A DNA stretch of 61,983 nucleotides, from positions 1 to 61,983 of the forward strand of contig VGWD01000012.1 in assembly GCA_016873735.1 (NCBI GenBank). The letters are read 5' to 3'. A program made the position numbers and the translations under genes. This DNA is from Ignavibacteria bacterium. Lineage in GTDB: Bacteria > Bacteroidota > Ignavibacteria > Kapaibacteriales > UBA961. Shown in pieces: positions 1 through 61,983 of the stretch; position 1 is the first letter of the stretch, and every line of letters starts with the position of its first letter. The notes under the pieces were generated by a model, which was given only the letters and a program-made list of their open reading frames with translations, made no database searches and was not told where the DNA came from.

Positions 1-2
1 CG

Positions 3-1514
3 CCAACTAGTGCTGTGAGTTCATCCGTGATACCGAACCCAACAGCAGTGGTTCGTCAAGCACAAACATTCATCTGTACTGTCACAGATGCGCGTGGATG
101 CATGAAACATGATACCGTGATGATTTGGGTATATCCTGATTTGATCATCAATGCCGGTAATGACAAATTGGTATGCATGAATGCAAAAGACACGCTTGGT
201 GGTAAACCATCTGCGCAAGGTGGAACGCCGCCATATCAATATCAATGGATTCCATCAGTTGGATTGTCAAGCGCTACAGTGCCCAATCCGATATTGGTTT
301 CTCCGCAGACAAGAACATATAGATTACAAGTAACAGATGCATCCGGTTGCATAAAAAATGACACGGTTCAGGTGAGTGCGATTTTACCCGTAAAGCCAAT
401 CTTACAAATTGTAAGTGGCAAGCAACCATTATGTGTGGGAGACAGCATTGTCATAGAAGCAATGGGTGATGTTTCGATGTATAAATGGAAAGATGGATCC
501 ACAAAAAAACGCATCGTGATTCGTAATGCTGATACGATCTATGTAGATGGAACAACATCTTCCGGTTGCACGATGCGATCAGACTCTATCATCATTGACA
601 TGATTGCTGTACCGAATATGAATATACTCGGCAATTCAGTGAAATGTCCGGGAGAAATCATTGTGCTTCGCGTTGCTCCTGCATCCGCATTCACGCAAAC
701 TTGGAAAGTAACAGGTGGTGATATCATTGGTCCTAATGATCGCGATTCCGTCATCGTCCGTTTACGTGAACAAGGACTGATTACATTGGAAAGAAAGCAA
801 GGAAGATGTACATATCTTTCAAGCGACACAATCAAGGTTCATTCTCGCATTGCGCCAAGCATCACCATGATCGGCAGAAAAGAATCATGCATTGGAGATA
901 CGGTGACATTGCGAGTGAGCGGATCATTCTCGACGATTACATGGTCTGATGGCATCAGGAGCATGGAGCGATTCATCACGAAGAATGGAGCATACTGGGC
1001 AGATGTCATGGATCAGTCGGGATGTGAATTCCGTACGGACACTATAAGCATAAACTTCAATGCATTACCATCAAAGCCGATGATCTCATTGCTTGGAGAT
1101 TCTCTGATAACCGGTATGGCCACCTCATATCAATGGTATTCAGATAAGGGAGAAATCAGTGGAGCGCGCAATCAATGGTATCGACCCGATACATCCGGAT
1201 TGTATCGCGTTCGTATTTGGAACATAGAAGAATGCACAAATATTTCCGAACCATTCTCTTATATCCGAGTCACGACTGTGCCGGAGGAGCAAAATGGAAT
1301 GTCAAGAATATTGCAGCATCCCGTAGCGGACGAATTGCGCATCGAGCATCCATATCGCAAACCAATCATTGCTATCGTAAATATTCTGGGGATGACAGTC
1401 TTGTCAGAAATTGCCGATTCACCTATACATGCAATGTCTGTTCGCAAACTTCCATCCGGTTTCTATTCCATACTCATTGGCAATGAAATTCTTCCTTTTA
1501 TCATCGCCTATTGA
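3..1514 (+). CDS. T9SS-sorted surface protein with PKD/SprB-like repeats (3'-terminal part)
   Basis: The reading frame is open to the left edge, so the gene starts outside the window; an internal GTG at 15 is not a credible start. What is visible is a chain of beta-sandwich repeats of roughly 85-100 residues. Each has a Gly/Pro-rich 'GGTPPYQYQW' type core and a 'VTDASGC' or 'VTDARGC' strand, as in the repeats of gliding and adhesion proteins of Bacteroidota. The last 75 or so residues have the pattern of a type A T9SS sorting domain: 'ILGMTVLSE', 'LPSGFYSILIGNE', then a short hydrophobic end. The protein is therefore likely exported across the outer membrane and anchored or released. Ligand unknown. 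Its stop is followed by 200 bp without an obvious terminator. Confidence 0.85.
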   Translation, partial: PTSAVSSSVIPNPTAVVRQAQTFICTVTDARGCMKHDTVMIWVYPDLIINAGNDKLVCMNAKDTLGGKPSAQGGTPPYQYQWIPSVGLSSATVPNPILVSPQTRTYRLQVTDASGCIKNDTVQVSAILPVKPILQIVSGKQPLCVGDSIVIEAMGDVSMYKWKDGSTKKRIVIRNADTIYVDGTTSSGCTMRSDSIIIDMIAVPNMNILGNSVKCPGEIIVLRVAPASAFTQTWKVTGGDIIGPNDRDSVIVRLREQGLITLERKQGRCTYLSSDTIKVHSRIAPSITMIGRKESCIGDTVTLRVSGSFSTITWSDGIRSMERFITKNGAYWADVMDQSGCEFRTDTISINFNALPSKPMISLLGDSLITGMATSYQWYSDKGEISGARNQWYRPDTSGLYRVRIWNIEECTNISEPFSYIRVTTVPEEQNGMSRILQHPVADELRIEHPYRKPIIAIVNILGMTVLSEIADSPIHAMSVRKLPSGFYSILIGNEILPFIIAY

Positions 1515-1715
1515 TGGCGTATAAGCACAGAAAAACAACCATTGGATTTCAAAACCACCTTCTTTTTCACAAATGGGGCAAAATCCAAAAATAAGTTGAC
1601 GGAAACTCAGTAGTGTTTCAGTATTGAACCATCTATGCGACCTCATAAATTTGCCATTGGGTAGCATTGTGGTATTTGCAAATAATGCCGGGGTGAATTC
1701 AGAAGTAGAGGTCAC

Positions 1716-2243
1716 ATGGCGAAGAAGCAAGCACAAAGTGCAAGATTGGGAAAAAAGGCGAGAAAGAGTTCTGATGAGACTCGTAGAAATAACAAGGACA
1801 CATCATTTTCTTCGATGCAATCGGAATTGATGAGCAAGACCCTGGAATTGATTCAGCTCAAGGACATCATGGGTCAGGCATTTAAGCAATTGCAGGCCTT
1901 GAACAAAGATTTGGATCGTACAGACCATAAGCTCACGCTCAAAGAAGTGATGAAACTATTGCATGTGGATGGTCCGAAAAAGCGGGATTGGGAAGTGTTT
2001 CACTCCCAATTGCGCATGTATAATGAGCCATTCATGGAGGCATTATGCAAGAAATTTCCCACGCTTTCCCATCAGGAAATTCGCATAGCATCATTACTCA
2101 AAGCGGGAATGACCACAAAAGAAATAGCTGAATTATTTGCGATTCAGGTGAGGACGGTGGAGAATCACAGGTTCGGCATTCGCAAGAAGATGCGCATAGA
2201 CACCGACAGGGATTTGGTGTCTGAATTACAAAATCTTGCATAA
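1716..2243 (+). CDS. LuxR-type helix-turn-helix regulator, TPR-less
   Basis: 175 residues. The C-terminal half (about 110-170) is a LuxR/GerE-type HTH: 'LSHQEIRIASLLKAGMTTKE' followed by 'IAELFAIQVRTVENHR' and 'RKKM'. The preceding segment ('DWEVFHSQLRMYNEPFMEAL') matches the linker that joins a coiled coil to the HTH in the large TPR-LuxR regulators of Bacteroidota. Here the TPR and membrane parts are missing, and the N-terminus is a basic, Ser/Lys-rich tail plus a short coiled coil (about 30-75). It may be a short stand-alone form or a remnant of a longer gene. The start ATG has an AGAGG-like sequence just upstream. Target genes unknown. Confidence 0.75.
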   Translation: MAKKQAQSARLGKKARKSSDETRRNNKDTSFSSMQSELMSKTLELIQLKDIMGQAFKQLQALNKDLDRTDHKLTLKEVMKLLHVDGPKKRDWEVFHSQLRMYNEPFMEALCKKFPTLSHQEIRIASLLKAGMTTKEIAELFAIQVRTVENHRFGIRKKMRIDTDRDLVSELQNLA

Positions 2244-2257
2244 TCCCACGGAAATCC

Positions 2258-2287
2258 TTTGTCAAAGAAAAAAAACCTGTAGATTTG
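2258..2287 (+). promoter_or_regulatory. Bacteroidota-type promoter for the B12-riboswitch transcript
   Basis: TTTG at 2258-2261 and TAGATTTG at 2280-2287 are separated by 18 bp. This fits the TTTG / TAnnTTTG primary-sigma promoter known from Bacteroidota. Transcription would begin near 2294, just ahead of the riboswitch P1 stem. Inferred from sequence only. Confidence 0.55.
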
Positions 2288-2305
2288 CATCATTAATTTG
2301 ACATA

Positions 2306-2409
2306 GGCGTCAAGTTTGTTTTGACAAAAGAAGGAATCAGGTGTAAATCCTGAGCTGTCGTGCAACTGTGAATCCTCCGTGGATCAGCCAGATACTTCGC
2401 TTGAACGCC
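2306..2409 (+). promoter_or_regulatory. Cobalamin (B12) riboswitch aptamer
   Basis: The conserved core is legible: GGAATC then AGGTGTAAATCC, GCTGTCGTGCAACTGTGAA (2354-2372) and the B12-box-like AGCCAGATACTTCGC (2386-2400). A closing P1 stem pairs GGCGTCAAG (2306-2314) with CTTGAACGCC (2400-2409). The aptamer is compact compared with the usual length of about 180-200 nt. It lies about 90 nt upstream of the DUF6580-type gene, so that gene and its coupled partner are expected to be repressed when cobalamin is plentiful. Confidence 0.85.
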
Positions 2410-2445
2410 AATGCATAGCACTCACGAGAAAGTGCGGGCATCAAT

Positions 2446-2499
2446 GGTACGGCTACGTTCCTTGCCTCACGTTCTCCTATCCTATAAGGTGTTCGTACC
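2446..2499 (+). promoter_or_regulatory. Riboswitch expression platform, start-codon-sequestering hairpin
   Basis: GGTACG (2446-2451) is exactly complementary to CGTACC (2494-2499), which sits directly against the ATG at 2500. The enclosed loop contains the AAGG ribosome-binding site (2486-2489). Pairing would close off translation initiation, so control is more likely at translation than at termination. No U-tract follows the hairpin. Confidence 0.55.
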
Positions 2500-3072
2500 A
2501 TGAAGTCACAGATGCATACTCGTTTATTCTTCCTGATAGCACTCATCCTTTTGGCCGCATTCGGCAGAATCATTCCTCATCCATATAATATGTCTCCCAT
2601 TGCAGCGATGGGCTTGCTTGGCTCGGCATATTTTTCTCGAAAGTGGATGGCATTTGCTATTCCGTTTTTGGGGACATGGTTGAGTGATCTCTTCATCAAC
2701 AATGTCGTGTATGCAAATCTCTTCACTGAATTCACTTGGTTTTATGCCGGTTCAGAATGGATTTATGCAAGTTATGCGCTCATCATCATGATGGGTATAT
2801 TCTTGTTTTCTTCCGTTTCCATTTCACGGATAATGTCTGGCAGCATCTTGGCAACTACCATCTTCTTCTTGACAACAAACTTTGGTGCATGGCTTGGCAA
2901 TCCATTGTATCCGCAGAGTATTGAAGGATTGATGATGAGTTATGCTGCGGGCTTGCCCTTTTTGCAAGGAAGTTTTTTTGGTGATCTCTTCTATTCAGGC
3001 ATTCTCTTTGGTGGATTTGCATTGGCCGGCAAGCAATTGAATTTCCCAATTGCCATTTCAGAACAAGCATGA
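2500..3072 (+). CDS. DUF6580-type integral membrane protein, B12-riboswitch controlled
   Basis: 190 residues with about five to six hydrophobic segments (roughly 8-25, 35-60, 75-105, 108-130, 140-160, 160-180) and the N-terminal motif 'PHPYNMSPIAAMGLLG'. This resembles the DUF6580 family of putative transport proteins and, in size and topology, the S-components of ECF vitamin transporters. The ATG at 2500 is chosen because the riboswitch hairpin ends at that base and an AAGG lies 11 bp upstream. It overlaps the next gene by ATGA, which implies translational coupling. The riboswitch implies a role in uptake of cobalamin or a precursor. The function is inferred and unproven. Confidence 0.8.
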   Translation: MKSQMHTRLFFLIALILLAAFGRIIPHPYNMSPIAAMGLLGSAYFSRKWMAFAIPFLGTWLSDLFINNVVYANLFTEFTWFYAGSEWIYASYALIIMMGIFLFSSVSISRIMSGSILATTIFFLTTNFGAWLGNPLYPQSIEGLMMSYAAGLPFLQGSFFGDLFYSGILFGGFALAGKQLNFPIAISEQA

Positions 3073-4022
3073 GCATTGTCATTTGCATCATAGCCATATT
3101 GATTGGCAATATGGAGATCCATGCTCAATATCCAGATCGTGTAGGCATGCCGGACTGTGATGCGATTTCTGCTGATCAACCCGGTTTGGTTTGGGGAACA
3201 TCGTGCATGCTTTCGCCAGGATTTCTCACCATTGCAAATCCAATACAAGGAAAGGTATCGGTTGATGATGCATCATTTGCGATTGGCCCGGCAGACAATG
3301 CAGTGGTTAGTCTGGGGGATGGTGGTAGTGCAATCATCACTTTCCAAAGACCCATTACGGATGGAGCAGGTCCGGATTTTGCGGTATTCGAAAATGCATT
3401 CGATGACTATTTTCTAGAATTCGCATTTGTTGAAGTAAGCAGTGATGGAAAACATTTCGTGCGTTTTCCCTCAATATCTCTCACGCAAACCAAACAACAG
3501 ATCGGACCTTTCATGCGCATACCCGATGTGCGTGCTCTTCACAATCTTGCAGGAAAATACAGAGCGGGTTTTGGGACGCCATTTGATCTTGCGGAATTAA
3601 AAGACAGTATTGGTATCAATATACAATCCATCACACATGTTCGAGTGATTGATGTAATTGGGTCGATTGACAAACAATATGCGCATTATGATGCAAAGGG
3701 GAATATCATCAATGATCCATGGCCCACGCCATTTTCTTCTTGTGGATTTGATCTTGATGGCATTGCTGTGATCAATGAACAAAACATCATTGGTGATCAA
3801 TTGAGCTTTGCACCCAATCCGGTTTATGCTGGGAACAATGGCGGCATGGTTCATGTGCTTGAAGGTGTTCGGGAATTATCGATATTTTCCATGCAGGGGG
3901 AATTCATTCGAGAGGTGGCTGACGGTATCATACAAATAGCGGGATTGCCGGGTGGAGTCTATATAGTCAAGGGGATGCAACATGGACAGCTACGTTCAGG
4001 CATGCTCATGATCATGCCATGA
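3069..4022 (+). CDS. T9SS-sorted cell-surface protein, B12-riboswitch operon
   Basis: 317 residues. A signal peptide (about 1-21, ending 'EIHAQ') is followed by a beta-rich domain with aspartate/glycine signatures such as 'DGGSAIITFQRPITDG' and 'DFAVFENAFDDYF', and 'CGFDLDGIAVIN' near 235. The last 75 or so residues are a T9SS type A sorting domain ('LPGGVYIVKG'). The start overlaps the stop of the upstream membrane gene. Because the pair is under a B12 riboswitch, this is a candidate surface-exposed corrinoid capture or escort protein, analogous in position (not in sequence) to the BtuG/BtuH proteins of Bacteroides. Binding is inference. Its stop lies directly against that of the convergent gene. 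Confidence 0.8.
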   Translation: MSIVICIIAILIGNMEIHAQYPDRVGMPDCDAISADQPGLVWGTSCMLSPGFLTIANPIQGKVSVDDASFAIGPADNAVVSLGDGGSAIITFQRPITDGAGPDFAVFENAFDDYFLEFAFVEVSSDGKHFVRFPSISLTQTKQQIGPFMRIPDVRALHNLAGKYRAGFGTPFDLAELKDSIGINIQSITHVRVIDVIGSIDKQYAHYDAKGNIINDPWPTPFSSCGFDLDGIAVINEQNIIGDQLSFAPNPVYAGNNGGMVHVLEGVRELSIFSMQGEFIREVADGIIQIAGLPGGVYIVKGMQHGQLRSGMLMIMP

Positions 4023-4952
4023 TTATTTTTTCTTTAGAGCTTTTTCCAAGTCCCCGCCGAATGTTTTGATCATTGTGCGTAGCACATCATAATCCTTGTC
4101 ACTGGTCGGAGCCAAACCTTCAATGCTATATGTGGCATATAATGTTTCGCGTCCTGCAGGAGTAGATTGAAAATCAAGCAATGCCTGAATCAATTCTTTC
4201 TTCATGTCCTCCGGAAAATCAGCCCGAAACACGAAAGGATCATTCGGTATGCTTTCAGTGAATCCGATGATTTTCACCTTCGAAAAGATATCCGGATATT
4301 GTTTCGCCACACGTGCTCTTGCATCAAGAATCTCGCCTGTTTTTTTATCCGGTGGAGAATAATAGGTTGCGCCTGCATCAACTTGAGACTGATAGACCAT
4401 TGTCACCACATTATCATGCCTCATTGCGAACACTTCTTCCGCAGGTTTGATATTCTCTTTGTCCAAAAGAGCTTTTGGAAGAATATATCCTGAAGTTGAA
4501 GCTGCGTCAACGAATGCAATTTTCTTTCCGCGAAGATCTTGAATCGAATTGATGCCGCTATTTGCTCCGGCGATGAATTGTCCACGATATGTGGTTTCAC
4601 CATCTCTTCGTATCACTTTCAATTCAGCTTTCACACCATACTTTTGATGAGCCAGGATATAGCTGAATGTATTCATGGCGGCAATGTCTGCTTTTCCGCT
4701 TCCGAATGCCTCAACCACTGCAATAAAACTTGTCGGGAATGTTGCAATCACATGATAGCCTGTTTTTGCTTCCAGATATGCCACCAGGCTATCGGCGCTA
4801 TTACTCAATTTTTGGGCATCCACTGAAGGAGTGAGCATAATGCGGATAGGATTTCCTTCACTTCCGATTTCATTGGATTCCAACATCGGTTTGATGCTTA
4901 CATAGAGCAAAATTGAGAGTATCAAAGAAAGATAGAAGAGTCCGATTTTCAT
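4023..4952 (-). CDS. PhnD-type phosphate/phosphite/phosphonate-binding protein
   Basis: 309 residues from the ATG at 4952, which begins 'MKIGLFYLSLILSILLY', a signal or membrane anchor; an ATG at 4985 would add 11 residues. The mature part has family features of ABC-transporter solute-binding proteins of the PhnD type: 'IRIMLTPSVDAQKL', 'YLEAKTGYHV', 'GSGKADIAAMNTFSYILA', 'DLRGKKIAFVDAASTSGYILP', and 'DAGATYYSPP' near 220. No permease or ATPase gene is adjacent, so it is an orphan here, and its partner must be elsewhere or it acts as a sensor subunit. It converges on the B12-regulated pair without an intergenic gap. Confidence 0.85.
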   Translation of the reverse strand: MKIGLFYLSLILSILLYVSIKPMLESNEIGSEGNPIRIMLTPSVDAQKLSNSADSLVAYLEAKTGYHVIATFPTSFIAVVEAFGSGKADIAAMNTFSYILAHQKYGVKAELKVIRRDGETTYRGQFIAGANSGINSIQDLRGKKIAFVDAASTSGYILPKALLDKENIKPAEEVFAMRHDNVVTMVYQSQVDAGATYYSPPDKKTGEILDARARVAKQYPDIFSKVKIIGFTESIPNDPFVFRADFPEDMKKELIQALLDFQSTPAGRETLYATYSIEGLAPTSDKDYDVLRTMIKTFGGDLEKALKKK

Positions 4953-5072
4953 GGTATTTGCATGGTTTTGGCTATCCCATGCCATTTTGGTAATTTTTAG
5001 TCTGTTTTAATGAGAACAATTTAGTGGTTCAGCGAAGAATCACGAAACAATTTTATCACCCGGTAGACCAAC

Positions 5073-6311
5073 ATGAACATCCACGAATATCAAGCAAAGG
5101 AATTATTGCGTAGGTACAATGTACCCGTATTGAAAGGCAAACCAGTTTTTTCCGCTGATGAAGCATGGAATATCACCAAAACTGAATTCATTGATAATGG
5201 AATCAATATTGTTGTTTTGAAATCGCAGATTCATGCAGGAGGTCGTGGAAAAGGAATCGTTCATGATACCGGCACGAAAGAAGTGGTTGAATTATATGGC
5301 AAGCCTGTACGTGGTGTAACGGTCATTCATGATGGTGATATTGCAGGAAAGGCAAAAGAATATGCGCAAGCAACGATAGACAATACGCTTGTGACCATAC
5401 AGACTGGTGAATCGGGAAAAGTGGTGCGTCGCATGTTCATTGAGGAAGGTTGTAATATTGCTCATGAATATTATTGCAGCATTCTTCTTGATCGTGATAC
5501 ATCTCGCAATATCATCATGGTATCAACCGAAGGTGGAATGGACATTGAAGAAGTTGCTGAACATTCACCTGAGAAAATTTTAAAAGAATATGTGGATCCA
5601 TGCATTGGCTTTCAGCAATTCCAAGCACGCCGTTTGGCATTTGGCTTGGGCTTGAGTGGCCAGGCATTCAAGAGTTTTGTTTCATTCATTGATACATTGT
5701 ACCGTGCATATGAAGACATGGATTGCAGCATGCTTGAAATCAATCCACTTGTCGTAACCAATGATGATGCATTCATTGCATTGGATGCAAAAGTCAATTT
5801 TGATGACAATGCATTGTATCGTCATGCAGAGTATTTGGAGTTACGTGATATTGAAGAAGAAGATCCGCTTGAAGTTGAAGCATCAAAATTCAATTTGAAT
5901 TATATCAAACTTGATGGAAATGTAGGTTGCATGGTGAATGGCGCAGGATTGGCAATGGCCACCATGGATATCATTCAATTGGCAGGCGGTAAGCCGGCTA
6001 ATTTCTTGGATGTCGGAGGCGGAGCAAATGTCGAGAGAATCGCGAATGCTTTTCGCATCATGACAAATGATCCTGCAGTTGAATGTGTGCTCATCAATAT
6101 TTTTGGTGGCATTGTTCGCTGTGATCGCGTTGCAAATGGCATCGTTCAAGCACTTCAACAAGTTTCCGTTTCAACTCCGGTGATCGTCCGCCTTGAAGGA
6201 ACCAATGCAATCGAAGCCGGTGAAATTCTCAAAAACTCCGGCATGGAATTTTTGGTTGCAACAACATTGGAAGATGCCGCAAACATAGTGACTCAAGCAT
6301 TGACTCATTGA
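5073..6311 (+). CDS. sucC: Succinate-CoA ligase (ADP-forming) beta subunit
   Basis: 412 residues, slightly longer than the usual 385-400. It begins 'MNIHEYQAKELLRRYNVPV', the standard start of SucC. The ATP-grasp domain carries 'KSQIHAGGRGKG' near 50-60, and the C-terminal ligase/flavodoxin-like domain has 'GCMVNGAGLAMATMDI' and 'NFLDVGGGAN' near 280-320 and 'NIFGGIVRCDRVANG' near 345. It forms succinate and a nucleoside triphosphate from succinyl-CoA in the TCA cycle with SucD, which is not in this window. The gene is monocistronic, with a strong terminator 22 bp after the stop. Confidence 0.97.
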   Translation: MNIHEYQAKELLRRYNVPVLKGKPVFSADEAWNITKTEFIDNGINIVVLKSQIHAGGRGKGIVHDTGTKEVVELYGKPVRGVTVIHDGDIAGKAKEYAQATIDNTLVTIQTGESGKVVRRMFIEEGCNIAHEYYCSILLDRDTSRNIIMVSTEGGMDIEEVAEHSPEKILKEYVDPCIGFQQFQARRLAFGLGLSGQAFKSFVSFIDTLYRAYEDMDCSMLEINPLVVTNDDAFIALDAKVNFDDNALYRHAEYLELRDIEEEDPLEVEASKFNLNYIKLDGNVGCMVNGAGLAMATMDIIQLAGGKPANFLDVGGGANVERIANAFRIMTNDPAVECVLINIFGGIVRCDRVANGIVQALQQVSVSTPVIVRLEGTNAIEAGEILKNSGMEFLVATTLEDAANIVTQALTH

Positions 6312-6333
6312 TAAATCATCCCGATCAATAGTG

Positions 6334-6364
6334 AAAAGCACAATCCAAAAGATTGTGCTTTTTT
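6334..6364 (+). terminator. Rho-independent terminator of sucC
   Basis: A perfect 12-bp stem pairs AAAAGCACAATC (6334-6345) with GATTGTGCTTTT (6351-6362) across a 5-nt loop, followed by a T-run. Confidence 0.9.
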
Positions 6365-6439
6365 TATTTGATAACAACTTTATTCCCCTCGTGCAGGTGG
6401 GAGAAAAAAAATTGAAATTTTTGTTTGGGTGGCATAAAT

Positions 6440-6500
6440 GCACACTCTTTTAGCAGCTTTGGTTTGTGGGTTGTTTGCAGCGGCTGCTAAATGTGTGTGC
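6440..6500. repeat. Imperfect 18-bp palindrome at left edge of the foreign block
   Basis: Arms 6440-6457 and 6483-6500 are inverted copies (16 of 18 positions), both based on GCACAC...TTTAGCAGC, with a 25-nt spacer. It lies just downstream of the efflux gene stop. It could act as a terminator or be a dispersed palindrome of the donor genome. Confidence 0.6.
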
Positions 6501-6517
6501 TTTTAGTGCGGATGCTT

Positions 6518-7951
6518 TTACTTCCAACCGCCACCTAACGCCTTGTAAATATTCACGGTTGCAATCCGTTGGCGTTTATTTACACTGATTAACTCAAACT
6601 GTGTTTGCAATGAATTTTGCTGTGCTATCAGCACTTCCAAATAATTTGCTTTAGCGGTTTTGTAAAGTTCGGTTGATGTTTCTACGGACTGAATAAGCAC
6701 ATCGCTTTGCTGTTTTTTCAGTGTGTTAATTTTTTTCAGGTTTTCAATGTTTGACAGTTCGTTTGCTACTTCCACATAACCATTCAAAATTGTTTTCTGA
6801 TAATTATACATGGCTGAAAGTTGGCTTGCTTTGGCAGTGTTGAACTGTGCTTTCAGTGCGTTCATGTTTACCAACGGTGCAACTAAGCCACCCAAAACCG
6901 AATAAGCCAAACTTGCAGGAGAGGTAAATAAAAATTCGGGATTGAACGCCTGAAATCCTAAACCTGCCGTGATGTTCAGGTTTGGGAAAAATGCTTCCCT
7001 TGCTGCTTTCAAATCAAACTTGCTTGCCTGAACCTGAAATTCGGCTTCACGAATATCGGGACGGTTTGATAGGAGTTGCGAAGGAATACCTGATGCAAAC
7101 TGTTGTGGCATTTCCTGAAATAACACTTCTTTGTTTCGCTGAACTGCTTGCGGATAACGACCCAACAAAAAATTAATCAGGTTTTCCTGTTCCAAAATTT
7201 GTTGCTTGGTTTCAAACTCCAATGCTTGCGAATTGAGCAGTTGTGCCTGAAACTGCTGCACCACTAATTCATTTGCCCTGCCTGTTTCTTTTTGCAGTTT
7301 TATTACTTCTAATGCCTCTTGTTGCTTTTGAATAGTTTGTCGTATAATTTCCTGTTCATTATCCAAGGCAATTAATTCATAATAGGAAATTGTCACATCG
7401 GCAATCAAGTTTGAAATGACAAAATTTGTTCCTTCAATGCTTGATAAATAATTTGCAAATGCGGATTTGCTTTGATTTCGCAACTTGCCCCAAATATCAA
7501 TTTCCCACGATGCGTTTAAGCCCACATACATATCGGGCAGGTTGATAGGGACAATTTGCCCGGGCGTAATTTCGGTGGTGATATTTCCTGCACCGTCCAT
7601 TGTGTAAAGCCCGAATTTGCGAACACCACCGTTTATGTTTAGCCCTACTTGCGGCAGCAATGCACCATTTGCCAACTTCACACTTGCCCGTGCAGCTTCA
7701 ATGCGTTGCAAAGCCATTTGCAAATCAATATTTCCGGCAAGTGCGGTGTCAATCAGTTTTACTAAAAGTGTGTCGGCAAAGTATTGTCGCCAATTAATTT
7801 CTGCAATATTGGTTGTATCGGTTGATGCAGAACTGAAACTTGCTGGAATTTTCTTTTCAGGAATGGTCAAGTTTGTGTTGAGTGTTTTGCATCCGCTGAA
7901 AATCAGCAGTGCAAAAACAATGTATATGATTTGAATTTTTCTCTTTTTCAT
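6518..7951 (-). CDS. Outer-membrane efflux lipoprotein (OprM/NodT type)
   Basis: 477 residues. The signal peptide ends in a lipobox 'LLIFSGC', so the mature protein starts at Cys20. Two repeated coiled-coil/beta halves follow the TolC/OprM pattern. Signatures are 'IDTALAGNIDLQMALQRIEA' near 87-106, 'SWEIDIWGKLRNQSKSAFAN' near 150, 'LLSNRPDIREAEFQVQAS' near 300 and 'YQKTILNGYVEVANELSNIE' near 395. It forms the outer-membrane duct of the tripartite pump encoded by the two genes upstream in the operon. The inner-membrane gene ends 2 bp before this start. Substrates cannot be read from sequence. Confidence 0.95.
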   Translation of the reverse strand: MKKRKIQIIYIVFALLIFSGCKTLNTNLTIPEKKIPASFSSASTDTTNIAEINWRQYFADTLLVKLIDTALAGNIDLQMALQRIEAARASVKLANGALLPQVGLNINGGVRKFGLYTMDGAGNITTEITPGQIVPINLPDMYVGLNASWEIDIWGKLRNQSKSAFANYLSSIEGTNFVISNLIADVTISYYELIALDNEQEIIRQTIQKQQEALEVIKLQKETGRANELVVQQFQAQLLNSQALEFETKQQILEQENLINFLLGRYPQAVQRNKEVLFQEMPQQFASGIPSQLLSNRPDIREAEFQVQASKFDLKAAREAFFPNLNITAGLGFQAFNPEFLFTSPASLAYSVLGGLVAPLVNMNALKAQFNTAKASQLSAMYNYQKTILNGYVEVANELSNIENLKKINTLKKQQSDVLIQSVETSTELYKTAKANYLEVLIAQQNSLQTQFELISVNKRQRIATVNIYKALGGGWK

Positions 7952-7953
7952 TT

Positions 7954-10900
7954 TTAAAGATTTTCTGTTACAGGACTTTCATTTTTTCTGTTCTTGCTGA
8001 ACTTTTCGGAAAGGGTGGCGAATGCCACATACAAGCCCGGAATGATAATTACACCAAACACGGTTCCGAACAACATACCTCCGGCTGCTGCCGTGCCAAT
8101 GGTTCTATTGCCGATTGCACCTGCACCTGTGGCAATCATTAGGGGTAATAAACCCGCAATAAATGCAAATGATGTCATTAGGATTGGTCGCAAGCGGAGT
8201 TTTGAACCTTCAATGGCGGCTTGCAAGGCGGTTTTCCCCTGACTGTGGCGTTGTGCAGCAAACTCCACTATAAGAATGGCGTTTTTGCCCAACAAGCCAA
8301 TAAGCATAATCAGGGCTATTTGAGCATAGATGTTGTTTTCTAAACCGAAAATTTGAAGCATGAAAAATGCCCCAAAAATTCCTGTCGGTAATGAAAGTAT
8401 TACAGGCAAAGGCAGCAGCAAACTTTCGTATTGAGCAGCCAAAACCAAATACACAAAAACCAAACAAATTAAAAAGATGATGATTGCTTCGTTGCCCGAA
8501 TTCACTTCGTCTCTTGAAATTCCCGCCCAGTCAATATCGTAACCTCTTGGCAATTTTTCTTTGGCGGTTTGTTGCACTATTTTCAAAACTGTTCCGCTAC
8601 TAACACCTGTTTTTCCTTCACCGTTCAACTCTGCGGATGGATACATATTGTATCGGGTAACCTGGTCAACTCCATAGGTTTTTTCAACAGTCATAAAAGC
8701 AGAAAGCGGAACCATTTCTTCTTTATCATTCTTGACATACAATTTGAGCAAATCTTCGGGTAATGCTCTGTATTCGGGCGATGCCTGAACCATAACTTTA
8801 TACATCTGTCCGAAACGAATGAAGTTTGTTGCGTATTCGCTACCCAGCATGGTTTGCAAAGAACTCATTGCATTGTTCACCGTTATTCCTTTTTGTGCAG
8901 CTTTATCCATATCAATATGTAAGGTATATTGAGGATAGCTTGCATCAAAAATGGTGAAGGCACTGGCAATTTCGGGCTGTGCTTTCAGGTCTGCAATAAA
9001 CTGTTTTACCACTATTTCCATTTTCTTGAAATCACTGCTACCTGTTTTGTCTAACAACCGCAACTCAAAACCGCTTGCATTACCATAGCCGGGCACGGCA
9101 GGTGGCGGAAAAAATTCTATTTGAGCATCTTTGATGTGTTGTGTCTTTTGTTCAAATATTTCTATTACCTCGTCCACCGAAACATTCCGTTCTTCCCATT
9201 TTTTTAAATTGATGAGAGCCGTTCCGTAAGTTGCACCTGTTCCGTCAGACAAGATGTTTGTTCCAGCTAATGTTGAAATGCTTTCAACACCTTCAATATC
9301 TTTTCCTGTTCGTTGAATTTCGTTTACTACTTCCTTTGTTCGCTCCAAGGTAGCACCCGATGGGGTTGTAACGCTTGCATAAAATGTCCCTTGGTCTTCT
9401 TCAGGAATAAAGCCCGATGAAAGGAGTTTGCCAAAAACCCCCGACCCAATCAGGAAAACAAGTAAAACTCCAAAAGTGATAATCCTGCGGTTTACAATTT
9501 TAGTTAGCAGGTTTTTGTATCTATCCTCTATGCTGGAATATCTTTTGTTGAAGCCATTTAAAAATTTTTGTAAAACTGTTTTCTTCTTTTCTTCTCCGAT
9601 ATGATTTTTCAAAATCAAAGCACACAATGCAGGTGTAAGGGTTAATGCAACAACACCAGAAATGACAATGGAAATAGCCATTGTAAGTGAAAATTGTTTA
9701 TAAAAAATTCCCGAAGGTCCGCTCATAAATGCCACAGGAATAAATACCGCAGCCATTACCAAAGTGATAGCAATGATTGCTCCGCTTATTTCTTTCATTG
9801 CCTGTTCGGTGGCTTTCATTACAGAAATTTTTGAATGTTCCATTTTAGCATGAACCGCTTCTACTACAACTATTGCATTGTCCACCACAATACCAATTGC
9901 CAGCACCAAAGCGAAAAGCGTAATCAGATTTAATGAGAAGCCGAGAAATTGCATAAAGAAAAATGTGCCGACAAGTGAAACAGGGACTGCAAGGGTTGGA
10001 ATAAGTGTTGAACGCCAATCGCCAAGAAAAATGAAAACCACCAGTGTAACAAGTAACAATGCTTCAATGAATGTCTTTATTACTTCGTGGATGGAAGCAT
10101 CTAAAAAACGACTTACATCATAACTTACTTCGTAATCCATGCCTTTTAAAAAGGTGGTTTGCTTCATTTCTTCCATTCGCTTTTTTACAGCGGCAATTAC
10201 ATCACTTGCATTTGAGCCGGGTAATTGTTTGAGCATGATAGCTGCACAAGGTTTGCCATTGAGTTTAGCTTCCACATCAAAATAGGTTGTGCCAAACTCT
10301 ACATCTGCTATGTCTTTTATTTTTAAAATCTGTCCGCTTTCGGTTGATTTAATCGGAATGTTTTCATATTGCTCTTTGCTGTTAAATTTTCCTGTGTATT
10401 TAATGGTGTATTGCAACGCCTGTCCTTTTTTGTCGCTGCTTTCTCCAATTTTTCCCGGTGCTGCTTCAATGTTTTGTTCTTCCAAAGTGTTTATTACATC
10501 TTCTGCTGAAACATTGTAAGCAAGCATTTTGTCGGGTTTTAACCAAATACGCATGGCATATTCTTTTGCCCCTAAAATGTCAGCTTTACCTACTCCGTTT
10601 ATACGTTTTAATTCTGCAAGCACATTGATGTCGGCAAAATTGTAAAGGAACTTTTCGTCAATGGTGGTGTCGCTGCTAAATATGTTTAGATACATCAGCA
10701 TGGCGTTTTCCTCTTTTGCTATGGCAACACCTGCTTTAATTACTTCCGAAGGAAGTTCTGCGATTACATCCTGCACACGAGTTTGCACATTGATGGCTGC
10801 CACATTGGGGTCGGTGCCTGTTTCAAATAAAATTTGAACCACACCAACACCATCGTTTCCGGCATCACTACTCATGTATTTCATACCGGGAACTCCATTG

Positions 10901-11106
10901 ATGGCACGTTCAAGCGGAACGATGGCAGCTTTTGTAACAGCTTCGGCATTAGCACCAGTGTATTCCACTTCCACATTTACCTCCGGTGGGGCAATGTTTG
11001 GAAATTGAGTTACCGGCATCTGAATAACAGTTATCAACCCAAGCAACAAAATGATAACCGATATTACGATTGATAATATCGGTCGGTTAATTAATCTGTC
11101 TGTCAT
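7954..11106 (-). CDS. RND efflux pump inner-membrane transporter, HAE1 family
   Basis: 1050 residues, the normal length for AcrB-type pumps, with the 12-TM, two-porter-domain layout. It starts 'MTDRLINRPILSIVISVIIL'. The proton-relay segment of TM4 reads 'AIGIVVDNAIVVVEAVHA': the first of the two AcrB aspartates (D407) is kept and the second (D408) is Asn. The TM10 lysine is kept ('IGLLGKNAILIVEFAAQRHS'). The porter has 'PGYGNASGFELRLLD' near 665, as in drug-type (HAE1) rather than metal-type pumps. It is the second structural gene of the operon, 6 bp after the adaptor gene stop and 2 bp before the outer-membrane gene. Confidence 0.95.
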   Translation of the reverse strand: MTDRLINRPILSIVISVIILLLGLITVIQMPVTQFPNIAPPEVNVEVEYTGANAEAVTKAAIVPLERAINGVPGMKYMSSDAGNDGVGVVQILFETGTDPNVAAINVQTRVQDVIAELPSEVIKAGVAIAKEENAMLMYLNIFSSDTTIDEKFLYNFADINVLAELKRINGVGKADILGAKEYAMRIWLKPDKMLAYNVSAEDVINTLEEQNIEAAPGKIGESSDKKGQALQYTIKYTGKFNSKEQYENIPIKSTESGQILKIKDIADVEFGTTYFDVEAKLNGKPCAAIMLKQLPGSNASDVIAAVKKRMEEMKQTTFLKGMDYEVSYDVSRFLDASIHEVIKTFIEALLLVTLVVFIFLGDWRSTLIPTLAVPVSLVGTFFFMQFLGFSLNLITLFALVLAIGIVVDNAIVVVEAVHAKMEHSKISVMKATEQAMKEISGAIIAITLVMAAVFIPVAFMSGPSGIFYKQFSLTMAISIVISGVVALTLTPALCALILKNHIGEEKKKTVLQKFLNGFNKRYSSIEDRYKNLLTKIVNRRIITFGVLLVFLIGSGVFGKLLSSGFIPEEDQGTFYASVTTPSGATLERTKEVVNEIQRTGKDIEGVESISTLAGTNILSDGTGATYGTALINLKKWEERNVSVDEVIEIFEQKTQHIKDAQIEFFPPPAVPGYGNASGFELRLLDKTGSSDFKKMEIVVKQFIADLKAQPEIASAFTIFDASYPQYTLHIDMDKAAQKGITVNNAMSSLQTMLGSEYATNFIRFGQMYKVMVQASPEYRALPEDLLKLYVKNDKEEMVPLSAFMTVEKTYGVDQVTRYNMYPSAELNGEGKTGVSSGTVLKIVQQTAKEKLPRGYDIDWAGISRDEVNSGNEAIIIFLICLVFVYLVLAAQYESLLLPLPVILSLPTGIFGAFFMLQIFGLENNIYAQIALIMLIGLLGKNAILIVEFAAQRHSQGKTALQAAIEGSKLRLRPILMTSFAFIAGLLPLMIATGAGAIGNRTIGTAAAGGMLFGTVFGVIIIPGLYVAFATLSEKFSKNRKNESPVTENL

Positions 11107-11112
11107 TTTCTT

Positions 11113-12222
11113 TTAGTTTTTAGCGTTAGTGATTTGAGAAAACGATATTGGATCGGGTATTACTATATCTCCGTCTTTTACTTTCTGAATGCCTTCGTAA
11201 ATTATTTTGTCGCTGGCACTAAGCGTTTGCTCTATTACATACCAGTGGGGCAACCGTGCAAGTGGTGTTACTTTGGTTTGCTGCACTTTATTGTCAGTAG
11301 TTACTGTAAACACATAGATATTCTCCTGAATTTCGAAAGTTGATTTTTGAGGAATAAGCATTGCGTTTTTCAGTTCGGTTTTCACCTGCACTTTTCCGCT
11401 TGCTCCGTGTTTCAAAAGGTTTTCAGGGTTCGGAAATTTTGCACGGAAAGCAATGTTGCCAGTGCTTTTGTCAAACTCGCTTTCGGTGGTTTCAATTATT
11501 CCTTTGTGCTTGTAAACATTTCCGTTTGCTAACACCAACGAAACTTCTTTTGATTTTCCTTCGCCTTTTGAGGTGGCATAATCCAAATAATCTTTTTCAG
11601 AAACATTGTAATAAGCAAACACTTCTTTGTTGTTTGAAATGCTTGTCAGCAATGTTCCTTCCTCAATCAAACTTCCCGTTTTGTTCGGAATACGGTTGAT
11701 GATGCCGTCAAACGGGGCTTTTATTTCTGCAAACGAAAGATTGAGATTTGCCTGTGCTTTATCACTTTCGGCTTCTTCTACTTGCGCTTTCAACGCTTCC
11801 ACTTTTGCTTCTGCCAAATCGTATTCTGGTTTACCGATTATATTTTTTGCAAGCAGTTTTTGAGAATTGTCCAACTCAATTTCTGCTGATTTTAAATCTG
11901 CCATAGCACTTTTCAAAGCCGCTTTGGTTTTCTGTAACTCTTGCTGATACTCTTTGCTGCTGATGGTAAAAAGCGTTTGACCTTGTCGCACGGTTTGCCC
12001 TTCATCCACCAAAATGGTTTCTATAAAACCTTTAATTCGTGAACGCACTTCCACATTTTGCACTGCGTTTATTTCGGCTACATACTCATTGGTAATAACC
12101 GTATCGGTAATAAGGGGTGATATTACCTTATATGTTTCTTGTTTCTCTTTTTGACTTGTTGGTGAGCATGATGCTAATGCCATTATAGCACCCATGCTCA
12201 AAAGCAATGTGTAATTCTTCAT
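11113..12222 (-). CDS. RND efflux periplasmic adaptor (membrane fusion protein)
   Basis: 369 residues. The lipoprotein signal ends 'MALASCSP', so it is anchored by Cys19. The domains follow the AcrA/MexA order: a barrel-sandwich half-motif near 55-90 ('VEVRSRIKGFIETILVDEGQ'), an alpha-helical hairpin (about 90-165), a second lipoyl half near 165-190 ('AEIKAPFDGIINRIPNKTGS'), a beta-barrel and a membrane-proximal domain. It links the inner-membrane RND protein to the outer-membrane duct. It is the first pump gene in the operon, with a small conserved gene 97 bp upstream. Confidence 0.95.
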   Translation of the reverse strand: MKNYTLLLSMGAIMALASCSPTSQKEKQETYKVISPLITDTVITNEYVAEINAVQNVEVRSRIKGFIETILVDEGQTVRQGQTLFTISSKEYQQELQKTKAALKSAMADLKSAEIELDNSQKLLAKNIIGKPEYDLAEAKVEALKAQVEEAESDKAQANLNLSFAEIKAPFDGIINRIPNKTGSLIEEGTLLTSISNNKEVFAYYNVSEKDYLDYATSKGEGKSKEVSLVLANGNVYKHKGIIETTESEFDKSTGNIAFRAKFPNPENLLKHGASGKVQVKTELKNAMLIPQKSTFEIQENIYVFTVTTDNKVQQTKVTPLARLPHWYVIEQTLSASDKIIYEGIQKVKDGDIVIPDPISFSQITNAKN

Positions 12223-12257
12223 TGTTATGAGATGTTTAAAAATTAAAATGGAAATGA

Positions 12258-12299
12258 CTTGGGCTTAGCCCAAGCAATCGTAAGACCCGCAAGGGTCTT
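12258..12299 (-). other. Two intercistronic hairpins in the efflux operon
   Basis: CTTGGGCTTAGCCCAAG (12258-12274) and AAGACCCGCAAGGGTCTT (12282-12299) are perfect short palindromes in the 97-bp gap before the adaptor gene. There is no T-run, so they are more likely mRNA-stability or dispersed repeat elements than terminators. Confidence 0.5.
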
Positions 12300-12319
12300 G
12301 ATTTAAAAAGAATGAAGTA

Positions 12320-12709
12320 TTACGCTTTTGGCGGTGGAGGAACTATTTCGGGATGAAACTGTTCGGAATATTTTCCCTGATAAGAAATGAAATTTTTGAC
12401 CAAATGAATTTTTGGAATGGTAGACTGTAATTTATTTATTGATTGATGGTAAGAAAAATCAACTACTTTTTTTGCATTTAACCCGTTGTTTTCCTCATCC
12501 CCGGGTTCATCATGTTCAAGAATGGCATTGTTGATTCCACATATCTGTTCCAACACAATTTCCACAATACTTTCCATATCGTTTACGCTCAGGTCTTCGG
12601 AAATATGGCTGGGTTGTGCGTCAGGTGTGTCCACACTCAGGTTTAAGATGTTCAGAGCCAATACAAACCACAGGCAACGGAAAATAATATGTTCACGAAT
12701 GAATTTCAT
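12320..12709 (-). CDS. Small conserved protein preceding RND efflux operon
   Basis: 129 residues with one N-terminal hydrophobic segment ('CLWFVLALNILNLSVD', about 12-27) and a soluble, acidic remainder ending in 'QFHPEIVPPPPKA'. I recognise this type only as an uncharacterised protein that often precedes RND efflux operons in Bacteroidota. It contains 'ICGINNAILEHDEPGDEENN', acidic and with a His, but no established motif. It is the first gene of the operon. A regulatory or substrate-sensing role in the periplasm would be guesswork. Confidence 0.7.
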   Translation of the reverse strand: MKFIREHIIFRCLWFVLALNILNLSVDTPDAQPSHISEDLSVNDMESIVEIVLEQICGINNAILEHDEPGDEENNGLNAKKVVDFSYHQSINKLQSTIPKIHLVKNFISYQGKYSEQFHPEIVPPPPKA

Positions 12710-12823
12710 TTAGCGGTGCAAATATATGATTTTAATTTGATTGTGGTTACGGGTGCGTTGGATAAAACGGCTCTTTTGCTTTTGCGTATTCTAGGATATT
12801 TACATTTCCAAATTTTTTTTCGA

Positions 12824-13814
12824 TTATGCTGCTTTTTTATAAATATCAACAAATTTCGCTTTTCTTTTAACTACTGCGAACATACGTAAAATAAGTTTAA
12901 ATTTCACATTATTGAGCACTATACTATAACATTTCTGATTCAATTTTCTTGTGGCATATTCTCTTAACTCAGGATCCCATTGTATGGCACTTCTGGCTGC
13001 CTGACTGAGCTCTTGCTTTAGTTCCTTATTAGCAATAGGACTCACCTTTTTTCTCCCCTTTATGCTTGTACCTGAGCTGTATTCAAATGGCACCACCCCA
13101 ACATAAACCGCATAGCTTCGGGCATTTTAAAGCTTTCAAAATTTTCGGTGTAGGCCACTGTCATTAAAGCGTTTACCATTCCTATACCTCTAATGCTGGT
13201 AAGTAAAAGATAGTTTAGTTTTATCAATTCATCCGTCTCCACAATGATTAAAAGCTGCTCGACCAGTTTGGCTATTAATTTGGCATTATCTTTTATTTTT
13301 TGTTCAATAGAAGCACAAATAATGTCGTTTTTGTTTACGGGATACATTTGCTTTCTTTCTTTTAATGTGCCTTAGTATCCTGCTTGCTCCCGCACAACCC
13401 TTTTTCTAAAGCCTAATAGTTCTTTTAGTTGAAGAACTGTTTTATTTAAAGGTTTAGCAGGCTCAAGAAATTTATGTTTTTCTTCGCCATACTGAGCTAT
13501 ACGGGCAGCATCAATTTTATCATTTTTTCTCTAATGATACCCAGTGATCTTTTGATGGCCAACCCAGGAATACGGGCATACTGTAATTTATGCGCCTCGC
13601 AGAATTGAATCAGCTTGTATTCATACCCTCCGGTATGCTCCAAAACAATAAAACTACTGTTAAGGGCTATTTGTTTTAACCTGCACCATTTTAAGAAGTG
13701 TTTAAATCCTTCAGAACTGTTCAGAATTTGAATGTGTTCATTGATTTCACTGCAATGAACGTCTAATGTGTTTTTTGACACATCAATACCAATTGTGTAA
13801 TCCCATTTTTTCAT
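12824..13814 (-). pseudogene. IS110-family transposase (DEDD/Tnp_20), inactivated
   Basis: Read across the breaks, this is a complete protein of about 330 residues. The N-terminal RuvC-like DEDD domain shows 'GIDVSKNTLDVHC', 'VLEHTGGYE' and 'NDKIDAARI'. The C-terminal Tnp_20 domain shows 'PFEYSSGTSIKGRKKVS' with the catalytic serine region. Three lesions break it: one missing base in an A6 run (T6 on the plus strand at 13523-13528), an in-frame TAA at 13372-13374, and one missing base in an A4 run (plus strand 13125-13128). Three separate ORF pieces result. Unless these are assembly errors, no active enzyme is made. Confidence 0.85.
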
Positions 13815-14040
13815 ACCTTTGAAAAGTTTAATTTGTTAAACAATAAAGATGCTCTTGTCAAAAACCTTTGGTGATGCAAAGAGATAATTCTAGTTGGACC
13901 TGGAGCATCGAAATTAACAGCAGGGACTAATACGCAAACAAGTCCATTAGTGACTAGAAGGGCGGCAAGTTCACCCTGCTGTTTAATTTCAAAGTTATGA
14001 ACAATTTTAGGACTTATCAACTCCCCCTAAGAACCCCCTT
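13815..14040 (-). ncRNA. Candidate IS110 bridge RNA region
   Basis: About 225 bp immediately upstream of the transposase start contain no credible gene but fold strongly. Arms 13910-13925 (gaaattaacagcaggg on the plus strand) and 13974-13990 (ccctgctgtttaatttc) pair over 16 bp with one bulged base. Inside the 48-nt loop, ACTAAT (13926-13931) pairs with ATTAGT (13946-13951). In IS110-group elements the non-coding end 5' of the recombinase gene encodes a bridge RNA whose internal loops pair with target and donor DNA; the position, length and stem-with-internal-loop shape fit this. Assignment of target or donor loops is not possible here. Confidence 0.55.
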
Positions 14041-14311
14041 TACAACAACATTATTTTTATAAGAATTTATCTTTTTGGGTCCAAAGGAAGGGTTAGTTTG
14101 TGTGTCGGGGCAAAAGCAAATGTGCCGTTTGCGGGTGGCAATAAAAACTTCATTTTTTTTGTGTGTGGGCAAAAAATAAAAATACGAAGCAGAGACTTGT
14201 CGGTGAAAAGGGTGTCAAACTCGGTCAGAAAGTCGTCCTGAAAAGTTTGTTTAAAAGCAGTCAGTTTGAAGTTGCACGGGCGCCAATAGGGTTTCCGGTA
14301 ACGGTTTGCAG

Positions 14312-14378
14312 CTACAAGAAGTTGGCGATTTCGAAGCACAAAGCTTCATTTAACCACTGATCCGCCAATTTCTTGTAG
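14312..14378. repeat. Imperfect palindrome, 16-bp arms, in foreign block
   Basis: CTACAAGAAGTTGGCG (14312-14327) and CGCCAATTTCTTGTAG (14363-14378) are inverted copies (15 of 16 positions) around a 35-nt spacer that itself can pair partly. The remainder of 14041-14384 holds no gene I can support; the short ORFs there lack any family signal. The element looks like a dispersed intergenic palindrome. The attC core motifs RYYYAAC and GTTRRRY are not convincing. Confidence 0.6.
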
Positions 14379-14384
14379 GTGCTG

Positions 14385-15494
14385 TTATAAGCAGTGGTTC
14401 TTTCTGTCACCTCGTATATTCTCATTCTGTCTGAATATTATGAATTCGTTTATAAGGTGTGATATAAACATGAATGTCAAAATTAATAAAATAATGGTGA
14501 CGTAAGAGCTTTGGTTAATACCGAAAAAAGAAATGTTCCAAATGATAATTATCCATTGAGCAAAGTAAATGTTTGTCACTCCATTGCTCCACTTAAAAAG
14601 TAAGTCAAAAAACTTGTTCTGAGGTACTTTGTCTAGAATTAATTTATTAATGTAAAGCCAAAAGACTACAAAACCGCACATAAATAACATTCCACCTTGT
14701 CGGCTGTGATAGTAGTCGTTGAAATGGTAATCTACGTTTGAATATGAAATGGCAATTCCAAGAACCAGAACTAAAATACCAATTATTCCAAAGTATTTAA
14801 AAGTTGTACTTTGGTCTTTTGAGTTTTTCATTGTGTCGCCAAGAAACATTCCTAGTAGTGGAAATGATAGCCAAGGAAATACAGGAAAAGCAATTTTATT
14901 TGCGATAAAGCTAAATTCAATTGGTTGGTCTCCCCAAAACAGTTCTAAAATTTGGTCTATGACTGGTATGTTTAGGTTTAAGCCCCAAAGAAATGGTGAA
15001 AGCATACTAATCAGAAATGCAGTAAATAGTATTATATACTTGTTGATTTTAAACTCTTGAATAAGTGCCATAATCATTAATGCAATTCCAGCAAATTGTA
15101 AAATGTCAACTATGGTTAAAATAGTGTATTCATTTAATTTTTCTAAAGGGAATGTTTTTGCAATTTCCATTTCTAATTGAGTAGAAAGAGTAAATGGAAT
15201 AACACCCCTAAGGATATTTAGAATGTAGCCTGACAAAAATATTTTAAAGCCACGTAATAATCTTGGCTTCAATTCTGATTTCCTTGAATACATAAATGAA
15301 AATCCCATCAAAGTCATAAAAACTGGTGCGGCTGGCGGACCTCCCAAAAACTCTATGATTTGACCGAATACCGAGCTTATTACTTCTTCACTTGCAAATA
15401 CCTCAAGTGTATGAACAGCAATCATAAAAAATACTGCCAAACCTCTTGCAAGGTCTATGGGCAAAAGTCTGTTGTTTTGATTTGTCACATTCAT
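14385..15494 (-). CDS. Multi-pass membrane acyltransferase-like protein (DUF1624/HGSNAT type)
   Basis: 369 residues from the ATG at 15494; an ATG at 15527 would add an unlikely 11 residues. It starts 'MNVTNQNNRLLPIDLARGLA', matching the 'R...DxxRGxA' opening of the heparan-alpha-glucosaminide acetyltransferase/DUF1624 group, followed by 'FFMIAVHTLEVF' with the conserved histidine of TM1. About ten hydrophobic segments follow. Family members move acetyl groups across membranes to sugars or other acceptors; the acceptor here is unknown. A Crp/Fnr regulator lies 70 bp upstream on the same strand and may control it. Confidence 0.75.
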   Translation of the reverse strand: MNVTNQNNRLLPIDLARGLAVFFMIAVHTLEVFASEEVISSVFGQIIEFLGGPPAAPVFMTLMGFSFMYSRKSELKPRLLRGFKIFLSGYILNILRGVIPFTLSTQLEMEIAKTFPLEKLNEYTILTIVDILQFAGIALMIMALIQEFKINKYIILFTAFLISMLSPFLWGLNLNIPVIDQILELFWGDQPIEFSFIANKIAFPVFPWLSFPLLGMFLGDTMKNSKDQSTTFKYFGIIGILVLVLGIAISYSNVDYHFNDYYHSRQGGMLFMCGFVVFWLYINKLILDKVPQNKFFDLLFKWSNGVTNIYFAQWIIIIWNISFFGINQSSYVTIILLILTFMFISHLINEFIIFRQNENIRGDRKNHCL

Positions 15495-15564
15495 CTTTAT
15501 TATCATTTTTAGACTGCAAAATTGCAATGCTTAAAAATGAAATCATTTGACAAATGTCACAAAA

Positions 15565-16134
15565 TCATTTTGCTCTCAAACGGCTAAGTGTTTCTCTTGA
15601 AATTCCAAGAAAGGAAGCAATGTATGTCAGCGGGATACGTTGGAAAAGTTGTGGTTCTTTGTCAAGCAATATCAGATATTTATCGATTGAACTCATCATT
15701 TGAGTAAAGTAAAACTTGTCTTCTAAAAATAAAGCGTAGTCTTCTATTATCGCATTAATAAAATTAGCAATTTGAATATTTGAAAACATTAAAGGCTTTA
15801 CTTGTTTTAGATTGATTGAAATAAGCGTACTATTTTCAATTAACTCAATAGTTTCTCTCGAAGGATTGTCCTTAAAGTTATGCAATGAACCAACCATATC
15901 ATTCTCCAAAGCAAACCAAGTGTTCACTTCTACACCGTCTTTTAGATAGTAACTTCTCACAGCACCTTTAACTACAAAATAAGCAAAGTCGTGTCGTTGG
16001 TTTTCTTTAATAAGTATGTGCTTTTTGTCCAAATTTAAAACTGACAAATGATTACATATTTCTGCTATTGTTTTTTCGCTTAATTTTTGATTAGTAGAAA
16101 AATGGTCTAAAAAGGTTTTGAATAAAATGTCCAT
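15565..16134 (-). CDS. Crp/Fnr-family transcriptional regulator
   Basis: 189 residues, the usual length for Bacteroidota Crp-like proteins. The N-terminal cyclic-nucleotide-binding fold (about 20-120) has 'LIKENQRHDFAYFVVKGAVR' but lacks the full phosphate-binding RxS cassette of E. coli Crp, so its ligand is uncertain. The C-terminus is a winged-helix HTH: 'IPLTYIASFLGISRETLSRL'. There are no Fe-S cysteines of the Fnr type. It is co-oriented with the downstream acyltransferase gene. Confidence 0.85.
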   Translation of the reverse strand: MDILFKTFLDHFSTNQKLSEKTIAEICNHLSVLNLDKKHILIKENQRHDFAYFVVKGAVRSYYLKDGVEVNTWFALENDMVGSLHNFKDNPSRETIELIENSTLISINLKQVKPLMFSNIQIANFINAIIEDYALFLEDKFYFTQMMSSIDKYLILLDKEPQLFQRIPLTYIASFLGISRETLSRLRAK

Positions 16135-16822
16135 TCTTAAATGTCTATTTGGATCTTGATGTCTTTTAGTTTGTGGGGCCTGCTACCATTGCTTATAACT
16201 ATCTAATACTCGAAACATAATTTCGCCCATTGTGTATACCATATTCGTATAAGCGAAACATATTAATTTTATGGAGAAAATATGCTTTTTCTAAAATCAT
16301 TATTTAAAATATTTAGATGTTTTGAAAATTATTCGTTTTGATATTGAATTAGCACACTACTGTTTGGCTTTAATTGTGACTTCCTCCTGACTTTGCCATG
16401 ATATTTATAGCTGATATAATTCTTGTCTATTCCCTAATTGACTTCTTTCATTGTAGTTCTACATATGATATATTTTAAAAATTATTTGTATCATATTTGT
16501 ATCAAATAGTCTAGAGGGCATTGTAAGTGCAATATAATCATTTACTTATGAACTATTTATTTATTCCGTGACAGGGGGGAGAGCCCCCGAACATTTCCAT
16601 ACATTTTCGAACATAATCTTACATAATTGAACACAACTCTATAAAATACAATATATTACAATAGTACTTTGGGAGATTTAAGTCCCGAAGATTTCATTAA
16701 CCAGATCACCCTTTCAGCAGAATTCTCTACTTTTGACATGTCCTAACAACTGGGGGGAGGTCAAAATAAGAGACTATTCTAACCAGTATTTCTTGAACTA
16801 TTTTTTATAACAATTTCTAACA
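16135..16822. other. Gene-free AT-rich stretch at the right junction of the foreign block
   Basis: 688 bp without a supportable gene. It holds a GGGGGGAGAGCCCCC hairpin near 16575-16589, a short direct repeat (ATTTGTATCA twice near 16484-16504), and very AT-rich sequence. The junction between acquired and native DNA probably lies here. No attachment site or target duplication could be picked out by eye. Confidence 0.4.
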
Positions 16823-17623
16823 ATGAGGATTATTCCTGATGAAATTGTTGCACTCGTTCGTGTCGGTAGTGAAAATTATTCCGTGAAACCCGGAGGAATT
16901 TCAGACTGGTTGACATTGAAATTGGATGACAAAGTTTCTACCATCGCACGTTTGGAAAATCTTGATCGTGCCGAAGTAAGAAACTTCCAAGCAACAATCA
17001 ATTATAATCCCACCGTTGCCGAGCCATTGGTTGGTGCGGGTGATATCATTGTTGGAAACATGACATCCAATTGGACCGTCAATAGCGCACAGATTGTCAA
17101 GCCGGGAGAGTTGTTGGTTCGCATGAGCGGTCCGACACAACTTTCAGGAACAGGTTCATTGTTCAAATTCAAGATGAAAGGATATTTGGACACGAACAAG
17201 AATACACCTCTTGGTTCAAATCTTACAATCCTCAATGACAATGGTGATCGCGACCTTGTGAAGTATGGATATACTCGCATTGAAAAGCTGCCCGGAAAAA
17301 TCGCACTCGTATTCGATTGTGCCGGTAATATTCGCGGTGTACGTTTTGCAACTGGTCAATATGCGCTGAAAGGCGCATTCCCGAATCCATCCCAAGGAAA
17401 GGTAACCATTCCTTTCAGCACTGGTTTGGATGGGCATGCAAAGATTGGCATTTACAATTCGCTCGGACATTGTGTTGCCGTTCTTTTGAACGAAAACATC
17501 AAGGCCGGAGAATATGCAATCGATGTTGATTTATCTGCACTGAACATTGCTTCAGGTGCATATATCCTTCGTTTGGAAACGGCAAAATTCATTCAAACAG
17601 AACAATTCATGCTGTCTGAATAA
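16823..17623 (+). pseudogene. 5'-truncated T9SS protein with cohesin-like domain
   Basis: 266 residues without any signal peptide, although the C-terminus is a clear T9SS type A sorting domain ('GAFPNPSQGKVTIPFSTGLD', 'IYNSLGHCVAV', 'IASGAYILRLETAKFIQTEQ'). The N-terminal part (about 10-130) resembles a cohesin-type beta-sandwich: 'VRNFQATINYNPTVAEPL' then 'GTGSLFKFKMKG'. A T9SS cargo must enter the periplasm by Sec, so a protein starting at 16823 would be stranded. An in-frame TAA at 16808 closes the frame upstream and there is no ribosome-binding site. It is best read as the surviving 3' end of a longer gene cut by the adjacent foreign block. Confidence 0.7.
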
Positions 17624-17647
17624 ACCTTTTCCGCATCTTTTTACAGA

Positions 17648-17685
17648 AATCCCCTGCTGACATACTATCAGCAGGGGATTTTTTG
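17648..17685 (+). terminator. Rho-independent terminator
   Basis: AATCCCCTGCTGA (17648-17660) pairs perfectly with TCAGCAGGGGATT (17668-17680) across a 7-nt loop, followed by TTTT. It ends the transcript of the truncated T9SS gene. Confidence 0.9.
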
Positions 17686-17773
17686 TTGTAAAATATCGAT
17701 ATTTGTAAACGTTTTCACTGAAAACCCAAACCTCATTCTCCGATTATTGTTTCACCATACGGTTGTAGATATC

Positions 17774-20020
17774 ATGGCATTCGATCTTGAGATGATTCGG
17801 AAAGTGTATTCAGCACTTCCGGGTAAAGTTCAGCAGGCAAGAACACTTCTTGGCAGACCCTTGACACTTGCCGAGAAAATTTTGTATGCGCATATGAATG
17901 AAATGCCCGCTTCACCACATAAGCGCGGTGCATCATATGTTGATTTTAATCCTGATCGTGTTGCCATGCAGGATGCTACTGCACAAATGGCATTGCTTCA
18001 ATTCATGAGTGCAGGCATTCCAAAAGTTGCCGTGCCATCAACTGTGCATTGCGATCATTTGATTCGAGCTGAACACGGTGCTGATAATGATTTGAAACAA
18101 TCATTGATAGAGAATGATGAAGTATTCGCCTTCTTGGGATCGGTCTCTCAAAAATATGGAATCGGTTTTTGGAAACCCGGCGCAGGCATCATTCATCAAG
18201 TAGTATTGGAAAATTATGCATTCCCCGGCGGCATGATGATCGGAACGGATTCACATACTCCTAATGCCGGCGGACTCGGCATGATTGCCATCGGTGTAGG
18301 TGGTGCCGATGCCGTGGATGTAATGGCAGGAATGCCTTGGGAATTGCAAATGCCTAAACTGATTGGTGTGAAATTAACTGGGGAAATGAGTGGTTGGACA
18401 TCAGCAAAAGATGTTATCTTGAAGCTCGCGGGCATTCTTACAGTCAAAGGCGGTACCGGTGCTATCGTTGAGTATTTTGGTGAAGGCTGTGCTTCATTCA
18501 GTGCAACCGGAAAAGGCACCATTTGCAATATGGGTGCTGAAATCGGTGCCACCACTTCAATCTTTCCATGTGATGAATCCATGATGCGTTATCTACGTTC
18601 AACCGACCGTTCAGACATAGCGGACATGGCTTCAGGAGTGATGGAGCACTTGCGTGCAGATGACGAAGTGATTGTGAATCCTGAAGCATATTATGATCAA
18701 GTGATACACATCGATTTGGATGCGCTTGAACCGCATGTGAATGGTCCATTCACACCGGATCGTGCAATGCCGATCAGTGAATTCACCAAAGCCGTTAAAG
18801 AAAACAATTGGCCGGCAGAATTGCGTGTTGCTCTCATTGGATCATGCACGAATTCAAGTTATGAAGATATGAGTCGTGTTGCTGAGATTTCTTCTTATGC
18901 AGCATCACAAGGACTCAAAACAAAAAGTGAATTCACAATCACCCCCGGTTCTGAACAAGTTCGTGCTACGATCGAACGTGATGGTTTATTGACAGCCATG
19001 GAATCAGTGGGTGGGAAAGTACTCGCCAATGCATGTGGACCATGTATTGGACAATGGAAAAGGCATGATGTAAACAAAGGTGATAAGAATTCCATCATCA
19101 CATCATTCAACAGAAATTTCACTGCAAGAAATGATGGCAACCCTGATACGCATGCATTCGTTGCCTCACCTGAAACCGTCATTGGATTTGCATTAACCGG
19201 AGATTTAACCGTTGACTTTACAAAAGAACCAGTCAATGGCATCATGCTCAATCCTCCAAGAGGAAAAGAATTGCCTGATGGCGGATTCGTTCCTGATGAT
19301 CAAGGATTTGTATCCCCTGCACAAGACGGTAGCTCCGTCAATGTGGTGATTGCATCGGATTCTCAACGCTTGCAAGCATTGTCTCCATTCAATGCCCCAA
19401 TACCCGAAGAATATCACAATATGCCTTTGCTGATCAAAGTGAAAGGTAAATGCACCACTGACCATATCAGCATGGCGGGTCCATGGTTGCGTTTCAGAGG
19501 ACATCTGGACAATATCTCCAATAATATGTTGATCGGTGCAATCAATTATGTGAATGACAAAGCAAACACGATAAAGAATATGTTCACCGGTGAATATGAT
19601 GAAGTTCCAAAAGTTGCACGTGATTATAAATCTCGTGGTGCCTATTGGGTTGTTGTTGGTGAAGAAAATTATGGTGAAGGATCATCGCGTGAGCATGCCG
19701 CCATGGAGCCACGTTTTCTCGGTGGTAAGATCATTCTTGTGAAATCATTTGCCCGCATTCACGAAACAAATTTGAAAAAGCAAGGAATGCTTCCGCTCAC
19801 TTTCACCAATGCCGCTGATTATGAATTGTTCAAGGAAGGCGATGTTTTGTCAATCGACATTACAAAGCTATCACCGGGAGCAAATCTCGAAATGACAATC
19901 TCTCATGCCGATTGCAGTAGCGATGTGATCACCGTTAAACATACAATGAATGATCAACAAATCGGTTGGTTCAAAGCAGGAAGCGCATTGAATTTGATAG
20001 CAGGGAAAGCCGCTGTTTAA
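17774..20020 (+). CDS. Aconitate hydratase, mitochondrial-type
   Basis: 748 residues from the ATG at 17774 ('[20 protein letters not shown]'); an upstream TTG at 17747 is less likely. All [4Fe-4S] ligands are present: the cysteine of 'GSCTNSS' and the two of 'ACGPCIG'. Substrate loops '[13 protein letters not shown]' and, in the swivelling C-terminal domain, '[18 protein letters not shown]' are intact. The enzyme interconverts citrate and isocitrate in the TCA cycle. The form is the mitochondrial/Bacteroidota type rather than E. coli AcnA or AcnB. It stands alone between terminators. Confidence 0.97.
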
Positions 20021-20032
20021 TCAGCGGCTTTT
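20005..20032. terminator. Bidirectional terminator overlapping two stop codons
   Basis: GAAAGCCGCTG (20005-20015) pairs with CAGCGGCTTTTC (20022-20033 region) across TTTAAT, with A-rich and T-rich flanks for both directions. The loop contains the aconitase TAA and the convergent gene's TAA, so the last codons of both genes encode the stem. Confidence 0.7.
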
Positions 20033-20562
20033 CTATTTGCATACATATGCAATACCATCATTGCCAATGAGAGCATTGAAGCCAATGATGCAAGGAATGA
20101 GTAGAGTTTATGTAGGGAGTTGAATTGTTCCAATGCGATCAGTCCTGAAGATAAAGGATGATCAAATGAGCCAATTGCCTTTGTAAGTGAAAACATCGTG
20201 TATTGTATCACGACTCCATAGAGAAGATAAATCAAAATAATCACGCCGAATACGAATACCATAGATCTGCGTACTTGGCCGCTGGACCATCTTCGCAGAA
20301 TATACAGCCCACCCGCCATGATCATAAGACCAATCCCCTGCAGTATCACCATCCTTATCAAAATCGACTGATTGGCCATTCCGGCCAAATCTTTTGTTGG
20401 TAATACCTTGAAAAGGGTTGGAGCAACACCGAATCCAAACATGGTCAATGAACCACAAAAGATTACAATTCCACAATAGAACAAAGCAGAAGGTAGAATG
20501 AACCTTGTTTCGGGATGTCTAAAAAAAGATTGAATGACTTCTTTATATGATTGCATTTTCAT
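20017..20562 (-). CDS. Four-TM protein, DUF4149/TMEM205-like
   Basis: 181 residues with four hydrophobic segments (about 22-46, 68-88, 97-120, 150-172). The layout and motifs ('[20 protein letters not shown]', '[20 protein letters not shown]') resemble DUF4149 membrane proteins. Function unknown. It converges on aconitase with a 4-bp overlap and is divergent, by 50 bp, from a thioredoxin-fold gene. There are no charged catalytic motifs. Confidence 0.7.
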
Positions 20563-20612
20563 GTCAACAATTTACCCATTTTTGCATTGGAAATTCATAT
20601 GAGGAATCATCA

Positions 20613-21302
20613 ATGAAGGTAATTGTAATACTGCTTTTTGTAGGTTTCGTTTCAATAATGAAGGCACAAGAAAAACCCACATTGATATATGTAATGGACC
20701 CATTATGCGGCTGGTGCTATGGATTTTCTCCGGTGATGCAAAGAGTGTATGACACCTATAAAGAACAAGCACATTTCGAAGTTGTCACTGGTGGCATGGT
20801 CACAGGCAATGAAATCGGACCCATAGGCGCAATTGCCCCATTCCTGAAAAAGGCAACCGCTCAAGTGACACAACATACCGGTGCAGAATTCAGCCCTAAG
20901 TTCATAGATACAATTCTCGCGGAAGGAACCCAAATTCTCACTTCAGTAGAACCCTCCATCGCAGTGCAAATCTGTAAATCAAAAAAACCTGACAGTCTCT
21001 TCGCATTTCTGACCGCACTTCACAAAGAAATCTATATCCATGGACTAAAAACGGCAAATATTAGTGATTATAGCCGTCTTTTCCGAGAAATAGGTTTTGA
21101 CGGGTCAAAATTTATGAATGATTTTAAAAATAAAAAGCATAGAGATATGGCTCATCGGGATTTCAAAAAGGCAGAGTCCCTTGGAGTGGAATCTTATCCT
21201 GCCCTACTAATGCGATCAAAACAGGGAATAAAGGTCATTGCAAGGGGCTATGTGCACTGGAATCAGCTATATTTTCAGTTGCAGCAAGAATTTCCACAAT
21301 AA
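20613..21302 (+). CDS. DsbA-family thioredoxin-fold protein, periplasmic
   Basis: 229 residues from the ATG at 20613, which is preceded by a GAGGA ribosome-binding site. The signal peptide is about 1-18 ('MKVIVILLFVGFVSIMKAQ'). The redox motif CGWC sits at residues 32-35 in 'VMDPLCGWCYGFSPV', followed by the helical insertion typical of DsbA. The cis-proline region near the C-terminus reads 'VESYPALLM'. It likely handles thiol-disulfide exchange of exported proteins; the direction (oxidase or isomerase) cannot be read. Confidence 0.87.
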   Translation: MKVIVILLFVGFVSIMKAQEKPTLIYVMDPLCGWCYGFSPVMQRVYDTYKEQAHFEVVTGGMVTGNEIGPIGAIAPFLKKATAQVTQHTGAEFSPKFIDTILAEGTQILTSVEPSIAVQICKSKKPDSLFAFLTALHKEIYIHGLKTANISDYSRLFREIGFDGSKFMNDFKNKKHRDMAHRDFKKAESLGVESYPALLMRSKQGIKVIARGYVHWNQLYFQLQQEFPQ

Positions 21303-21318
21303 GATCCAATACTTGTCC

Positions 21319-22068
21319 TTATCCCCACACCAGCTCCGGTCTGAATTCAAAATGCATGGTATCGAAGTGATACCATTTGCCTCCCCAGATGAAACCATGC
21401 TTTTCGAAGATGTCAACAATTCCTTGTGGGATTGCATTGCGATAAGTAAGGACTTTGTTTTCATCGGTGCAATCGCATACCCATTGCCAATAGTGTGAAT
21501 GCTTTGTATTGATGTCCATCGTAATGCCGAAACTATGAAAGCTAAGTCGCTTCGTCCCGGCAATATTCCGCCAATTGAATGTCCCGCCTATATTCGACAC
21601 ATATTTTTTCCAATCCGGATGCTCATCCAATTCCTTTGAAATTTCCATCACGCGTTTGTGAATGTCATTCACGGTGGAAATGCGTATCATTTGTCTGGCA
21701 GTTTTCGGACACCATACAATCGTCGTCAAATTCTTTGCAACTTCATTCTTCGTTTTTCCATAGATCGCTCTGAATAATCCTTCATGTCTGATCCTACCCG
21801 GATCAAAATAGCGATCAATCGTTGCCGACAATAAACCACGTTGATATTTATACGCAAACATGTCCTGAATATCTGGATTATCTAATAACTCTTGTGGTCC
21901 TTTCTTCTTACCATCATCATATTGAAATGACTCGCCATTCTTGCAATACACTCTATTATTCTCATACTTCACAATTTGCGGATAGTATTTCATAAGTATT
22001 CTCACGGGATCAGGAGTCTGCGCGTGAAGAGAAATGCAAAGGACAATGAATAATATGAGTGCTTTCAT
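21319..22068 (-). CDS. Secreted M15-family (VanY-like) peptidase
   Basis: 249 residues from the ATG at 22068, giving the signal peptide 'MKALILFIVLCISLHAQ'. The C-terminal domain has zinc-site motifs of peptidase M15: 'SFHSFGITMDINTKHS' (His and Asp ligands) and 'GGKWYHFDTMHFEFRPE' (catalytic Glu/His region). Related enzymes cut D-Ala-D-Ala or peptidoglycan cross-bridges in the periplasm. The N-terminal 100 residues ('NGESFQYDDGKKKGPQEL') are typical of the family's Gram-negative branch. It converges with the DsbA-like gene, 16 bp apart. Confidence 0.85.
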   Translation of the reverse strand: MKALILFIVLCISLHAQTPDPVRILMKYYPQIVKYENNRVYCKNGESFQYDDGKKKGPQELLDNPDIQDMFAYKYQRGLLSATIDRYFDPGRIRHEGLFRAIYGKTKNEVAKNLTTIVWCPKTARQMIRISTVNDIHKRVMEISKELDEHPDWKKYVSNIGGTFNWRNIAGTKRLSFHSFGITMDINTKHSHYWQWVCDCTDENKVLTYRNAIPQGIVDIFEKHGFIWGGKWYHFDTMHFEFRPELVWG

Positions 22069-22156
22069 TGATATTGATTGGATATGAATATGATTAATAC
22101 ACTTTTTCAAAGATAAACATTCTGTTTTTTTCTGTACTCAAAGCGGTGCCGAAGAG

Positions 22157-22283
22157 GCTCACCCCATCACGCTTCGCGTGCCACCCCTCTGACACGAGGG
22201 GAATGAAGAAAAGTACACCCCGGCCTGGTTTTCGAGCGCAGTCGAGAAACGGCCACCCCTCAATAACAAGAGGAATGAAGAGG
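22157..22283. repeat. Compound palindromic intergenic repeat
   Basis: Several hairpins lie in series: CACGC-TTC-GCGTG (22168-22180), CCCCTC-N6-GAGGGG (22184-22201), a GGCC...GGCC palindrome around TTTTCGAGCGCAGTCGAGAA (about 22221-22253), and a weaker CCCCTC...GAGG copy (22257-22273). CACCCCTC...GAGG(GG)AATGAAGA occurs twice. A decayed relative lies near 36352. It resembles a dispersed REP-like unit. Confidence 0.65.
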
Positions 22284-22284
22284 T

Positions 22285-22815
22285 TTATAGATCTTCAAAC
22301 CCTTTTATCAAATTGATATTTGCTTTTTCGATTGGAGAAAGCAAACGTGAAACATCTTTAAAACGGGGATTATACCATGGTTTTGTAATGAAGTGATTGT
22401 ATAAATCATCACGTTTGAAGATATAGCCATGACGAGCAAAGATTTCATTGCGCATGAGTAATAAATCTTGTTTGGAAAGATAGCGCAATTCATTTGCATT
22501 CAAGTATTGTGTGGATGCATGCGGATAATCACCAGGAACATTTCTGTATGTGTTTCCCGGCCGACGATTTGTTGGTGGAATATATTCATCCGGGTTTGCT
22601 TCAGCTATAGGCCCTTGTGACAAACCTTCGGCTTGTTGTTTTAATTCCAATTCTTTTTGTTGTAATTCTCTCTCTTTTCGATCTAATTCTTCAGAACGAT
22701 CAATTGTCGATTCATACTTTTTCAAGTCAATTCCGGGATCAACTTTCTTTTCCTGTTCAGAACATGATGAACAGATCATTCCACATAAAATCACTATTGT
22801 GTACACCACTCGCAT
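22285..22815 (-). CDS. YARHG-domain lipoprotein
   Basis: 176 residues from the ATG at 22815, preceded by GAGG at good spacing; a GTG at 22821 is less likely. The lipobox is 'GMICSSC', placing the protein in the envelope. A charged coiled coil (about 35-70, rich in Glu/Lys/Gln) is followed by a Pro-rich linker. The YARHG domain is at the C-terminus with its signature 'LMRNEIFARHGYIF' and 'WYNPRF'. YARHG domains occur in extracellular proteins, often with peptidoglycan-linked partners; their exact role is unknown. Confidence 0.85.
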   Translation of the reverse strand: MRVVYTIVILCGMICSSCSEQEKKVDPGIDLKKYESTIDRSEELDRKERELQQKELELKQQAEGLSQGPIAEANPDEYIPPTNRRPGNTYRNVPGDYPHASTQYLNANELRYLSKQDLLLMRNEIFARHGYIFKRDDLYNHFITKPWYNPRFKDVSRLLSPIEKANINLIKGFEDL

Positions 22816-22889
22816 AGACACCTCACTATTGTATAAACACCCATGAACAATATGCCCCTAAGCATATGTTTTCTGACGAAAATAGGGAA

Positions 22890-25800
22890 TTACTTATTAA
22901 TCAAGATTGGGATGGTTTTGATGCCTTCTGGCATGATCAATTCCATGATCCATAAACCGGATGAAAGCTGATCTGTTGAGAAAGAAATGGAATATAAGCC
23001 GGATATCATGAATTGATCATGCAATATGTTTATGATATTGGGATTGAATGCATTTCTCAAACGTATGCTAACATGACCCTGTTGTCTCATACCAATTTCC
23101 AATGTTCCACGATCTTGCAATGGATGAGGATATGGTCCGGCAATCAATCCGGGTACACTCACGATTTCACTGCGCAGCATCACATCGCATGAAGTATTGT
23201 TTTTGCCTAATAATTGCACGCCAATCCCGGACAATGGAATCAATTTCTCCGAACATGCAAAATATAAACCAATAGTATCACGCTCCATTGTATCAATATC
23301 ATTGGCAGCAATCAGCGGATGATAACAAATAGCAAGCGATCTTTGTTCGCCTGCTGCTATGCTGAAAGGTAATTGAGAAACAGGAACACTGAATGCGAGA
23401 TTGCGAGACAAGTACACTTGTGAAAAAGTAATCGGATAAAGTCCCGTATTTTCAATGATGATTGAATCACATCGAGTTGCTCCAAGAGCCGTTGAATCAA
23501 ATGCCAATGAAGAAAGTACATTTCCTTGTTTGTCTTTCACGCTTATAGTTAAACCGGGAACGGAATCCGACAATATTCTTCGATTGCCTGCCTTATCAGT
23601 GATGAGTAGAGTATATTTCGCATCCTTGAATTGATCTATGATGGAAATATTCACTGTGGCACGATCTCCGTTTCTTGTGATTTCCGTTTTGCAATTGATT
23701 GTTTCAGATTCAATGATGGCAACACTGTCCAAACCGGAATCAATCAACGTTTCATCGCTGATATTGAACGTAACCGGCAAACCACAATCACTTTTATTCA
23801 CATTGATTATCGGAGGAGTAAGATCTGCATTGGTCGTAACAAGTAAATCCACGATATGACGCGAAGCACAACTATTTTCAAGAATGATTTTTGCAGAGTT
23901 TTCTCCGATCGAATCTCCGATTGCACAAATGGAAATATCTGCAGATCCACCGGGAGGAATGGTAATCGGAGTCGTGCTATTCAAACGCACCTGTACAAGT
24001 CCTGCATCTTCTATGCGAATCGAATTGATCGTCTGAGGAAAACGTCCTTCATTTGCAATGGTGATCGGAAAACAAAACTCCCTTTTTACAGGGCCATCCT
24101 TTCTTATAGCAACCGGTATCGTATCTGCTTTGACGCGAACCGTAAATCCCGGAATGTCGAATTGTATTCTTGTAGTATAACCGGCTGAATCTTTTGCATT
24201 GAGAATAAATGATCCATCGGTAAAGGGGTCAATCAATTCGGCATTGAATGAAACAGAATCCGGCAAACCAGTGAATGGTGCAATAATAACTTGTACATTA
24301 TTCACTGATTCTGTTGTGATGGATGCTATATGCGAATCACTTGCTGATGAATCAAAGACCATACCATTGATCTTCGCACATTCTTGTTGGGAGATTACAT
24401 TCGGTGGACGATAATCAAAGAGTGTGAAACTCATTCCGCCGATATAGCCATAACTATTGGCCGGACCATATCCATAGACATAAATACCAATGGGTTCGGG
24501 TGCAGATATGGTATGCACGCCATCAGTCACTGGCAATGTCGCATAGAAAAAGCGCGTGCCACCGATACGTGAGAATTGTGATGAAGAAACAGTGACGCCA
24601 TCGAGTACGACTTTATCGATCACAGTTTGCGGTGCCACAACATTCACATACTGAAAATTATAGACCTTTACACGTTCATTATTCGAATTCAATTGTACTG
24701 CTTGCGCACTAATGAATCTATAAGAATTGAGGAATTGTTCATAGGGGGGAATTGACATCATGAGTGGATCGCTATTAGCCAGACCCGTATTTCCCGTTGA
24801 TGATGTTTTTTTATACTGCGCAACCATGAATGGTTTATCGGAATACACTTCTGCAGCTTTAGTGAGCCTTCCTGTGAAAAATTGACCTGCATTCAATGTT
24901 GCAACTCGCACGGAGTCCACAAAAATCGGCGTGCTGTCAATTGCAGCAAGCACGCGATACACATCCCATCCAATAGGTGATGCATCTTGAGGCAAAGGAT
25001 ATGGTGTGAGAAAAGCACTTTTTCCATAATTGGTTGTTGGAACCATTTGTTCAACAAGACAATCACGAGAATTCAAATCAAAACCCGACTCCTGTGGAAT
25101 GCGCGCACGTTGATGTCCGGCAAAGACCGCAATTGGTTTGTCGGCACTTATACCGGTGCCGGTCAAATCATAATTGAAAGAAGTTGAAGGAAGTGCTTGC
25201 ACCAAGTAGACATCACCTGCATTCAACACAACGGGCGAAGGATTCCTTCCGGCAAATAAGAATGGTGCAGTTGGAGTGAATATAATGCGCGTATTGTTTT
25301 CTACTGCGACGACTGCAAATTGTGAAGGTGTACTACCAACGGATAAACGTCCCGTTCTATCATCAATGATATTATCGGAAGGATATGACATCACATAATA
25401 ATCACGTTCCAGAGCCGGTCTTGGCAAAACCAAAAATGCATCACTGGTTGTCCATGCTTGATTCAGTGCATAGACCATCACGTCATTGTCTGTCTCTACC
25501 TTGAATGATTGCACGGCTCTTTTTTCTGCTTGCCCTCCATCAGGAAGCAATTCGCCCCCTGAGTTGACACCGACAAGTTCGAAATTATCCCACATCACGC
25601 TGAAGGTATAAATTTGCGAAGGATTTGAAATAGTGAAATTCCTTACATATTGTCGATTAAAGATATCGCGATATGTGATCTTACCTGTTGTAGGAACTTC
25701 AGCAGCAATGAAAATATAGAGTGAATCAGAACGACGTTCCCTATCTTCCTGTGATCCCGGTAGAGCTCCAACTCCGCGATGAATATTCGGAATGAAAGTC

Positions 25801-25955
25801 AGCCAAAACTCCTTGCCTTTGCTGGTACCGGCAACTTGAGCCAAAGTCGGCAAAGATGCAGTGATGCAAAAGAAGGCAAGAAAATATGGAAGAAAAGTGC
25901 CGAGCATAGAGACATTGATCAATTTTGCAAATTGCTTATCTGAATGGTATATCAT
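22890..25955 (-). CDS. IgGFc-binding-domain T9SS surface protein
   Basis: 1021 residues from the ATG at 25955; an ATG at 25907 is possible but leaves the signal peptide without positive charge. After the signal ('CITASLPTLAQ') comes an IgGFc-binding-type N-terminal domain (about 45-520) starting 'GKEFWLTFIPNIHRG'. Its repeated beta motifs include 'DGGQAEKRAVQSFKVETDND' and 'AVVAVENNTRIIFTPTA'. It is followed by several Ig-like sandwich repeats containing 'DSAGYTTRIQF' and 'DKAGNRRILSDS', and a T9SS sorting domain at the end ('LSSGLWIMELIMPEGIKTIP'). It is probably a long adhesive or structural surface protein. The name reflects homology only; IgG binding is not implied. Confidence 0.85.
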   Translation of the reverse strand: MIYHSDKQFAKLINVSMLGTFLPYFLAFFCITASLPTLAQVAGTSKGKEFWLTFIPNIHRGVGALPGSQEDRERRSDSLYIFIAAEVPTTGKITYRDIFNRQYVRNFTISNPSQIYTFSVMWDNFELVGVNSGGELLPDGGQAEKRAVQSFKVETDNDVMVYALNQAWTTSDAFLVLPRPALERDYYVMSYPSDNIIDDRTGRLSVGSTPSQFAVVAVENNTRIIFTPTAPFLFAGRNPSPVVLNAGDVYLVQALPSTSFNYDLTGTGISADKPIAVFAGHQRARIPQESGFDLNSRDCLVEQMVPTTNYGKSAFLTPYPLPQDASPIGWDVYRVLAAIDSTPIFVDSVRVATLNAGQFFTGRLTKAAEVYSDKPFMVAQYKKTSSTGNTGLANSDPLMMSIPPYEQFLNSYRFISAQAVQLNSNNERVKVYNFQYVNVVAPQTVIDKVVLDGVTVSSSQFSRIGGTRFFYATLPVTDGVHTISAPEPIGIYVYGYGPANSYGYIGGMSFTLFDYRPPNVISQQECAKINGMVFDSSASDSHIASITTESVNNVQVIIAPFTGLPDSVSFNAELIDPFTDGSFILNAKDSAGYTTRIQFDIPGFTVRVKADTIPVAIRKDGPVKREFCFPITIANEGRFPQTINSIRIEDAGLVQVRLNSTTPITIPPGGSADISICAIGDSIGENSAKIILENSCASRHIVDLLVTTNADLTPPIINVNKSDCGLPVTFNISDETLIDSGLDSVAIIESETINCKTEITRNGDRATVNISIIDQFKDAKYTLLITDKAGNRRILSDSVPGLTISVKDKQGNVLSSLAFDSTALGATRCDSIIIENTGLYPITFSQVYLSRNLAFSVPVSQLPFSIAAGEQRSLAICYHPLIAANDIDTMERDTIGLYFACSEKLIPLSGIGVQLLGKNNTSCDVMLRSEIVSVPGLIAGPYPHPLQDRGTLEIGMRQQGHVSIRLRNAFNPNIINILHDQFMISGLYSISFSTDQLSSGLWIMELIMPEGIKTIPILINK

Positions 25956-26000
25956 ACCTTCAATCCAATTTAACGGAATTCCGCTCCATTTAAGACTACT

Positions 26001-27593
26001 ATGTGTAGAGACACAAAGAAACGATTCTTTTTTCTGATTACTTTTTGGTGCATGCTGGGCTTGCGATCTGTGCATGCCCAAATGACCATTGACAGCATCA
26101 TTGTTGAACAATCAATGCCTGCTTACGGTTCATTTGCTGATTCCTGGAAAACGTCTACCATCGGATATCCCGATAACTCATACATCATCTTGATTTCAGG
26201 CTTGAAGCCAGGTCAGGAAGCCGGTGAGTTTGAATGGAAAAAAGCTGAAGAAGCATTGAGATCATCAGGATTGTTCAGAAAGGTTCGCATCGAGATAGAC
26301 ACAATTGATGCTCGGAATGTTACGGTTTATATCAACCATGAACTTGCATTACCAATGGAAGGACCGGGTATTCACATGGAAATCGGGGGCTCAGTTGCCT
26401 CGATCGGTGGAGTATACCAAACTTCAAATATCTCCGGTTCATTGATTGATGTGCAAGCTCTGTGCAGAAATAGAACAGAACATGGCATCGGACCTGAAAT
26501 TCGGCTATCAGGAATGTGGAATAATGCCATGCATTCCGCTATGTCACTTGGGTTTGGAATCACATACCATCAGTTTACCCAAGGATTCACTGCTTCAGGC
26601 ACGATGAATGCTGATCCCATGGGGGGAATATTTCTTGGAGCCTCGGTACAATCTCGTGAAGGAATCGATTTTCTATTTGAAGGCCCAACACAACTCATTT
26701 CTCATGAATATCAGGAATATTCAGCCTGGGGCGGCTGGCTTTTACCAAGAAAAGATAATCTCTACTTCAGTGTGAAGGCCTCTATACGAGACGCAAAAAG
26801 AGGCATGCCCAAAACAATTCAGGCTTTCGACAATACGCAATCATTACTCCTTGGATTTGGCTCTCTGGCCGATAGAACTCAAATCATAAATGGTGAGGAA
26901 ATTCCGATTGGAGCATGGGGAAGTGCCGTTTTAGGAAAAATATTGCCATCTTTAGAGAGCGGTGGAGAATCTTATTACTATGTTGGAGGCACTGTTGAGC
27001 AAAGTGAATTGACATTGAACAATGCACTATATCTTAATGCAAAGCTTTCAGCCGGAAGTGGACTTCTTCAAGGAAAAGCCAAGAATACCGCATTTGAAGC
27101 AAGAGCTCAGGCTCAATATATGATACAACCGACATTTGCATTGATGCTCAACATGAATGCTCGAACAACGTGGAATTGGGCAGATTTTAGGCAATTGGTG
27201 GTGGATAATGAGTCAGGCGTCAGAAGTTTGCCAGTGAATGGCAGGGTTGGAAACAATATGATGGTCTGCAATGTTATGCTCGCTAAGGATGCAATGCATC
27301 TCGCAAACGGCTTGCGACTTGGATTTTCTGCATTTGCGGATCTTGGAACAGTATGGAATAGCGGTATCTCAATCATGAATAGCATATGGAATTCATCATT
27401 GGGAGGAGGCATATTGATATTGGCTGAAGGAAGAACAATGCAAACCGGCAAGCCTTTACTGCGAATCGAGTATGCACATGTATTGCAAGGTGGTGGCGGG
27501 TTAGTGATTTCCACGAATTATCCTTTTTCGCTCTTTACCAAGCATCAATATCAATCGCCGGCCATTATTGGAGATGCAATTGATACGGAATAA
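26001..27593 (+). CDS. Omp85-superfamily outer-membrane barrel with one POTRA domain
   Basis: 530 residues. The signal peptide is about 1-27 ('LRSVHAQ'). A single POTRA-like domain spans about 55-115 ('WKKAEEALRSSGLFRKVRIE' then 'DTIDARNVTVYIN'). The remainder alternates amphipathic beta strands, as in a 16-strand barrel of the BamA/TamA/TpsB group. The length with one POTRA suggests a specialised translocator or a small TamA-like protein, not BamA itself. It is divergent from the IgGFc-type surface gene, their starts only 45 bp apart, which suggests shared control and possibly a shared job in surface assembly (inference). Confidence 0.7.
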   Translation: MCRDTKKRFFFLITFWCMLGLRSVHAQMTIDSIIVEQSMPAYGSFADSWKTSTIGYPDNSYIILISGLKPGQEAGEFEWKKAEEALRSSGLFRKVRIEIDTIDARNVTVYINHELALPMEGPGIHMEIGGSVASIGGVYQTSNISGSLIDVQALCRNRTEHGIGPEIRLSGMWNNAMHSAMSLGFGITYHQFTQGFTASGTMNADPMGGIFLGASVQSREGIDFLFEGPTQLISHEYQEYSAWGGWLLPRKDNLYFSVKASIRDAKRGMPKTIQAFDNTQSLLLGFGSLADRTQIINGEEIPIGAWGSAVLGKILPSLESGGESYYYVGGTVEQSELTLNNALYLNAKLSAGSGLLQGKAKNTAFEARAQAQYMIQPTFALMLNMNARTTWNWADFRQLVVDNESGVRSLPVNGRVGNNMMVCNVMLAKDAMHLANGLRLGFSAFADLGTVWNSGISIMNSIWNSSLGGGILILAEGRTMQTGKPLLRIEYAHVLQGGGGLVISTNYPFSLFTKHQYQSPAIIGDAIDTE

Positions 27594-27683
27594 GCCGAAT
27601 ATTCAAAGCCTGCATTTGCATACTTTGTCTCTATCTTTGTCGAAGATTGAATTATAAGTTCACCAAACACAAACTAAAACACC

Positions 27684-30600
27684 ATGCTTTTGATCATTCA
27701 TAAAGAACTATCAAAACTTTCAAGTATGTTCTATCTTTTTCTGTTTCTCTTCGGAATTATGGGCTGGCATTATGCTGCTCTTGGCCAAAAGAAACAAGAT
27801 GTTAAAGAGAAGGCTCAAATCCCTGTGTTCAGAGAAGTGGATCCTGCCCAATCCGGAATACATTTTTTGAATCTCACGCCCGGTCCGCCGGAACTAAAAA
27901 AAGAAAGCAGACTTTTCACCATTGCGAGCGGGGGTACATCCGTTGGTGATGTCAATGGCGATGGACTGATTGATATATATCTCACAAGTTTCTTAGGCAA
28001 GAATACACTATTCATCAATAAAGGAAATCTCAAATTTGAACCGGCACCAGAATCAGCAGGAGTGACAGATTCAGCAGGATATAGTTTTGGTTCTACGATG
28101 ATCGACATAGACGCAGACAGTGATCTCGACATATATGTCACCAAATACAATCAAGAACCAAATAAATTATATATCAATGATGGTAAAGGATTTTTCACCG
28201 AGAAAGCTAAAGAGTTTGGATTGGCGACCATAGGCAATGGTATTCAATCAACCTTTTTCGACTACGATTTAGATGGAGATTTGGATGTATTGATTGTCAA
28301 TAATGGTTTTTCAGTTATTGGGTTCAAACATGAAGGGGTCACTCCTATTCTCATGAAGAATAATGGAAATAATACATTCACTGATGTCACGGAAAGTTCG
28401 GGAATAAATCATAAAGCATTTGGTTTAAGTGCAACAGCTGCAGATATCAACAATGACGGCTACCCTGATTTATATATAGCAAATGATTTCGAAGAAAAGG
28501 ATTTTTTGTACATCAATGACAAGCAAGGAAAGTTCATAAGACAAACCAGAAATGAATTACCACATACCGTAATGTTTGGCATGGGAAATGATGTTGCTGA
28601 TTTCAACAATGATAATCTATTGGATATCATTGCGGTCGATATGCTTCCTGAGACCCATGTTAGATTGAACTCGCAGTTCGACAATTTCAATACATTCAAC
28701 ACTACATTCGATTCTTCGCAATTCATTCAAAATACACTTCAACTAAATCGTGGGAATGGAAGATTCAGTGATATCGCTCAAATGTCTGGCGTGGATGCAA
28801 CCGAATGGTCATGGACAGTCTTTTTCGCAGACTTTAATTTGGATGGTAATAAAGATTTGTTTGTAGCCAATGGATTGAATTGGGACATCATGGACAAAGA
28901 TCTAAGAAGACTAGGTGTAACGCATGAGATGATGCAGGAATTACACGACAAAGGGTATAAAAAATTGTCCGAGTCTGCGAAAGCAAAAGGAGACATGCGG
29001 GAGATAGCCGAGGAATTTGATATAGGAAGACTTATCAGAGAAGTAAAAAGAACACGCGTCCCTAATTATCTTTTCAAGAACAATGGTGACCTTACATTCT
29101 CGAAAGTCACGAATGAATGGGGCATGGATTTACCATACAATACATGCTCATCGTCTTATGCTGATTTTGACAATGATGGTGATCTTGACTTGGTTTTGAA
29201 TAATATCGATACAACGGCAGTTCTCTATGAAAACACTATGATGAATGCCGGAAAAAATAATTATCTGAAAGTTAGTTGTATCGGCAATACTAAAAACACA
29301 CATGGTTTGGGTGCGAGAATTCAGATCAAAACTGGAGATAAAACGCAGCTTGTGGAATTGACAACAACTCGCGGTTTCGCTTCTGGAGTTCTACCTATAG
29401 CTCATTTCGGTCTTGGTTCACAAACAATGATCGACGAACTGGTTGTTACATGGCCGGGCGGCAAACAGCAAAAGCTTACGAAAGTCAAATCCAATCAACA
29501 TCTAAAGCTCAATCAATCACATGCAATTGAAGTCACCCAGAGTAAAAACAATAGTGCCACCATACTCACCGACCTTACGCATGCTGATTCTGGATCAGTT
29601 AAATTTTTGCATAGAGAAAATGATTTCGATGATTTTTATAATGAACGACTCTTACCTAATCAATTGTCCATCAATGGTCCGGCACTTGCTTCCGGTGATC
29701 TTGATGGAAATGGGCTTCATGATATTGTTATTGGTGGCCCACAGGGCTATCCCACAACCATCTTTCTACAAAACACATCAGGAAAATTCTCTAAAGCAAT
29801 AACGCAAGAAGTGTTTCATGCCGATTCATTATTTGAAGATCAAGGAATCTTGCTATTTGATGCTGAATTAGATGGTGATTTGGATATCTATATTGCAAGT
29901 GGCGGAAATGAACTTGCAGTTGAACAAGCATCATTATTGCAAGACAGATTCTATATCAATGATGGAAAAGGTCGGTTCACCCGTAGATATCTGCCCGATA
30001 TGCCATTTGCAAAATCATGTGTTGTAGGAAATGATTTCGACAAAGATGGTGACATTGATTTGTTTGTAGGAGGAAGAAGCGTTCCCGGTGCATTTTCCAA
30101 AGAGCCACGAAGTTATCTTTTACTGAATACGAATGGCACTTTCACTGATGTTACCAATTTCTTGGCAAATCCGCTGATGCAACCCGGAAGAGTGAAGTCT
30201 GCATTATGGACAGATTTTGATAATGATGGTGATAAAGATCTCATCGTGGTTGGTGAATGGATGAAAATCTTGTTATTACAAAATTCCGAAAATGTGTTTT
30301 ATGATAGATCAGCAGAGTATGGAATTGATACAACCACGGGGATGTGGAATAGCATTAATGCAGGTGATATTGATAATGATGGAGATGTGGATTATGTATT
30401 GGGTAATGTTGGTATAAATAGAAGATATGAGGAACCAACAAATGCCCATCCATTTGAGTTATTTTGTCATGATTTCGATGAAAATGGAAGTGTCGACTAT
30501 CTTCAAAGCTATTATGAACAAGGCGTGCGATTTCCATCAAGAGTGATTGGTAGTTTAATCAACCAAATTCCAACCCTGCGAAAATCATTTTTAAATATCG

Positions 30601-31265
30601 AAGATATCGCTCCCGTCAGTTTAGATAAACTTTTTGGGGGAGATTCCATCTTAAACAAAGCGCATTATTTGAAAGCGGCAATGGGGAAAAGTGTGATATT
30701 GGTCAATAATGGTAGGAAACCGTTTACTATTAAGCCTTTACCTGTTATTTCACAGGCATCGCCAATCTTTGGAACCCAACTTGTTGATGTCAATGAAGAT
30801 GGAAATCTTGATATTTTTCATGCCGGGAACTTTTATGGTCCTGATAGAGATTCTTGGAGATTCGATGCAGGCATAGGTGAAATTCTCCTTGGAGATGGAA
30901 AAGGAAGTTTTACGGCACTTACCACATTGCAATCAGGATTTTTTGTACCAGGCGATGCACGTTCAATGATATCTATTCCTCAGCATGCAGAACATTCAAT
31001 AGTATTGATGGTTGGTTCATGTAAAGACTCCGTTCGCACTTTCTCATATGCTTTGCCATCATCATCTAGGCTCATTGAATTGGACTCCAAAGAGAAGGCT
31101 ACTCATGCAATTGTGCAAAACAAGTCCGGTAAAAAACAATTGATTGAGTTTTATCATGGATCGGGATATTATTCCCAACAACCACATTATCTGATTCTGG
31201 ACAAAAACGCTGTTTCTGTTACATTGTATAATAATTCAACAATTGTTAAAACCGTCAAAAAATAA
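27684..31265 (+). CDS. VCBS/FG-GAP repeat protein with ASPIC/UnbV domain (CRTAC1-like)
   Basis: 1193 residues. The signal peptide is near 1-34. Two beta-propeller regions are built from FG-GAP/VCBS repeats with calcium-binding loops such as 'DVNGDGLIDIYL', 'DIDADSDLDIYV' and 'DYDLDGDLDVLI'. Between them, at about 530-600, is the ASPIC/UnbV domain: 'LGARIQIKTGDKTQLVELTT' then 'GFASGVLPIAHFGLGSQ'. There is no T9SS sorting domain at the end, unlike its neighbours. Such proteins are large secreted or surface scaffolds, often near polymer-use genes. It overlaps the next gene by one base (TAATG). Confidence 0.9.
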   Translation: MLLIIHKELSKLSSMFYLFLFLFGIMGWHYAALGQKKQDVKEKAQIPVFREVDPAQSGIHFLNLTPGPPELKKESRLFTIASGGTSVGDVNGDGLIDIYLTSFLGKNTLFINKGNLKFEPAPESAGVTDSAGYSFGSTMIDIDADSDLDIYVTKYNQEPNKLYINDGKGFFTEKAKEFGLATIGNGIQSTFFDYDLDGDLDVLIVNNGFSVIGFKHEGVTPILMKNNGNNTFTDVTESSGINHKAFGLSATAADINNDGYPDLYIANDFEEKDFLYINDKQGKFIRQTRNELPHTVMFGMGNDVADFNNDNLLDIIAVDMLPETHVRLNSQFDNFNTFNTTFDSSQFIQNTLQLNRGNGRFSDIAQMSGVDATEWSWTVFFADFNLDGNKDLFVANGLNWDIMDKDLRRLGVTHEMMQELHDKGYKKLSESAKAKGDMREIAEEFDIGRLIREVKRTRVPNYLFKNNGDLTFSKVTNEWGMDLPYNTCSSSYADFDNDGDLDLVLNNIDTTAVLYENTMMNAGKNNYLKVSCIGNTKNTHGLGARIQIKTGDKTQLVELTTTRGFASGVLPIAHFGLGSQTMIDELVVTWPGGKQQKLTKVKSNQHLKLNQSHAIEVTQSKNNSATILTDLTHADSGSVKFLHRENDFDDFYNERLLPNQLSINGPALASGDLDGNGLHDIVIGGPQGYPTTIFLQNTSGKFSKAITQEVFHADSLFEDQGILLFDAELDGDLDIYIASGGNELAVEQASLLQDRFYINDGKGRFTRRYLPDMPFAKSCVVGNDFDKDGDIDLFVGGRSVPGAFSKEPRSYLLLNTNGTFTDVTNFLANPLMQPGRVKSALWTDFDNDGDKDLIVVGEWMKILLLQNSENVFYDRSAEYGIDTTTGMWNSINAGDIDNDGDVDYVLGNVGINRRYEEPTNAHPFELFCHDFDENGSVDYLQSYYEQGVRFPSRVIGSLINQIPTLRKSFLNIEDIAPVSLDKLFGGDSILNKAHYLKAAMGKSVILVNNGRKPFTIKPLPVISQASPIFGTQLVDVNEDGNLDIFHAGNFYGPDRDSWRFDAGIGEILLGDGKGSFTALTTLQSGFFVPGDARSMISIPQHAEHSIVLMVGSCKDSVRTFSYALPSSSRLIELDSKEKATHAIVQNKSGKKQLIEFYHGSGYYSQQPHYLILDKNAVSVTLYNNSTIVKTVKK

Positions 31266-31573
31266 TGATTTCACATCATCTCTTTTCAATACTATTTGTT
31301 TCCTCTATATTCCTGATGCAATCATGTTCATCAGTTACCGGTACCAAAAAAATTGCCGGAGAATGGTGCTCATGCATGAAAGATTCAGATGCTGAACAAT
31401 CTGCCAAATCATGTGATTCAATTGCGGAAATGAACCTTGAATTGATGGTCAAGGAAAAATGGAAAGAAGTTCAAGAAAAACAATTATCTATTGATACAAT
31501 GAGGACATATAAATTGTCTATACATATGGAATACTATAAAATGACTGAAAAGTGCAGAAAAAAAGATCAATAA
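31265..31573 (+). CDS. Small cysteine-containing lipoprotein
   Basis: 102 residues. The lipobox 'IFLMQSCSS' puts the mature N-terminus at Cys21. The mature part has four further cysteines ('EWCSCMKD', 'KSCDS', 'EKCRKK') and is highly charged and mostly helical. The start codon overlaps the stop of the large FG-GAP protein, so the two are co-translated. I do not recognise a family. The paired cysteines could make disulfides in the periplasm. Confidence 0.65.
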   Translation: MISHHLFSILFVSSIFLMQSCSSVTGTKKIAGEWCSCMKDSDAEQSAKSCDSIAEMNLELMVKEKWKEVQEKQLSIDTMRTYKLSIHMEYYKMTEKCRKKDQ

Positions 31574-31682
31574 TTTCTCAGAAAACTATCTATTTATGGC
31601 AAAAATTATTAAAATTTCCACATAAACAATGATTGTTAAGTTTATCTGTGAATAAATTGCTTTTTTTTTTGACAGATAGGTG

Positions 31683-31690
31683 TATATTTG
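31683..31690 (+). promoter_or_regulatory. Possible -7 element of the following secreted-protein gene
   Basis: TATATTTG matches TAnnTTTG, but no TTTG lies at the right distance upstream; a TTGACA at 31669-31674 gives an alternative reading. It would leave a leader of about 150 nt (31691-31842). Nothing else was recognised in this gap. Confidence 0.3.
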
Positions 31691-31842
31691 TACTTATTGG
31701 CATGGACCCCTTATTGGGTTCATAACTTATTACGTAATTTTTGAAATTGAGTTCTTCCACTGCTTAGTTGCAGTATAGATAGAACCGTAGCACTTAGAAC
31801 TAGTACTTATCTAATTATATTTTTTTCTAATTGAGGTTTCTT

Positions 31843-34800
31843 ATGCGAAATTTTCTGCGCCTCTGTTTATCCACAGTATTATCGGTAGTGGGCTTGCTTT
31901 TGGCAACTCCTTCTGCAAATGCGCAGTGGTGTTATCCCTCCTACACAGAGTGGGGATATGCTTGCAATCAGCCGTATGGTGCAAGTTTTACTGAAGTTAC
32001 AATTGGTAGTGTCTCGAATCCTTCGGGATGCTCTGGCTACACTGATTATGGTACCACTATACCTTTCAGATTATTTGCCGGTATGCCTAATTCTGTAACT
32101 GTAAAAGCAAAAACATTTGGACAATGGCAATACAGCCCTGAAATACCACTCAATATTTGGATTGACTTCAACAAAAACTTTCAATTCGAGTTTAATGAGA
32201 TGTTTAATCCACCAGGTTTGCCCTGTGATGGTTCTGTTAACGCAAGAACATTCACTATTACTCCAGCAGCCAATTTACAACCAGGTATGTATAAGGCACG
32301 CTTCAAGGCAGTTGGCCCACCGGAAGGTAATTCTCAAAACGCTTGCTACAGCTACTATGGTGAAGTGGAAGATTATATGATTGAAGTACTTCCACCGCTC
32401 TCAGATCCATCTCCTATCGCTGTATCTATAACCAATCCAGGCGATGGTTCCAATGTCAGTTCCCCAGTTCCTCAAGGTCAATACAATGTTGGATTTACAC
32501 TTGCAAATCTCGGTACTTCCGGAATGACAGAATGTCAATATACAGCAACGGTTACACGCGTTTCCGACAACTCAAATGTTGTACCCCCTGTATCAGCAAC
32601 GTATGCAACTCCTATTTCAGGTGGCGGTTCAGCCATTATTCCATTGGTTGCCAATCTTGATATCACAAATCCTTTGACACCATATCGCATTCAGGTTTCT
32701 GTCAATGCAGCTTCAGTAAAAGGTCAGTTTGCCAATGGCGACAATAATCCAAACAACAATACTTTGGATGCATTTGTTGGTCCTGCTTTGAGTGGTGGAG
32801 AATATTGGGTAGGTGGTACACAAACTCCTACCAACTGGTTTAGTAATCCTAATGCTGTTGCAATTGCCTTGACTTATGGTGGTATCCTTGGACCGGTAAC
32901 ATTCAATGTTCGTCCAACTTCATATTCACCTGTTCAAGGTCAACTTGGTCAGGTAACAGCACAAGTACAAGGTATTCCCGGTGCATCACCTTCCAAGCGT
33001 GTTGTATTCCGAGTAGACCCTGCTCAACCGGGTAATGCTGTATTTGTTGCACCTAACAATGGACCTGGTGCAAACAATTATATGTACAAAGTTGTCGGTA
33101 ATGTGTACACCACTTTTGATGGGATCACATTCCAAGCTAATGGTGCAGCATCTGTTGCGCGTTTCTTCTGGCTGACAAATGTTAGTACTACCAACTTTAC
33201 ACGCGATTTTGTATTCAATAATTGTACATTCAATGGGGTGAATACAACATTGCCTGGTACAGACAATTATTTGTTCATGACAGATGCCGGCCATATTACA
33301 GACGGTTTGTTCTTCACAGGCAATAGATTCAACTTCGGTGATGTTCACATGTGGTTGGATGGTGGTTTTGGAGCTAATGGTTCTTCTAATACAGTAATCC
33401 GTAATAATACTCTTAGAGATTTCTACAGTCGTGGTATCATCATGCGCAACCTTCAGTTGCCTTTGGTAAAAGGAAATACCATGACTACTCAATCAGTTAA
33501 TCCAACACCAGTAACTGCCTTGGATATTGAATTGAATAAAGTTGGTGGACAATTCATCGGCAATAAGATTTCCTTCAACAGAACCGGTACCGGTATTCGT
33601 TTTGCCTCCAACTCAAATTCGGGTTCAGCTGCTGAATTGAATAATAACATGATAAAGGTTGGAAATGGAATTGCAAATACAACATTTGCATTGACTGCTC
33701 AGAACTTTGTTAATACCAATATTTATTTCAATACATTATTGGTGAATGCTCCAATTACAACATTGGGTGCTGCATTGAATTTGGTGAATGCTACTGGAAC
33801 TCTCACAAGAGTGTACAATAACATCATCAATAACACCAATAATGGTTATGCATATACCATAACTTCAGGTAGTCCTGCGGCTGAATCTGATTTCAACAAT
33901 ATCCGTAATAGCACATGTTCAAACACAAGTGCATTTACAGGAACAAATGTTGGTTTCTATCTATCAGCAGCAAATGCACCTTCTAACTGGTATACTCAAA
34001 CAGGTAAAGATTTAAACTCATATCTATCACAACGTTACAGCAAGGCAACATTCTTGCCTGCACCTAATGATATGTATGTAGGCGACATCAATAGATTCCT
34101 TCGTGGTACACAAGCAATCAATAACCTAGATGGTGGTAATACCAATGTGGACATTGACGGTACATTGCGTCGCAATCCACCAATGATGGGTGCTCACGAA
34201 TTGGTTCCTGTTATCGCATACTCAGGCCCAAATATCGACAGTACATGTGCTAAAACTACATCAGTTGTAGCATCTGGTCCGATTATCTCTTCAATGAAGC
34301 CATATCAGTATATATTACCAATGGCTGATCCAATACTCTCACCGGCAAATGCAATTTCATATCAATGGACTTCAACCACTTCACGTCAAGTGCTGAATGG
34401 ATCTAAGTTCACAGGCGTATTGACTCCAACATTGACTATTTTCAATACCGATGAATTTGATGCAGGTACTTATACATGCGTTGCAACATTGAATGATGGC
34501 GCAAAAGAATATAATGGTATTGATCTTACACAATCAACATATACACGTCAACTTGGTGTAAATCAACCTGTTGAAATCGGCAGAATGCCTATTTCACAAG
34601 TTGTATGTAAAGGAAATGACTTTGTTTTGAATTTCACCACAAAGCGTGGTACATCAATTGCATATCAATGGTTCAAAGACGGCGTAGCTCTCATGGCAAA
34701 TACAGTATATCCATTTGCATCTTCAGTTGAAGGCGTAAACAATTATGTGCTTACAATTCGCAATGTGGACTTCTCTGCTTCGGGTCGTTATACATGCCGT

Positions 34801-36258
34801 ATTCGCACAACATGCGGTGCAACATCTTCTGATACTGCGGTATTCACTCAAGATGCTATCGTATATGTTGCTAAAGGAACTCAAATAGACAAAGAACCTG
34901 TAAGCCAAGTTGTTTCAGCCGGCTCAACAGCGAAATTTGAAGTTGCAGCTGCAGAAGCAACAGGTAGCTTCGGTATTTCACCGGTTCGCTATGAGTGGTC
35001 AAAGAATGGTGTTGTCATCAATAATAATGGTCGTTATGGTGGAGCAAATTCACCAGTGTTGACTGTTAAGAATGTAGTAGCTGGTGATGCAGGAAACTAT
35101 AGCGTGAAAGTTATCGGTTCTTGCGGTGAAGCAACTTCACAAACATTTACATTGACACTAGGTACAGCAACAGCAACAGCAGTTGCAGCGAAAGTTGTTG
35201 CATGTCAGTCAAGCGATGCTACATTGAAAGTAAATGCAAGCACTTCGGTTCCAAACATGACCCTTGAATACCGTTGGTACAGAGGTGATGTTCAATTATT
35301 TGATGGTGATAAGTTTGCAGGTGCTCATACAAATACCTTGACAATCAAGAATGTAGAACCTGTGTGCGAAGGTGTTTATAAAGCAGTTGCAATAGCGACT
35401 TCAGGTGTTAACATTTCTGCATCAGCAAATGTTGAACTCAGCTTGCAAGCTGCAACTAAAATTACTTCCGGTTTGACAAGTAAAAAAGTCTGCGATGGTA
35501 CAAATGAAACATTGTCCGTTATAGCAACAGGCGGTGGAAACATGACATATCAATGGAAGAAAGATGGTCAAAACATTGCTGGTGCAACTTCATCTACCTA
35601 TGAAATTGCAAGTATGGATGCAGCAGCTGCAGGTGATTATACCGTAGAAGCAATAGGTGCTTGTGGTACGGTTTCTTCTAGTGCAACCATCGCTCATTCT
35701 AAGAAAGCAGGTATTGTAGTTAATACACCAACAGTATCTGCTAAAGCAGGTACCAAAATCAGCTTGTCTGTGAGTGCAAATGAAGACGATTTCACAACTT
35801 ATAAGTGGTTCTTCAATGGATCAGTAGTTTCAGGTGCAACTACAAACGAACTTGTGAAATTCAATGCTTCAAATGCAGATGCAGGTAAATACTATTGTGA
35901 AGTGACAAATGCTTGCGGTACATCAAAGTCCGATGAAATGACCGTAGCAGTTACACTTTCAACAAGTGTTGATGAATCAATCATTGCAGAAGGTCTTAAG
36001 CTTTACAATAATGAGCCTAATCCATTTGCAAGCTCAACAGCAATCCGCTTTGAATTACCAAAGCCGGCATTTGTAACTCTTAGCATCTCCGATGTATTCG
36101 GACGTGAAGTTGCAAAGCTTACAGCTAATAACTTTGATGCAGGTATCCATACTCTCAATTTCGTACCAGCCGAATTCGGTCTTGCGAACGGTGTGTATTA
36201 TTACACATTGACAACAAGCGGTACATCATTGACAGAAAAGATGCTCTTCGTCAAGTAA
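31843..36258 (+). CDS. Giant T9SS protein: GEVED, beta-helix and Ig-like domains
   Basis: 1471 residues from the ATG at 31843; an in-frame TTG at 31831 is itself part of a TTGAGG ribosome-binding site. The signal peptide ends 'SANAQ'. Domains in order: a GEVED-type domain ending 'YYGEVEDYMIEVLPP' near 180; a CARDB-like sandwich (about 190-310); a right-handed parallel beta-helix (about 400-750) with Asn-rich rungs such as 'NTVIRNNTLRDFYSRG'; then five to six Ig-like repeats with a 'DAGTYTC' or 'ASGRYTC' strand (about 790-1390); and a T9SS type A sorting domain ('GREVAKLTANNFDAGIHTLN'). It is likely an abundant surface or secreted glycan-interacting protein. A strong terminator follows. Confidence 0.92.
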   Translation: MRNFLRLCLSTVLSVVGLLLATPSANAQWCYPSYTEWGYACNQPYGASFTEVTIGSVSNPSGCSGYTDYGTTIPFRLFAGMPNSVTVKAKTFGQWQYSPEIPLNIWIDFNKNFQFEFNEMFNPPGLPCDGSVNARTFTITPAANLQPGMYKARFKAVGPPEGNSQNACYSYYGEVEDYMIEVLPPLSDPSPIAVSITNPGDGSNVSSPVPQGQYNVGFTLANLGTSGMTECQYTATVTRVSDNSNVVPPVSATYATPISGGGSAIIPLVANLDITNPLTPYRIQVSVNAASVKGQFANGDNNPNNNTLDAFVGPALSGGEYWVGGTQTPTNWFSNPNAVAIALTYGGILGPVTFNVRPTSYSPVQGQLGQVTAQVQGIPGASPSKRVVFRVDPAQPGNAVFVAPNNGPGANNYMYKVVGNVYTTFDGITFQANGAASVARFFWLTNVSTTNFTRDFVFNNCTFNGVNTTLPGTDNYLFMTDAGHITDGLFFTGNRFNFGDVHMWLDGGFGANGSSNTVIRNNTLRDFYSRGIIMRNLQLPLVKGNTMTTQSVNPTPVTALDIELNKVGGQFIGNKISFNRTGTGIRFASNSNSGSAAELNNNMIKVGNGIANTTFALTAQNFVNTNIYFNTLLVNAPITTLGAALNLVNATGTLTRVYNNIINNTNNGYAYTITSGSPAAESDFNNIRNSTCSNTSAFTGTNVGFYLSAANAPSNWYTQTGKDLNSYLSQRYSKATFLPAPNDMYVGDINRFLRGTQAINNLDGGNTNVDIDGTLRRNPPMMGAHELVPVIAYSGPNIDSTCAKTTSVVASGPIISSMKPYQYILPMADPILSPANAISYQWTSTTSRQVLNGSKFTGVLTPTLTIFNTDEFDAGTYTCVATLNDGAKEYNGIDLTQSTYTRQLGVNQPVEIGRMPISQVVCKGNDFVLNFTTKRGTSIAYQWFKDGVALMANTVYPFASSVEGVNNYVLTIRNVDFSASGRYTCRIRTTCGATSSDTAVFTQDAIVYVAKGTQIDKEPVSQVVSAGSTAKFEVAAAEATGSFGISPVRYEWSKNGVVINNNGRYGGANSPVLTVKNVVAGDAGNYSVKVIGSCGEATSQTFTLTLGTATATAVAAKVVACQSSDATLKVNASTSVPNMTLEYRWYRGDVQLFDGDKFAGAHTNTLTIKNVEPVCEGVYKAVAIATSGVNISASANVELSLQAATKITSGLTSKKVCDGTNETLSVIATGGGNMTYQWKKDGQNIAGATSSTYEIASMDAAAAGDYTVEAIGACGTVSSSATIAHSKKAGIVVNTPTVSAKAGTKISLSVSANEDDFTTYKWFFNGSVVSGATTNELVKFNASNADAGKYYCEVTNACGTSKSDEMTVAVTLSTSVDESIIAEGLKLYNNEPNPFASSTAIRFELPKPAFVTLSISDVFGREVAKLTANNFDAGIHTLNFVPAEFGLANGVYYYTLTTSGTSLTEKMLFVK

Positions 36259-36278
36259 TTCGAAAGATCATATAATAG

Positions 36279-36310
36279 AAAAGCCGATCTTGAAAAAGAT
36301 CGGCTTTTTT
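36279..36310 (+). terminator. Rho-independent terminator
   Basis: AAAAGCCGATCT (36279-36290) pairs with AGATCGGCTTTT (36297-36308) across a 6-nt loop, followed by a T-run. Confidence 0.92.
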
Positions 36311-36351
36311 GTTTTATATCAGAATATGTGTTGCTTTGTTTGTTTAGAATA

Positions 36352-36410
36352 GCTCACCCCGTCACCCTATATGTGCAAACCCTCTCTACACGAATAGAGT
36401 AGAATGAATT
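36352..36410. repeat. Decayed copy of the compound intergenic repeat
   Basis: GCTCACCCCGTCAC, an ACCCTCT block, ACACGA and AGAATGAA occur in the same order and spacing as in the unit at 22157-22207, but the hairpin arms are eroded. This points to a dispersed family with copies of different age. Confidence 0.45.
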
Positions 36411-36439
36411 GACATTTGTCCGAGCCTATGGAGTATTTC

Positions 36440-36727
36440 TCAACGAAAAATAATTTCTTTCACAAGTGGAAAACCAATTTTCTGATTGAGTTTGTTGATG
36501 AGTTCCAATTTGCGGAGGGAGAGTTCATTACGCCAAGGTGCGCTATGTACATGAATGAAGAGCTTTCCTTCATCGAAGCGTTGGAATATGCATATTTCTT
36601 TTCCTTTATCACCGAGAAGTTCATTCCATAGAAGTGGGATTTTGTTTGAGGCGATGCTATGTTCCCATCTTTGTTCTTTGATGAGATCATTCAGAATATC
36701 TGCAATATGTTTTGGTGAATCATGCAT
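36440..36727 (-). CDS. DUF721 (DciA-like) protein
   Basis: 95 residues. The core is 'IPLLWNELLGDKGKEICIFQ', then 'GKLFIHVHSAPWRNELSLRK', ending 'LNQKIGFPLVKEIIFR'. This is the DUF721 pattern, in which a KH-like domain carries the conserved 'L.I.v.s..W..EL'. Members in many bacteria (DciA) help load the replicative helicase, and short forms like this are common in Bacteroidota; whether it does so here is inference. It starts 1 bp after the stop of the DUF3078 pseudogene. Confidence 0.8.
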   Translation of the reverse strand: MHDSPKHIADILNDLIKEQRWEHSIASNKIPLLWNELLGDKGKEICIFQRFDEGKLFIHVHSAPWRNELSLRKLELINKLNQKIGFPLVKEIIFR

Positions 36728-36728
36728 G

Positions 36729-37460
36729 TTAGAATGTATATCCGAAACCTACGCCGAAGGTATTCTTAAGTTGAGTGGATGGACCACTTGTTCCATCGGA
36801 TCTTTTGATTACGATTCGATGATCATAGAAAGCATCCAAAGATAATATAACTTTTATAAAACTATTCACTTTCATCGTCATCAGATTTTCCATGCTAATG
36901 ACCATCAATGTAGGTGACCGAAATGGCGAGAAGATATTCAGACGAGAATTCAGAGTGATATTCTCAAAGATTTCATTTGCAAATTGAGCATTCAGAAGTG
37001 AGCCCAGGAATGCCTAAATGGTATGTCCTTTAACCACATTGAAAGCACCTTGTTCAGAAAGCAATTGATTTGCCACAATAGTGGTTCTTCCTGTTAAAGG
37101 AGCAATAAGTATCGATAGACCCTTTATTGGTTTTAATTCCATACCCAAAGCTGTTGTCAAGAATGCAGGAGCCATGAATGTGGAAGTCAAGGGAAAATCG
37201 CCGATTGCTTTGTACATGCCCAGACCAATGATGGAAATAGAGCTATTTCCACCGGCAGTCAAATTGAGAAGTCCAACTTGACTGAATGAAATATTCGTGA
37301 TTCCCGAATATGTCCATCCCTGCAATTTCTTTGCATCATTCATTTGCGTGGTAACTTGTTCCAGTGAGTCAACCAAGCCTTGACCAATTGATTGTCCATA
37401 TCAATAAACCCCACCATGGACCATCAATAGAATGGCCAATATCAATACTCTTCTTTTCAT
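36729..37460 (-). pseudogene. DUF3078 family protein, decayed
   Basis: A signal peptide ('MKRRVLILAILLMVHGGVY') is broken by TGA at 37401-37403. The same frame then resumes with DUF3078 hallmarks ('LQGWTYSGITNISFSQVGLL', 'LNLTAGGNSSIS') and stops at TAG (37014-37016). The frame resumes again with 'NITLNSRLNIFSPF' and the family's usual end 'LKNTFGVGFGYTF'. At about 244 codons it is also shorter than normal (about 280-300), because the central segment between 'GGNSSIS' and 'LGMELKP' is missing. No frameshift is needed, only two nonsense changes and an in-frame deletion. The normal product is an outer-membrane barrel-like protein of unknown role. Confidence 0.75.
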
Positions 37461-37475
37461 GCTGCAAGAAACTGA

Positions 37476-38450
37476 TTACATCTTCAAAAGCCAAGCAAAT
37501 ATCAAGGGAGCAACGATTGTTGCATCCGACTCAACAATGAATTTTGGGGTTTCAATGCCTAATTTACCCCATGTGATTTTCTCATTTGGTACTGCACCGG
37601 AGTAAGAGCCATAACTGGTTGTCGAATCTGAGATCTGACAGAAATAGCTCCAAAAGGGAATATCTTCCATCTCCATGTCTTGATACAACATTGGTACCAC
37701 GCATATCGGGAAATCTCCTGCAATACCACCACCGATTTGGAAGAAGCCAATACCTTTGCCTGTTGAATGTTGTACATACCAATCTGAAAGCCACATCATA
37801 TAGTCAATACCCGATTTCATCGTAGTGCTTTTGAATTCACCTTTTATGCAATAGGATGCAAAAATATTTCCCATTGTGGAGTCTTCCCAGCCGGGAACAA
37901 TGATTGGTAGATTTTTTTCTGCAGCCGCAAGCATCCATGAATTCTTTGGATCAACCTCATAATATTGTTTAAGCACACCAGAGAGCAACATTTGATACAT
38001 GAATTCATGTGGAAAGAAACGCTTTCCTTGTGAGTCGGCATCATGCCATACGCGATGTAAATGTTTTTGTAATCTGCGGAATGCTTCTTCTTCCGGAATG
38101 CATGTATCTGTTACTCGATTATAATGATGTTCCAATAAATCCCATTCATCCTGTGGTGAAAGATCGCGATAATGCGGAACCCGCTTATAGTGGGAATGCG
38201 CAACCAAATTCATGATATCTTCTTCGAGATTTGCCCCAGTGCAAGAGATGATGTGAACTTTATCTTGGCGAATCATTTCAGCAAGTGTTTTTCCCAATTC
38301 AGCCGTGCTCATTGCACCGGCCAGGGTAATCATCATTTTTCCGCCTTCGGCCAAGTGGAGTTCATATCCTTTTGCCGCATCAACCAATGCCGCGGCATTG
38401 AAATGAAGAAAATTGCTTTCGATGAATTGTGAAATCGGACCTCTGTTCAT
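37476..38450 (-). CDS. Deoxyhypusine synthase-family protein
   Basis: 324 residues from the ATG at 38450 ('MNRGPISQFIESNFLHFNAA'); the frame is open to 38558 but that would run into the MarR gene. Family motifs: 'MITLAGAMSTAELGKTLAEM', 'VHIISCTGANLEEDI', 'GFFQIGGGIAGDFPICVVPM', and near the end 'NEKITWGKL' with the lysine that forms the enzyme-substrate imine in human DHS. Bacteria lack eIF5A, so the product is probably a polyamine such as homospermidine or spermidine, as proposed for bacterial DHS-like enzymes. It follows a MarR-family gene by 49 bp. Confidence 0.87.
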   Translation of the reverse strand: MNRGPISQFIESNFLHFNAAALVDAAKGYELHLAEGGKMMITLAGAMSTAELGKTLAEMIRQDKVHIISCTGANLEEDIMNLVAHSHYKRVPHYRDLSPQDEWDLLEHHYNRVTDTCIPEEEAFRRLQKHLHRVWHDADSQGKRFFPHEFMYQMLLSGVLKQYYEVDPKNSWMLAAAEKNLPIIVPGWEDSTMGNIFASYCIKGEFKSTTMKSGIDYMMWLSDWYVQHSTGKGIGFFQIGGGIAGDFPICVVPMLYQDMEMEDIPFWSYFCQISDSTTSYGSYSGAVPNEKITWGKLGIETPKFIVESDATIVAPLIFAWLLKM

Positions 38451-38499
38451 AGTGTTTATTTCATGAGAAGTGGAGAAACAAGAAACCGTAATGACTCTA

Positions 38500-38958
38500 T
38501 CATTTTGGTGTATATATTTTTTTGCAAAGTGTGGATACTTCGCGGCACTCATCTTCATTTATGCTATTGCTAATCTCAGCAAGCATGGCCATGAATAAAG
38601 GATCAACTTGTTCCATGACTTCCATACCCGCCTGGGTTATACGAGCAAGTGAGAGTCTTCTGTCTTCCTGAATGCGAATTCGTTCAGCCAAACCTTTCTG
38701 CTCCAAACCATCAATTTGACGAGTGACATCGGTGGTTTTTTCGATGAGATTTTTGACGATTTCTGTTCTTGACATTCCATCGGGATATGCTCGTTTAAGA
38801 AGACGAAGGATAGCGTATTGTCCGCCATTGATCCCTAATGGAGAGCATGTCTTATCAACTTGCTGTCGTAGAAATTCAGCTGCAATGCTAATATCCAATA
38901 TGGCTTCCAAAGCCGGGAAGCGATATCTGGATTGTCCGGTATGATCTTTTTCTGACAT
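38500..38958 (-). CDS. MarR-family transcriptional regulator
   Basis: 152 residues with the winged-helix MarR fold: 'INGGQYAILRLLKRAYPDGM', 'SRTEIVKNLIEKTTDVTRQI', the recognition helix and 'GLEQKGLAERIRIQEDRRLS' as the wing. It is divergent, across 126 bp, from a CDF-type cation transporter, and the same-strand deoxyhypusine synthase-like gene follows. It probably regulates itself and one or both neighbours. The ligand cannot be told from sequence. Confidence 0.9.
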   Translation of the reverse strand: MSEKDHTGQSRYRFPALEAILDISIAAEFLRQQVDKTCSPLGINGGQYAILRLLKRAYPDGMSRTEIVKNLIEKTTDVTRQIDGLEQKGLAERIRIQEDRRLSLARITQAGMEVMEQVDPLFMAMLAEISNSINEDECREVSTLCKKIYTPK

Positions 38959-38975
38959 GTATCTTGCTCAACAGT

Positions 38976-38994
38976 ATGCGGTAAAATTACGCAT
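38976..38994. promoter_or_regulatory. Candidate MarR operator
   Basis: ATGCGGTAAAATTACGCAT is nearly palindromic (one unpaired G) and lies 18 bp upstream of the MarR gene start, in the divergent region shared with the cation transporter gene. Assignment is by position and symmetry only. Confidence 0.4.
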
Positions 38995-39084
38995 TTTGAT
39001 TCAAGGAAGAGAAGGGAATCATGCCTCATTGAATGTCAAGTGAAAATATCCTATTTTCGCCGTTCACTTCTTAGATATTGTTTC

Positions 39085-39873
39085 ATGAGTCTTTCAACCA
39101 AAATATATGTCGAAGCGATGGATTGTCCGTCTGAAGAGGCAATGGTTCGCATGGCATTGCAGAGTTTTCGGAGCATTCATTCTCTACAAGTTGATTTTTC
39201 CGGTAGAATGCTTCATTTAGTTCATGATGAGGACATTGACTCCATCATGAAAGCCATTATTGCTTTGAATCTTGGAGCTCGGCATGTGCATACTGAAGAG
39301 CATATTGGAATAATTGAAGAGCACAAACAACAAAAGTCGGCATTGATAGCTGTATTGCTGATTAATGCATGTTGTTTTCTATTGGAAGCAATTATGGGTT
39401 ATGTTTCAGGCTCAATTGGTCTATTCGCAGATAGTTTGGACATGCTAGCCGATGCATTCGTCTATGGATTATCGCTTCTGGTGATTGCAGGTTCAATGCT
39501 TATGAAATCGCGCATTGCCGTTCTTAGTGGTGTCATTCAATTGGGTTTGGGGGTTTTGGGTCTTTATGAATGTGTAAGAAGAACGATTTTTGGGGCCGAA
39601 ATACCTGATTATACACTTATGATTGGTATTTCTGTGATTGCAATAGCGGGTAATCTACTGAGTTTGGGAATCCTGCGAAAACAGCAAAGCATGGAGCCCC
39701 ATATGCGAGCCAGCATGATATTCACTTCAACTGATGTTCTTGTAAATGCCGGAGTTATAATCGCAGGTTTGCTCACTATTGTAATGTCTTCCATAATTCC
39801 CGATCTATGTATCGGCTGTATAATCTTCATTCTGGTCTTTAAGGGGGCCTTCAGGATTTTTCGATTGCAATAA
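39085..39873 (+). CDS. CDF-family cation transporter with degenerate HMA domain
   Basis: 262 residues from the ATG at 39085 ('MSLSTKIYVEAMDCPSEEAM'); an upstream GTG at 39040 is unlikely. The N-terminal 70 residues form an HMA-like fold whose metal motif is reduced to one cysteine ('MDCPSEE' instead of CxxC). Then six TM segments of the cation diffusion facilitator type follow, with 'DMLAD' in TM2 and 'TDVLVN' in TM5 as the metal-site DxxxD/DxxxN pairs. The cytoplasmic C-terminal domain is nearly absent. It probably exports a divalent metal (zinc, cadmium, cobalt or iron) from the cytoplasm. Divergent from MarR. Confidence 0.82.
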   Translation: MSLSTKIYVEAMDCPSEEAMVRMALQSFRSIHSLQVDFSGRMLHLVHDEDIDSIMKAIIALNLGARHVHTEEHIGIIEEHKQQKSALIAVLLINACCFLLEAIMGYVSGSIGLFADSLDMLADAFVYGLSLLVIAGSMLMKSRIAVLSGVIQLGLGVLGLYECVRRTIFGAEIPDYTLMIGISVIAIAGNLLSLGILRKQQSMEPHMRASMIFTSTDVLVNAGVIIAGLLTIVMSSIIPDLCIGCIIFILVFKGAFRIFRLQ

Positions 39874-40000
39874 TATTCATTCATCTTGTAATTCTTGTAA
39901 GGTTTTCCACATTTCATTACTCATATATGTTTGGAGTACTGAATTGCAACTTTTTTGCAATTGTACACTCCTTGCCATTGCACCACGATGGAATGAATGC

Positions 40001-41034
40001 ATGAAGATTGTACTATTCTTAACCTTCATCTTTACAATGCCGGGCCTTATCGCCAGTGAAGGCAAGCAATTGGTGGAATTACTTCGCAAGGGCAATGCTC
40101 ATCATGATGTTGGAAATTATGAGCAAGCCCTTGAATACTATAACAAAGCACTTAAACTTGACAGTGTTTCCGGTATTGTTCACTATGAAATAGCTTATAC
40201 GCTTCTTGCCATGAAGCGGTATGATGAAGCTGCTAAGTATAGTAGGAAAGTGATATTGCTTGATAGCAAACAACAGCAGGGTGCATATTTGATGTTGGGA
40301 TCTGCATTGAATATGTCTGGGAAACTACAAGAAGCGATTCAGGTATATCAAGAAGGATTGGTCAAATTCAGAGGCCTTCACCAATTGCATTATAATCTGG
40401 CTTTGGCATATTATGATATCGGTAATTTATCAAAGTCGGAAGAAGCATTGTATAGGTCTTTGCAGATGCGTCCGGGGCATGTGAACAGCCATGTTTTATT
40501 AGGCAAGGTATCTGCAGCAAGGGGTGATAATATCAAAGCGGTGTTAAGTTTTTCATATGTATTGTATTTGGATTCTGAGATGAACAATGCTCAGGAATTG
40601 GCAAAGATGCTGCAAGAAAGAATAGCTCTATTGACTGCTCCCGCCTCTGATTCCCTCTATGTTGGATTATTCCCCGGCGATTCCATTTTTTCTGCATTAT
40701 ATCAAAAGCTGAATAAATCAAGAAAAGCCGATGGGCGTGACAATTCATTCGCAGTTCATCTCTGTTTTTTTTCCATTCACTTGATGCAGTATTGGATACG
40801 GGACATCCTTTGTGGTCGGATTTATATGCCGCAACATTTCATGGATTGCATGCATCTGGTCATTGCGAAGCATATGCGAATAGTTTGGCTCAAATCAATG
40901 CCGCTTCTGAAACTGAACGCTGGGTAAGACTTAATCAAGTGAAAAAGCAGGAAATGCGTTCATGGATTGAGTCGCATCAGCCACCGCAAAAAATGAATCA
41001 GATCTTATTTGGAGGAAGATCCACATTCAAATGA
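40001..41034 (+). pseudogene. TPR-repeat periplasmic protein, frameshifted in a T8 run
   Basis: A signal peptide ('MKIVLFLTFIFTMPGLIAS') is followed by four to five TPR units (about 20-200), e.g. 'HHDVGNYEQALEYYNKALKL' and 'LAYYDIGNLSKSEEALYRSL'. The original frame runs into unrelated sequence after the T8 run at 40765-40772 and stops at 40927. Adding one T joins it to a second ORF that continues sensibly ('DAVLDTGHPLWSDLYAATFH' to '[12 protein letters not shown]', stop 41034). Either the gene is broken in its last third or the run was miscounted. The repaired product would be 344 residues. Its 3' end overlaps umuC by 37 bp. Confidence 0.7.
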
Positions 41035-42296
41035 GGCAATTCATTCCAACGCGTTGTGAATGCCGGTGATTTTTTATTTCTCTTCATATTCCATCGACGC
41101 TGTTTTCCACCGGGTCCCCCACTTGCACCACTACGAATCGTTCTTCTTCCAAATCTTAGATTTATGCTATCCACTGCTTCCATCACAGCAGAATTTCGCA
41201 CGATGTTTTGTTCACTGAACAATGATTGCTGTACGCTTTCTTGCGGGCAAATATCATGCAGCATCACTCCGCATTTTTTATAATGAAATCCTTCTTTGAA
41301 GATTCTCTTTACGCCATCGATCGCTGCATGGACAAGATCCGGTGAGTATTGCGTAGGAATTTCACATTTGACCGTTGTTGAATTTGAGTATTGCGGATAT
41401 TTTGGTGAGAAATAATTTGTCCGAATAAAAATGGAAATCGCTCCACATACCGTTCCTTGTGCTCTCAATTTCACTGATGCACTTTCGGCATGGCGTGCCA
41501 CAGCTTCCGTGAGTTCATGCAAGTCAGTGACATATTCCCCAAAACTGCGAGAACAGACGATTGTCTTTTGCTGAGGAAGATCATCGATGCTGATGCAAGG
41601 AATGCCATTCAATTCATGAACCATGCGCAATCCCACAATCGTGAATTCTTGTTTGATCCATTCCTGCGGTGCATATTTCAAATCTTTTGCATTGATGATT
41701 CCCGCGCCTTTTAATCGAGGAGCTGTACGATATCCAACGCCCCATACATCTTCCACAGGAATATTCTCAAGCCATTGATCTTGTTCATCAAGATCTTCCG
41801 GCAAGACAAATACTCCCGAACATTCTTTTCGTTTTTTTGCGATGCGATTGGCAATCTTTGATAAAGTACGTGTAGATCCAACACCGATGCCGACAGGAAT
41901 GCCTGTCCATTGCATCACCGTATTTTTCATTTCTCTGCAGAATTCTGTTTGGTCTGAAGTAGATATATGTTTCAAATCCAGAAAAGATTCGTCGATGGAA
42001 TAAACCTCAAGATTGGGCGTGAACAGTGAGAGTGTTTCAACCACGCGATGACTCATGTCTCCATAGAGTTCATAATTGGATGAAAAGACTTGCACATCAT
42101 TGGCTTCGACTATATCTATGATTTTAAAGAGAGGATCCCCCATTTTGATCCCGAGTGCTTTTGCTTCATCGGAGCGAGCAATGGCACAACCATCATTATT
42201 GGAAAGAACAATCACGGGAACCCCCCGCAAAGCAGGTTGGAAAACACGCTCGCAGCTCACATAGAAATTGTTTCCATCAACAAGAGCAAGTGCCAT
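40998..42296 (-). CDS. umuC: DNA polymerase V catalytic subunit UmuC
   Basis: 432 residues, close to E. coli UmuC (422). Y-family polymerase motifs are intact: '[15 protein letters not shown]' with the first catalytic aspartate, '[20 protein letters not shown]', and '[11 protein letters not shown]' with the Asp-Glu pair. The thumb and little-finger domains follow, and a C-terminal UmuC-type tail ends '[13 protein letters not shown]'. It carries out mutagenic translesion synthesis with processed UmuD. It starts 3 bp after umuD. Confidence 0.97.
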
Positions 42297-42299
42297 GAT

Positions 42300-42743
42300 T
42301 CATCGGAATTTTTGAATGCAAGATGTTACAACTCCCCAAATGCAATCTCCTGAATTCTCATTGAGTCGCACGGTTACATAGTTTTCATTTTCAGCATGAA
42401 GATAACATTCGGAACCACGCATTTCAATTCTCTTAATGAGAAATTCATTATTGATAATTGCCACGACAATATCACCGGACTGAGCTTTGAGTGATCTATC
42501 CACCACAACCAATGACCCATCGGATATGCCTGCATTCACCATTGATGTGCCACTCACTTGCACGAAGAATGTTGCAGTTTTGTTTTGAATCAAATATTCA
42601 TCCAGAGAGAGACGCTTATCGATATAATCTTCGGCCGGAGAAGGGAATCCTGCACTCACTCCGGAAAGGAAGAGGGGATAGGAACTATCAGGCGGAGATT
42701 CCTGAAATCCCATGATAGAAATGACTGTTGTTTTTTCTTTCAT
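42300..42743 (-). CDS. umuD: UmuD, LexA-like autoprotease subunit of DNA polymerase V
   Basis: 147 residues. The cleavage site is 'SAGFPSP' (Ala-Gly bond) near residue 30. The catalytic serine lies in 'QVSGTSMVNAGI' near 65, the catalytic lysine in 'FLIKRIEM' near 103. RecA-stimulated self-cleavage produces the active UmuD'. It is followed at once by umuC. A palindrome 58 bp upstream may be its damage-inducible operator. Confidence 0.96.
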   Translation of the reverse strand: MKEKTTVISIMGFQESPPDSSYPLFLSGVSAGFPSPAEDYIDKRLSLDEYLIQNKTATFFVQVSGTSMVNAGISDGSLVVVDRSLKAQSGDIVVAIINNEFLIKRIEMRGSECYLHAENENYVTVRLNENSGDCIWGVVTSCIQKFR

Positions 42744-42800
42744 GTCTGTGAAAATTGTTAGTTGTTTCGGGGTTTTGCAAACTATGGAATTCTCTTGATT

Positions 42801-42821
42801 TGAACATGGTGATCTTGTTCA
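42801..42821. promoter_or_regulatory. Candidate SOS operator upstream of umuDC
   Basis: TGAACA (42801-42806) and TGTTCA (42816-42821) form a perfect 6-bp inverted repeat spaced by 9 bp, between alkB and umuD. It differs from the E. coli LexA box (CTGT-N8-ACAG) and the Gram-positive box (GAAC-N4-GTTC), so identity as a LexA site is a guess from its position. Confidence 0.4.
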
Positions 42822-43403
42822 CATTAGGATGTTTCTGAATGTCAGATTAATGCGTGGTTGTGCAACTTTGACAGTTTTGGGAAGCGAATGCAACCATGTT
42901 TGTTGACATTTCCCCTTCATGATCAATATGCTGCTATGTGCAAGCCGAATATCTACACGTTGTTTTGTGATGCGATGCTTGAATGCGAATGGACGTTCAG
43001 CCCCAAAAGAAACCGAAGCAATAATCGGCTCGGGACCCAGTTCCTTTTCATTGTCCGCATGCCATCCCATCCCATCATTGCCATCATGATACAGATTACA
43101 AAGAACAGAATTAAAGGTAGTCTCAGCGATTGCTTCACAATATTGTTTGATTTGAAGCAATTCTCGAGTCCATGGCAATGGTATTCTTTTGATTCCGCCA
43201 TATGAATAATGAGCTTCAAGATCACCATACCAAGCACTCTTGCGCCGCATTTCACGTAGTTTTCCGAACATGATAATTGTATCTGGAGTCCAGATTAGGG
43301 AATTCAGCAATCTATCAAACCAAAGAGGATCGGAAAAGGGTGGTGATTGCGAAAATAGGAGGGCCTCTCCATCATGGGGTAATATGCTATTGGGAGTGTT
43401 CAT
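42819..43403 (-). CDS. AlkB-family 2-oxoglutarate/Fe(II) dioxygenase
   Basis: 194 residues from the ATG at 43403. The jelly-roll core has the iron ligands HxD in 'MGWHADNEKELG' and the distal His in 'TWLHSLPK', and the 2-oxoglutarate-binding 'PRINLTFR' pair of arginines. 'NSVLCNLYHDGND' is the nucleotide-recognition lid of AlkB. It removes alkyl groups from DNA or RNA bases directly. It sits upstream of umuDC on the same strand, making a DNA-damage cluster. Confidence 0.92.
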   Translation of the reverse strand: MNTPNSILPHDGEALLFSQSPPFSDPLWFDRLLNSLIWTPDTIIMFGKLREMRRKSAWYGDLEAHYSYGGIKRIPLPWTRELLQIKQYCEAIAETTFNSVLCNLYHDGNDGMGWHADNEKELGPEPIIASVSFGAERPFAFKHRITKQRVDIRLAHSSILIMKGKCQQTWLHSLPKTVKVAQPRINLTFRNILM

Positions 43404-43486
43404 TATGGCAGGAAAACCCATGTTTTCAGTTTTCGGTTCCGCTTCATTTCTCTAATTTGTGGTATGGTTCAAACAACATACGGGAA

Positions 43487-45625
43487 ATGTCCATGAAGCT
43501 ACTATGTACTTCAATTGCCTTGCTCTTATTCAATACACTTCTTTTTGGTCAAAGTCTGCCGAAAGAACCCATTCCGGGTGGTTTGAAATCTCATGATCAT
43601 GGTTTATCCAAGGAGATTGAAGCATTGCATCATCAAGTGCAAACAGACCCTTCATATCGACCGATACCAAAGATTAATAGAAAAAAATCACAAGAGCATG
43701 GTCTTGATGCAAAAGAAATGCCTGATACAACATGCAGAAGAATCATTCCTGTTGTGTTCCATGTATTTCATCCGAACGGTGCTGCTGGCGTTCCTCTTTC
43801 TCAATTGGAATTTGCAATTGAAGATTTGAATAGAACATTTGCAGGAACGGATGCTGATTTTGGAACTGTCAATGCTGTATTTGCAAATGACAAATCCTAT
43901 TCCAATATACGTTTTGCCTTGGCCAAGAGAGATCCTTTCGGGCAGCCAACAAATGGTGTGATGTACTATTCAGATCGCCAAGGCGGTTTTGGCAATATCG
44001 GACCCCAATGGGAAAATCAAATCAGAACATATGCTTGGGACAATTACAAATATTTCAATGTATATGTGCAACATGATTTATATGCAAATAACACATTTAA
44101 TAATTCAGGTGTTTGTTGGTATCCTTCAACATGGATGAGCGATAATGACATAGCTCGAATGGTGTATAATTATGTGTATTTGGGCAAAGGTGGATCATCA
44201 TATAATTATCTGGAATTCAATCAAACATTTACCCATGAAGCCGGACATTATCTTGATCTTCGCCATACATTCGAAGGAAATTCTTGTACAGGCCAGGGCG
44301 ATATGTGTGATGATACACCGCCAACGGATATTGCAGCCGCGGGATGCGATGCCACACGTTGCAATGGCATCATCAATGGTGAGAATTATATGGATTATAA
44401 TACCACATGTTATAAGAATTTCACCATTGATCAGGTATCCCGAATGGATGTAGCGATGAAACATCCTGCCAGAAGTACGCTTTGGTCTCCATACAATCTT
44501 GTGTCGACCGGTTTGCTTTCACCAACAGCGAATGATACATGCTTTGATTCACCATATATTTCATATTCAACACAGCATCTCAAAGAATCCTCACTCAATG
44601 ATGGCAGCATTGCCAATGCCTCCATCATCATTCATGCAAGCAATGGTGCGCGATTTGGAATGAAAGGACAAACACTTGTTTCAGGTGAACATTATTCTCC
44701 GATTGAATTGCCAAATGGATTGAAAGAAGAGATCATGGTTTCTGAAGATGGAAGTTTTGCAACATTGAACATTACAGGGAAAGCAATGAGGCATGGATCA
44801 AATGATTCAAAAAATGCATTGCCACTTACCTTGTTTGAAGAAGCATTTTCAGAAGGTACATCAAAGGCAATCTTGAATTTATCTACGCTTATTCGCATTG
44901 AATTCAAAGATACTTGGAAAAAAACGTGCGTTGACACTTATGTGCGTGCAAGTGCCGACACAATCTGGAATATATTTGAATTACAAGGTCCATATCCACG
45001 ATTTTATGGTATGTGGAAGAATAATAATGTCTATGCGATTGAGAACTATGGACGTGGTTTCATTACCGAATCCGCTAATAGTTCAAAAGCTGTGTTTCTT
45101 AAACCCGGCATAGTCATTGGACCTCAAAGTGTATGGAATCAAGGGGGTGCACCTATCGTTTTGAATAGTCCTGATCATCAGGTTTTGGATGGTAAAACAG
45201 GATATGTCGGCTTCAGAATTCAAGTTGCTGACGCATTTCATTATGGGTGGATGCGCATCGCTGTTTCATCCACCACCGGTTGTACCCTTCTGGAGTATCA
45301 ATACAATGAAAAACCAAATGAAGGTATCGCAGCAGGAGCTGATTGTTCTGTGGCTTTGCCCGTGGAAGATGCACATGTATCAGAACCATTTGTGATCAAA
45401 CCAAATCCAACCCAGGATAAAGTGATGATTGATTTAGGTTCTTATGCTTTCAGAAAAGGGAAACTAACTCTTTCTGCAATGAATGGAATGGTTTTATCAA
45501 GCATGGCCATCACCCAATCACTTCAGGAATATTCATTGAAAGAACTTGCTTCTGGTGTATACATAATCTCTTTTTTGGACGAATCAGGGACATTGATACA
45601 TTCACAAGCTATCATCAAACAATAA
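43487..45625 (+). CDS. Secreted M43-type zinc metalloprotease with T9SS domain
   Basis: 712 residues from the ATG at 43487; the frame is open upstream over the opposite alkB but without a signal peptide. The signal peptide is 'MSMKLLCTSIALLLFNTLLF' then GQ. The protease domain (about 80-330) contains the extended zinc site HEAGHYLDLRH at 250-260, with Asp at the usual metzincin Gly position, and the Met-turn 'ENYMDYNTTC'. The cysteines 'NSCTGQGDMCDDTPPT' follow. The C-terminus has a beta domain and a T9SS sorting domain ('ELASGVYIISFLDESG'). The protease is therefore extracellular. It is followed 15 bp later by a Rieske gene. Confidence 0.92.
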   Translation: MSMKLLCTSIALLLFNTLLFGQSLPKEPIPGGLKSHDHGLSKEIEALHHQVQTDPSYRPIPKINRKKSQEHGLDAKEMPDTTCRRIIPVVFHVFHPNGAAGVPLSQLEFAIEDLNRTFAGTDADFGTVNAVFANDKSYSNIRFALAKRDPFGQPTNGVMYYSDRQGGFGNIGPQWENQIRTYAWDNYKYFNVYVQHDLYANNTFNNSGVCWYPSTWMSDNDIARMVYNYVYLGKGGSSYNYLEFNQTFTHEAGHYLDLRHTFEGNSCTGQGDMCDDTPPTDIAAAGCDATRCNGIINGENYMDYNTTCYKNFTIDQVSRMDVAMKHPARSTLWSPYNLVSTGLLSPTANDTCFDSPYISYSTQHLKESSLNDGSIANASIIIHASNGARFGMKGQTLVSGEHYSPIELPNGLKEEIMVSEDGSFATLNITGKAMRHGSNDSKNALPLTLFEEAFSEGTSKAILNLSTLIRIEFKDTWKKTCVDTYVRASADTIWNIFELQGPYPRFYGMWKNNNVYAIENYGRGFITESANSSKAVFLKPGIVIGPQSVWNQGGAPIVLNSPDHQVLDGKTGYVGFRIQVADAFHYGWMRIAVSSTTGCTLLEYQYNEKPNEGIAAGADCSVALPVEDAHVSEPFVIKPNPTQDKVMIDLGSYAFRKGKLTLSAMNGMVLSSMAITQSLQEYSLKELASGVYIISFLDESGTLIHSQAIIKQ

Positions 45626-45630
45626 TGTAT

Positions 45631-45670
45631 TAAGAATACTATGAGTAAGAATACTATGAGTAAGAATACA
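45631..45670 (+). repeat. 15-bp tandem duplication across the start codon of the Rieske gene
   Basis: TAAGAATACTATGAG occurs at 45631-45645 and 45646-45660, with a third partial copy from 45661. Each full copy holds an ATG in the same frame, giving 'MSKNTMSKNT'. Loss or gain of a unit would change the protein by exactly five residues. Confidence 0.8.
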
Positions 45671-46135
45671 ATATCAGGAATCAATCGCAGACAATTCATA
45701 CGTACTATGGGTGTATTGCCAATTGTGTCAGGAGCAGTAGTCATGAGCATGTGCTCGGCAGGATGTTCCGAAGATGCAACATCACCATTGACAGGTGAAA
45801 AAGTCACATTGCAACTTGCAAATGAAACTACATTGCAAAATGTTGGAGGTTATATCACGAGAACATTCGGTGCGAACATGAATGCAAATAGGCCTATTAT
45901 TGTGATACGTACTACTCAGGACAAATTCAGAGCGATGTCAACATATTGTCCGCATGCAGGAGGAACCATTGGAATATCATCTTCAACCAAGGCCATATGC
46001 CCAAACCATGGAGCAATGTTTGGCTTGAGCGAGGGTAATTTTGCGCAAAATGTAGGTGGACAAAGTACTACTGCTGCTCAGACATTTGTAGTGACATATA
46101 ATCAAAGTGCTAATAGCATCACCATCGCATTTTGA
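45641..46135 (+). CDS. Rieske [2Fe-2S] lipoprotein, Tat-type signal
   Basis: 164 residues (or 159 from the second ATG at 45656). The N-terminus is a twin-arginine signal, 'NRRQFIRTMGV', followed by a hydrophobic stretch and the lipobox 'CSAGC', so folded export and lipid anchoring are likely. The Rieske cluster ligands are complete: C103 and H105 in 'TYCPHAGG', C120 and H123 in 'ICPNHGAMFG'. It transfers one electron in the periplasm; no cytochrome b or dioxygenase partner is adjacent. Its stop overlaps the start of an adenylate cyclase gene (TGATG), so the two are coupled. Confidence 0.93.
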   Translation: MSKNTMSKNTISGINRRQFIRTMGVLPIVSGAVVMSMCSAGCSEDATSPLTGEKVTLQLANETTLQNVGGYITRTFGANMNANRPIIVIRTTQDKFRAMSTYCPHAGGTIGISSSTKAICPNHGAMFGLSEGNFAQNVGGQSTTAAQTFVVTYNQSANSITIAF

Positions 46136-48369
46136 TGATCAAAACTCAATCACATAGTGCCGCCAATCCTGAAATCGAAGCATTGCAATCAATGCTGGAT
46201 ATGGGTCATTATGATAAGTTGGAACAGGAGTGCATAAACATTCTAGAGTCTACCACACAGCATTCACATGAATTTCTTGCGACCATGCATCTTTTTTTAT
46301 CTCAATCTTATTGGAGAAGGGGAAATAAAAACAAGGGAGAAATCTTTTCTGCAATAGCATTGAAAATGCTGCAAGAACATGGGTCTTCTTGGAGTAAAAC
46401 ATTAATCTCCCAAATATATGGTAATGCCGGCGTGCTTCACATGCAAGTTGGCATGTTTGAGAAAGCGCGTGAATACATCAAGTTGGCACTAGAATTATGC
46501 ATTGAAGACAAAGACTCAGATGGTATGTCGAAATATCTGATGAATCTTGGTGTGCTGCATTATTATATGGCTGAGTTTCAAGAGGCACTTAGTTATTATC
46601 AGCAAGGACTTGAGCTAGCGAATCAACTTGGCGATGAAAGAAGAATAGCAAGCTGTGAAACAAATATCGGTATGACATATGTGAGCATATCCGATTATGA
46701 GAATGCACTCATACACTATAAATTCGCACTGAAAAGAGAAGAGTCTTTGGGGAATGCAATCAACATTGCAAACTTGCTTGGCAATATGGGGGTTGTGTAC
46801 AGCAATCTTGGAAAATACACCAAAGCACTTGAATTTTATACCAAAGCGATGAATCTCGATGAGCAATTGGGAATCACAAAAAATTTGGCAAAGTATTATG
46901 GCAATATGGGAGTCGTCTATGGGTCGGTTTCCGATTTCCAAAAAGCATTGGAATGTTATCAACAAGCACTGAAAATCGAAGAAGAACAAGAGAATGTGAT
47001 CGGCGTCATTCGTCAATTGGGCAATATTGCAACAATCAATAAAGATCTTGGAGATTTTGATCAGGCACTCAAGTATAATGAACAAGCACTTGCATTGCTC
47101 CGAGAATATCATAATCCTGATCAAGAAATGATTATTGCAAAGAATCTCGGTGAAATTTATAGAGCCAATGGTGATGTGAAGAATGCATTGCATTATTTCA
47201 CGCTTCAAATGGACATGGCAAAAAAAATCGGGATAAGATCAGAAGTTGCATCTGCATATGGAAATCTTGGTCTGCTCTATGTTATCATTGAAGAATATTC
47301 CCAAGCCTTTGATCACTTTATTGAAGCAATATCAATCTCCAATGAACTTGGAATCAAAGCTGAGGAAGCAGGATGGAAATCTGCATTGGGCGATCTTTAT
47401 GGGAATCCTTCATTTGAACAATACAATACAACAATATCAGAGGAATTATTGAAGGAAGCTCTTTCCGTACACAATGAATTAGGACAAAAACGTGAAGAGT
47501 ATCGATCCCATCTTTCACTTTCACATCTCTATGAAACACTCGATCGAGTGCCCGAAGCATTTCATCATTTCAAGTTCTTTCATGGCTTGGAAAAAGAAGT
47601 ATTGAATGAGCAAGCAATGAAACAAGCAGTGGAACTCGAGCTGATTCGCAAAATCGAACAGATAGAGCGTAACAATAAAGAAGCGATGATTCGATTCGAA
47701 GAAAAAGAACGTATTCTTCATGATATCCTTCCGATTGAGATTGCAAATAGAATTGTTTCCGGAGAGACAATGATAGCAGAGCAGCATGATGATGTGAGTA
47801 TCATCTTTGCTGATATTGTTTCTTTCACTGAAACTGCATTGCTTCTGAAACCGGCCGAAGTTGTTGGAACATTGAATGATTTGTTCACAGAATTCGATTC
47901 AATTGCTCTCGAATTGGGCATAGAGAAGATAAAAACATTGGGTGATGCCTATATGGGAGCTTGCGGCATTCCAACTGCCAGGGAAGATCATGCCATACGA
48001 ATGGTTCAATTTGCCTTTCGTGTGATGGAGGCATCCAATAAGTATCGTTTTCCGGGTCAGGATACCATACGTATAAGGGTCGGGCTACATTGCGGACCCG
48101 TCATTGCAGGTGTGATTGGCGGACATAAATACACATATGATCTTTGGGGTGATTCCGTAAACACGGCATCAAGAATGGAATCGCAAGGTGAACGTGATCA
48201 AATTCATGTCAGTGAAGACTTCATAAGAACCATTTGCAATATATCAGCGGATATGGAAATCCCGAGTACACATGCACTACCTTTTGGTACGCTTGCCATT
48301 CATGATAGGGGTACCACAATGATCAAAGGCAGAGGCTCGATGCGGACATTCTTTGTAGCAGTGGTCTGA
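46135..48369 (+). CDS. TPR-containing class III adenylate cyclase
   Basis: 744 residues from the ATG at 46135; a TTG one codon earlier is ignored. Residues about 30-450 form some ten TPR units ('NLGVLHYYMAEFQEALSYYQ', 'NMGVVYSNLGKYTKALEFYT'). A coiled coil (about 490-545) leads into the CHD catalytic domain. Metal-binding aspartates are in 'IIFADIVSFTE' and 'TLGDAYMGACG', the purine-selecting Lys and Asp in 'EKIKTLGD' and 'YDLWGDSVN' (the adenylate, not guanylate, pair), and the transition-state Arg in 'NTASRME'. It has no TM segment and is likely cytoplasmic. It lies between two Rieske-type genes and is coupled to the first. Confidence 0.93.
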   Translation: MIKTQSHSAANPEIEALQSMLDMGHYDKLEQECINILESTTQHSHEFLATMHLFLSQSYWRRGNKNKGEIFSAIALKMLQEHGSSWSKTLISQIYGNAGVLHMQVGMFEKAREYIKLALELCIEDKDSDGMSKYLMNLGVLHYYMAEFQEALSYYQQGLELANQLGDERRIASCETNIGMTYVSISDYENALIHYKFALKREESLGNAINIANLLGNMGVVYSNLGKYTKALEFYTKAMNLDEQLGITKNLAKYYGNMGVVYGSVSDFQKALECYQQALKIEEEQENVIGVIRQLGNIATINKDLGDFDQALKYNEQALALLREYHNPDQEMIIAKNLGEIYRANGDVKNALHYFTLQMDMAKKIGIRSEVASAYGNLGLLYVIIEEYSQAFDHFIEAISISNELGIKAEEAGWKSALGDLYGNPSFEQYNTTISEELLKEALSVHNELGQKREEYRSHLSLSHLYETLDRVPEAFHHFKFFHGLEKEVLNEQAMKQAVELELIRKIEQIERNNKEAMIRFEEKERILHDILPIEIANRIVSGETMIAEQHDDVSIIFADIVSFTETALLLKPAEVVGTLNDLFTEFDSIALELGIEKIKTLGDAYMGACGIPTAREDHAIRMVQFAFRVMEASNKYRFPGQDTIRIRVGLHCGPVIAGVIGGHKYTYDLWGDSVNTASRMESQGERDQIHVSEDFIRTICNISADMEIPSTHALPFGTLAIHDRGTTMIKGRGSMRTFFVAVV

Positions 48370-48447
48370 CCAGCCACATATAAAGCAAATTTATGTTGGA
48401 ATTATATACTATTCTTGATATCTTCACATATCATTTTAAAACTATCA

Positions 48448-48960
48448 ATGGGTACATCAATGTCAGAGAAGAAACCACTTACGGATGCTCAAAGAAGAAT
48501 TGTGTTAAAAGCTCTTGGTATAGCTCCATTGGCTTCGGCAGGACTATTCATGAATTTATCGCTATCTAGTTGTTCCAATGATTCAACATCTCCAAGCGAT
48601 GGTTTGATTGAATTGAAGGTTGCCGATGAACCCGGCTTGGGAAATATTGATGGTTTTGTGAGAAGAACTTATGGATCTAACAATAATGGAGATCCAATCA
48701 TTATCATTAAAACCGAAGAAAACACCTATCGATGCATTGCAGTTGGATGCCCCAAAAATTGCGAAAAGAAATCACCTGCACCTGCATTAGGTAATCCCAA
48801 AAACAAAGAGATCATTTGTGAAACATGTCCTATGAAAGCCAAGTATTCAGTGGATGAGAAAAATTTTGGCAATGTAGTTGAAAGCGGTCCATCACAAACG
48901 CTCAGAGAATTTCCTGCAACATTCAATCCAACGACAGGAATATTGAAGATCAATTTTTGA
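48448..48960 (+). CDS. Rieske-like lipoprotein with histidine ligands replaced
   Basis: 170 residues from the ATG at 48448 (ATG at 48460 also possible). The N-terminus is Tat-like, 'QRRIVLKALGIAPLAS', with the lipobox 'LSLSSC'. The body aligns with the Rieske protein two genes upstream ('GFVRRTYGSNNNGDPIIIIK' against 'GYITRTFGANMNANRPIIVI'). The ligand loops differ: CPH becomes 'GCPKNC' (C101, K103, C105) and CPNH becomes 'ICETCPMK' (C124, C127). The two histidines are lost and two cysteines gained, leaving a four-cysteine set. It may bind a different Fe-S centre or zinc, or be inactive. It follows the cyclase by 78 bp and ends at a terminator. Confidence 0.83.
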   Translation: MGTSMSEKKPLTDAQRRIVLKALGIAPLASAGLFMNLSLSSCSNDSTSPSDGLIELKVADEPGLGNIDGFVRRTYGSNNNGDPIIIIKTEENTYRCIAVGCPKNCEKKSPAPALGNPKNKEIICETCPMKAKYSVDEKNFGNVVESGPSQTLREFPATFNPTTGILKINF

Positions 48961-48982
48961 TGAATGAATTTCATCAAAAACT

Positions 48983-49010
48983 AAAAGGCTTCCATTGGAA
49001 GCCTTTTGTA
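48983..49010 (+). terminator. Rho-independent terminator
   Basis: AAAAGGCTTCC (48983-48993) pairs with GGAAGCCTTTT (48997-49007) across a 3-nt loop. It ends the protease/Rieske/cyclase stretch and, having A-rich and T-rich flanks, could also serve the convergent peptidase gene. Confidence 0.85.
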
Positions 49011-50051
49011 TTATATGCTGAATTCATGCGAATGTTCAAGAAATGCAATGAGCAATCGTATTGTTGCTTCGATGTCATCTTTGTGTACTGCTTCGGCAAC
49101 CGTATGCGTATATCGACATGGAATGGAAAGTGTGATTACAGGAATGCCATCTCGTGATACTTGCATTGCACCGGCATCGGTGCCACCGCTCGGGAGTACT
49201 TCATATTGATGCGGAATTTCAAAACGCTCGGCGAGTTCGCAGAAGAATTGATAAAGTCCATAATGCGATACGGATAAACTATCCATCACTTTGATTCCAA
49301 CACCTTTTCCAACTTTCACGCAATGATCCTTTTCATCAACGCCAGGAATATCTGCAGCAATGGTGATGTCCAATGCAATACCTATATCGGGTTGCAATCC
49401 GAATGAAGCGGTTCTCGCGCCACGAACGCCAATTTCTTCTTGAACGGTTGCAACTGCATGAATGTGATCGTCACTGTGTTTGAATCTTCTGAATGCTTCA
49501 AGCATCACATATATACCGACTCTGTCATCAAGTGTTTTCCCTGAATACAAATTTCCCATTTCCATCAAATCACATTGCATGGTGACGGGGTCTCCGATTT
49601 TCACCAATTCCTTCACCTTGTCTTCGGGCAATCCGATATCAATGAATAAATCTGAGAGGGGAACAACCTTATTGCGTTCTTCCGGTGTGGTAAAATGAGT
49701 GGGTTTGAATCCGAATACGCCCGGAAATTGTCCGGACTTGGTATGTACCGTCACACGATGAGCGATCAATACTCGTGGGTCGAAGCCACCAAGGGGTTGC
49801 ACATAGAGAAAACCTTCCTTATTGATGAATCGTACGATGAAACCTATTTCATCCATGTGTGCTGCAAGCATGATGGATCTTGGTGCATTGCCTTTTCCCT
49901 TTTTCATGGCAAAGAGATTACCCATAGGATCGGTTCTTAAAGGTTCATCGGACTGTGGGGCGAGGATTGAAGTGACATAATCACGGAAATGATGTTCGCG
50001 ACCGGGTATTCCGGGTGTTTTGCAGAGGGTTTGTAAGAGTTCAAAAGACAT
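49011..50051 (-). CDS. M42-family aminopeptidase
   Basis: 346 residues from the ATG at 50051 ('MSFELLQTLCKTPGIPGREH'); the frame continues to 50072 without better support. Dinuclear metal-site motifs are all present: 'MLAAHMDEIGFIV', 'GKTLDDRVGIYVML', 'VATVQEEIGVRGA' and 'IALDITIAADIPG', with the last ligand in 'RYTHTVAEAV'. 'PSGGTDAGAM' is conserved. M42 enzymes (FrvX, TET, glutamyl aminopeptidase-like) trim peptides in the cytoplasm as large oligomers. It is divergent from the TonB receptor. Confidence 0.95.
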   Translation of the reverse strand: MSFELLQTLCKTPGIPGREHHFRDYVTSILAPQSDEPLRTDPMGNLFAMKKGKGNAPRSIMLAAHMDEIGFIVRFINKEGFLYVQPLGGFDPRVLIAHRVTVHTKSGQFPGVFGFKPTHFTTPEERNKVVPLSDLFIDIGLPEDKVKELVKIGDPVTMQCDLMEMGNLYSGKTLDDRVGIYVMLEAFRRFKHSDDHIHAVATVQEEIGVRGARTASFGLQPDIGIALDITIAADIPGVDEKDHCVKVGKGVGIKVMDSLSVSHYGLYQFFCELAERFEIPHQYEVLPSGGTDAGAMQVSRDGIPVITLSIPCRYTHTVAEAVHKDDIEATIRLLIAFLEHSHEFSI

Positions 50052-50097
50052 ATTCGCTCCTGGATTTTCCACAAAGTTAGGTAAAAGTGCTCGTACA

Positions 50098-50152
50098 TTA
50101 CCAAGTGGTAATATGGCCGTAACATACAGGTTACATCATGCCGGTAATTTTG
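50098..50152. promoter_or_regulatory. Divergent control region of peptidase and TonB receptor
   Basis: TTACC-N4-GGTAA (50098-50111) and GTAAC-N6-GTTAC (50119-50134) are perfect inverted repeats. TAATTTTG (50145-50152) matches the Bacteroidota -7 element for the receptor gene, but no clear TTTG lies 19 bp upstream. Regulator unknown. Confidence 0.35.
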
Positions 50153-50195
50153 CATTGTTCTCGTGTGTGTTGTACCATTTTCGAACAGATTTCTC

Positions 50196-53075
50196 ATGCA
50201 AAATCGTTTTTCAGCAATTGTTTTCGCTCTTCTACTAGGTTTTGGCGGGGCGTTCTCATCAGCTTTTTCTCAAGATGGCATCATCTCAGGTACTGTAAAG
50301 GATGCCGAAACAGGCGAACCTATGAGAAGCGTTACTGTACGTTTAAAAGACACCAAAAAAGGTGCTTTTTCTGATGTGAAGGGGAAATATACCATCAAAG
50401 CAGTAGCCCCCGGGACTTATTCCATCATCTTCACTTCTGTTGGCTTTTCCTCAAAAACGGTTGGATCAGTAATCGTCACCGCGGGTCAAACAACCACAAT
50501 CAATGCCACATTATCTCCCGAATCCAAAAAAACGGAAGATGTCGTGATTGAAGCACGTCGTTCAAATGAAGCGCAGTCGACGATTCTTGCACAAAGAAAA
50601 AATGCGGCTCAAGTAAGTGATGGCATTTCAAAAGAAGAAATTTCCAAGACTCCCGATGGCGATGCCGGACAGGCATTGAAACGTGTTTCAGGGGTTACGC
50701 TTGTTGGAGATAAATTCGTCTATGTACGTGGTGTTAGTGATCGCTACAATAATACCACATTGAATGGTGCAGGTTTGGCAACCACAGAACCTGATAAGCG
50801 TTCATTTGCTTTCGATATGTTTCCATCCGAATTTTTGCAAAGCGCAAATGTCGCAAAATCATTCACACCCGATCTTCCGGGAAACTTCGTTGGTGGCCTT
50901 GTTCAATTGAACACAGTTGACTTTCCCGATGGTTTTTCATTAAAGGCATCAATTTCAAGTGCATTCAATACCAATACAACACTACGCGACAATGCATTCT
51001 TAAGCACACCCGGAAGTTCTTCCGATTGGTTGGGTTTTGATGATGGAATGAGATCTCTTCCATCAAGTGCTCCTGCAAACAGGTCAGAAACAGACAGATT
51101 GGTTCGAGATGCTTATGCCGGAAAGGAAGATGCGCAAAATAAGCTTCAACAATTTGCTCGTGACCTGAAGTCCAATTCGTGGCAAAGAGATTCAAGTTCC
51201 GCAAATCCAAATACAAGCGTTAATCTTGCTTATACGGATATTTTCGAAGTTGGTGGAAATGAGCTTGGTGTGATTGCTTCTGTATCACATGGAAATTCAT
51301 ATGCCATCAAATCCGCAACAGACCGTAATACTTTGCTTGCAGATGGATCTTATGAGCGTAAGAGTAGCGGGTCAGTTTCAAACAGATCAGCAGGCATAGG
51401 AGCTTTGGTGAATCTTGCATATAAGATTGGTACCACAAACTCCATCAGCTTCAAGAACATGTACAATCGTTCGATTGATGATGAGACATTGTTTTTGCAA
51501 GGCGCAGATTCAGCACAGGGAATTGATTTCAGACAATTCAGTGCTCAATTCGTACAAAAAGAATTATTGTCAACACAAGTGAGCGGTGAGCATACATTGC
51601 CACTCAACAATATGCTCCTTGATTGGAGATATGGTTATTCACAATCCGAGCGTGATGAGCCGGATTTCAGAAGACTTCGTTATTCACGCCAATCAACTTC
51701 TCCTGATGCGCCATTCATAGCGGATATTCAGCCATTGGGTGATGGTACTCTTGCCGGAAGATTCTTCTCGAATTTGACAGACAAAGTAAATGGTGGTTCA
51801 TTCAATCTCACCATCCCTGTGACTGCTGAGTTGAAAATCAAGACTGGTGCGCTCACCGAAATTCGTGATAGAAGTTTTTCTGCTCGCTCTTTTGCATTGG
51901 CATCAAATGATGGAAATGGATTATTGGGAACAGACTTCTTCGCAACTTCTCCTGACAAACTGTTTTCCGGACAAAACTTTGACAAAAGGGGAGATACATT
52001 ATATGTGCGCGAAGACTCCAAACCAAGTGATGGTTATTCCGGAACTGAAAGTTTATATGCCGGTTATGCAATGATTGATGCTCCTTTTGAAATCGGATCT
52101 GAAAAATTCCGAGTAATCACCGGTTTGCGCATAGAAGACAATACAATCAATCTCAATGGATTTTTCTCAATTGGGCAAGTTGCAAATGTTGATTATCACA
52201 CATTTGATTATCTGCCGGCCCTGAATCTCATTTATAAAATGAATGAGACAACAAATATTCGTGCATCAGCCTCACAAACACTCACTCGTCCAACATTCCG
52301 TGAATTGGCTCCATTCGAATTTTACAACTTCAATGATCTTGTGAATGTTCGCGGAAACACAAAACTCAATCGCAGTCAAGTAGAAAATTATGATTTGCGT
52401 TTTGAAACATTCATGGGCCCGGGTGAAGTATTCTCTGTCAGTGGATTTTACAAGAATTTCAGAAATCCGATTGAAGAAACATTGAGTGGTGAAACAGGTG
52501 GTAAGCCCGATAGAACATGGGAAAATGGTGGAGCTGTTCGTGATTCTCTCGGCAATATCATCAAGAATGGATTTGCGAATAACTATGGTGTGGAATTCGA
52601 ATTCAGAAAAGGTCTTGGATTCCTTGGTTCCATGTTCTCAAATTTCATGTTTGGTACAAATATCACGCTGATCAATTCTGCATTGACAATCAGCCAAGGG
52701 AATTCACAAGAGACAAGACCAATGTGGGGTCAATCACCTTATTCGGTCAATGCATCATTGTATTACATGAATCCTGAAACAGGAACATCTGTCAATCTTG
52801 CTTATAACAGAGCAGGACGTCGCATCGTATCAGTAGCGCAATTGGGTCGTTTTCCAGGTCTTGAAAGCCAAGAAATTTCACCTCACTGGTTTGAAGAAGC
52901 AAGAGATCTTGTGGACATTTCAATTTCGCAAACAATTTCATCCATGTTCGATGTAAAATTTGTTGTTCGTGATCTTCTGAATCAGACATTGTATTGGAAA
53001 CAAGGTGATCGCACCGTGCAATCCAATGTATTTGGAAGTACTTTCTCATTGAGCATTTCATACAAATGGCAATAA
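50196..53075 (+). CDS. TonB-dependent outer-membrane receptor
   Basis: 959 residues from the ATG at 50196 ('MQNRFSAIVFALLLGFGGAF', signal peptide). An N-terminal carboxypeptidase-D-regulatory-like domain spans about 25-110 ('GTVKDAETGEPMRSVTVRLK'). The plug follows (about 125-250), with 'RVSGVTLVGDKFVYVRGVSD' and 'RYNNTTLNGAGLATTEPDKR'. Then the 22-strand barrel runs to 'NVFGSTFSLSISYKWQ', ending in an aromatic residue cluster. It imports an unknown large ligand in a TonB-driven way. No SusD partner is present; instead the next gene, 35 bp on, encodes a T9SS protein of a family often paired with such receptors. Confidence 0.93.
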   Translation: MQNRFSAIVFALLLGFGGAFSSAFSQDGIISGTVKDAETGEPMRSVTVRLKDTKKGAFSDVKGKYTIKAVAPGTYSIIFTSVGFSSKTVGSVIVTAGQTTTINATLSPESKKTEDVVIEARRSNEAQSTILAQRKNAAQVSDGISKEEISKTPDGDAGQALKRVSGVTLVGDKFVYVRGVSDRYNNTTLNGAGLATTEPDKRSFAFDMFPSEFLQSANVAKSFTPDLPGNFVGGLVQLNTVDFPDGFSLKASISSAFNTNTTLRDNAFLSTPGSSSDWLGFDDGMRSLPSSAPANRSETDRLVRDAYAGKEDAQNKLQQFARDLKSNSWQRDSSSANPNTSVNLAYTDIFEVGGNELGVIASVSHGNSYAIKSATDRNTLLADGSYERKSSGSVSNRSAGIGALVNLAYKIGTTNSISFKNMYNRSIDDETLFLQGADSAQGIDFRQFSAQFVQKELLSTQVSGEHTLPLNNMLLDWRYGYSQSERDEPDFRRLRYSRQSTSPDAPFIADIQPLGDGTLAGRFFSNLTDKVNGGSFNLTIPVTAELKIKTGALTEIRDRSFSARSFALASNDGNGLLGTDFFATSPDKLFSGQNFDKRGDTLYVREDSKPSDGYSGTESLYAGYAMIDAPFEIGSEKFRVITGLRIEDNTINLNGFFSIGQVANVDYHTFDYLPALNLIYKMNETTNIRASASQTLTRPTFRELAPFEFYNFNDLVNVRGNTKLNRSQVENYDLRFETFMGPGEVFSVSGFYKNFRNPIEETLSGETGGKPDRTWENGGAVRDSLGNIIKNGFANNYGVEFEFRKGLGFLGSMFSNFMFGTNITLINSALTISQGNSQETRPMWGQSPYSVNASLYYMNPETGTSVNLAYNRAGRRIVSVAQLGRFPGLESQEISPHWFEEARDLVDISISQTISSMFDVKFVVRDLLNQTLYWKQGDRTVQSNVFGSTFSLSISYKWQ

Positions 53076-53110
53076 AGATAATTATCATTCACATATTCAA
53101 GCAGAGAGCC

Positions 53111-55111
53111 ATGAAATACATAGCTTCCCTCTTATTGGCATTCCTTGCATTGTCGGCACAACTTTGGGCTCAAAACCCTAGAATACTAAGTCCAGGCGGT
53201 GCAGCTTTGGAAACATATCGTGCAGGCAGTTCTTATGATTTGGTTTGGGATACAACCACAACCACTCTAGGACAAAGATTCAGATTTCAATTTGGAACTT
53301 CGCCTTCCGGTCCATGGACTGATCTCCCCGGAGCTACAAATGTTCCGGATAGCAATGCAAGCTCAACTTTCAGAAGGGGAAGATTCATTGGTGGATTCAG
53401 AGCTCCATCACTACAAACTCTGACGGGCTATGTAAGAATGGTTCTTATTTCGGATACCACAAGGTTTGGTGTGTCAACAAATCCGATTGTGATTGAAAGA
53501 CCAAATCCAACAAGAATAGATTCTACCATAACCGGTACAATTACAACAAACCTTTTCTTGTCTAATCAGAAGATATATGGATTGAAAGGATTCGTTCATG
53601 TAGTTTCACCTGCAACGTTGACAATACAAGCAGGTACGATAATCGTGGGCGATACAGTGGGAGTAAATTCAGCTCTTGTTATTAATCGTGGGGCAAAAAT
53701 CATTGCAAATGGAACAGCTACTTTACCAATTGTCATGACTTCTTCTGCACCTCCGGGTGAACGTAGAGCCGGTGACTGGGGCGGACTATTGATTTATGGA
53801 AAAGCACGCATCAATAACCCCGGTGGTGAAGCTGCACAAGAAGGCGGCGTTGCAAATGCGAATGATAAAACCAAATGGTATTATGGTGGAACAGATGATA
53901 ATGACAATAGTGGTTCATTGCAATATGTTCGCGTTGAATTTGGTGGTATCGCACTTCAACCAAATCAGGAATTGAATGGTATCACATTGGGTGGTGTTGG
54001 TCGCGGAACAACATTCGAGCGTATCCAAGTGAGCTATTCCAATGATGATGCATTTGAATGGTTTGGTGGATCGGTAGATGGTAAATATCTCATAGCAACC
54101 GGTACATTAGATGATGACTTTGATACAGACAATGGATTCAGTGGTCGCATACAATTCGGTATAGTACAGCGCTTCAAGAATAGAGCTGATCAATCAACAT
54201 CTCAAGCATTCGAAGCTGACAATGATGCAACAGCAACATATAATTCACCATTGTCATCATCAATATTCTCGAATGTAACAGCAATTGGTCCTTTGGCTGA
54301 TACAGCAAATTCTCCAAATTCACGCTTTGGTGCAGCTGCTCAAATCAGAAGAAATTCTCGTCAATCAATTTTCAATTCCGTATTCGTGGGTTGGCCACGT
54401 GGTATTGAAATTGCTCAAGTCCCAACAATGAATGCAGCTTTAGCTGATTCATTGCAAATCAGAAATAATAGCTGGTACGGCGTGAAAGGAACTGCTTTGA
54501 ATCTTGCCGGCGGAACACCTCCTGCAGGACTTGATGCAACATGGATTGCAAAACCTGAATTTGGCAATGTTCTCGATCGCTCAACTCCGAACTTAGCAAT
54601 GCTCGAAAATGCATTTGCTGAGGATGTGACATTCAATCCTGCACCAAAAACAGGTTCTCCACTTCTTGGAACAGCATCATTTACGAAAAATGGAGTTGTT
54701 GCAATTGATGATGCCTATTTTGAAAAAGTAACCTATCGCGGAGCAATGGGCTTGCAAAGATGGGATTTGCCATGGGCAAATTATGATCCGGTCAATACAG
54801 ATTACAAAGCACAGAATCCAAGTAGGATTGATGAAGGTTCCGTAAAAGGTGGAATGACAATTGAAGTCACTCCAAATCCGGCTACAGACAGAGTGAGAGT
54901 TCGTTATGAAGTATCGCAGACATCGCTTGTAAGCATTCGCCTGTACAATGCGTCCGGCACATTAAACACTGATTTCATCAGTGGTCAAAGCCAAGAACCG
55001 GGTATCTATGAATTCATCATTGATACACAGGATCTCGCATCGGGAATGTATTTCATGCAGATCATCACAGATCAAGGTGTTCGCACAGAAACCATTAGCG
55101 TCATTCGCTAA
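53111..55111 (+). CDS. T9SS surface protein paired with the TonB receptor
   Basis: 666 residues from the ATG at 53111 (signal 'MKYIASLLLAFLALSAQLWA'). After a beta-sandwich (about 25-145) comes the recognisable core of a widespread Bacteroidota family: 'IYGLKGFVHVVSPATLTIQA', 'GDWGGLLIYGKARINNPGGE', 'YVRVEFGGIALQPNQELNGI' and 'DDDFDTDNGFSGRIQFGIVQ'. The shape is beta-helix-like and rich in Asp/Asn/Gly. A T9SS type A sorting domain ends it ('LASGMYFMQIITDQGVRTET'). As partner of the upstream receptor it may capture the ligand outside the cell. Relatives are found near phosphate-related genes, but a phosphate role is only inference. Confidence 0.87.
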   Translation: MKYIASLLLAFLALSAQLWAQNPRILSPGGAALETYRAGSSYDLVWDTTTTTLGQRFRFQFGTSPSGPWTDLPGATNVPDSNASSTFRRGRFIGGFRAPSLQTLTGYVRMVLISDTTRFGVSTNPIVIERPNPTRIDSTITGTITTNLFLSNQKIYGLKGFVHVVSPATLTIQAGTIIVGDTVGVNSALVINRGAKIIANGTATLPIVMTSSAPPGERRAGDWGGLLIYGKARINNPGGEAAQEGGVANANDKTKWYYGGTDDNDNSGSLQYVRVEFGGIALQPNQELNGITLGGVGRGTTFERIQVSYSNDDAFEWFGGSVDGKYLIATGTLDDDFDTDNGFSGRIQFGIVQRFKNRADQSTSQAFEADNDATATYNSPLSSSIFSNVTAIGPLADTANSPNSRFGAAAQIRRNSRQSIFNSVFVGWPRGIEIAQVPTMNAALADSLQIRNNSWYGVKGTALNLAGGTPPAGLDATWIAKPEFGNVLDRSTPNLAMLENAFAEDVTFNPAPKTGSPLLGTASFTKNGVVAIDDAYFEKVTYRGAMGLQRWDLPWANYDPVNTDYKAQNPSRIDEGSVKGGMTIEVTPNPATDRVRVRYEVSQTSLVSIRLYNASGTLNTDFISGQSQEPGIYEFIIDTQDLASGMYFMQIITDQGVRTETISVIR

Positions 55112-55129
55112 TGCACACACACAGAACAA

Positions 55130-55166
55130 TGTCGATACAGGTTTATCTTGTATCGGCATTTTGTTT
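55130..55166 (+). terminator. Probable terminator after the TonB/T9SS pair
   Basis: TGTCGATACAG (55130-55140) and TTGTATCGGCA (55148-55158) form a stem with one mismatch, followed by TTTTGTTT. It separates the pair from arsC. Confidence 0.65.
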
Positions 55167-55187
55167 ATTAACTATTCATAAGTGACC

Positions 55188-55607
55188 ATGAAAATTCTCA
55201 TACTCTGTACAGGAAATAGCGCTCGAAGTCAAATGGCTCATGGAATATTGCAACATCTAAATGCAGACTTGGATGTGTACTCAGCAGGAACAGCTCCTGC
55301 AAAGCGCGTTAAAACCATGGCAGTTGATGTGATGAAGGATCTTGGAATTGATATTTCCCATCATATTCCCGTAAATGTGGAGATATACAAAAAAGAGAGA
55401 TGGGATTATGTGATCACCGTATGTGATGGAGCCAAGGAATCATGTCCTGTGTTTTCAGGAAAGGTCAAATATCGCATTCATCTTCCATTTGAAGATCCTG
55501 ACATGACATATGCTGACAAAGTCCAAGAAAGGAAAGGATACATGAATGTGAGAGACAAGATCATTTTGGAACTTTTCCGATTTAATGCCAAGACTTTATC
55601 CTCATAG
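55188..55607 (+). CDS. arsC: Arsenate reductase, LMW-phosphatase type (thioredoxin-coupled)
   Basis: 139 residues from the ATG at 55188; the GTG two codons earlier is ignored. The phosphatase-like loop is 'LCTGNSARSQ' with nucleophilic C7. Two further cysteines, C79 and C86 in 'VCDGAKESCP', match the C82/C89 relay of the plasmid pI258 ArsC, so this is the reductase and not a plain tyrosine phosphatase. The catalytic Asp is in 'FEDPDMTYAD'. It reduces arsenate to arsenite in the cytoplasm. No arsR or arsenite exporter is adjacent. Confidence 0.9.
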   Translation: MKILILCTGNSARSQMAHGILQHLNADLDVYSAGTAPAKRVKTMAVDVMKDLGIDISHHIPVNVEIYKKERWDYVITVCDGAKESCPVFSGKVKYRIHLPFEDPDMTYADKVQERKGYMNVRDKIILELFRFNAKTLSS

Positions 55608-55611
55608 ATGC

Positions 55612-55642
55612 TTGGCTCTCTGATCGTACTTATCTAAGTTTG
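55612..55642 (+). promoter_or_regulatory. Bacteroidota-type promoter close to the Omp28 gene start
   Basis: TTG at 55612-55614 and TAAGTTTG at 55635-55642 are spaced by 20 bp. The predicted transcription start falls at or just after the ATG at 55646, so the mRNA would be leaderless or the true start is the later ATG at 55673. Confidence 0.4.
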
Positions 55643-55645
55643 CAT

Positions 55646-57877
55646 ATGTGTATTCACAAATTGCAGACTTCCATGACATTCTTTCTTCTTTTGTTGTCGG
55701 CTTTATGTTTCTCCATGCCGAACATCAATGCACAATATATTCCTCTGTCTTATCCAGCCGGCTCGGGTAATCCAAACGGTTTTCATCGAAATGATGATAT
55801 TCTGAATCCCATGCCCGGGCAAGGATGGACAATCATTCATAATTCCTCGGATTCCATTCCAAAATGGGTTTCCACCACATCAATCCCTTTTCCTTTTTGG
55901 TTCAATACACAACAAAAAAGGTCTGTGAAGATATCAAATAATGGTATAATCTGCTTTGATACAACAGTGCAGGATCTTCCTTCTGACACATCGATTACTC
56001 TTCCAAAAATCGGTTATCCAAATTCGGCGATTTATCTTCTTGGTTTGTTTTCCAAACAAAATCAAGCATCTCTCATGTTGAATCAAAGTGCGAGAGTTCC
56101 CATGATTCGCACTCGCATATTTGGAACCTCCCCCAATAGACAATTCTGGATATCCTTTACCGGTTTTTCATATTTGCATGAAGTACCTAACAAAGCATCC
56201 ATTTGCAATTGGTCTGTAATGTTGGAAGAATCTTCAAATTTCATTTATGTGATTGACCATTCAACATTCACTTTTGACATTTCCCAAAATGGCTTGCGTC
56301 CGGATATATTGAATATTGGATTATCAATCGGATTGCAAGTGAATGATACAGTCGGTGTGATGTTGAATGGCAGAACAGGATCAAAAGTCTTGAACCCAAG
56401 GATTGGATTAGAACCCGATTTTAAGGGTGATGATAATGCCTATTATGTATTTCGTCCCAAAGATGCGATTCCCAAATATGATCTTTCGATTTCAAAAGTA
56501 GGACTTGGAGATTTAGTCGCCGGATCATTATCCGGAATGCTGATCCCAGTCACCATTTTGAACAATGGTTCAGATACCATTCGCAGTTTTAAATTACGAT
56601 ATGCCGAGGATACACTTAAACCTCGAGATACTGTATTGAACACAATCATTCCACCGGAATCACAAGCATCCTGCTTCACGGCTTTGTGGAATCCCAAAAA
56701 ATCAAAAAGACATACACTGACAATCTGGTGTGATAGCATCAATGGAAATAATCCCGATGATTATGCTGTGAATGATACGGCAAGAGTCACTACAGCATAT
56801 ATGGTAAATCCTCCTAAAAAAACAGTCTTGATCGAACACTTCACATCGCCTTCTTGTGGAGATTGCCCAAGGACCTTTACTGCCATAGATTCGGCAATCA
56901 AGAATGCAAAAGACGTCAATACCATTGCATATCATATTGGTGAAGGACCCATGAATATTGGAAGATCCGATACCATTGCCATGACTTATGAAGCAAATCG
57001 TGGATCCGTCATGATAGACAGAGCATATTTTCCATCATTGTCTCGCAATGTCATGCTGTCGATTCCAAGAAACTCTGCTTTTGTACAAGGTCAACCGGTG
57101 CTGAATGCACTTGAGATCGCTCGATCAACTCCAACGCCCATGGATTTGAGAGTCTATCATGTGTTTCACAATCCGACACGAATGCTTTCTTGCACATTTT
57201 ATTCTACATTTCAAGCAGAAGTTTCAGGTGATTTTCGCGTGAATGCATTGATACTTGAGGATACAGTTTCCGGCAATGCACAATTTGATCAATCAAATGG
57301 GATGTCAGGCGATACACTTATTCCCATCTGGGGAAATGCCCCTTCCAGCATTGCAGGATTCAAACACACGAATGTGGTTCGCATGATACTTGATTCATCA
57401 AGCTCCATCGGAACAGTTGATTCCATATCATTTGATACACAAATTGGGAAGACATACTCTTGTTCGTATTCAGTGAAGATTCCATCTGAGTTGAATATTC
57501 AAAGACTGAATCTTCAGGGATTTGTCCTTGATTATAATCCCGATCAATTATACGGTAAAGTATTGAATGCAATTGTGTCTCCACTTCGAACAAGCATTAC
57601 AAGTATTGATGAATTACCTTCGATTGATCAATTGTCAATTGTTCCTCAGCCTGCTACGGACAATATGATGATAACCGGAGTTTTATCTGAAGGATTGGTC
57701 AACATCGAAATTCATTCACTATTGGGAATTCCGATCCTTAAAGAATCCATCCATCATTCAGGTGATGCCATGTTTGTTTATCAGCAAAATGTTTCTATGT
57801 TGCCTGCAGGAATGTATATGATCACATTGCATAATAATGGCAAGAGTCTCCATCAAACAATCAGGATTGTTCGATGA
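55646..57877 (+). CDS. Omp28-type T9SS outer-surface protein with thioredoxin-like motif
   Basis: 743 residues from the ATG at 55646 (734 from 55673; both give a signal peptide ending 'SMPNINAQ'). A beta-rich N-terminal part (about 30-260) is followed by a CARDB-like domain (about 275-385) with 'DLSISKVGLGDLVAGSLSGM'. The Omp28 domain then begins 'KTVLIEHFTSPSCGDCPRTF' with a CGDC pair in a thioredoxin-like setting, followed by 'TIAYHIGEGPMNI'. A T9SS sorting domain ends the protein ('MLPAGMYMITLHNNGKSLHQ'). The next gene overlaps its stop (ATGA), so it is co-translated with a hydrolase. Confidence 0.88.
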   Translation: MCIHKLQTSMTFFLLLLSALCFSMPNINAQYIPLSYPAGSGNPNGFHRNDDILNPMPGQGWTIIHNSSDSIPKWVSTTSIPFPFWFNTQQKRSVKISNNGIICFDTTVQDLPSDTSITLPKIGYPNSAIYLLGLFSKQNQASLMLNQSARVPMIRTRIFGTSPNRQFWISFTGFSYLHEVPNKASICNWSVMLEESSNFIYVIDHSTFTFDISQNGLRPDILNIGLSIGLQVNDTVGVMLNGRTGSKVLNPRIGLEPDFKGDDNAYYVFRPKDAIPKYDLSISKVGLGDLVAGSLSGMLIPVTILNNGSDTIRSFKLRYAEDTLKPRDTVLNTIIPPESQASCFTALWNPKKSKRHTLTIWCDSINGNNPDDYAVNDTARVTTAYMVNPPKKTVLIEHFTSPSCGDCPRTFTAIDSAIKNAKDVNTIAYHIGEGPMNIGRSDTIAMTYEANRGSVMIDRAYFPSLSRNVMLSIPRNSAFVQGQPVLNALEIARSTPTPMDLRVYHVFHNPTRMLSCTFYSTFQAEVSGDFRVNALILEDTVSGNAQFDQSNGMSGDTLIPIWGNAPSSIAGFKHTNVVRMILDSSSSIGTVDSISFDTQIGKTYSCSYSVKIPSELNIQRLNLQGFVLDYNPDQLYGKVLNAIVSPLRTSITSIDELPSIDQLSIVPQPATDNMMITGVLSEGLVNIEIHSLLGIPILKESIHHSGDAMFVYQQNVSMLPAGMYMITLHNNGKSLHQTIRIVR

Positions 57878-59283
57878 TGCGGTATTTTTTGTTGCTATTG
57901 TCCTGCATGTCTTTTGCATATGCACAGGTAGCACAATTTGATATTCGTGGACAATGGGTTGGTGAATTACAAGTAGGGGCAACAATTCAATTGATTTTCA
58001 CCGTAAAGGGTGAATATATGATGAGTGGTTCATTGGATGTACCTCTGCAAGGAGCAAAAGACATTCCGATTTCCATAACTGAAACAATGCAATCAGTGAA
58101 ATTCAATGTAGAGTCCATCAAGGGATTATTCGAAGGAAAGAAGATTGATACAGTGACATTGCAAGGATCTTGGAAACAAAATGGTGGCATATATCCGCTG
58201 ACATTAAAAAAACAACAAATCACCATTGAGCAACCCAAAAGACCCCAAACCCCAGAAGAACCTTTTCCATATATGATTGAAGAAGTGGTTGTACTTGGAA
58301 AAGCAGGGAAACTTTCGGGAACATTAACAAAACCAATTGGCGAGGGTCCATTTCCGTTGATTGTCTTGATCACCGGTTCGGGAGCACAAGACAGAGATGA
58401 AACAATTTTCAGTCATAAACCATTTTTTGTACTTGCCGATGCATTCACAAGGCGCGGATATGCAGTCTTGAGAATGGATGATAGAGGTATAGGAAACTCG
58501 GAAGGTGATTTATCAAAAGCAACATCACTCGACCTTGCTGATGACATCTATGCTTGCATTGCAGCTATGAAGTTGAAACGTGATATCGATAATAAAAAGA
58601 TTGGTATTCTTGGTCATAGCGAGGGAGGCTTGATTGCTCAAATATTGGCCGCAAGCCATCCGAAGGATATTGCATTTATGTGTTCGATGGCAGGAATAGG
58701 CGTAACAGGATTGGACTTGTTGGTGTGGCAAACAAGAAAAATCTCATCAAGCACAATGCCTATGAATGAAGTCGAAAAAGCAGTAAGAAGGCAAAAGACA
58801 ATTCTTACCATGATAAAAGATTCTCGTGATTCTTTGCAATTGAGGCGTGCTTTGACCGATTCATTGGGAATATGGGCTGTTGAACAACAGAAACTGTTCA
58901 TGGTAAATTCACCGGAATTCAGAGTACAATTGAATCAATTGCAAAGTCCATGGTTACGTTTTTTCATAAGCTATGAACCGGCCAAATACTTGAGGAATGT
59001 AAAATGCCCTGTATTTGCAATCAATGGCTCGGAAGACATGCAAGTTGAATCAGGTGAAAATCTTCGAAGAATAGATTCAGTTTTGAATGCCAATGGCAAT
59101 GCTTCGGTGACGGTCAAAGAGTATAAGGGGATGAATCATCTGTTTCAGCGCTGCAATACATGCGATGTTGCAGAATATGCCAAGATTGAAACGACGATTG
59201 AGCAAGAAGTCATTGATGACATTATTGCTTGGTTGAATCAGGTCACAAAAAAATCTTCAAAGAAACAAGTAAAACGGAGATAA
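57874..59283 (+). CDS. Exported alpha/beta hydrolase
   Basis: 469 residues with a signal peptide (about 1-17, 'LSCMSFAYAQ'). An N-terminal beta domain (about 20-120, 'GQWVGELQVGATIQLIFTVK') precedes the hydrolase fold. The oxyanion region is 'VLITGSGAQDRDE', the nucleophile serine lies in 'GILGHSEGGLIA' near 250, an acid in 'AINGSEDMQVE' near 390, and the histidine in 'YKGMNHLFQRC' near 420. This is the S9/DUF-fused esterase-peptidase type of Bacteroidota. Its start overlaps the stop of the Omp28 gene and its end overlaps the convergent trmN by 27 bp. Confidence 0.9.
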   Translation: MMRYFLLLLSCMSFAYAQVAQFDIRGQWVGELQVGATIQLIFTVKGEYMMSGSLDVPLQGAKDIPISITETMQSVKFNVESIKGLFEGKKIDTVTLQGSWKQNGGIYPLTLKKQQITIEQPKRPQTPEEPFPYMIEEVVVLGKAGKLSGTLTKPIGEGPFPLIVLITGSGAQDRDETIFSHKPFFVLADAFTRRGYAVLRMDDRGIGNSEGDLSKATSLDLADDIYACIAAMKLKRDIDNKKIGILGHSEGGLIAQILAASHPKDIAFMCSMAGIGVTGLDLLVWQTRKISSSTMPMNEVEKAVRRQKTILTMIKDSRDSLQLRRALTDSLGIWAVEQQKLFMVNSPEFRVQLNQLQSPWLRFFISYEPAKYLRNVKCPVFAINGSEDMQVESGENLRRIDSVLNANGNASVTVKEYKGMNHLFQRCNTCDVAEYAKIETTIEQEVIDDIIAWLNQVTKKSSKKQVKRR

Positions 59284-59982
59284 TCTTTTACTGAATTCTT
59301 CCGTATGGGGTCCGCCAACATACTCTCTATATGCGATGTGACATTCCTCTGCAGCATCAATGAGTTGCATCAATGAAAATGCGCACATTCTTCTAATGAT
59401 GGGATGCTGCATGGTATCGCGAAAACAAATCGATTGTTGTACATAAAATCCTGCATGATATGCATGATCAATGAATTCTTCCATTTCTTTTGGAGGGAGA
59501 AGTATCCACGTATACGTTGATTCATGAGATTTCTTTTTGATTGCATGCACCAATTCTTTGAATGGTAATGCAAGTTCTGCATGAAAGGCCATTGCTTCTT
59601 TTGGAAGATGAGGAATGGTTGATCGAACATGAAAGGGAGGATTGCAAATGATCATGTCATATACCGCTTCATGATTCCAGTTGAGTATATCTGCATGATG
59701 AAGAGTGATGGAATGTCCCCATGGTGTTGCCATGATATTCTGTTTTGCATCGCATAGAGTTTCCTCATCGATATCTATTGCATCGATATGCACTTCATGT
59801 TCGGCTTTTTGTGCCAGCATCAGAGAAAGAAGACCTGTGCCGGTTCCAATGTCGAGTATCGTTCTCGCATTGTGAATATCAGCAAATGCACCGAAAGCAG
59901 AGGAATCCGTGCACACCTTCATTGCACTTCTTGATTGATGCACCGTAAAGAATTTAAAATCAAAACGATGTGGATTTCTCAT
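59257..59982 (-). CDS. trmN: tRNA1(Val) (adenine-37-N6)-methyltransferase
   Basis: 241 residues. It opens with the family's 'FTVHQSRSAMKVCTDSSAFG', followed by the SAM-binding 'ILDIGTGTGLLSLMLAQ' and the catalytic N6-adenine motif 'MIICNPPFHVRS' near 117. This is the TrmN6/YfiC family that methylates A37 of tRNA-Val. It starts 3 bp after the stop of the upstream propeller-protein gene, so they may share a transcript. Confidence 0.9.
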   Translation of the reverse strand: MRNPHRFDFKFFTVHQSRSAMKVCTDSSAFGAFADIHNARTILDIGTGTGLLSLMLAQKAEHEVHIDAIDIDEETLCDAKQNIMATPWGHSITLHHADILNWNHEAVYDMIICNPPFHVRSTIPHLPKEAMAFHAELALPFKELVHAIKKKSHESTYTWILLPPKEMEEFIDHAYHAGFYVQQSICFRDTMQHPIIRRMCAFSLMQLIDAAEECHIAYREYVGGPHTEEFSKRLSPFYLFL

Positions 59983-59985
59983 GTG

Positions 59986-61743
59986 TCACTGGACAAGAAT
60001 TGGAATCATGTATGATTTCTGATCTCCGGGAACATGAGAAATGCTCAGCCGAATCAAAGGTGTCAACGCGCTGTCCGGCTTCATGGAGGAGAGCAAGAAT
60101 TTCCACTGTTTGAAATCATCATGATTGGATATCACTTTATACATTTCTTCTGCGGCCGAGGAATTGAATTCAGTGATGAATAGTTCAATCGTGTTTTGCT
60201 TGTTTTCGAAGGATGACAGACATTCTTTCAGATATGATAAGCATTGTTGTTGATCTTTGTAATGCCATAAAGTAGGCATCATTCCTGTGATGCTTGAACC
60301 TGCTTGATTTTGTACTGTTTGTCTGATGCGAATCTCGATAGAGTCTGAAATCACATTATGTTCTTTATCAATTGCAGTAGCTATGATCAATAGTGAATCT
60401 TCGGGTTTAACAATATGTTCTATTGTTCTATAGACGATATTTGCAGGGAGAATCGAATCCTTCTGCAACTCTTTTCCATTGACATGTAATGTCCACTGCT
60501 TAACAGCTCCTTGGGGGATGCTATTCACATTGATTGGTATGCTGCCCGGATCACAAATGATATTCAAATTATCGATTGGAGAAAACAAAGCCGATTTATT
60601 TCCTGTAATCATCACGCATGATTCTGTTGAATCATCATCGAGTATGATTTGTTCGGATTTAACACCTTTCTTCATGAGCAAAGGCAATATTCTACTTGTC
60701 AATTCATGTTTGGACATCCTGATGGTTGCATCGGGCATTGCTGTCAAGCGTTCTCCGAGTGTCGATATCATATGGACATCTCTTGATTCGAATGATGATG
60801 GAAATATGCAAGCACGAAATGCAAGAGCATTTTGAATGGAATAAATGTTTTGTAGAATCTGAATCACATTTCCGGTTGACAGATACAATTGTGCCGGTTT
60901 TGATTGATAGATGGGACGTTTCTTGAACCAATACAGATCCGATTGTCCTTCGCCACTTGGATTGTCTCTACTAATTACCGCGGTATCATTCAGAATGATG
61001 AAGTCAGCATCATTCCATTTACTATTCAATTCTTCCACAGGTTCGGGGATGCTCCAAATTTCTTGTTCAGCATTTTCACGAATGGCGCGAAGAATATCAA
61101 AGCCGCCTTTTCCTCCATCCATATCGCTCGAAAAATATAATGTGTCCGGATGAGGGAGATATGGATTTTTTTCATTGAATGAAGTATTGATTGTTCTACC
61201 TAAAGAGAAGGGACCTTTCATAAGATCATCTTGGATTTTGAAATACCAGATATCCGTTCCGCCATTTCCATCCATTCTATTTGAAACATAATACAATGTT
61301 TTTCCATCCGGGGCCATGAAAGGTTGAGATGAATAAGCCAATCCTTGCAATGCATCCAGAGATTTCAATATTCCATCACGAAATTCATAAATACTGAGCA
61401 TTGCCTGCTGATTTCCAGATGCCGGCATGGCGAAGTACAATGAAGCATGTTGTTGCGACTTCATTGGATAGATGATGCTGTATGCATTCAATGTATCGGG
61501 ATTCCACGCGAAGGGAATTGCACCATGTAAGTCATTAATGACAAATTGTTTTGGTTTACCCTTTATGATTCTGGAAAAGAGATATTGATCTCCAATTTTC
61601 ACAAGATTGAGTTCATTATATATTGTATTGACCCCTTGAGGAGATTTGATCGGCTCCCAAACATAACCCTGGGCTTGCCCTTGAAAAGCGCTGCACAAGA
61701 TCAAGAAAAATACGGCTATGCCAAAAATGATGGAAGTCTTCAT
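59986..61743 (-). CDS. PD40/WD40-like beta-propeller envelope protein
   Basis: 585 residues with a signal peptide (about 1-24, 'CSAFQGQAQG'). Residues about 30-275 are PD40-type propeller blades ('FMAPDGKTLYYVSNRMDGNG', 'YLPHPDTLYFSSDMDGGKGG'), as in the T9SS-linked PorE group. The C-terminal half (about 280-585) has beta strands and a region resembling an OmpA-like fold only weakly ('MSKHELTSRILPLLMKKGVK'); the usual peptidoglycan-binding OmpA motif is not recognisable. Periplasmic or outer-membrane location is likely. Function unknown. Confidence 0.8.
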   Translation of the reverse strand: MKTSIIFGIAVFFLILCSAFQGQAQGYVWEPIKSPQGVNTIYNELNLVKIGDQYLFSRIIKGKPKQFVINDLHGAIPFAWNPDTLNAYSIIYPMKSQQHASLYFAMPASGNQQAMLSIYEFRDGILKSLDALQGLAYSSQPFMAPDGKTLYYVSNRMDGNGGTDIWYFKIQDDLMKGPFSLGRTINTSFNEKNPYLPHPDTLYFSSDMDGGKGGFDILRAIRENAEQEIWSIPEPVEELNSKWNDADFIILNDTAVISRDNPSGEGQSDLYWFKKRPIYQSKPAQLYLSTGNVIQILQNIYSIQNALAFRACIFPSSFESRDVHMISTLGERLTAMPDATIRMSKHELTSRILPLLMKKGVKSEQIILDDDSTESCVMITGNKSALFSPIDNLNIICDPGSIPINVNSIPQGAVKQWTLHVNGKELQKDSILPANIVYRTIEHIVKPEDSLLIIATAIDKEHNVISDSIEIRIRQTVQNQAGSSITGMMPTLWHYKDQQQCLSYLKECLSSFENKQNTIELFITEFNSSAAEEMYKVISNHDDFKQWKFLLSSMKPDSALTPLIRLSISHVPGDQKSYMIPILVQ

Positions 61744-61833
61744 GTTTTATGGAATTAGATTAGATCCGCCTTGACCGAAATTAAGAATTCGGCATCAAAG
61801 TCCATGAATTTTGCAAGAAAACCCAATAAAGGG

Positions 61834-61865
61834 TTTGGTTGTAATAGAGAAGAGTCGTAGATTTG
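61834..61865 (+). promoter_or_regulatory. Bacteroidota-type promoter facing off the right edge
   Basis: TTTG (61834-61837) and TAGATTTG (61858-61865) are spaced by 20 bp. It would drive a gene beyond the window, starting near 61872. Confidence 0.5.
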
Positions 61866-61871
61866 TACTCC

Positions 61872-61924
61872 CATTCGGCTGCGACGGCGGCCGAGATTGC
61901 TTCGCAGAGAGGCAATGCTGAATG
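61872..61924 (+). other. Structured leader RNA, right edge
   Basis: CATTCGGC (61872-61879) pairs with GCTGAATG (61917-61924), stacked on ATTGC/GCAAT (61896-61900 and 61912-61916). TGCGA/TCGCA offers an alternative inner stem. It begins at the predicted transcription start. The remaining sequence to 61983 shows no gene. Function unknown. Confidence 0.35.
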
Positions 61925-61983
61925 GTTGACAAGAAAGGAAGAATCAACAGAGTCGGGTAGAAGAATGAAGCGGGTTATGATCC

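Follow-up and report, generated by a model that had tools for sequence, protein, structure and literature searches.

The cluster-binding loops of Rieske proteins resemble rubredoxin in geometry, and the closest precedents for a Rieske scaffold with altered ligands are engineered variants of the Sulfolobus ferredoxin ARF (PMC2946596). The ARF triple mutant H44I/K45C/H64C, with C-x2-C in each of the two loops of the Rieske scaffold, binds a mononuclear Fe(Cys)4 centre, whereas the single mutant H64C forms a low-potential 3Cys-1His [2Fe-2S] cluster, and the double mutant H44C/H64C (C-x-C and C-x2-C) largely fails to assemble a cluster (PMC2946596). Literature searches of a limited open library returned no natural all-cysteine Rieske proteins, and we could find such a swap described from laboratory engineering only.

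The window analysed here covers positions 1 to 61,983 of a contig of an Ignavibacteria bacterium (VGWD01000012.1, assembly GCA_016873735.1), and it contains genes for a canonical Rieske lipoprotein, R1, and for a histidine-free relative, R2 (Table 1). R2 has its signal, lipobox, length, full-length alignment and both ligand cysteine positions in common with R1 and the other Tat-type Rieske lipoproteins of the phylum (PF00355), but it differs from them in its lack of histidine, the added cysteines C92, C101 and C123, longer loops, and a failure to be detected by Pfam. With the ARF triple mutant it shares the Rieske scaffold, two cysteines in each loop, the absence of histidine ligands, and the C-x2-C of loop 2; that mutant is, however, an engineered ferredoxin with C-x2-C in loop 1, whereas R2 is natural, has C-x3-C in loop 1, carries a Tat lipoprotein signal, insertions and a fifth cysteine, and would bind a metal that is putative. 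Respiratory (bc1/b6f) Rieske proteins with an inter-loop disulfide likewise have two cysteines per loop (C-x-H-x2-C and C-x-C-H), but they contain the two histidine ligands that are gone from R2, and their cysteine spacing differs by one residue in each loop. NirD-type proteins are Rieske homologues without the canonical ligand set and are similar to R2 in that respect; unlike them, R2 keeps and adds invariant loop cysteines. The two-knuckle Cys4 arrangement is also that of rubredoxin and the zinc ribbons, from which R2 departs in being Rieske-homologous, in having one C-x3-C knuckle, and in the putative status of its metal.

Table 1. Features of the R1-R2 locus (positions in the window).
Feature	Position	Strand	Evidence
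M43-family secreted metallopeptidase, first gene of conserved block	43487..45625	+	Pfam Peptidase_M43 E=4.8e-42, Por_Secre_tail, synteny
R1, canonical Rieske Tat lipoprotein, CPH...CPNH, without disulfide Cys pair	45641..46135	+	Pfam PF00355 E=3.6e-7
TPR-class III adenylate cyclase between R1 and R2, catalytic residues present	46132..48369	+	Pfam Guanylate_cyc E=5e-53, TPRs, synteny
R2, Tat-type lipoprotein, Rieske-homologous domain, no His, five Cys after lipid Cys	48460..48960	+	ORF, R1 homology, six orthologues, dN/dS
R2 twin-arginine segment RRIVLK, invariant	48493..48510	+	R2 orthologue alignment; TatC in 7/7 genomes of genus
R2 lipobox cysteine C38	48571..48573	+	Invariant in R2 orthologue and R1/R2 alignments
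R2 fifth conserved cysteine C92	48733..48735	+	Invariant in six orthologues; codon TGC/TGT
R2 loop 1, CPKNCEKK (C97, C101)	48748..48771	+	Invariant; C97 aligns with R1 ligand Cys
R2 loop 2, IICETCPMKA (C120, C123)	48811..48840	+	Invariant; C120 aligns with R1 ligand Cys
Perfect inverted repeat AAAAGGCTTCC ATT GGAAGCCTTTT between R2 and convergent M42 peptidase gene	48983..49007	.	Read from sequence

The R2 open reading frame spans 48415-48960 from its first TTG, with ATG codons at 48448 and 48460. The latter (MSEKK...) is backed by the orthologues and is the more likely start, 48448 being also possible, and residue numbers are counted from it. The segment QRRIVLK and the SLS(S/G)C lipobox are invariant in all six R2 orthologues, and with TatC found in each of the seven genomes of the genus, R2 has the attributes of a Tat-exported lipoprotein, export being predicted. 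Beyond the lipid cysteine there are five others: C92, which lies five residues ahead of the first loop cysteine, C97 and C101 in the C-x3-C of loop 1, and C120 and C123 in the C-x2-C of loop 2. Neither a histidine anywhere in the protein nor the Rieske ligand motif C-x-H...C-x2-H (two cysteines, two histidines) is present in any of the six orthologues, and a protein without histidine cannot hold the canonical His2Cys2 Rieske cluster.

R1 overlaps the cyclase reading frame by 4 bp, and the window and two other genomes (G003 and G006) have the whole series of M43 peptidase, R1, cyclase and R2, with the convergently oriented M42 peptidase gene after it; in G001, G002 and G004 the contigs end inside the block, and the visible parts agree with this order. 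In the sister genera R1 has different neighbours, and searches there gave no R2. The inverted repeat downstream of R2 is a probable bidirectional terminator. The AT-rich gap between the cyclase and R2 genes (48369-48460) seems to have little conservation among the species, and R2 may have its own promoter. At the 5' end of R1 (45641-45670) the tandem repeat ATGAGTAAGAATACT (encoding MSKNTMSKNT) offers two possible start codons. The cyclase orthologues examined keep the class III catalytic segment, with the metal-binding Asp pair, the Lys and Asp for adenine, and the N..R residues; the link of R1 and R2 to cAMP is a genomic association only. TPR-adenylate cyclase matches at E<=1e-60 number 41 in G008 and 14 in G012, both of sister genera, compared to 2 to 5 in the genus of the window.

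A preliminary description of R2 had aligned it with R1 along its length, with a change of the ligand loops from CPH...CPNH to CPKNC...CETC, and both statements are borne out. The two proteins are 28% identical over 166 aa (BLASTP; E=1e-25 for that single comparison), and hhalign pairs the R2 orthologue profile with one built from seven canonical relatives along 152 columns, with a probability of 99.8%, so that homology over the Rieske domain is present in R2 although it has no Pfam or NCBIfam match. The same description had both histidines gone and two cysteines appearing in the loops, and this is correct in that both histidines are lost (each of the four complete R1 proteins of the genus has exactly two, the ligands) and that additional cysteines stand in the loops; it is not a simple substitution, however, for alongside the loss of histidine loop 1 has gained six residues and loop 2 two, and C92 is a further invariant cysteine, the fifth. 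The two ligand cysteines of R1 are matched by C97 and C120. In the profile alignment, C101 and C123 face the cysteines that form the inter-loop disulfide in respiratory-type relatives, and K99 and M125 face the lost histidine positions. Whether C101 and C123 are replacements of the histidines or counterparts of the respiratory disulfide cysteines is thus ambiguous, and under either reading of the alignment all four cysteines sit in the two cluster loops. If three extra cysteines were placed randomly, the chance of one falling at +2, +3 or +4 from each aligned ligand cysteine would be 0.3%; a chance origin of the loop cysteines is untenable, since six species, with the gene under strong purifying selection, retain them without exception.

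Seven genomes represent the genus, and R2 is present in six; the exception, G005 (85% complete), yielded neither R1 nor R2. Short peptide patterns, a probe that is sensitive to close relatives only, picked out five R2 loci in a collection of 84,980 prokaryote genomes, each of at least 63% identity. The preliminary description had left room for homologues in which the cysteines vary freely, but all five are invariant across the six species of this one Kapaibacteria-like genus, down to 64% identity, while each of their codons alternates between TGC and TGT. Pairwise dN/dS values for R2 lie between 0.017 and 0.18; in most pairs the synonymous sites are saturated or close to it. When the R2 of the window is compared with its most divergent orthologue (64% identity), the loops (residues 97-104 and 118-127) are identical at 18 of 18 positions, compared to 66 of 109 in the remainder of the mature protein (Fisher p=3e-4), and this full identity of loop residues, those other than cysteine included, points to a functional site. 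Matches in G001 and G006 appeared to contain a TAG codon inside R2, but both reading frames are intact on translation and the TAG lies just upstream of the start.

These data bear directly on the possibility that R2 is a decaying duplicate or an artefact of assembly or gene calling. The absence of a Pfam or NCBIfam match and the long R2 stem in the tree, of about 1.3 changes per site, could be read in that way, but the gene is intact in six species, R2 is more similar between species than R1 in identity for four of six genome pairs and roughly equals it for the remaining two, and we consider this explanation very improbable. Purifying selection, invariant cysteines with synonymous codon change, conserved gene order, and the retention of the twin-arginine motif and lipobox instead argue strongly for R2 as a selected paralogue, in keeping with the earlier view that it does not reflect simple decay.

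The R2 proteins form a single clade (100/100) within the R1 group of the family. The trees do not fix where exactly it branches among the R1 proteins; a spurious reading frame included in the first tree (window_R_55) was ignored and is absent from the second. The length of the stem is as expected for a duplicate that would have changed fast and then frozen. About 70 distinct relatives read from scans of the order, class and phylum all have the canonical C-x-H and second Cys/His loop, and matches in G047 and G050 that at first looked non-canonical proved to have canonical loops. Two relatives (L058 and L060) have another unusual Rieske loop, with an insertion between the cysteine and histidine of loop 2 (CSFADNKCGH and CDQPGCGH). 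Canonical Tat Rieske lipoproteins of other families adjoin YceI-domain genes, and in genus g2 (G007 and G008) they are near an exported SelR/MsrB-like protein (loci L056, L070, L157 and L096, 1707-2213), hinting that the role of the Rieske lipoprotein family may concern lipid/quinone or oxidative repair.

Structural models of R1 and R2 are of low confidence (AlphaFold2 pLDDT 56 for R1, and 52 with pTM 0.44 for R2), probably due to the alignments containing ten sequences only. Rieske proteins make up most of the top Foldseek and VIA matches of the low-confidence R2 model, but these matches are weak (E>=0.12, Z<=3.3); a nitrite reductase small subunit is among them; the VIA match list of the R1 model, also of low confidence, is not led by Rieske proteins. 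Sequence searches of the PDB gave no relevant match.

As to what the loop cysteines do, a 'four-cysteine ligand set', as proposed originally, is plausible, and we lean, if only slightly, to the interpretation that R2 is a neofunctionalised paralogue of R1 in which an all-cysteine metal site formed by C97, C101, C120 and C123 has taken the place of the His2Cys2 [2Fe-2S] site. We favour such a site, and a mononuclear Zn or Fe centre in it before a [2Fe-2S] cluster, because the C-x3-C and C-x2-C spacings avoid the failing C-x-C and most resemble the rubredoxin-like ARF design. Some features do not fit comfortably: the C-x3-C of loop 1 differs from the standard rubredoxin knuckle C-x2-C, the invariant C92 is not explained by a Cys4 model, and C101 and C123 align with the respiratory disulfide cysteines. 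The last of these suggests a different explanation, in which R2 is a cofactor-free Rieske fold whose former ligand cysteines and inter-loop pair form one or two disulfides, as a clamp or a thiol switch, for example in an adaptor of R1. The positions of K99 and M125 opposite the lost histidines agree with this, another Rieske lipoprotein of the same genome (L003) keeps a disulfide-type cysteine pair, R2 would, if exported, sit outside the cytoplasm, and Rieske-fold proteins without ligands, such as NirD, offer a precedent. We nonetheless think it rather unlikely: five cysteines are an odd number, the full invariance of the non-cysteine loop residues goes beyond the need of a clamp, and the nearest relatives, the R1 proteins of the same family, are without the disulfide cysteines. 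No match to DsbB or VKOR was found in the genus, although other routes to disulfides are possible, and the Tat-type signal is kept, although a protein that lacks a cofactor may also inherit such a signal.

A low-potential [2Fe-2S](Cys)4 cluster, in which each iron would be bound by one cysteine of loop 1 and one of loop 2 and R2 would be an electron carrier paired with R1, is one form of the all-cysteine site, and its probability, although assessed separately, is contained in that given above. The joint lengthening of the loops could let the shorter cysteine side chains reach the outer iron, the cluster of ARF H64C is a partial parallel (PMC2946596), and the retained Tat-type signal is compatible with it. 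The double His-to-Cys mutant of ARF is however largely without cluster and the rubredoxin-spaced triple mutant is mononuclear (PMC2946596), and R1 is the sole electron-transfer gene beside R2, the other neighbours being the cyclase and peptidases; such a cluster therefore appears to us improbable.

For the mononuclear all-cysteine site we envisage the following course. R2 would have arisen as a paralogue of the Tat-type Rieske lipoprotein R1 and then neofunctionalised, with C97 and C101 of loop 1 joining C120 and C123 of loop 2 around, most likely, a single Zn or Fe ion in the manner of rubredoxin or a zinc ribbon, a low-potential [2Fe-2S](Cys)4 cluster being second choice. Folded proteins are the cargo of the Tat system, so the cofactor could be loaded in the cytoplasm, after which the folded protein would be exported through Tat and lipid-anchored, and would partner R1 in a structural, redox or metal-responsive capacity. 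That the four cysteines share one metal, and which metal, that R2 is actually exported, and that it is a partner of R1, we infer from the comparisons above.

The ARF mutants gave the rule that ligand identity and spacing decide the metal centre that a Rieske scaffold accepts, and this rule derives from engineered proteins. We regard as evenly poised the proposition that R2 is a natural Rieske-fold protein with its His2Cys2 [2Fe-2S] cluster replaced by an all-cysteine metal centre, fixed in a genus and Tat-exported beside a canonical paralogue. R2 looks like a natural, selected instance of the rule, with R1, two genes away, as an internal control, and it could be used to test how a fold comes to take a different cofactor and whether, in nature, Rieske sites and rubredoxin/zinc-ribbon sites turn into one another.
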